Shown: piece after piece, positions 1-22,056 of the stretch
Layout: every line of letters begins with the position of its first letter
How positions within the stretch are numbered: the first letter of the stretch is position 1
Source of the DNA: a virus
Direction: 5' to 3' (one strand)
IMG/VR virus record: IMGVR_UViG_3300020281_001603
Location: 1-22,056 of that record
DNA: 22,056 nt
Position numbers and translations under genes: made by a program
The notes under the pieces: generated by a model
Told to the model about the DNA's origin: nothing
What the model saw: only the letters and a program-made list of their open reading frames with translations
The model's database searches: none

Positions 1-319
1 TGCTAGGTAAGATTGTTACCTGTGTGCTGTCGTCACCTGCGACAATTAAACCACCACCTTGACCTTGTACAACGGTTGTTCCACCACCTGATGATAATAA
101 ATTGCTACTGTCTGTAAGTTGATTGATGTCCGTAGGTATTGTAGGTTTATTTGTTAGTTCTGTGTAAGAACCTGTGAAGACTGTCCCCCCAAGATTAACA
201 TTATTAGCCGCGACACTTGTTGCGTTAACAATCGAATTACCTGAAAGATTTAAACTATCACCGACTGGTAATTCTTTTATCTTGTTATCACTTACTACTA
301 ATGGTATCCTGTTTGCCAT
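1..319 (-). CDS. Fibre-type structural protein, N-terminal part (runs off the left edge)
   Basis: An open frame begins at ATG 319 and stays open for 106 codons to the window edge, so the C terminus is missing. An AGGAT ribosome site lies about 8 bases upstream and the preceding fibre gene stops 8 bases away, so it is the third gene of the fibre cluster. The product begins MANRIPLVVSDNKIKELPVG and continues with a Gly/Thr/Asn/Ser-rich stretch that includes TELTNKPTIP and a GGG-rich segment near residues 80-95. This is typical of beta-rich phage fibre or baseplate-wedge proteins. I know this N-terminal style from structural proteins of T4-like marine phages, but no specific function can be given. 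It could be a tail fibre, a short fibre or a virion decoration protein. Confidence 0.75.
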   Translation of the reverse strand, partial: MANRIPLVVSDNKIKELPVGDSLNLSGNSIVNATSVAANNVNLGGTVFTGSYTELTNKPTIPTDINQLTDSSNLLSSGGGTTVVQGQGGGLIVAGDDSTQVTILPS

Positions 320-327
320 ATACTATC

Positions 328-636
328 CTATGTTAATGCCGCTATTCTTAATTTAAAAGCCGCAAAGTCGGCACTTGCCGCAACCTCTGTTTTTAAAACA
401 TCTAATTTTATGTATCCTGGTATGTTACCATTTACAGCGTCAACCAATACTGTGGAATCATCTGCAAATACAGAACCTTTTATATCACCAACAGTTACCC
501 CAACACCACCTGTTAGATTGTCAACTTTTAAATATAACTCGTTAAAATTATCGTTTATCTTATCAAAAGCCGTTCTTAATGGTTCACCGTCACCTTTGTT
601 TGCACTCGATCCTATGTTTATTATCTGTTTAGCCAT
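328..636 (-). CDS. Short fibre-module protein sharing the N-terminal module of the giant fibre
   Basis: This is a 102-residue protein. ATG 636 overlaps the TAA of the 2125-residue fibre gene by one base (TAATG), and an AGGT ribosome site lies inside the end of that gene. Residues 1-36 (MAKQIINIGSSANKGDGEPLRTAFDKINDNFNELY) repeat the N-terminal module of the upstream giant protein (MAKQFVNIG...GDGTGDSIRDAFNKVNENFTELY). The second half carries GDIKGSVFADDSTVLVDAVNG, a motif I recognise from T4-like marine phage fibre proteins. Its small size suggests a fibre cap, an attachment adaptor or a truncated paralogue. The role is inferred only from family resemblance and position between two fibre genes. 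Confidence 0.8.
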   Translation of the reverse strand: MAKQIINIGSSANKGDGEPLRTAFDKINDNFNELYLKVDNLTGGVGVTVGDIKGSVFADDSTVLVDAVNGNIPGYIKLDVLKTEVAASADFAAFKLRIAALT

Positions 637-3600
637 TATAATTTACCTACCACTATTTCTATTTCACCAATTTCATCTCTGTCATAACTTTGTAATGCTT
701 TACCTATGACTGTTCCTAATTTAGGTTCTTCACTTGCTGTTGCCACACCATTTTGTTTTGACGTGACCAACATATCACCTTTTCTAATTTTACCAATTAC
801 TCTGCAGAATACTCTTCCCATCATCGCAAGTTCTACACTGTTCTCAGAATTCAATTTGTTGTTCATCAAGTACGCAGGTTTTTGTGAAACAACACCAGCG
901 ACTGCCTTGTTGTTTTCACCAATTGATATTGTAACTTCTTCTGGACCTCCAAACATCAATACCGTTCCTGGTTGATAGTTATGGTCCGCAACAAATTTTT
1001 CCGCCAAGTCAGCATACTGAGCCTGAGTAGCCGTTCCATCGAACACTGTCGCGTACATTGTGTTGAATCTATTGCTAGAGTCACCCATGTTGATATTTGT
1101 TGCCGCATTACCACCTGCTCCACCTGGAATTAATGCGTGTGGTGTTGCAATCACAGTGGTTGTTCCGCCTGCAACTAAACCTATCTTACCTTCAGTTGAG
1201 TCATCATAATCATCAATATATGTACTACTGTTACCGAACACTATACCTGTGAATGATGTTCCTTTTGCACCGTCCTCAATAGTTTTTGTGTAGATGTAAT
1301 CACTTGCTATTGCCGGAATTGTGTTAACACCAGATCCTGCGTCGTTACTTTGACTTGCAGAAGCATCTGCTCCGCCAAATCCAAATTGATTACCTGAGAA
1401 AGTGTGTACCGTGTTGTTCGCAGTTGAACCTATAACTTCGTATGCAACAACTCCACCTTGCGTTGTTAATCTTACTTTGCTCGAATCTACGTCAAATGCT
1501 GTATTGCCATTCAATGCCAATTTTGCTAAATCTATCTGGCCATCTGCATCTGTTTTTACAATACTATTTGCTTCTCTAGATTTTGTTACATTAGAGAAAC
1601 CATATGTGCCTGCGCCAGTTTTAATTAATGCTTCTCCTGGATCAGCCGCCTGTGCAACTTCTACGCCAAAGTCACCGTCAACAATACCACCACCGTCAGT
1701 TACAACGGAACTGAATGATACAGCAGTGGCATCTCCTGTGCCTGCTGTTGTTCTACCTATGACTTGGAATTGATCTAAATCAGGTAAGTCAGCATAGTCA
1801 ACACCTGTTGCCGATAATGTTACCCAACCGTCTGTTACTGTGAAATCTCCAGAATCGAAACTTGCCAATCCTAAATCTGCTTGAGTGATACCTGTAGAGT
1901 TCGCTCTTGTTGTCGCGGCGTTCATTGCCAACTTGCTTTGTTGTATTGCCGCTGATGGACTTATATCAGCATTAATGATTGAACCTGTTGCAATATCAAA
2001 TGTTAGTTTTGTAGCAGTCGCATCTCTGTCTGCTGTGATTGTTATATCCGATGATCCCTGTACAACAGCATTTCCTATTGCCGGTATAGCCGCGTCAAAC
2101 ACTGTCGCCGTTACACCACCACCGTTGTCAATAGTGTCAACGGTATTGAAATTTGTACCACTTGTCAATGTGTAAGTTATTCTTGTTGCAATACCATACA
2201 CTGGAATACTTGCTTGTACAAAATCTATAATTGTTCCTGTTGCTCCACTGTTTGATCCTGTGATAGTTTGACCTGAACTGAAAACTCCTCCGTTTGCAGG
2301 AGTAGTGTACATAATGAATTTGCCATTGAACATTAATAAGTTACCAGCCGCCAATGGTGTGATAAAGTCTGCGTCTCTGTTGTCGCTTATCTGATCAGTT
2401 GCGTAGTTTACAGCATCAACATAAGATTTAGTTGCGGCATCTTGATCCGCTCCTGGATCTGCTAGGTTGTTAATATTGAATCCACCTAAACTTAAAGAAT
2501 TTGTTGCTGGTGTTGTTCCATCTCTTGCTATCGCACCTGCTCCGATTGGATTAGTTACAACCTGCCCTTGATGATCAAAGTGTAATCTTCTGTTTACGTA
2601 TCCTCTTACCGCTGACTCTGTTGGCACCGTGTCTGACGCATTGTCAGTCATCGCTGAGTCAGAACTGAATTCTGCAACGACAACACCACGTTTGAATCCT
2701 ATACCATCTAAATTACTTAAAGCAATTGAAGCCGAGAACGTAACCGTTCCTGTACCTTGGTCAACTGTGAAGAATCTACCTACTCTAAAGAATCCATCTT
2801 GGTCAGTGGACACATAGAACACTCTACCTTTTCCAATTTCAACAACTTCATTTGCTTGTACTGGTGCTTGTGGGTCTCCGTAAATTACATTTGGATAATT
2901 TGTTGTATTGAATCCACCTGTACCAATGTCTAGGAAGTCATGACCTGTTGCTCTCATTGTTGAAATAGAAACTGTCAATGTTCCTGTTTCGTTGTCAGCC
3001 AGGTTTGCTCTTAGGTTTACACTTGTTGACGCTCTATACATGGTGCTATGGATACCCGAGCCAACTGGTGTTGGTTGAATGTTGTTTACATCTTGGATTG
3101 TTATCGTACCATAAGTGGTTCTGTCTGTGTAACTTGTGATTCTGTGGACTTTTCCGTCCCAACCAAATATCATATCACCGTTGTTCAATCTTGCCACATC
3201 ACTTGCTTGAGTCACTCTGTCTATCGCGATTACAACGTCACCTACTGTGGCACCCATTGTAGTTCCTGCACCCGCATATGTATTGTTTTGTGCTTCAGTC
3301 ATGTTCACGTTCATCTTGACTGTGTCGTATGGTGAATCCATTGTGATCAATGCTTCGTTGGCACCTAGTGCAGTACCAATTGGATCTGTATTTCCAAATG
3401 CTATTGATCTGTAAATTGCGTCTGTGTATTCATCAAACACAATCGCTGTGCTTGGTCTTGTTGGTGCAACGTCATTTACGTTTTCAAATCTAAATGCTCT
3501 ACTGTTTCTTATCGTAACAGCCTGCATATCGGCAACTGCCGCTTTCAATCCTGTACTTGAAGTGGTGTTGGAACCTGCTGTAGATAAGTTTACTTTGTAA

Positions 3601-6600
3601 ACAGTTCCACTTCTAGTCGCTGGTTGTATAGGTGCATTTGTAGTTTCTATGTTAGATATTTCGTATCTCACTATACCAATTGATCCACCGTGATCAATCT
3701 CTACTTCACCTAAGTTGAATGGAATATATTCTGTGTCGAACACATAAATTGCTGTGGCATCTGTGTTCTGTGCAAAATCTGTTGTGCCAGGATTGTAAAT
3801 TAATCCTGTTTGTGTCATGTTGTCAGCAAGTGTGATATTGTCTATCAGTTCGTTTGGATTAGATCCTTCCGCTTTCAATCCAAAGTTACCGTTCGCACAA
3901 GAAGAATTTAATGAACGTATCTGACCACCGTTGTTTGCGAACATACCAGTTTCACAATAGTAAGTGAAAGTTGAAACTTGTTCTGACAATGCACCGTTGG
4001 TAACAACAAGTCCATAACCTAAGTCGTTGACCTGTGTATAATCATTTGCTAGTAATGATCTATTACCACCTGTTTGTATTACAATATTGTATGGTGTGGA
4101 ACCTGTGTACCCATTACCACTATTGGAATCACTGCTTAATAAAATTTGTGCCGTTCCATTTGCTTGATCGTAATTTTTAATGGCTGTGACTTGATATCTT
4201 ACTCCTGCAATATAGAATGGAGCAGGCAGTTCAGGTTTTCTAATGTATAATCCTTGCCCTGCTGTACTTGTTATGTCTAATGTGAATGCATCTACTTTGT
4301 TGCTGATAGTCACTTCTTGATTTCCAACGAAACCATCTACCAACATACCACCTCTGAATAATTTTTTATTTTCTACTCTACTGAATGAAGCACCTGTCTG
4401 TATGTAAGGTGATTTAGTTAATATCTGTCCTTCAGGATCGAGCACCTGTGCAAATCCACCATGTCCTTGAATAGTCATGTTTCTAATAATGGTTGCGTCG
4501 TTCATTAAGAACACGTCCATATCAGCATTGTTTTTCTTAGCACTAGAAGAATTTGTTACATCTGTTAGATAATGATAACCATAGTTCTGTGATGCAAGAG
4601 TTAAACTGTCGAAAGTTGTATCTCTAAAGAAGTGTATTCCCGCCCATATAGATTCTGAAACACCTGTTTTAGGTCTTACAATAGTTCTTCTAAACTCGTC
4701 ACCCTTGATTGAAACGTTTGCAGGAACTCTGATAGGTAAATGTTCTTCATATATACCTGATTCAACATGGATAGTAATCTGTGTTGTCTTAACTTTGTTT
4801 CCGAATTCAACTTCTTCTGATACTTCGAATTCTTTGGGTTCCAACAAGAACATTTCCAACGTGTCATTGGTTGCACCTTGGTCAACCTTGATAAGCAATC
4901 CTAATGCACCAGAAGTTTTACCACGTAAAACTTTTCCTGGTACTAAATCTTTGTTACCTGTGGCGTTCTGGTCAACGTTTCCATTACCACCATTTGAGAT
5001 AGTGATTGTGTATGTGCTTCCGTCAGTTTGTGAAACATTGTAATTGTAATTGTTTATCAAGTTTGTGATTACATCAAATTTAGCCGCCGCACTATCTTTT
5101 GCCGCTTGATCAACTGTGCCTGCGAAACTTGTGTCTTGTGAAACAACTTCAGGATAAACTTTATTTCCTAACGAACAACTCCATGTAATATTAGCAACCT
5201 GTACAATATCTCCAACCACTGCACCGTGTGGTGAGACTGTTGTAACGGTAACTATACCTGATGCGTTGTTGTAAGTCGCTGTTGAAATATTAATTGTGGT
5301 TGCGCCTACTGTGACTGTACCACCACTGACGTAAGTGTGGACGTAATCGTTTGCTCCTGTGAATATTGTAAATGTGTTTGCACTTAACCCGTCGGACAAT
5401 ACTGCAAATTTGCCTTGATAAGTTGATGCAGGTGTTGTTTTGTTTAAAACGTTTGCTGTTACAGTTTTTGCGTATGCAATCGCCGCCAACGTTTCTGTTC
5501 TCTGTTGATTGATTGCTTTCAAACCACTGTTAGAACTGTAATATCTTTTTCCTGCCTGAATGGCATGGAAGTTTGCCGTCAGTCCGTTTGATACGTCAGT
5601 TACTATCGAGTCTTGTATTAAACCTAAATCTAATTTACATCTACTTACATTGTAAAAATATGTTGGGTATGTATTGTTTAGATAACCAATTACTTCATTT
5701 GTTATAAATGATTTGTTAGCCGCCATACCTGCTCTCAATGCCGTTTGTGCCGCCGAGAATGAATTCGTTACTGCCGCTGTTGAAATTGTGGAATTAGTTG
5801 CACCACTTCCGTAAGTTACAGTCTGTTGATATGGTCCTGGTTCAATTGGAGATGTTTCAATTAGTTGCTGTGCTCTTTCACAAGCCTTCGCTATTGTTTT
5901 GTATGCATAACTTAATGATCTACCAAATTTATCTGCCGGTACACCAGACATTGTATCGTCACCATTTGTGCTAACAAATAAATTTTTTGTAGAAGCATAA
6001 CTTGTATTATCCACATAATATTTTGTAGCCGCTTGTAAATCGTCTTGTGAGTTAGGAGTTCCTGCTCCTGCTAGGTCACCTGGGTGATCACTTAGGAACA
6101 AGTTACCAGTCATCTTGTCACCTTGACGTCTAACTGCGGATTGTCTCTGTATTGCTTCTGTGCTTAGATAAAAACCATCTAATGAACTATCATATTCATT
6201 GTCTACGATAGTTTGTGTTCCTGATCCACCGCTTACTGTGATTTTTACTCTTGTTGCGTCATTATTATTAGTCGCTTCAGATTTAGTTGAGTGTAAACTA
6301 ATATAATTTGCATCAACAAATCTAATATAGTAAACTTGATTGTCTGTTAAGTTTGTAGCCGCTGAACCTGTGGTTTTATATTTAAATGCTAAACCATTGG
6401 AAGCATTTGAAAATCCGTGTGATGGAATATTTAAATTTCCATTTTGAAATTGTGTAATTGTTTTTGTGTAGTCTGTTGCGTTTGCCGGTTCGGATCTAAC
6501 TCTTATTTCACCTAAGGTTCCTGTACCGCCTGAACTTGCAAGGTAATTTAAGTCTGCATATCGTTTTGTTATTACAACATCATCTAATGAAATATTAGTT

Positions 6601-7013
6601 CCGTGTGTAGTGTTGTAATCATTTACTGCATTCTGATCTATGCCGACGTTTGCGATAGCGAAACTATTTGCATTAAGTGGACCACCTAATCCTGGTGTTG
6701 TGTCTGAAGCAACAGAAGTTCCTGTAACCGATAATTGGATGTTGTTTGGATCTGAATTTAAATCTACTGCTATACCTGTTCCAGTGATGCCACGCATCGT
6801 GATTGCGTTGCCCGCCGAATTAGATACAGGAATTTTATTCGATCCTAATGTGTTAGGAGTGTCGCTTAATGAAGTGAAACTGATTTGACCACCTTGACCA
6901 AATACTGCATACAGTTCTGTGAAGTTTTCATTTACCTTATTAAAGGCGTCTCTGATACTATCACCCGTCCCGTCGTTTCCTTCTATTCCAATGTTTACAA
7001 ATTGTTTAGCCAT
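636..7013 (-). CDS. Giant tail-fibre/adhesin structural protein, 2125 residues
   Basis: This is by far the largest gene in the window. Residues 1-36 form the attachment-type module also found in the next gene. An AATKYYVD-type fibre motif occurs near residue 329 and again, as AATKSYVD, in the second half. FVSTNGDD...G.S..YA.KTI near 346-375 and IHVESGIYEEHLPIRVPANV near 748-767 are the entry motifs of a right-handed beta-helix (pectate-lyase-like) domain. A later block containing GRVFYVSTDQDGFFRVGRFF is strongly characteristic of structural proteins in T4-like marine phages. Residues 2000-2125 form a compact C-terminal domain starting YADLAEKFVADHNYQPGTVL. It probably makes a long fibre or adhesin that contacts the host surface. 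ATG 7013 overlaps the stop of the Fe-S carrier gene by 8 bases (ATGGCTAA), implying translational coupling. No catalytic residues could be assigned to the beta-helix. Confidence 0.9.
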   Translation of the reverse strand: MAKQFVNIGIEGNDGTGDSIRDAFNKVNENFTELYAVFGQGGQISFTSLSDTPNTLGSNKIPVSNSAGNAITMRGITGTGIAVDLNSDPNNIQLSVTGTSVASDTTPGLGGPLNANSFAIANVGIDQNAVNDYNTTHGTNISLDDVVITKRYADLNYLASSGGTGTLGEIRVRSEPANATDYTKTITQFQNGNLNIPSHGFSNASNGLAFKYKTTGSAATNLTDNQVYYIRFVDANYISLHSTKSEATNNNDATRVKITVSGGSGTQTIVDNEYDSSLDGFYLSTEAIQRQSAVRRQGDKMTGNLFLSDHPGDLAGAGTPNSQDDLQAATKYYVDNTSYASTKNLFVSTNGDDTMSGVPADKFGRSLSYAYKTIAKACERAQQLIETSPIEPGPYQQTVTYGSGATNSTISTAAVTNSFSAAQTALRAGMAANKSFITNEVIGYLNNTYPTYFYNVSRCKLDLGLIQDSIVTDVSNGLTANFHAIQAGKRYYSSNSGLKAINQQRTETLAAIAYAKTVTANVLNKTTPASTYQGKFAVLSDGLSANTFTIFTGANDYVHTYVSGGTVTVGATTINISTATYNNASGIVTVTTVSPHGAVVGDIVQVANITWSCSLGNKVYPEVVSQDTSFAGTVDQAAKDSAAAKFDVITNLINNYNYNVSQTDGSTYTITISNGGNGNVDQNATGNKDLVPGKVLRGKTSGALGLLIKVDQGATNDTLEMFLLEPKEFEVSEEVEFGNKVKTTQITIHVESGIYEEHLPIRVPANVSIKGDEFRRTIVRPKTGVSESIWAGIHFFRDTTFDSLTLASQNYGYHYLTDVTNSSSAKKNNADMDVFLMNDATIIRNMTIQGHGGFAQVLDPEGQILTKSPYIQTGASFSRVENKKLFRGGMLVDGFVGNQEVTISNKVDAFTLDITSTAGQGLYIRKPELPAPFYIAGVRYQVTAIKNYDQANGTAQILLSSDSNSGNGYTGSTPYNIVIQTGGNRSLLANDYTQVNDLGYGLVVTNGALSEQVSTFTYYCETGMFANNGGQIRSLNSSCANGNFGLKAEGSNPNELIDNITLADNMTQTGLIYNPGTTDFAQNTDATAIYVFDTEYIPFNLGEVEIDHGGSIGIVRYEISNIETTNAPIQPATRSGTVYKVNLSTAGSNTTSSTGLKAAVADMQAVTIRNSRAFRFENVNDVAPTRPSTAIVFDEYTDAIYRSIAFGNTDPIGTALGANEALITMDSPYDTVKMNVNMTEAQNNTYAGAGTTMGATVGDVVIAIDRVTQASDVARLNNGDMIFGWDGKVHRITSYTDRTTYGTITIQDVNNIQPTPVGSGIHSTMYRASTSVNLRANLADNETGTLTVSISTMRATGHDFLDIGTGGFNTTNYPNVIYGDPQAPVQANEVVEIGKGRVFYVSTDQDGFFRVGRFFTVDQGTGTVTFSASIALSNLDGIGFKRGVVVAEFSSDSAMTDNASDTVPTESAVRGYVNRRLHFDHQGQVVTNPIGAGAIARDGTTPATNSLSLGGFNINNLADPGADQDAATKSYVDAVNYATDQISDNRDADFITPLAAGNLLMFNGKFIMYTTPANGGVFSSGQTITGSNSGATGTIIDFVQASIPVYGIATRITYTLTSGTNFNTVDTIDNGGGVTATVFDAAIPAIGNAVVQGSSDITITADRDATATKLTFDIATGSIINADISPSAAIQQSKLAMNAATTRANSTGITQADLGLASFDSGDFTVTDGWVTLSATGVDYADLPDLDQFQVIGRTTAGTGDATAVSFSSVVTDGGGIVDGDFGVEVAQAADPGEALIKTGAGTYGFSNVTKSREANSIVKTDADGQIDLAKLALNGNTAFDVDSSKVRLTTQGGVVAYEVIGSTANNTVHTFSGNQFGFGGADASASQSNDAGSGVNTIPAIASDYIYTKTIEDGAKGTSFTGIVFGNSSTYIDDYDDSTEGKIGLVAGGTTTVIATPHALIPGGAGGNAATNINMGDSSNRFNTMYATVFDGTATQAQYADLAEKFVADHNYQPGTVLMFGGPEEVTISIGENNKAVAGVVSQKPAYLMNNKLNSENSVELAMMGRVFCRVIGKIRKGDMLVTSKQNGVATASEEPKLGTVIGKALQSYDRDEIGEIEIVVGKL

Positions 7014-7356
7014 TTACTTTTTCCAAATCGAACTGAATGCTTTCTCCACAACCGCAACTGCTTTTTGCGTTAGGATTTTTGATATCAAAATGTGAACCCC
7101 ACACTTCATTAACATAATCCAATTCAGTTCCTAATAGGTACATTACACTATGGCTGTCTACAACTAATCTTCCACCTTCTGTTTCAATTAGTTCGTCGTT
7201 GTCCTGCATTTCACCTTGATCTGCAAAACCCCAATCATAGGAAAAACCTGCACAGCCACCGCCTTTTATGCCTAAACGCACTGCCCACTTATTATTGTTT
7301 GAACACAGTTCTTTAATCTTCTTTTCTGCTGTGTCAGTCAATGTCATTATTGGCAT
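7006..7356 (-). CDS. iscA: A-type iron-sulfur cluster carrier (IscA/ErpA/HesB family)
   Basis: The product has 116 residues, the usual length for the family. It carries all three cluster-binding cysteines: C35 in GGGCAGFSYDW and C101 and C103 in SSCGCGES. A-type carriers accept [2Fe-2S] or [4Fe-4S] clusters from the assembly scaffold and hand them to target enzymes in the cytoplasm. The start was placed at ATG 7356 (MPIMTL) because an AGGAC site lies about 9 bases upstream; the longer reading adds an untypical hydrophobic leader. A late-type CATAAATA octamer lies 23 bases upstream. The gene overlaps the giant fibre gene by 8 bases, so the carrier is probably made at the same time as virion proteins. 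Clients are unknown; the phage NadA is one candidate, and a fibre protein is more speculative. Confidence 0.93.
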   Translation of the reverse strand: MPIMTLTDTAEKKIKELCSNNNKWAVRLGIKGGGCAGFSYDWGFADQGEMQDNDELIETEGGRLVVDSHSVMYLLGTELDYVNEVWGSHFDIKNPNAKSSCGCGESIQFDLEKVNG

Positions 7357-7379
7357 AATTTTTTGTCCTATTTCATTTG

Positions 7380-7387
7380 TATTTATG
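7380..7387 (-). promoter_or_regulatory. Late-type promoter (CATAAATA) for the iscA-giant fibre operon
   Basis: Read on the minus strand the octamer is CATAAATA, matching the NATAAATA consensus used by T4-like phages with the gp55-type late sigma factor. It lies 23 bases before ATG 7356, leaving room for the AGGAC ribosome site. Assignment is by motif and position only. Confidence 0.55.
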
Positions 7388-7406
7388 GAATTTTTACTAA
7401 TGCTAA

Positions 7407-7414
7407 TGTAAATA
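7407..7414 (+). promoter_or_regulatory. Possible degenerate late-type promoter (TGTAAATA) for the zinc-ribbon gene
   Basis: The octamer differs from NATAAATA at one position and sits 5 bases before ATG 7420, which has no clear Shine-Dalgarno sequence. The spacing resembles the sod and 293-residue fibre promoters. The match is weak and could be chance in AT-rich DNA. Confidence 0.25.
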
Positions 7415-7419
7415 AGTAT

Positions 7420-7707
7420 ATGTTTAAAGGTGAAAAACAAATAAAAACTGAATCAATCCGTAAGAGTAAACTGGGCAATAAGCACAAATGCACTAGGATA
7501 AAGACAATATACTTGTTTCAATGTGATAGTTGTGGTAAAGAGTTTGAAAGGGCGAAAGGTAAGATAGAAAAGAAAAGACTTACTAACTTTTATAAACACG
7601 TGTGCCACTCATGCAATCCAAAGAAATTTGCTCAACAACAAGGTGTCAAACAAAGACAAGTTCTTAGAATGGACGCATCAAGCGACACACCTATAAGTTC
7701 ACTTTAA
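7420..7707 (+). CDS. Small zinc-ribbon protein, 95 residues, unknown function
   Basis: This is one of only two plus-strand genes. The start was set at ATG 7420 (MFKGEKQIKT) because the upstream extension is hydrophobic and would run into the divergent promoter region. The protein is basic and has two paired cysteines, C35-x2-C38 (CDSCGKEFER) and C62-x2-C65 (CHSCNPKKFA), the spacing of a treble-clef or zinc-ribbon fold. A further cysteine at position 24 is available. The C terminus ends RMDASSDTPISSL, a tail I recall from hypothetical proteins of T4-like marine phages. The zinc ribbon suggests nucleic-acid binding, but no function is known to me. It diverges from iscA across 63 bases and converges with a small membrane-protein gene whose stop codon abuts its own. 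Confidence 0.75.
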   Translation: MFKGEKQIKTESIRKSKLGNKHKCTRIKTIYLFQCDSCGKEFERAKGKIEKKRLTNFYKHVCHSCNPKKFAQQQGVKQRQVLRMDASSDTPISSL

Positions 7708-7881
7708 TTATTCTGATTTCCAAATAGTCCAAGCACCGTAGGCAATCGCTCCGTATGCCACTATACTTGCTATAGGTTTGAAAATTAAAAAGGCAATACC
7801 CGCACCAATAAGAATTGCTCCGTCAAGAGTAGTTCTTTCTTTGATCCTTGCATTGATCCATTTTTGTACTGATGTTATCAT
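7708..7881 (-). CDS. Small membrane protein, 57 residues
   Basis: The start at ATG 7881 is supported by a strong AGGAGG site 7-8 bases upstream. The 57-residue product begins MITSVQKWINARIKERTTLD and then has about 34 hydrophobic residues (GAILIGAGIAFLIF, then ASIVAYGAIAYGAWTIW) split by a Lys-Pro near residue 35. This suggests a two-helix membrane hairpin with a basic, cytoplasmic N terminus. The gene follows the sod stop codon by 11 bases, so it is probably cotranscribed with sod and uses a ribosome site overlapping the end of that gene. No family name can be given. It resembles the many tiny inner-membrane proteins of T4-like marine phages. Its stop abuts the stop of the plus-strand zinc-ribbon gene. 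Confidence 0.82.
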   Translation of the reverse strand: MITSVQKWINARIKERTTLDGAILIGAGIAFLIFKPIASIVAYGAIAYGAWTIWKSE

Positions 7882-7892
7882 TGTTTTTCCTC

Positions 7893-8444
7893 CTATGATA
7901 GTCTTTGATTAATTTGTTCCCAATCAATAATTCTCATCATGCTTTCTACATATTTCTTTTTAGCATCTTTGGCAGGAATGTAATCCATAAAAGAATGTTC
8001 CCACATATCAATTGGCATCAATATATCTGTTTTGTAAGATTGGTTTGGAGTTTTCTTTATCGATCCATTTCGTGCCATGTATACCCAACCAGAACCTTGT
8101 ATGCTCATTGCCATTCTTAACATTTCTTTTTTAAATGCATCAAATGTTTTATGATTTTTTTCAATTAATTCTTTAACTGCACCACTAGGTTTGTTTGATG
8201 GTGTTGGTTTACGTAATTGACTCCAAAACAAATTGTGAAGTTTGGCACCACCATAATTAAAATCAGGATCACCTTCTCCTTCGTTGTATCTTCTAACGTA
8301 TGCTTTTGTTAAAACATTGTAATGATAGTCTACATTATTTTTAGACAGTACAGGAGATAGATCGCCTAACTTGTAAGGTAGTTTAACAACTTCAAGTTTG
8401 TCTTCGCGATTTTTCTTCGCTTCAGTAATTTGATCGTATTTCAT
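7893..8444 (-). CDS. sodA: Superoxide dismutase, Fe/Mn family (Mn-type)
   Basis: This 183-residue protein aligns along its whole length with Fe/Mn superoxide dismutases, which convert superoxide to hydrogen peroxide and oxygen in the cytoplasm. All four metal ligands are visible: H41 (DYHY), H70 (KLHNLFW), D146 and H150 (IDMWEH). The active-site tyrosine Y49, the GSGW motif at 117-120 and the substrate-channel region are also present. A glycine lies four residues before H70 and a glutamine at 135 (PNQ), the arrangement usual in Mn rather than Fe enzymes. Unusually, the conserved KHH that follows the first ligand is replaced by VLT (residues 44-46), so the second-shell His30 equivalent is missing. 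No Shine-Dalgarno sequence precedes ATG 8444; an AATAAATA late-type motif sits 6 bases upstream. Confidence 0.92.
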   Translation of the reverse strand: MKYDQITEAKKNREDKLEVVKLPYKLGDLSPVLSKNNVDYHYNVLTKAYVRRYNEGEGDPDFNYGGAKLHNLFWSQLRKPTPSNKPSGAVKELIEKNHKTFDAFKKEMLRMAMSIQGSGWVYMARNGSIKKTPNQSYKTDILMPIDMWEHSFMDYIPAKDAKKKYVESMMRIIDWEQINQRLS

Positions 8445-8450
8445 ATGCTG

Positions 8451-8458
8451 TATTTATT
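8451..8458 (-). promoter_or_regulatory. Late-type promoter (AATAAATA) abutting the sod start codon
   Basis: The minus-strand octamer AATAAATA fits NATAAATA and ends 6 bases before ATG 8444. With T4 late-promoter geometry the transcript would start within a base or two of the start codon, giving a leaderless message. No ribosome site is visible. Confidence 0.45.
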
Positions 8459-8459
8459 T

Positions 8460-9503
8460 TTATACAAGATCCAATTCTTGAGCCTGAGTGTGTAGTTGTT
8501 CAGCCGCCAAATTTTTAGCCTTTGCTTCAACCTGTATGTCAAGATTTGGTAAAAATGTCAATGCCCACTCATTTACTGCACGATTGGGTAGCATATCTGA
8601 GTGTGCTCGTAATTTTTGTTTCTTACACCCTTTATCCAAAAGTGTTTGCATATCATGAATTCCTTCATGCATTTTTCCATCTGGGTATGCTGGAGATAAC
8701 CATTCATCTCTAGAATATGAATAGTGCATAGTTGGTCTTACACCACGCCAACTATCTATCACTCTTTTTACTCTGTCATCATTTGCTTGTATGTATTCAC
8801 CTGTTCTTACCCAATGGTGATGTATGTCTAATACCAACGCACAATGTTTTTCTAGTTCTAAAGAGGATTCTAGTCCCCAACCCATCTCATCATTTTCTAT
8901 CGTCAGTAGATTACGTGCTTCAGGCGACATCCGAGGTATTGCTTTAATGATTCCTTCTGGACCTTGTCTACCTGATATATGCACATTAATCTTGCAACCG
9001 TCTTGGAAAGATTTGCCAAATCCCATCCAACGTGCCATGTTTACATGATATTCAAATTCATCAATTGATCTTTCTACAATGTCTGGATTATCAGAAGCAA
9101 GTACTGTGAATTGTCCGGGATGAAAACTAACTTTCACGTCATGTTTTCTTGCAAGTTCACCTGCCTCTGCGAAATGCTTTTCACAATATTTTATTATTTC
9201 AGGTTTGTCCCAGTAGTATCTCCAGTCAGCCTGTGTAGCCACGGGCAATATAGGAGAACTAATTCTACACATTCTTCTGCTTTTAGGAAGTGTGGAAACT
9301 TTTAAAATTAAATTTTTAATACCATCTATGTTGTGTTTGAATACAAAATCAAGTTTCGCTTCTGCTTCATCTTTGTGTTCGTTCAACCAACGCACAGTCG
9401 TTGCACGTGTGTTCATTGGTCTTTCTATTTCTTCTAGTTGTTTCTTTTTAAGTGATCTATCATGGTGGAACCATTGACAGCAGAATCCAATACGTCTAGT
9501 CAT
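8460..9503 (-). CDS. uvdE: UV damage endonuclease UvdE/UvsE
   Basis: The 347-residue protein belongs to the UVDE family of TIM-barrel, metal-dependent endonucleases. These nick DNA 5' of UV photoproducts and start alternative excision repair. Family motifs occur in order: RIGFCC at the N terminus, FHPGQFTVLAS (H128), INVHISG (H175), LTIENDEMGW (E203), VLDIHHHW (D226, H229), MHYSYSRDEW (H260) and DIQVEAKAKNLA (E326). These supply the expected His/Asp/Glu metal cluster. The conserved RIGFCC fixes the start at ATG 9503. There is no ribosome site; a strong sigma70-type promoter ends 5 bases before the ATG, so a leaderless message is likely. A role in phage DNA repair under sunlight is inferred; T4 itself uses an unrelated enzyme, DenV. 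Confidence 0.95.
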   Translation of the reverse strand: MTRRIGFCCQWFHHDRSLKKKQLEEIERPMNTRATTVRWLNEHKDEAEAKLDFVFKHNIDGIKNLILKVSTLPKSRRMCRISSPILPVATQADWRYYWDKPEIIKYCEKHFAEAGELARKHDVKVSFHPGQFTVLASDNPDIVERSIDEFEYHVNMARWMGFGKSFQDGCKINVHISGRQGPEGIIKAIPRMSPEARNLLTIENDEMGWGLESSLELEKHCALVLDIHHHWVRTGEYIQANDDRVKRVIDSWRGVRPTMHYSYSRDEWLSPAYPDGKMHEGIHDMQTLLDKGCKKQKLRAHSDMLPNRAVNEWALTFLPNLDIQVEAKAKNLAAEQLHTQAQELDLV

Positions 9504-9508
9504 TCTTT

Positions 9509-9537
9509 ATTATAGCAAATATTTTGGTATGCGTCAA
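9509..9537 (-). promoter_or_regulatory. Sigma70-type promoter with extended -10 for uvdE
   Basis: On the minus strand TTGACG (9537-9532) and TATAAT (9514-9509) are separated by 17 bases, and TGC precedes the -10 box (extended -10). The -35 box overlaps the last codons of the glycosyltransferase gene. The expected start of transcription, about 7 bases past the -10, falls on the uvdE start codon. Confidence 0.8.
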
Positions 9538-10253
9538 CGCCAGTTTTCCTTACACCAAGGATCTTGACAGTTTCCAGGCTGTGGATCTCCGTGAAATACT
9601 GCGATAGAAGTTTCAGGTTTAATGTTGGGAACACCAGGACTAATAAAATCTCTTATTCCATCTTGTCTTCTGTGCATAGGCGGACGGTTACGCATTTCCC
9701 ATTTATAACTCATTATCCATTCATCGGGCCAAAATTCAAAGTCTTTTGTGTTGAACACTTGTGAATATAACCAATCTTGATCTCCATGGAATCTTCTTAC
9801 TTGCGTTGGTGCTGTCTTTATGAAGTCATTATAAATTTGTGGATGTTGACCTATCTGCCATCGTACCACACTGCTGTTAAATTTTTGCCATTGGGGATTT
9901 GCTGATCTATTGAAATCTCTTATCACACAAAATTTTCCTTCTTTAAAAGAAAATAATTTGTCTATGTTCCTAAAAACAATTACATCTAAGTCCATATAAA
10001 GGATTGTGTCTCCAGGAGCACCGATTGGATTATTTGGATTGAACAGTAAAGGTTTGTGCCACCAGCCTTGAACTCCATATGCACCGGTAAGGTCCATAGT
10101 TCTAATGCTGTTGTTTAAGCCTGTTGTATCTTCAGTGTAACAAATAAATTCGAACGGCACGGTGCTATTCCTTCGCACCATCTGTTCTAGTGTGTTAACG
10201 TAGTTCGGACCGTATTTGTTTCCGTGTTTTAGACAAATTAAAAAATTAGACAT
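9534..10253 (-). CDS. Glycosyltransferase-like protein (GT-A fold with DxD motif)
   Basis: The 239-residue protein starts at ATG 10253 (MSNFLICLKHG), whose first 8 bases (ATGTCTAA) overlap the end of the queD-like gene. Features of GT-A glycosyltransferases are visible: an N-terminal segment with ICLKHGNKYG, a YMDLDVIVF motif whose D88-x-D90 would bind metal and nucleotide sugar, WWHKPLLF just before it, GDQDWLYS near 157-164 and a late FHGDPQP at 220-226. It probably transfers a sugar from a nucleotide-sugar donor. The acceptor (DNA base, virion protein or host surface glycan) is unknown. It sits next to a QueD-like enzyme and a GT42/DUF115-like protein, which hints at a joint modification pathway, but the link is inferred from position only. 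Confidence 0.82.
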   Translation of the reverse strand: MSNFLICLKHGNKYGPNYVNTLEQMVRRNSTVPFEFICYTEDTTGLNNSIRTMDLTGAYGVQGWWHKPLLFNPNNPIGAPGDTILYMDLDVIVFRNIDKLFSFKEGKFCVIRDFNRSANPQWQKFNSSVVRWQIGQHPQIYNDFIKTAPTQVRRFHGDQDWLYSQVFNTKDFEFWPDEWIMSYKWEMRNRPPMHRRQDGIRDFISPGVPNIKPETSIAVFHGDPQPGNCQDPWCKENWR

Positions 10254-10704
10254 TATCAGTATTATGGTACACAGCACTATTAGAGCCATGTTCAAATACT
10301 TCAACACTTGCTAATTTAACTCTCTTGGCTGTTTCATTACTTATTTGCGGAGCCACATAATTGAATACGTGTTCTGCAAATTTTTCACAACCAACACCGT
10401 TCATCTCAACAACCTTAGCAAGTCCTTTGCCTTCTAATTGTTTTAAGTCTGCAAGTAATGGATCATTCATGTCCACTGCAAGTGTGTGATCAAAATTGTC
10501 TTCAAGATATTTTTTAATCCATTTACAGTTTCCGAAGTCATATACCCAGTTCTTATCATCAAGATAATCTGCTTCAAAAGTAAATTTGAATCCTAAACTG
10601 TAACCGTGAATTAATGAACAATGGCTGTGAGTCGCTTTAGGTTGTCTGAACGCACAACTGAATCCTCTATCTGTGCCATATGTTTTAGTACTTTGATGTT
10701 TCAT
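10246..10704 (-). CDS. queD: QueD / 6-pyruvoyl-tetrahydropterin synthase-like protein
   Basis: This is a 152-residue member of the T-fold QueD/PTPS family, which acts on 7,8-dihydroneopterin triphosphate in pterin or 7-deazaguanine synthesis. Conserved elements are C29-x3-HG (HCSLIHGYSL, catalytic Cys then zinc-binding His33), the WVYDFG segment with D56, FDH (D72, H73) and E138 in VFEHGS near the C terminus. The canonical HGH zinc motif is HGY, and the usual first zinc His in the FSAAH segment is Phe (FSCAF). The extra THSH at 25-28 may supply the ligands. This is the divergent phage subgroup, so the exact product is uncertain. ATG 10704 has a strong AAGGAG site and a consensus promoter about 60 bases upstream. 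The glycosyltransferase follows with an 8-base overlap. Confidence 0.85.
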   Translation of the reverse strand: MKHQSTKTYGTDRGFSCAFRQPKATHSHCSLIHGYSLGFKFTFEADYLDDKNWVYDFGNCKWIKKYLEDNFDHTLAVDMNDPLLADLKQLEGKGLAKVVEMNGVGCEKFAEHVFNYVAPQISNETAKRVKLASVEVFEHGSNSAVYHNTDNV

Positions 10705-10767
10705 AGTTCTCCTTTTAATACGGCGGAATATTTAGAGAGGGTCGACGCTAAAGTCCTCATATTTTAC

Positions 10768-10796
10768 ATAATATAAAATATTTTTATTTTTGTCAA
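10768..10796 (-). promoter_or_regulatory. Consensus sigma70 promoter for the queD-glycosyltransferase pair
   Basis: TTGACA (10796-10791), a 17-base AT-only spacer, and TATTAT (10773-10768) on the minus strand. The predicted start near 10761 gives a leader of roughly 57 bases ending in AAGGAG before ATG 10704. The promoter begins 4 bases after the stop codon of the preceding gene. Confidence 0.85.
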
Positions 10797-10800
10797 GTAT

Positions 10801-11394
10801 TTAGATGACAATATGCTTTTGGATATCGGAAATTGGTAATATTTGTACATTAGACATTTCCTCCCAACCTTCTGGTATTTTGAAATGTTGGTCCACATAA
10901 AAATTGAAGTTTTGCTTGGGATAGTGTTCAAATATCTTTCTGTTCTGATATATCCAATAACTAGGATCCACTGCTTGTTTGGAAGAAGCATCATATGATT
11001 CGGAACCTTTGTAAATGTTGTTGACAAATCCATCTTTGCTTTTCATATCAAATCCAACAATATGAATATGATCCATTACGCAATACTTGGTGGCAACCAA
11101 CAACGCATATTGACCTGTGCCCCAATGCCAAGGATCATCCTGTCGTAATTCTCCCACATAAGGCAAATCAGGAACCGGAAACACATTGAATTCGTTGCAC
11201 CAGTCTGGACGTGAATATATTATAGACTGTGATGTGTTGGAGTGTTTTATTGCTTCACGCACCATTCTCCTATCACAGCACACCAAATGGTCCACTTTGA
11301 TGTCTCTAAAAATGGCATTACACCCAACAGTGGGCAAATTTAATTCTTCTATTTTTAATGCTTTTCTGCTCTCGCCGTTTCCGATGACTAACAT
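10801..11394 (-). CDS. GT42 sialyltransferase / DUF115-like protein
   Basis: The 197-residue protein begins MLVIGNGESR and carries VGCNAIFRD (23-31), VDHLVCCDRRMV (34-45), DPWHWGTGQYALLVA (86-100) and IHIVGFDM (109-116). The order GNG-x-S, then CN, then G-x-Y...A, then G-x-D resembles both bacterial GT42 sialyltransferases and the DUF115/MptE-like fold. A nucleotide-sugar- or nucleotide-binding role is therefore plausible, but I do not recognise a precise function. MptE-type enzymes act on 6-hydroxymethyl-dihydropterin, which is suggestive beside a QueD/PTPS-like gene, although this is only inference. ATG 11394 has no Shine-Dalgarno sequence and lies 17 bases from a divergent plus-strand gene. 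Confidence 0.7.
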   Translation of the reverse strand: MLVIGNGESRKALKIEELNLPTVGCNAIFRDIKVDHLVCCDRRMVREAIKHSNTSQSIIYSRPDWCNEFNVFPVPDLPYVGELRQDDPWHWGTGQYALLVATKYCVMDHIHIVGFDMKSKDGFVNNIYKGSESYDASSKQAVDPSYWIYQNRKIFEHYPKQNFNFYVDQHFKIPEGWEEMSNVQILPISDIQKHIVI

Positions 11395-11411
11395 AATTAA
11401 ATACGTTTATA

Positions 11412-11852
11412 ATGACTAGTTCTATTTACACAGATATCACTGAGTGGATAAAAAAAGTTAGTGTGGCTCACGAAAAATTAGGCAATAAAAGTATATGTCC
11501 ATTTGCCAAAAATGCCAAATTCCAAATTATTCAAGTGTCAGCATTAGATGTAGATCCTGTGTTGATTAAAAAAGAAGTTTGTATCTTTGTCGTACCAGAC
11601 AACATTACAAAGTCAAAATTAGAAAAGTATTGTAAAAAGGCTAGCCAACAATTTGCAGAATATATATTTTTACCAGATCACAAAAAATCAAATACTAAAA
11701 TTGCAGGATTGTCGACAGGGAATGGAAAATATAATTTAATTCTCGCACAGAAACGTAAACCCCTAACATTGGCAAGAAAAACTTTAGAACGAAATACGTC
11801 ATACTACGACAACCTTTCTAAAAAATACAAAAAAGAACTTTGGAGTTATTAG
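11412..11852 (+). CDS. DUF1415-like conserved protein with CPFAK motif
   Basis: The plus-strand gene encodes 146 residues. The N-terminal pattern W-I-K-K-V-S...G-x-x-S-ICPFAKNAKF (residues 12-36) resembles the signature of bacterial DUF1415 proteins and small proteins of T4-like marine phages. The rest is rich in Lys and mixed alpha/beta (VCIFVVPDN, AEYIFLPDH, KYNLILAQKRKPLTLARKTL) and ends with NTSYYDNLSKKYKKELW. Function is unknown. There is no Shine-Dalgarno sequence at ATG 11412, and the divergent neighbour starts only 17 bases away, so both genes share a very short control region. Its stop overlaps the stop of the convergent minus-strand membrane-protein gene by a few bases. The coding composition matches its neighbours, so recent transfer is not indicated. 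Confidence 0.75.
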   Translation: MTSSIYTDITEWIKKVSVAHEKLGNKSICPFAKNAKFQIIQVSALDVDPVLIKKEVCIFVVPDNITKSKLEKYCKKASQQFAEYIFLPDHKKSNTKIAGLSTGNGKYNLILAQKRKPLTLARKTLERNTSYYDNLSKKYKKELWSY

Positions 11853-12160
11853 TCCTTCTTTTTAAAATAGTCTTGTTTGATTTGTTTTAGTTCTTTGATT
11901 ACTTCAGCGAATCTTTTGTTTGCTTCACCTAGTAGATTGAATATATCTTTTACTGCGTGTATCACCCACCACCACCATGCAAAGGCAGTTATTGCGAAAG
12001 TTATACAGATACCTATTATGATATAAGAAGTTACACCTGTAGGTTCAAAAGATAAAGATAACAATAACAGGACCAGAGCGGTAAGCGGAGCAACTCTGCC
12101 TATCCATATCCAGTGTTTAACTGATTTTTCTAGTTTGAAATATTTCCGAAAGTTTTCCAT
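11849..12160 (-). CDS. Two-helix membrane protein, 103 residues
   Basis: The start is placed at ATG 12160 (MENFRKYFKL) because AGGCG lies just upstream. This makes the first 31 bases overlap the end of the fibre-like gene in another frame; a longer reading would overlap it by about 100 bases. The protein has an amphipathic basic N terminus (KYFKLEKSVKHWIWIGR), two hydrophobic segments at about 23-38 and 43-69, the second with a run of four Trp (AFAWWWWVIHAV), and a charged coiled-coil-like C terminus (LGEANKRFAEVIKELKQIKQ). I recall the pattern from T4-like marine phages, where it lies near structural genes, but no role is assigned. Holin-like or tail-associated functions are possible and unproven. 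Confidence 0.8.
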   Translation of the reverse strand: MENFRKYFKLEKSVKHWIWIGRVAPLTALVLLLLSLSFEPTGVTSYIIIGICITFAITAFAWWWWVIHAVKDIFNLLGEANKRFAEVIKELKQIKQDYFKKKD

Positions 12161-13011
12161 TCGCCTGGCGTTCCTGTTTTTGTACACACCCAACCCATTA
12201 TGTTTCCTGGTGTAGGGTTGATGTTCCAAATTACATCACCTTGCGAATAAGTGCCTTGTGTTGGCTCTTCGGATCCGACGTCGAATATTCTACCTTTGAA
12301 TCTTAATGCTCCAGACACTTCTAAAGATGCATCGCCTCTTAAATTAGATACACCTACTCCTAGTTTACCATGAATGTTAACAGTGTTATCTGTGCCACCT
12401 TTGTTACCTATAACAATATCACCGTTTGCTCTTACTGTGATTCTGTCTGTGCTGTCAGTTTGAATTCTTAATTCGTGTGTTGTCCAGTTACCTATGTTTG
12501 TGTGATCTTCGTTAGGTTGTACAATAAATTCTACATAGTTAGAAGCAACGGAAAGTTGTCCGTTCATTGCTTCAGCACCAATACCCAATCTGCTCATGCC
12601 TGAATCAAAGAACACAAATTGATCGAAGTTAACGTTTCCGTTAACTGCTAATCCATTTAATATACCAACTTCTCTTAGGTTAGATTTTCTAATTGTTGGT
12701 CCTAGTTCCTCTGATGTTAAAACAGGTGTTCTGTCGATTGAATAATGTGCTTCGTGATGTAGGTCTATTGTGTTTGAACTCCACAGTCTATCAGGATCAC
12801 CTTGGAAGTTAAGCATTTTAGTATTACCCATGCCACTCCATTGTAAACCTTTTCCATAGATTGAGTTATGGTCTTTGCCTTTGAAGTTAATTGTTTTTGC
12901 TGAATTAACTATCTGCTCAGAGTCTTCGCCGTGTACACTGAGATTGTCAATGGCATTGCCAAGTGTAATCAACCCATTTTTAATAGAAATTATATCGTCT
13001 CTTATGCTCAT
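12130..13011 (-). CDS. Fibre-like virion structural protein, 293 residues
   Basis: The sequence is rich in Asn, Gly and Thr. It has a helical start (MSIRDDIISIKNGLITLGNA), a middle of short beta repeats (GNVNFDQFVFFDSGMSRLGIG, then SLEVSGALRFKG) and a C-terminal cap reading GDVIWNINPTPGNIMGWVCT followed by KTGTPGEWKTFGNI. That cap is characteristic of phage tail-fibre and baseplate-associated proteins, where it ends a beta-structured shaft. It is probably a short fibre or neck fibre. ATG 13011 has no Shine-Dalgarno sequence; a GATAAATA late-type motif ends 7 bases upstream inside the stop region of the preceding gene. The reading frame overlaps the following membrane-protein gene by 31 bases. 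Confidence 0.85.
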   Translation of the reverse strand: MSIRDDIISIKNGLITLGNAIDNLSVHGEDSEQIVNSAKTINFKGKDHNSIYGKGLQWSGMGNTKMLNFQGDPDRLWSSNTIDLHHEAHYSIDRTPVLTSEELGPTIRKSNLREVGILNGLAVNGNVNFDQFVFFDSGMSRLGIGAEAMNGQLSVASNYVEFIVQPNEDHTNIGNWTTHELRIQTDSTDRITVRANGDIVIGNKGGTDNTVNIHGKLGVGVSNLRGDASLEVSGALRFKGRIFDVGSEEPTQGTYSQGDVIWNINPTPGNIMGWVCTKTGTPGEWKTFGNISN

Positions 13012-13018
13012 ATAAAGT

Positions 13019-13026
13019 TATTTATC
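13019..13026 (-). promoter_or_regulatory. Late-type promoter (GATAAATA) abutting the 293-residue fibre gene
   Basis: The minus-strand octamer GATAAATA fits NATAAATA and contains the TAA stop of the upstream gene. It ends 7 bases before ATG 13011. The predicted transcript would carry only about two bases of leader. Confidence 0.5.
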
Positions 13027-13864
13027 TAACTGCTCTGAGTAAAAGAACTTCAGTATTAATACGTCCATTGAGTTTAATGCCCATAGTCTTAATAGCATCA
13101 TAAAATTCAAGCACTTTTTTAGGGCCTGAATTAGTGAATTCCTCTAACTGCTTTTCAGGTTTTCTGAGTGTTTTTTGCACACTGGCTTCTTCATTGAATC
13201 CTTTGATAGACGTGCCCTTGACCATTAATCCTGTGCCTGGTCTATTCAGACCTCTTGGATCTAATGTCCTAGCAACGTAATGGCCCAACTTTCTTGTTTT
13301 TGTGTTGTACACCCAAAGTTCTTCTGCGTATATTATTTCAGTAGGATCTATGGATTTGAGTTCTAATTTTGTGTCTTCCTTTTTGTACTGCATTTTTGCC
13401 ACCAACTGCTCTGGAGACTTCTCTTTCTTTTTGCGTGGCTTCCTATTTGCGTTTGCAATACTAATCATGTAATCGCAGGCTTCAAAGATGTTGTCGTATG
13501 CTTGTATACCTTTTTTGATTGTTTCATCTGATACATCTTCGTATGCTTCAAGCAACTGCCTATCATCCGAATCAAAATCTTCCTCGTCATCCAGTTCCTT
13601 GAACTTTAAGTTTTTCTTCCTAAGGTCTAATAGTTCTTTGAATTCTTTGTATGGTTCTTCAAACCTTTCCTGTATCTTTCTTGCGTGTACACCTCCCACC
13701 TTTTCCTTTTTGAACAATGGAACAAGTTTTAAGGTTTCAGGATTAAATCTATCAGGATTGTTGTTGTATCTATCAAGCCATGCCTCAACTGGATCTAGTA
13801 TTTCGTTTACACGACTGGCTATTCTTTCTTGTATGGTAGGCTTTTTTATTTCTGTTTTTTCCAT
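13022..13864 (-). CDS. Conserved hypothetical protein, 280 residues
   Basis: I do not recognise a function. The start is taken at ATG 13864 (MEKTEIKKPTIQER); a TTG nine codons upstream is possible, and neither has a clear ribosome site. The protein is highly charged. It has an N-terminal helical region (residues 10-85), an acidic linker DDEEDFDSDD at 92-101, a helical segment 105-140, a basic patch RKPRKKKEK at 141-149 and a beta-rich C-terminal part with ELWVYNTKTRKLGHYVARTL (182-201), GLMVKGTSIKGFN and KTLRKPEKQL. The C-terminal block resembles hypothetical proteins of T4-like marine phages. The basic patch suggests nucleic-acid contact. It follows the small beta-barrel gene after 37 bases, and its stop region contains the late-type promoter for the next gene. 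Confidence 0.8.
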   Translation of the reverse strand: MEKTEIKKPTIQERIASRVNEILDPVEAWLDRYNNNPDRFNPETLKLVPLFKKEKVGGVHARKIQERFEEPYKEFKELLDLRKKNLKFKELDDEEDFDSDDRQLLEAYEDVSDETIKKGIQAYDNIFEACDYMISIANANRKPRKKKEKSPEQLVAKMQYKKEDTKLELKSIDPTEIIYAEELWVYNTKTRKLGHYVARTLDPRGLNRPGTGLMVKGTSIKGFNEEASVQKTLRKPEKQLEEFTNSGPKKVLEFYDAIKTMGIKLNGRINTEVLLLRAVR

Positions 13865-13901
13865 GGTACTATAAATGCTATATAGTCTCAATGAAGAAAA
13901 A

Positions 13902-14132
13902 TCAAGATTTTTTTGTTTTATTTCTCTCTAAAAGTATCTGTTTTGGAGTTTTTGCACCTGGTGATAACTTCATAAGTCTTAGGCTTAATAACTTTTTAGG
14001 ACCTTTGCTTGTAATAATAACTGGTTGTCCGTGTTCGTCTACCTCTATTGCTCTGACAGTAGTCATGACGTTTCTAAAACGTCCAACTTCAACCTTATCA
14101 CCTACTTTGATATCTAATGTGTAACTTTTCAT
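13902..14132 (-). CDS. Small beta-barrel (KOW/Tudor-like) protein, 76 residues
   Basis: ATG 14132 overlaps the stop codon of the oxidoreductase gene by one base (TAATG); an upstream in-frame TTG is less likely. The product ([19 protein letters not shown]...) reads as a run of short beta strands: VGDKVEVGRF, TTVRAIEVDEHG, QPVIITSKG, KKLLSLRLMKLSP. A basic tail ends LERNKTKKS. The pattern is that of KOW- or Tudor-like barrels, which often bind RNA, DNA or protein, but no family name is certain. It is the last gene of the overlapping series that begins with the AAA+ ATPase; a 37-base gap follows. Confidence 0.78.
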   Translation of the reverse strand: MKSYTLDIKVGDKVEVGRFRNVMTTVRAIEVDEHGQPVIITSKGPKKLLSLRLMKLSPGAKTPKQILLERNKTKKS

Positions 14133-14773
14133 TATGCCCACCAACTTATTTTTTTCTTCTTGTTTGGATTTAAACTCCTTGCAAGTTTTCTTACTCTATT
14201 CATATGACTGTCAAATTCCTTTTTATCCATGCCAGGTAACACAGAATAAAACCTTATATACTTCGTAACCATGCCACCCAAGTTAAACACTGCCTTTTTT
14301 ATTCTTCTATAAGGAATATTATCAAATAAACTAAAATTAAAATAGGTCACCATAGGTCCACCGTATGTGATTGATATCAATCCTAATTTACCATTCATTG
14401 CTCCAGGCACCGGATATCCATAGTTCTTAAAAAATTTACTGCCAGGCACCAATGCTCTATAACTGAAAAACCATTTAGGGTGTAGTACCCAGTCAACCCA
14501 ATTTTCCAGTATTGATGGCATCCTTAAATTGTGGCATGAACCAATTAGGAACATAACGTCACTGTTTTCTAATCTTTTCCTATAATCCAATACCAATTGA
14601 GGTGGTGGATTTATATCTGAATTGTAAAATGGTAATTGTTCCTTTTCATCAAACAAATTAATCAAATCGATTTCGTGTCCACATTTTTCTGCTTCTTCGA
14701 TAAAGGTATCTCTGATAGCGGCATTGAAACTGCTTTTAGTGTTGTGATGTCCATATATTATGCAAATCTTCAT
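14132..14773 (-). CDS. Flavodoxin-fold NAD(P)H oxidoreductase-like protein
   Basis: The 213-residue protein matches the flavodoxin-like NAD(P)H quinone oxidoreductase group (NQO1/MdaB/KefF type), which reduces quinones or similar acceptors by two electrons using FMN or FAD. Visible signatures are [20 protein letters not shown] at the N terminus (phosphate-binding loop), the [11 protein letters not shown] strand and loop, and [29 protein letters not shown] (residues 73-101), which corresponds to the P-x-x-LK-x-W-x-D region of the family. The C terminus is basic ([12 protein letters not shown]). ATG 14773 overlaps the nadA stop by 4 bases (ATGA), so the two are translationally coupled. A shared role in NAD or redox metabolism is an inference from that coupling. 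The substrate is unknown. Confidence 0.82.
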
Positions 14774-15729
14774 TTTACCTCAATCATTCTTTTTATAGAT
14801 AATCTTGCTTTATCCATCACTGCATCAGTCAGTTTAACTTCGTCTGTTCCGTTTGTTAAACTATTATAGATTCCTTGCAAAGTAATTTTTTTCATATACG
14901 GACATAAATTACAAGGTTTAATCATTTCGACATTGGGATTCTCAATAGCGACATTGTCACTCATAGAACATTCCGTAACCATCAAAACCTTCTTAGGTTG
15001 TTTGTCTCTCACGTAGTTACTCATCTTAGAAGTTGATCCAGTGTAGTCTGCTTCTGCTACAACTTCTGGTGGACACTCTGGGTGTGCTAATACAACTATG
15101 CCAGGATAGTTTTTTCTGTATTCTCTAATTTCTTCTGGCGTAAATCTTTCATGCACTATACAAGTTCCGTGAAATGTGATAATCTTCACTTTAGTCTGTG
15201 CGGCAACGTTCTTGCCTAGATACTCGTCTGGTAAAAATATAACTTTGTCTACACCCAACGACTCAACTATCTCTACTGCGTTAGAACTTGTACAACATAT
15301 ATCCGTCTCTGCTTTTACATCTGCTGATGTGTTTACATAAGAAACAACTGGCACACCAGGATATTTTTGTTTTAAAAGTCTTACATCCTCTCCTGTAATA
15401 GATTCAGCAAGTGAACAACCTGCCGACATATCAGGTATCAATACTTTCTTGTCAGGATTTAATATCTTAGCCGTTTCAGCCATAAAGTGTACACCACACA
15501 TTATAATGACGTCTGCTTTTGCTTTCTGTGATTCTTTTGCAAGTTTTAATGAGTCTCCAACTATATCGGCCACACAATGATATATTTCTGGAGTCATATA
15601 ACTATGTGCCAGTATCACTGCATTCTTTTCTTTTTTAAGTTTATTAATTTTTTCAATCAAAGGTTCATGCACTGCCCATTCTACTTCTGGAATAAACTTG
15701 GCTACCTTTTTGTATAATTCATTATTCAT
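14770..15729 (-). CDS. nadA: Quinolinate synthase NadA
   Basis: The 319-residue protein is a full-length NadA, the [4Fe-4S] enzyme that condenses iminoaspartate with dihydroxyacetone phosphate to quinolinate in de novo NAD synthesis. Family motifs run in order: [20 protein letters not shown] (39-58), [14 protein letters not shown] (77-90), AGCSLAES (C105), [15 protein letters not shown] (129-143), [22 protein letters not shown] (C190), [15 protein letters not shown] and [10 protein letters not shown] (C276). Cysteines 105, 190 and 276 have the expected spacing for the cluster. Start ATG 15729 overlaps the previous stop by 4 bases. No nadB or nadC is in the window, so aspartate oxidase and the phosphoribosyltransferase must come from the host or elsewhere in the genome. 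It lies in the same gene chain as DNA ligase. Confidence 0.97.
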
Positions 15730-15947
15730 TTTAATCTCTTTGTTCTTTTGTGTAGATATTCCGCTACTCTATAAATTCTATGTAGATTTGTCACACTGTC
15801 TTTCCAATGTTTCGCCATAAGAGGCTCCGCTATCCTTCTAATTGCCTTATTACTTTTCGACATCTTAACACCTTGTTCGAATACTGCACCACCAGAAGTC
15901 TTTGCTTCTATTTCAAACTGATCTAATTTTTTCTCTTTTCCATCCAT
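15726..15947 (-). CDS. Small basic protein, up to 73 residues, unknown function
   Basis: I do not recognise the family. ATG 15947 ([16 protein letters not shown]) overlaps the preceding membrane-protein gene by 25 bases; an internal ATG at 15863 with AAGG upstream would give 45 residues and avoid the overlap. The start is therefore uncertain. The C-terminal two thirds ([20 protein letters not shown], then [20 protein letters not shown]) are basic and helical and are the best-conserved-looking part. The stop codon overlaps the nadA start (ATGA), so nadA translation is probably coupled to it. No membrane segment is present. Confidence 0.65.
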
Positions 15948-16099
15948 TCGAAAGCCGCCTTCCATCTTTGTTCTGTAGTTTTTTTTGGACCTTCATACAA
16001 CACATCTCTGTTTGTGTTGCTTGGTCCTAATACTTCTATGCCTTTGTAGAACATTGCTATCACAACAATGAACATTACTCCAACTATCCATTTACTCAT
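15923..16099 (-). CDS. Single-pass membrane protein, 58 residues
   Basis: ATG 16099 (MSKWIVGVMFIVVIAMFYKG) is preceded by a near-perfect AGGAGGTGA ribosome site lying in the end of the upstream gene, and the two genes overlap by 8 bases (ATGAGTAA). One N-terminal hydrophobic helix spans about residues 4-18. It is followed by a soluble tail with LGPSNTNRDVLYEGPKKTTE and [15 protein letters not shown]. It is a typical small phage inner-membrane protein, with no function recognised. Confidence 0.78.
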   Translation of the reverse strand: MSKWIVGVMFIVVIAMFYKGIEVLGPSNTNRDVLYEGPKKTTEQRWKAAFEWMEKRKN

Positions 16100-16511
16100 G
16101 CTCACCTCCTGGATCATTTGGATCAAAATATACTTTGTAAGGATTTCCCTTTTTGTCTCTACCAATCATAAAACCTCTGGTTCTGCCAGCGGAATGATAA
16201 CTGTCAAATTTGTAGTTTATAAATTTTTTCTGTGCATTGTGGAACTGCTTGAATGTGGCATACATGGCAAATATAATTCCCAAATGTCCAATAACTAAAC
16301 CTACCCAACCATAAAGCATTGTTGAAATATTAAAGAAATAAACTGTGAATACGGTGCTCCATACGAAACTTAATACGACAAGGATCTGTAATCTCACAGT
16401 CTTTGGTAATGCTCTTAAATCATTATGATTATCGTCAAATAGTATTGTGGCTGTATCTATCGCCCAATTCCTTAATTTATTACACCATCCGCAATTTTCT
16501 ATGTTTATCAT
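16092..16511 (-). CDS. Two-helix membrane protein, 139 residues
   Basis: The start is placed at ATG 16511 (MINIENCGWCNKLRNWA). It lies 4 bases after the preceding stop and has an AGGT site; a start 18 codons earlier would overlap that gene. The product has a C-x2-C pair at residues 7-10, an amphipathic region, and two hydrophobic segments at about 42-62 (LQILVVLSFVWSTVFTVYFF) and 64-86 (MLYGWVGLVIGHLGIIFAMYA). A soluble, charged tail reads GFMIGRDKKGNPYKVYFDPN. The tail lies after an even number of helices, so it is expected on the same side as the N terminus. Function is unknown. It is cotranscribed with the neighbouring tiny genes. Confidence 0.78.
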   Translation of the reverse strand: MINIENCGWCNKLRNWAIDTATILFDDNHNDLRALPKTVRLQILVVLSFVWSTVFTVYFFNISTMLYGWVGLVIGHLGIIFAMYATFKQFHNAQKKFINYKFDSYHSAGRTRGFMIGRDKKGNPYKVYFDPNDPGGEHE

Positions 16512-16515
16512 ACTA

Positions 16516-16707
16516 TTACCTAAAAAATTTCTTAAACTTATCGATACTGCTTGATAGCGGTCCATACACCCTTTCTATAAAATCAATGTGTTTGGTAAGA
16601 CGCTTGTCCAAGTTATCAATCTTATCGTTCAGTTGTTTCATTTCCTTCAAGAAAACTTTCTTGTTGTCCGCCATTGCTTTCTTTATTATGTCTACTTCTT
16701 TAGTCAT
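16516..16707 (-). CDS. Small coiled-coil protein, 63 residues
   Basis: The protein is MTKEVDIIKKAMADNKKVFL followed by a heptad-like run with KEMKQLNDKIDNLDKRLTKH and a C-terminal basic segment (SSIDKFKKFFR). It is predicted to be almost wholly helical and likely to oligomerise. ATG 16707 overlaps the preceding stop by 8 bases (ATGACTAA). No family is recognised. Confidence 0.72.
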   Translation of the reverse strand: MTKEVDIIKKAMADNKKVFLKEMKQLNDKIDNLDKRLTKHIDFIERVYGPLSSSIDKFKKFFR

Positions 16708-16870
16708 TTTTAATATCTTTTACTAATCTTAATTGTTCAATTTGTTTAAGCACTCTTTTTTCTTTTAGAATTAACTTATTCAATTGTATTGATGCCTGCA
16801 TTAAAGAACCAACTTTGCCTAACTGGACCATATGATCCATTTGATTGTATTTTTTCTTTGCTCTAGGCAT
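16700..16870 (-). CDS. Small basic helical protein, 56 residues
   Basis: The frame from ATG 16870 to TAA 16700 encodes MPRAKKKYNQMDHMVQLGKV and continues with LMQASIQLNKLILKEKRVLK to a KDIKND end. It fills an otherwise empty gap exactly, with 8-base overlaps at both ends (ATGCCTAG with the upstream gene, ATGACTAA with the downstream gene). That fit is the main argument that it is real. It is basic and helical with heptad-like leucines, similar in style to its downstream neighbour. Function is unknown. Confidence 0.7.
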   Translation of the reverse strand: MPRAKKKYNQMDHMVQLGKVGSLMQASIQLNKLILKEKRVLKQIEQLRLVKDIKND

Positions 16871-17063
16871 CTTTCACCTTCCTAATCATTGTTGCTTTTC
16901 TAGGCCACAATTGATTCTTAATATGTTCCTCATCAAAACCACTCATTCGTTTTAATTTGCCATTTACTTTTACACTATAAGAATATGGAGGTCCGTCCCA
17001 TTGTGTGAATGTCCATTTTTCCTCCACTGGCTTTCTTATTTTAAATTTTCTTTTCTTCTTCAA
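16863..17063 (-). CDS. Small basic protein, 66 residues, TTG start
   Basis: No ATG exists in frame before residue 40. The best start is TTG 17063, where TTGA overlaps the upstream TGA stop by 4 bases and AGGTG lies close upstream. The product is rich in Lys and Arg (MKKKRKFKIRKPVEEKWTFT), with aromatic QWDGPPYSYSVKVNGKLKRM and a C-terminal LWPRKATMIRKVKDA. It could be a small nucleic-acid-binding protein, though nothing specific supports that beyond the charge. It overlaps the following gene by 8 bases. Confidence 0.68.
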   Translation of the reverse strand: MKKKRKFKIRKPVEEKWTFTQWDGPPYSYSVKVNGKLKRMSGFDEEHIKNQLWPRKATMIRKVKDA

Positions 17064-17167
17064 AGCACACCTGCCTGATTAGCCGCCATAAAAATACCAA
17101 ACGTAAAAACCAGTATTATAAAGACAGCGGGTAAATTATCTAGTATCCACCATTTAAATTTGTTCAT
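17060..17167 (-). CDS. Tiny single-pass membrane protein, 35 residues
   Basis: ATG 17167 overlaps the stop of the ligase gene by 4 bases (ATGA), and GGAG lies 8-9 bases upstream. The product begins MNKFKWWILDNLPAVFIILV and ends FTFGIFMAANQAGVL, with one hydrophobic helix from about residue 13 to 29. The stop TGA is shared with a TTG start for the next gene. The tight fit between two overlapping neighbours supports a genuine gene despite the length. Confidence 0.65.
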   Translation of the reverse strand: MNKFKWWILDNLPAVFIILVFTFGIFMAANQAGVL

Positions 17168-18498
17168 ATTTTCTCTCCTAAGTCAAATCCTCTAAATCTC
17201 ATAAATCTTGGAAACCTCAAAGAATAAGTGTCTTCGCTGTCTTGGTTCTTTGTGATTGCATCTGCTCTCACTTCTACAATCTGACCAATAAGTTTGTCTT
17301 TGCTTTCCCAAAATTTATCCCTGTTGTCATCACTCAAACCAGAACCAACATTAGTTTTAATCTTTTTACCATCATCAACACCCTCACAAATCAAAGCACC
17401 TAATTTACCAACATTTCTACCAGTACCTTCTTCTGTTGCTTTAATTTCCAAACTAACTTCAATAAATGGTTTTAGTTTTAGCCAAGCATGACTTCTTTTG
17501 CATTCATATGGAGCCTCGAGATCTTTAATCATAATACCCTCATATCCTCCCTGTACGGCCCTTTTATTCACCTCTGTGTACGTCGTTTGCCCTTCGGGTG
17601 TGTCTAAGTCCACAATTTCATGATCCAGCACTCTAACGGCGTTTAAATTGGTTTCATGCTTTTGGTACCAAGCCTTTAACATGGCAGTTCTCAATGTTTG
17701 TGTCTTGTCCCATTTACCTTTTTTGAATTCTTCTAATGGTATGAAATCAAATAAATGAAGCACTGCATCTTTGGCATCAGCACTTCCTTTTCTGTGTACC
17801 TGTTTCATTAGGTCTTGGAAGTTCTCACTCATTACTTCACCATCTAGCACTAAAGGATATGGTGGTGGATCTTGTTTAACAACTGCGGAGATCTCATCTT
17901 GTATGTGTCCAAAGTTTGTAAACTCTTTTCCATTTCTACTCAACATATCTACTTTACCATCTGGATGTACGATAGCCAAAGTTCTTACACCATCTAGTTT
18001 CACTTCTAACATTTTCTTACCCACTAATTTCTTTTCATGGTTTGCTGAATCATGGGCAAGTTGGCAAGTAAACACGGGCACCATGTACTTGCCAAACTTG
18101 TTCTTTTTTGCAACGGAGTTCACAGTTTTTTCTGAAACACCGCAACGCAAATCTTTAATTAATATTCTTCTATAGAAGCCATTCCATTGTTCTGCTGTCG
18201 CTGAACTCATTACAAGGTTTATAGCATCTCTGGCATTGTGTCCAGTCAATTCTCTATTGTAAAGTTTTTCTGCTAGATCCTTGAATACATTCCAAGGACA
18301 TCCTTGTCCAGCAACCACTTCATCTTTTGTTGGAACTTGCTTCACTCCAAATGTGTACAACTTATCCAAACACATCTTCAAGCCTTCGAAGAACTCATCT
18401 AGTCCTTCATTCATAGCATCTAGTAATATCTTCTCCTTTGCTAGTCTACTATTGTCTGCTTCTAGTTTTGCAATAACGTCTTGTGGTTGTGTTCTCAT
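17164..18498 (-). CDS. ATP-dependent DNA ligase (T4 gp30-like)
   Basis: The 444-residue protein seals nicks in duplex DNA during replication, recombination and repair. The nucleotidyltransferase motifs are in place: motif I EVKLDGVR with the adenylated Lys K167, motif III YPLVLDGEVM, motif IV GGYEGIMIKD, and motif V AWLKLKP, followed by a C-terminal OB-fold region (VGKLGALICEG, VEVRADAITK, SLRFPRFMRFR). An N-terminal helical domain of about 155 residues precedes the adenylation domain, as in T4 gp30 (487 residues). ATG 18498 overlaps the stop of the preceding small membrane-protein gene by 4 bases. It belongs to the operon led by the AAA+ ATPase. Confidence 0.95.
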   Translation of the reverse strand: MRTQPQDVIAKLEADNSRLAKEKILLDAMNEGLDEFFEGLKMCLDKLYTFGVKQVPTKDEVVAGQGCPWNVFKDLAEKLYNRELTGHNARDAINLVMSSATAEQWNGFYRRILIKDLRCGVSEKTVNSVAKKNKFGKYMVPVFTCQLAHDSANHEKKLVGKKMLEVKLDGVRTLAIVHPDGKVDMLSRNGKEFTNFGHIQDEISAVVKQDPPPYPLVLDGEVMSENFQDLMKQVHRKGSADAKDAVLHLFDFIPLEEFKKGKWDKTQTLRTAMLKAWYQKHETNLNAVRVLDHEIVDLDTPEGQTTYTEVNKRAVQGGYEGIMIKDLEAPYECKRSHAWLKLKPFIEVSLEIKATEEGTGRNVGKLGALICEGVDDGKKIKTNVGSGLSDDNRDKFWESKDKLIGQIVEVRADAITKNQDSEDTYSLRFPRFMRFRGFDLGEKI

Positions 18499-18635
18499 AT
18501 CAGTTTCACCAAAATGTATATTTGTAAAGCCAACACCGCAATAGGAACTATTGTTCTAATCAATTCCATAGTGTGGTTGTATTCGTCTAGTTTTCTTTCC
18601 AATTTGTTTCTTTTTGCTTTTTTCATCATTAACAT
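18495..18635 (-). CDS. Tiny membrane protein, 46 residues
   Basis: ATG 18635 is 10 bases after the AAA+ ATPase stop and has GGAG 6 bases upstream; two nearby in-frame ATGs (MLMM) could also be used. The basic N terminus (KKAKRNKLERKLDEYNH) is followed by one hydrophobic helix (LIRTIVPIAVLALQIYILV, about residues 25-43). The TGA stop overlaps the ligase start (ATGA). It is a plausible single-pass membrane protein with the N terminus in the cytoplasm. Function is unknown. Confidence 0.7.
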   Translation of the reverse strand: MLMMKKAKRNKLERKLDEYNHTMELIRTIVPIAVLALQIYILVKLI

Positions 18636-18645
18636 TATAACTCCA

Positions 18646-19647
18646 TTACACAGGTTTTAAAACAGTCTGTTTTGCCATTTCTTTCCAATTTTCTGGAAAT
18701 GCTTTTGCCAAATCCGCAATCTTAAGAACCGTTCTCAAACTTATTTCTCTTAATTGTCTTTTATACTCATCTATAAAAGCAACAATACCATCTTCTGTTT
18801 CTTTTGGTAATGCATAACTCTTAAGCATACCATCAGTAACAATCTGTTTAATCCTTAGGATCTTCTCCCTAATAGTATCAATTGTCAAATCAATATAATG
18901 ACATCTACTTTCTAATGCTTCTAAATGATCTCTCAACTTCTTACTTTTTACATTATCGAATTTAATGTTTGTAATAAAAATTACTGAACCAGCAAATTCA
19001 AATGTATCAGGCACACCCTCTCTTCTTAACATATGGGAGTCTGTGTTCCAACATATTCTTCTAGTTTTCTTAGAATCAAGTGCCGCCTTCAAAATGTTCA
19101 AACTTAAATCGTCTAACAATATACTATCACAGTCATCAAATACCAATACATTATCGGCACTTGAATAATTGTAAAGTTTACAATATAGACCAATTGGTGA
19201 CATAGCACCTTTTACAACTTCATATTTAGGTTTTGTGTTTCCTAGTGTAGACACAACACCATATCTATCTAGCACGGTCTCAACACCAAAACTTTTACCA
19301 ACACCTGGAGGTCCTGAAACTATCATTGCTCTGACATCACCTTTTTTACAAGCCTTTGTCATGCTGTCTAAGATTGTGAATCTTTTTCTCATTCTCTCCA
19401 CAGTCTCAGTATCGCTTTCTTCTTTAGGTTGTTCAGGAGCCGAATCTCTCAATTGGCTCTCGCTCACCACATTGACCTTAATCTTATCCGATGTTGCTCC
19501 AGGATAATCTTTTGGATCAACCTTAACTGTGATGTATCCACCTTCTTTGTGCGGATGTGGTTGATATGGTTTTAGTAATTGAAATGATTGGTTCTCTATT
19601 AATTTGTTTCTGTAAGAACCTTCCAGAACGTATATAGTGTTTTGCAT
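18646..19647 (-). CDS. AAA+ ATPase, unknown role
   Basis: The 333-residue protein has a Walker A motif GPPGVGKS at 112-119, a Walker B VLVFDDCD at 167-174, a sensor-1-like FITN at 224-227 and a possible arginine finger in LESRCHYIDL (R248). The first 85 residues are a separate beta-rich part with no recognised domain (YVLEGSYRNKL, GGYITVKVDPKDYP). Such AAA+ ATPases are common in T4-like marine phages, but their function is not established; helicase- or clamp-loader-like and chaperone-like roles are possible. It heads the long operon with DNA ligase and nadA. ATG 19647 lies in the repeated start segment shared with the next two upstream genes, and a good sigma70-type promoter lies 44 bases upstream. 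Confidence 0.88.
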   Translation of the reverse strand: MQNTIYVLEGSYRNKLIENQSFQLLKPYQPHPHKEGGYITVKVDPKDYPGATSDKIKVNVVSESQLRDSAPEQPKEESDTETVERMRKRFTILDSMTKACKKGDVRAMIVSGPPGVGKSFGVETVLDRYGVVSTLGNTKPKYEVVKGAMSPIGLYCKLYNYSSADNVLVFDDCDSILLDDLSLNILKAALDSKKTRRICWNTDSHMLRREGVPDTFEFAGSVIFITNIKFDNVKSKKLRDHLEALESRCHYIDLTIDTIREKILRIKQIVTDGMLKSYALPKETEDGIVAFIDEYKRQLREISLRTVLKIADLAKAFPENWKEMAKQTVLKPV

Positions 19648-19660
19648 TGTGCCCTTTCTT
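19641..19660 (-). promoter_or_regulatory. Repeated translation-start segment, copy 1 (AAA+ ATPase)
   Basis: The minus-strand segment AAGAAAGGGCACAATGCAAA contains the ribosome site, the ATG and the second codon. It is almost identical to segments at the starts of the next two upstream genes. See copies at 20098-20117 and 20496-20514. Confidence 0.7.
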
Positions 19661-19690
19661 GCCTTTTATGTTTGCCTTTTCTTATACTTC

Positions 19691-19719
19691 ATTTTACTTT
19701 CTTTATTCAAAAAAGTCAA
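19691..19719 (-). promoter_or_regulatory. Sigma70-type promoter for the AAA+ ATPase-ligase-nadA operon
   Basis: TTGACT (19719-19714), a 17-base spacer and TAAAAT (19696-19691) on the minus strand. It begins a few bases after the double stop of the upstream gene. The predicted start near 19684 leaves a leader of about 37 bases ending in the repeated AAGAAAGGG ribosome site. Confidence 0.75.
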
Positions 19720-19723
19720 CCTA

Positions 19724-20104
19724 TTAGTCTGCTCTACTTTCACTTATGCAATCTAAACCAAAAGATTCCAAAGCATTTGCGAACGCATCACAACCAATTT
19801 CTTTAATACTCATAGATTGTGTCATTCTCCAAGGATGACTTTTTGGCATAATATCGTAGTAAGATATTCTCCAACCACCTTTATATGCAATATCACCAAT
19901 TCCTTGTTGTTTTAAGAAATTAACGAACTTACCTTTTGCAGGTCTGATTTTAACATTTGCGAAACCACAGTACATAGGTTCCTCTTTATCCTTCATGTAC
20001 TCATCAACTGCCTTAACAGCCGCATCTTTGGCAGTGTGCCAAATGTATGTAGGATCTACTTTGTGGTTCATAAATTTAACTATTTGTTTTTCTTGAGTTT
20101 GCAT
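19724..20104 (-). CDS. Hypothetical protein, 126 residues
   Basis: The start is at ATG 20104 (MQTQEKQIVKFMNHKVDPTY) because GAAAGGG lies just upstream; a longer reading would overlap the preceding gene. The protein is mixed alpha/beta. It has a helical N-terminal half, then YCGFANVKIRPAKGKFVNFL (about 44-63), KGGWRISYYD, and a Ser/Asp-rich end (QSMSIKEIGCDAFANALESF ... ISESRAD). The order of elements (GFA-V-IRPA-G-FV-FLK, KGG, QSM, A-FA, SR-D) matches a hypothetical family I recall from T4-like phages and some bacteria, without a known function. It shares the repeated start segment with both neighbours. Confidence 0.78.
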   Translation of the reverse strand: MQTQEKQIVKFMNHKVDPTYIWHTAKDAAVKAVDEYMKDKEEPMYCGFANVKIRPAKGKFVNFLKQQGIGDIAYKGGWRISYYDIMPKSHPWRMTQSMSIKEIGCDAFANALESFGLDCISESRAD

Positions 20105-20117
20105 TGTTGCCCTTTCT
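20098..20117 (-). promoter_or_regulatory. Repeated translation-start segment, copy 2 (126-residue protein)
   Basis: The minus-strand segment AGAAAGGGCAACAATGCAAA covers the ribosome site, the ATG and the Gln codon. It differs from copy 1 by one extra base before the ATG. No separate sigma70-type promoter is visible before this gene. Confidence 0.65.
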
Positions 20118-20124
20118 ATGTTAA

Positions 20125-20502
20125 TTAAACTAATATTCTTTTTTGACCGTCCATATAACACGCACCAGTCCATTTAACGACATAATCACCAAAAATGTTA
20201 CCTCTTGGAGCATTCAAAGTTGGATTTTGCCAACTAGCCGCCTTAAGGATATCACCTTTTTTAAACTGCACACCTTTTGAAGTAGTGAAGTCTTTTGCCG
20301 CTAAAAATGAATGAACTGATCTGCTAGTTCCAATGGCAGTAGTAATTTTAATATACTTCTTACCAGGTTCAACTCTAATGCTGTCGTTGAACTCGTTCTT
20401 CATGTTTTCGTGAACTTCTTGTTGAGTTTTAGTTTGTGGTCTTCCAAAACCAACGTAGTCTTTTTTTATGTTTTCTATGTATTGTTCTATTTGTTTTTGC
20501 AT
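20125..20502 (-). CDS. Hypothetical protein, 125 residues
   Basis: ATG 20502 (MQKQIEQYIENIKKDYVGFG) is preceded by AAGAAAGG. After a helical first third the protein is beta-rich: RVEPGKKYIKITTAI, SVHSFLAAKDFTTSKG, QFKKGDILKAASWQNPTLN, GNIFGDYVVKWTGACYM. The KKGDILKAASWxxPxxNxxRGN pattern is one I recall from hypothetical proteins of large phages, often beside a relative of the 126-residue protein found next here. Function is unknown; a small barrel or roll is a reasonable guess. It has its own strong promoter. The gene pair is separated by 20 bases. Confidence 0.78.
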   Translation of the reverse strand: MQKQIEQYIENIKKDYVGFGRPQTKTQQEVHENMKNEFNDSIRVEPGKKYIKITTAIGTSRSVHSFLAAKDFTTSKGVQFKKGDILKAASWQNPTLNAPRGNIFGDYVVKWTGACYMDGQKRILV

Positions 20503-20514
20503 GGTGCCTTTCTT
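20496..20514 (-). promoter_or_regulatory. Repeated translation-start segment, copy 3 (125-residue protein)
   Basis: The minus-strand segment AAGAAAGGCACCATGCAAA matches copy 1 with one G missing and one base changed before the ATG. It lies about 10 bases downstream of the predicted transcription start. Confidence 0.65.
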
Positions 20515-20529
20515 GTTGTTTATAGTATT

Positions 20530-20559
20530 ATTATAATGTCTAAGGTACCAAAAAGTCAA
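20530..20559 (-). promoter_or_regulatory. Sigma70-type promoter for the 125/126-residue gene pair
   Basis: TTGACT (20559-20554), an 18-base spacer and TATAAT (20535-20530) on the minus strand. The spacer contains GTACCTTAGAC, shared with the promoter at 21274-21302. The predicted leader is about 20 bases. Confidence 0.78.
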
Positions 20560-20560
20560 C

Positions 20561-20587
20561 CAAAAAGATTGGTTAAAAAAGCCAATG
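20561..20587 (-). terminator. Weak possible terminator after the DUF2061-like gene
   Basis: On the minus strand ATTGG and CCAAT can pair around a 9-base loop, followed by CTTTTT. The stem is only 5 base pairs, so the call is tentative. It lies between the stop codon at 20601 and the next promoter. Confidence 0.3.
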
Positions 20588-20600
20588 ATTATGCGGGTTT

Positions 20601-20858
20601 TTAGTCGTCGAATGCTTTTGCTTTGGGATTATTACTAAATTTTCGCCAAATTTTGTGTAAAACATAGAACCAAACACCATTAATACTAGGCTCTATTAAA
20701 GCAACTGCACCAGCCTCCCAAAGACTTGCACCAGTCATTACACTCACAACTGACATTGCAATTATGATATGACCTAAGGTGTAAATCAAAGCCAAGGCTA
20801 AACTGCTTGTACCCAACAATTTTAATAGGTTAAAAATACCTTGTTTAAATTCACTCAT
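20601..20858 (-). CDS. DUF2061-like membrane protein, 85 residues
   Basis: ATG 20858 has an AAGGAAG site 7-8 bases upstream. The protein (MSEFKQGIFNLLKLLGTSSL...) has two hydrophobic helices, about 16-40 and 45-68, and the block GASLWEAGAVALIEPSINGVWF followed by YVLHKIW. This matches the DUF2061 pattern of a helix hairpin with a conserved Glu and a His near the end of the second helix. DUF2061 proteins are small predicted inner-membrane proteins of unknown function found in bacteria and some phages. The C terminus is hydrophilic (RKFSNNPKAKAFDD). It has its own promoter and follows a strong terminator, so it is probably transcribed alone or with a little read-through. Confidence 0.8.
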   Translation of the reverse strand: MSEFKQGIFNLLKLLGTSSLALALIYTLGHIIIAMSVVSVMTGASLWEAGAVALIEPSINGVWFYVLHKIWRKFSNNPKAKAFDD

Positions 20859-20878
20859 AAATTCTTCCTTGTTTTACA

Positions 20879-20907
20879 AGTATATAGGAAATAAGTTTGA
20901 AAGTCAA
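20879..20907 (-). promoter_or_regulatory. Sigma70-type promoter for the DUF2061-like gene
   Basis: TTGACT (20907-20902), a 17-base spacer and TATACT (20884-20879) on the minus strand. A second TTGAC copy sits 5 bases further upstream (tandem TTGACTTGACT), directly after the T-run of the upstream terminator. The predicted leader is about 14 bases. Confidence 0.8.
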
Positions 20908-20910
20908 GTC

Positions 20911-20942
20911 AAAAAAATAGGCGACATAAAGCCGCCTATTTT
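20911..20942 (-). terminator. Intrinsic terminator after the winged-helix gene
   Basis: AATAGGCG and CGCCTATT form an 8-base-pair stem around a 9-base loop, extendable by two A-T pairs. On the minus strand the stem is followed by a run of seven T. On the plus strand it is followed by four T, so weak two-way function is possible. It lies 23 bases after the stop of the winged-helix gene and just before the next promoter. Confidence 0.85.
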
Positions 20943-20964
20943 AATCAATTCGAAAAAAATTTAA

Positions 20965-21222
20965 TTACTTAACTAAACCTTTTGCAATCGCTTTGTATCC
21001 AGCGCCTACTACGAATTTAGGTGCTTTACCAGTTCTGTAAACTTTTACACCACTTCTTTTGTTAGTGTTTAAGAATACAGGGATACCTTTGAATCTTAAT
21101 GCTTGTATTACTGCTTGTGGGTTACCAGCACCAAATCTATTTTTAATAGCACTTGATGTTAATGCCGCACCAGATAATAATGCAGATTCTACTCTTTTCT
21201 GGATTGTTGCTGTTTTTGTCAT
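20965..21222 (-). CDS. Small winged-helix DNA-binding protein, 85 residues
   Basis: ATG 21222 (MTKTATIQKRVESALLSG) has an AGAGGAG site about 8 bases upstream; the longer reading adds a stretch transcribed only as leader. The body reads as a winged helix: helix ATIQKRVESALLSG, helix-turn-helix LTSSAIKNRFGAGNPQAVIQ ending ALRFKG, and a two-stranded wing IPVFLNTNKRSGVKVYRTGK. A basic tail follows. Similar small helix-turn-helix proteins occur in T4-like marine phages. A role in transcription control is plausible. It is well placed for that, with its own strong promoter and terminator as a single-gene unit, which suggests early, abundant expression. Confidence 0.82.
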   Translation of the reverse strand: MTKTATIQKRVESALLSGAALTSSAIKNRFGAGNPQAVIQALRFKGIPVFLNTNKRSGVKVYRTGKAPKFVVGAGYKAIAKGLVK

Positions 21223-21273
21223 TGAGATATCTCCTCTAAAGATATTTGTTATCGTTTTTAACATAATAATATT

Positions 21274-21302
21274 AATATACAGTCTTAGGTACTTTAAGTC
21301 AA
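21274..21302 (-). promoter_or_regulatory. Sigma70-type promoter for the winged-helix gene
   Basis: TTGACT (21302-21297), a 17-base spacer and TATATT (21279-21274) on the minus strand. The spacer carries GTACCTAAGAC, nearly the same as in the promoter at 20530-20559. The predicted leader is about 45 bases with AGAGGAG near its end. Confidence 0.8.
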
Positions 21303-21329
21303 GGTTTTTTGGGAAAGTGGTTTACCAAA

Positions 21330-21923
21330 TTATTCAAATATAGACATATCGCAATCCAAAACTGTGGCAACAAGATGAACTCTATCTTCTTCTCCGCCAT
21401 TGAATGCGTTATGATATTTGGTATTGTCGGTAATCCAAACACTGCCATCTGCAGGCATATGATGAACTTCTGTATCTATACACATACGAGCACCAAAATT
21501 TGAAACTATTGGAATATGTAATCTTGGTTCTGGATCCCTATGCCAACTCAATGTTGTTCTAGGAAGTTTCCAAAGCAACCTAACCCTACCAAGTTTGTAT
21601 TTTTTGGTAAGTGCATCATACATTTCTTTGAAATAGGTATCTTCAAACAATTTAACAAATTCGGAATACTGCAATTCATCTATAACTTCTTCACGTTGCA
21701 CCTCTTCATAAGTGCTGTCAGGTTTGGTCCAATATAGACCTCTTACATTTCCGCCTGTGATTGAATTTGGATCGTTTGGTATTTGCGTAAGACATATTGC
21801 ATTGATATCTCTTTCGCCCAATGGTGATTGTCTAGCCACACGTGAGTCTACGTCTTTCAATGCAGATTGCATTTTGTCAAGATCGAATTTAAGTTCTGGA
21901 TCTTTATAAAAGCCTTTTGGCAT
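21330..21923 (-). CDS. Aspartyl/asparaginyl beta-hydroxylase-like Fe(II)/2-oxoglutarate oxygenase
   Basis: The 197-residue protein carries the double-stranded beta-helix signature of Fe(II)/2-oxoglutarate oxygenases close to the aspartyl/asparaginyl hydroxylase family. Metal ligands are H128 and D130 in LSWHRDPEPRLHIPIV and H171 in DNTKYHNAFNGG; R181 in DRVHLVATVL would hold 2-oxoglutarate. GSVWITDN (160-167) matches the strand before the distal His. Such enzymes hydroxylate protein side chains or small molecules using O2. T4-like marine phages often carry relatives, with unknown targets. The first 75 residues show no recognised domain. ATG 21923 has GGAG 8-9 bases upstream, and the preceding gene stops one base away, so the two are coupled. 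No terminator is visible before the next promoter. Confidence 0.85.
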   Translation of the reverse strand: MPKGFYKDPELKFDLDKMQSALKDVDSRVARQSPLGERDINAICLTQIPNDPNSITGGNVRGLYWTKPDSTYEEVQREEVIDELQYSEFVKLFEDTYFKEMYDALTKKYKLGRVRLLWKLPRTTLSWHRDPEPRLHIPIVSNFGARMCIDTEVHHMPADGSVWITDNTKYHNAFNGGEEDRVHLVATVLDCDMSIFE

Positions 21924-21924
21924 T

Positions 21925-22056
<132 letters not shown>

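Follow-up and report, generated by a model that had tools for sequence, protein, structure and literature searches.

A conserved A-type Fe-S carrier gene between a T4-late-type promoter-like element and the tail-fibre gene of uncultured marine phages

An uncultured marine phage carries an iscA-like gene, encoding a predicted A-type Fe-S carrier, in the slot between a T4-late-type promoter-like element and the gene for a giant tail fibre (Table 1). The window analysed here is the whole of a 22,056-nucleotide stretch from IMG/VR record IMGVR_UViG_3300020281_001603. The pairing of iscA with the fibre gene is old, real and conserved, and the link is positional rather than obligatory. We assign a probability of about 0.72 to the reading that the carrier serves the Fe-S enzymes of the phage, and possibly those of the host, late in infection, from the promoter slot of the fibre gene. 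Purifying selection on iscA, its recurrence in the same slot, the occurrence of empty slots, its relocation in one clade and the Fe-S genes co-encoded by these phages all favour this reading; against a pure slot view, the long-lived adjacency to the fibre gene and its often coupling-like geometry exceed what a promoter slot needs. In the proposed mechanism, the phage carrier would take up clusters made by the ISC or SUF system of the host and pass them to apo-enzymes in the later part of infection. The gene would occupy a cargo slot, and the position of that slot, rather than any action on the fibre, would account for the late production of the carrier. As probable clients we propose NadA in this phage and, in its relatives, ferredoxin, radical-SAM enzymes and an Nth-like glycosylase, with host enzymes as possible further candidates.

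Table 1. Positions of the iscA-like gene and of associated features in the 22,056-nucleotide window
Feature	Position	Strand	Remarks
Next gene of fibre unit	328..636	minus	102 aa in window; abuts fibre stop
Giant tail-fibre gene	636..7013	minus	2125 aa; PHROG tail fibre 7.5e-50; kept downstream of iscA
iscA-like gene, predicted A-type Fe-S carrier	7006..7356	minus	116 aa; ATG 7356, TAA 7006
Overlap of iscA stop and fibre start, ATGGCTAA	7006..7013	minus	exactly 8 nt
T4-late-type promoter-like motif, CATAAATAC	7379..7387	minus	upstream of iscA; conserved in relatives
Candidate divergent promoter element of plus-strand gene, GTAAATA	7408..7414	plus	kept as TATTTAC, other strand
Small zinc-ribbon-like gene, divergent	7420..7707	plus	two CxxC pairs (alignment); ATG 7420; landmark beside slot
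TM57, small membrane protein	7708..7881	minus	directly precedes iscA in relocated clade
Fe/Mn superoxide dismutase-like (SOD) gene	7893..8444	minus	ATAAATA just upstream at 8451-8457
NadA, quinolinate synthase, [4Fe-4S] enzyme, candidate client	14770..15729	minus	NCBIfam equivalog 1.1e-111

The initial annotation had described the iscA product as an IscA/ErpA-type carrier with all three cysteines, had placed the gene at the head of the fibre operon and had noted an 8-base overlap with the fibre gene, and each of these claims is borne out. The product matches the Pfam Fe-S_biosyn profile (E=3e-20; 72.9 bits, cut-off 26.3) and NCBIfam TIGR00049 (106.2 bits, cut-off 58.8). Its predicted ligand cysteines (C35, C101 and C103) do not vary among the aligned phage relatives and show the arrangement of A-type carriers, with one cysteine in GGGC and two in CGCG, and dN/dS values of 0.14-0.34 indicate purifying selection on the reading frame. 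With bacterial ErpA, IscA and SufA the phage carrier has in common the Fe-S_biosyn fold family, the three cysteines and the GGGCxGF and CGCG motifs, and the nearest solved structures are HI1723 (2apn) and IscA/YfhF (1r94). It differs from the bacterial carriers in scoring below every NCBIfam equivalog cut-off (ErpA, 105.3 vs 117; SufA, 100.4 vs 136.2; IscA, 93.2 vs 150.6), and its best bacterial matches have 42-48% identity. Phage IscA sequences also stand apart in a tree from the 18 bacterial sequences sampled, and a cultured-phage collection yielded 11 distant IscA matches that added little, several of them bearing labels of bacterial genes (erpA, iscA or Fe-S assembly). By family and ligands the phage protein is thus an A-type carrier, for which cluster transfer is the predicted activity.

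The iscA gene is the first of its unit because the divergent zinc-ribbon-like gene on the plus strand divides it from the minus-strand genes upstream. The junction with the fibre gene, whose product has no match in Pfam, measures -8 nt throughout the close clade and from -1 to +14 nt in distant relatives. A shared stretch of 8 or 1 nt is typical of translationally coupled genes, and would suit a role in cis in which the iscA frame is a translated leader that couples or tunes translation of the giant fibre while the protein itself matters little. This is the least probable of the explanations that we weighed and one to which we give almost no credence, since the cysteines are invariant, the dN/dS values given above are low, junctions extend up to +14 nt and the fibre gene exists without iscA, with its own start region. 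The zinc-ribbon-like gene has more than 571 relatives in IMG/VR and no match among 50,697 cultured-phage records, and is a good marker for this uncultured phage group. Elsewhere in the window, a QueD-like gene (10246-10704, minus) overlaps a glycosyltransferase gene and is kept upstream of UvdE in relatives.

The iscA ATG is preceded, at a distance of 23 nt, by the motif CATAAATAC, which is kept in close relatives and slightly varied in distant ones; from the T4 late consensus, we take it to be akin to the T4 late -10 element. The positions of ATAAATA were analysed in a relative with a contig of 148,056 bases (L012, hereafter the 148-kb relative). There, 24 of the 32 sites lie within the 80 nt preceding a correctly oriented ORF, whereas permuted heptamers do so at a rate of 11.6% (p ~1e-16), and the same upstream windows contain one ATAAATA site on the opposite strand. 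The motif is not enriched by raw count relative to a first-order model (minus strand, 30 vs 38 expected; plus strand, 2 vs 22), so it is the placement of the sites, and not how many there are, that supports a promoter; the comparison with the permuted control indicates a genuine promoter-like element. It is found before fibre and baseplate-region genes and also before NrdA and SOD, and is not confined to structural genes. Of the late-type promoter claimed in the initial annotation, the element itself is upheld by the motif upstream of iscA and by the positional enrichment of ATAAATA; late timing of iscA expression is probable, given the resemblance to the T4 late -10 element and the places where the motif occurs. 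Searches with phmmer using gp55 and gp33 of Pelagibacter phage Mosig as queries gave no match in the 148-kb relative. Similar searches from Mosig found no T4-type capsid, sheath, portal or terminase match in the same contig, and PHROGs assigned ten of its large proteins mostly to unknown families; we have therefore withheld the label T4-like from this phage.

The adjacency to the fibre gene proved to be widely conserved and also breakable. The iscA-fibre junction recurs in ~77 IMG/VR loci (44 from one set and about 33 added by a second), among which IscA identity falls as low as ~44%, in the order TM57, divergent zinc-ribbon gene, promoter, iscA, fibre; a few iscA-fibre loci are without SOD, TM57 or the zinc-ribbon gene. 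When the zinc-ribbon gene served as the IMG/VR query, so that iscA played no part in the selection, 80 loci were recovered: iscA occupies the slot in 73, and the fibre gene comes straight after the promoter in 7. A script had first tallied 69 loci with iscA and 11 fibre-direct ones; four of the 11 were reassigned as artefacts of extended iscA ORFs, a PF01521 match being present in three contigs, and L336 was counted with iscA since it has the same neighbour pattern as L335. The seven empty-slot loci represent four lineages (L342, L357, L360-L363 and L371), in which the same kind of promoter element stands directly before the fibre gene. PF01521 was absent from the four empty-slot contigs searched, which are fragments of 8 to 86 kb.

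In a further clade, represented by seven loci mapped in full and ~25 more assigned from neighbour tables, iscA has moved behind SOD-TM57, where it is convergent with the zinc-ribbon gene, and the fibre gene retains a GATAAATA element. An xTAAATA element stands just before SOD, upstream of TM57-iscA, in all seven mapped loci. In the IscA tree, a quick reconstruction from 111 columns with many unresolved forks, the relocated clade forms one side of a branch with support of 97 and is nested among iscA-fibre lineages, so the relocation looks derived. The SOD-like gene, which heads the unit carrying iscA in this clade, seems by eye to have the usual His, His, Asp, His metal ligands. The pairing is old and common, yet iscA can be absent or moved, and the gene therefore most likely serves phage and host enzymes late in infection and does not load the tail with iron; lineages with an empty slot or a relocated iscA act as natural controls by which metabolic and virion hypotheses can be told apart. 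In other phages, iscA adjoins iscU, paaD-like, Nfu or ferredoxin genes. The iscU-iscA pairs among these (L026, L027 and L162) contain the same carrier family, at 44-48% identity, and differ from the window in that the scaffold gene iscU is adjacent and no fibre gene is present at the junction; IscU was not found in the records searched from the window clade.

The initial annotation had also suggested that the carrier might supply a virion protein with iron or a cluster, as imagined in the 'Ferrojan' proposal. Under such a scheme, the fibre or some other protein of the tail would receive iron or a cluster from IscA, or IscA would itself be packaged, and the retention of the iscA-fibre overlap and order over great divergence, together with the promoter common to both genes, is what would be expected. 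However, HxH motifs are absent from all ten fibre homologues compared, among which a single cysteine is invariant, so the fibre has no visible metal-ligand set and a cluster or iron site in it is unlikely. Furthermore, none of the minus-strand ORFs from structural regions in the 148-kb relative combines four cysteines with a CxxC, four lineages have the fibre without iscA, and iscA lies outside the fibre unit in one clade. The suggestion is thus unsupported, and we regard a virion role as highly improbable. The same low standing applies to the variant in which the junction has been kept since the carrier acts in virion assembly, either by loading a non-fibre tail component with iron or a cluster or by being packaged. 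The window resembles systems with iron-binding Ferrojan tail fibres (e.g. PMC11705849) in having an iron-handling gene beside a fibre gene, and differs from them in a fibre that has neither HxH motifs nor a conserved cysteine set.

Maturation of a late Fe-S enzyme is the best supported of the three options originally put forward, and the overall interpretation is supported in this part and unsupported in respect of virion iron. It is favoured by NadA in the window and, further, by FdxA, Nfu, an Nth-like glycosylase and radical-SAM proteins in relatives. Outside the window, the nadA gene was found in the nearest kin alone, and was for this reason rejected as a general client; because most members of the clade are without it, no single client is constant. 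In the window and these kin it overlaps a flavodoxin-fold reductase gene (14132-15729, minus), and a quinolinate synthase encoded by a phage might serve to increase the supply of NAD or to oppose an NAD-depleting defence. A close relative of the window (G002) encodes NadA and an Nfu-domain protein, and another genome (G001) encodes an FdxA ferredoxin, a radical-SAM protein, heme oxygenase, a ferredoxin-dependent bilin reductase and an HhH-GPD, Nth-like glycosylase with a C6C2C5C pattern. Over 24 records, Fer4 was found in 15, radical SAM in 12 (up to 18 matches per record) and Nfu in nine. Ferredoxin (Fer4) is present in 13 of the 14 IscA-positive contigs of at least 67 kb and in none of three IscA-negative contigs, a sample too small for a firm test. 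One IscA-positive contig of 107 kb (G032) gave no ferredoxin, Nfu or radical-SAM match. Four contigs (L133, L137, L139 and L140) have 16-18 radical-SAM matches each, together with Nfu and ferredoxin, and three of them contain paaD-like genes. The 148-kb relative encodes DnaK, heme oxygenase, a ferredoxin-dependent bilin reductase, an FdxA ferredoxin and an Nth-like glycosylase.

The carrier could instead, in line with the protection of host respiration raised in the initial annotation, be directed chiefly at the host, with late IscA repairing or maintaining the respiratory and metabolic Fe-S enzymes of the stressed cell, so that energy is available until lysis, and the Fe-S proteins of the phage being secondary. 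A SOD-like gene two minus-strand genes upstream of iscA in the window and the inclusion of iscA in the SOD unit of one clade are consistent with such a role, and roles of this kind have been proposed for other viral Fe-S genes (PMC10721903). The richness of the relatives in Fe-S proteins of their own would be unexpected if only host enzymes mattered, and we hold a predominantly host-directed role to be a minority possibility, with something under one chance in five.

A-type carriers in phages have been described previously. In Nishimura et al. 2017 (PMC5332604), 14 environmental viral genomes are reported to have an A-type carrier and the T4-like ones to have further Fe-S genes, and a role with virally encoded Fe-S proteins was proposed. 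The ATC and IscU genes of those marine T4-like viruses resemble the present case in the A-type carrier of a marine phage, the co-encoded Fe-S enzymes and the role proposed; they differ in that no link to a fibre gene or promoter is described in that part of the paper. A literature search combining fibre, Fe-S assembly and Pelagibacter found no paper on the fibre linkage, which, given its incomplete coverage, is weak evidence of novelty.

The retention of an Fe-S carrier in the fibre transcription slot over great sequence divergence is a feature of a large group of uncultured marine phages. Judging from this conserved carrier slot, and from the ferredoxin, Nfu and many radical-SAM genes of the relatives, such infections appear to need a supply of iron clusters at a late stage.
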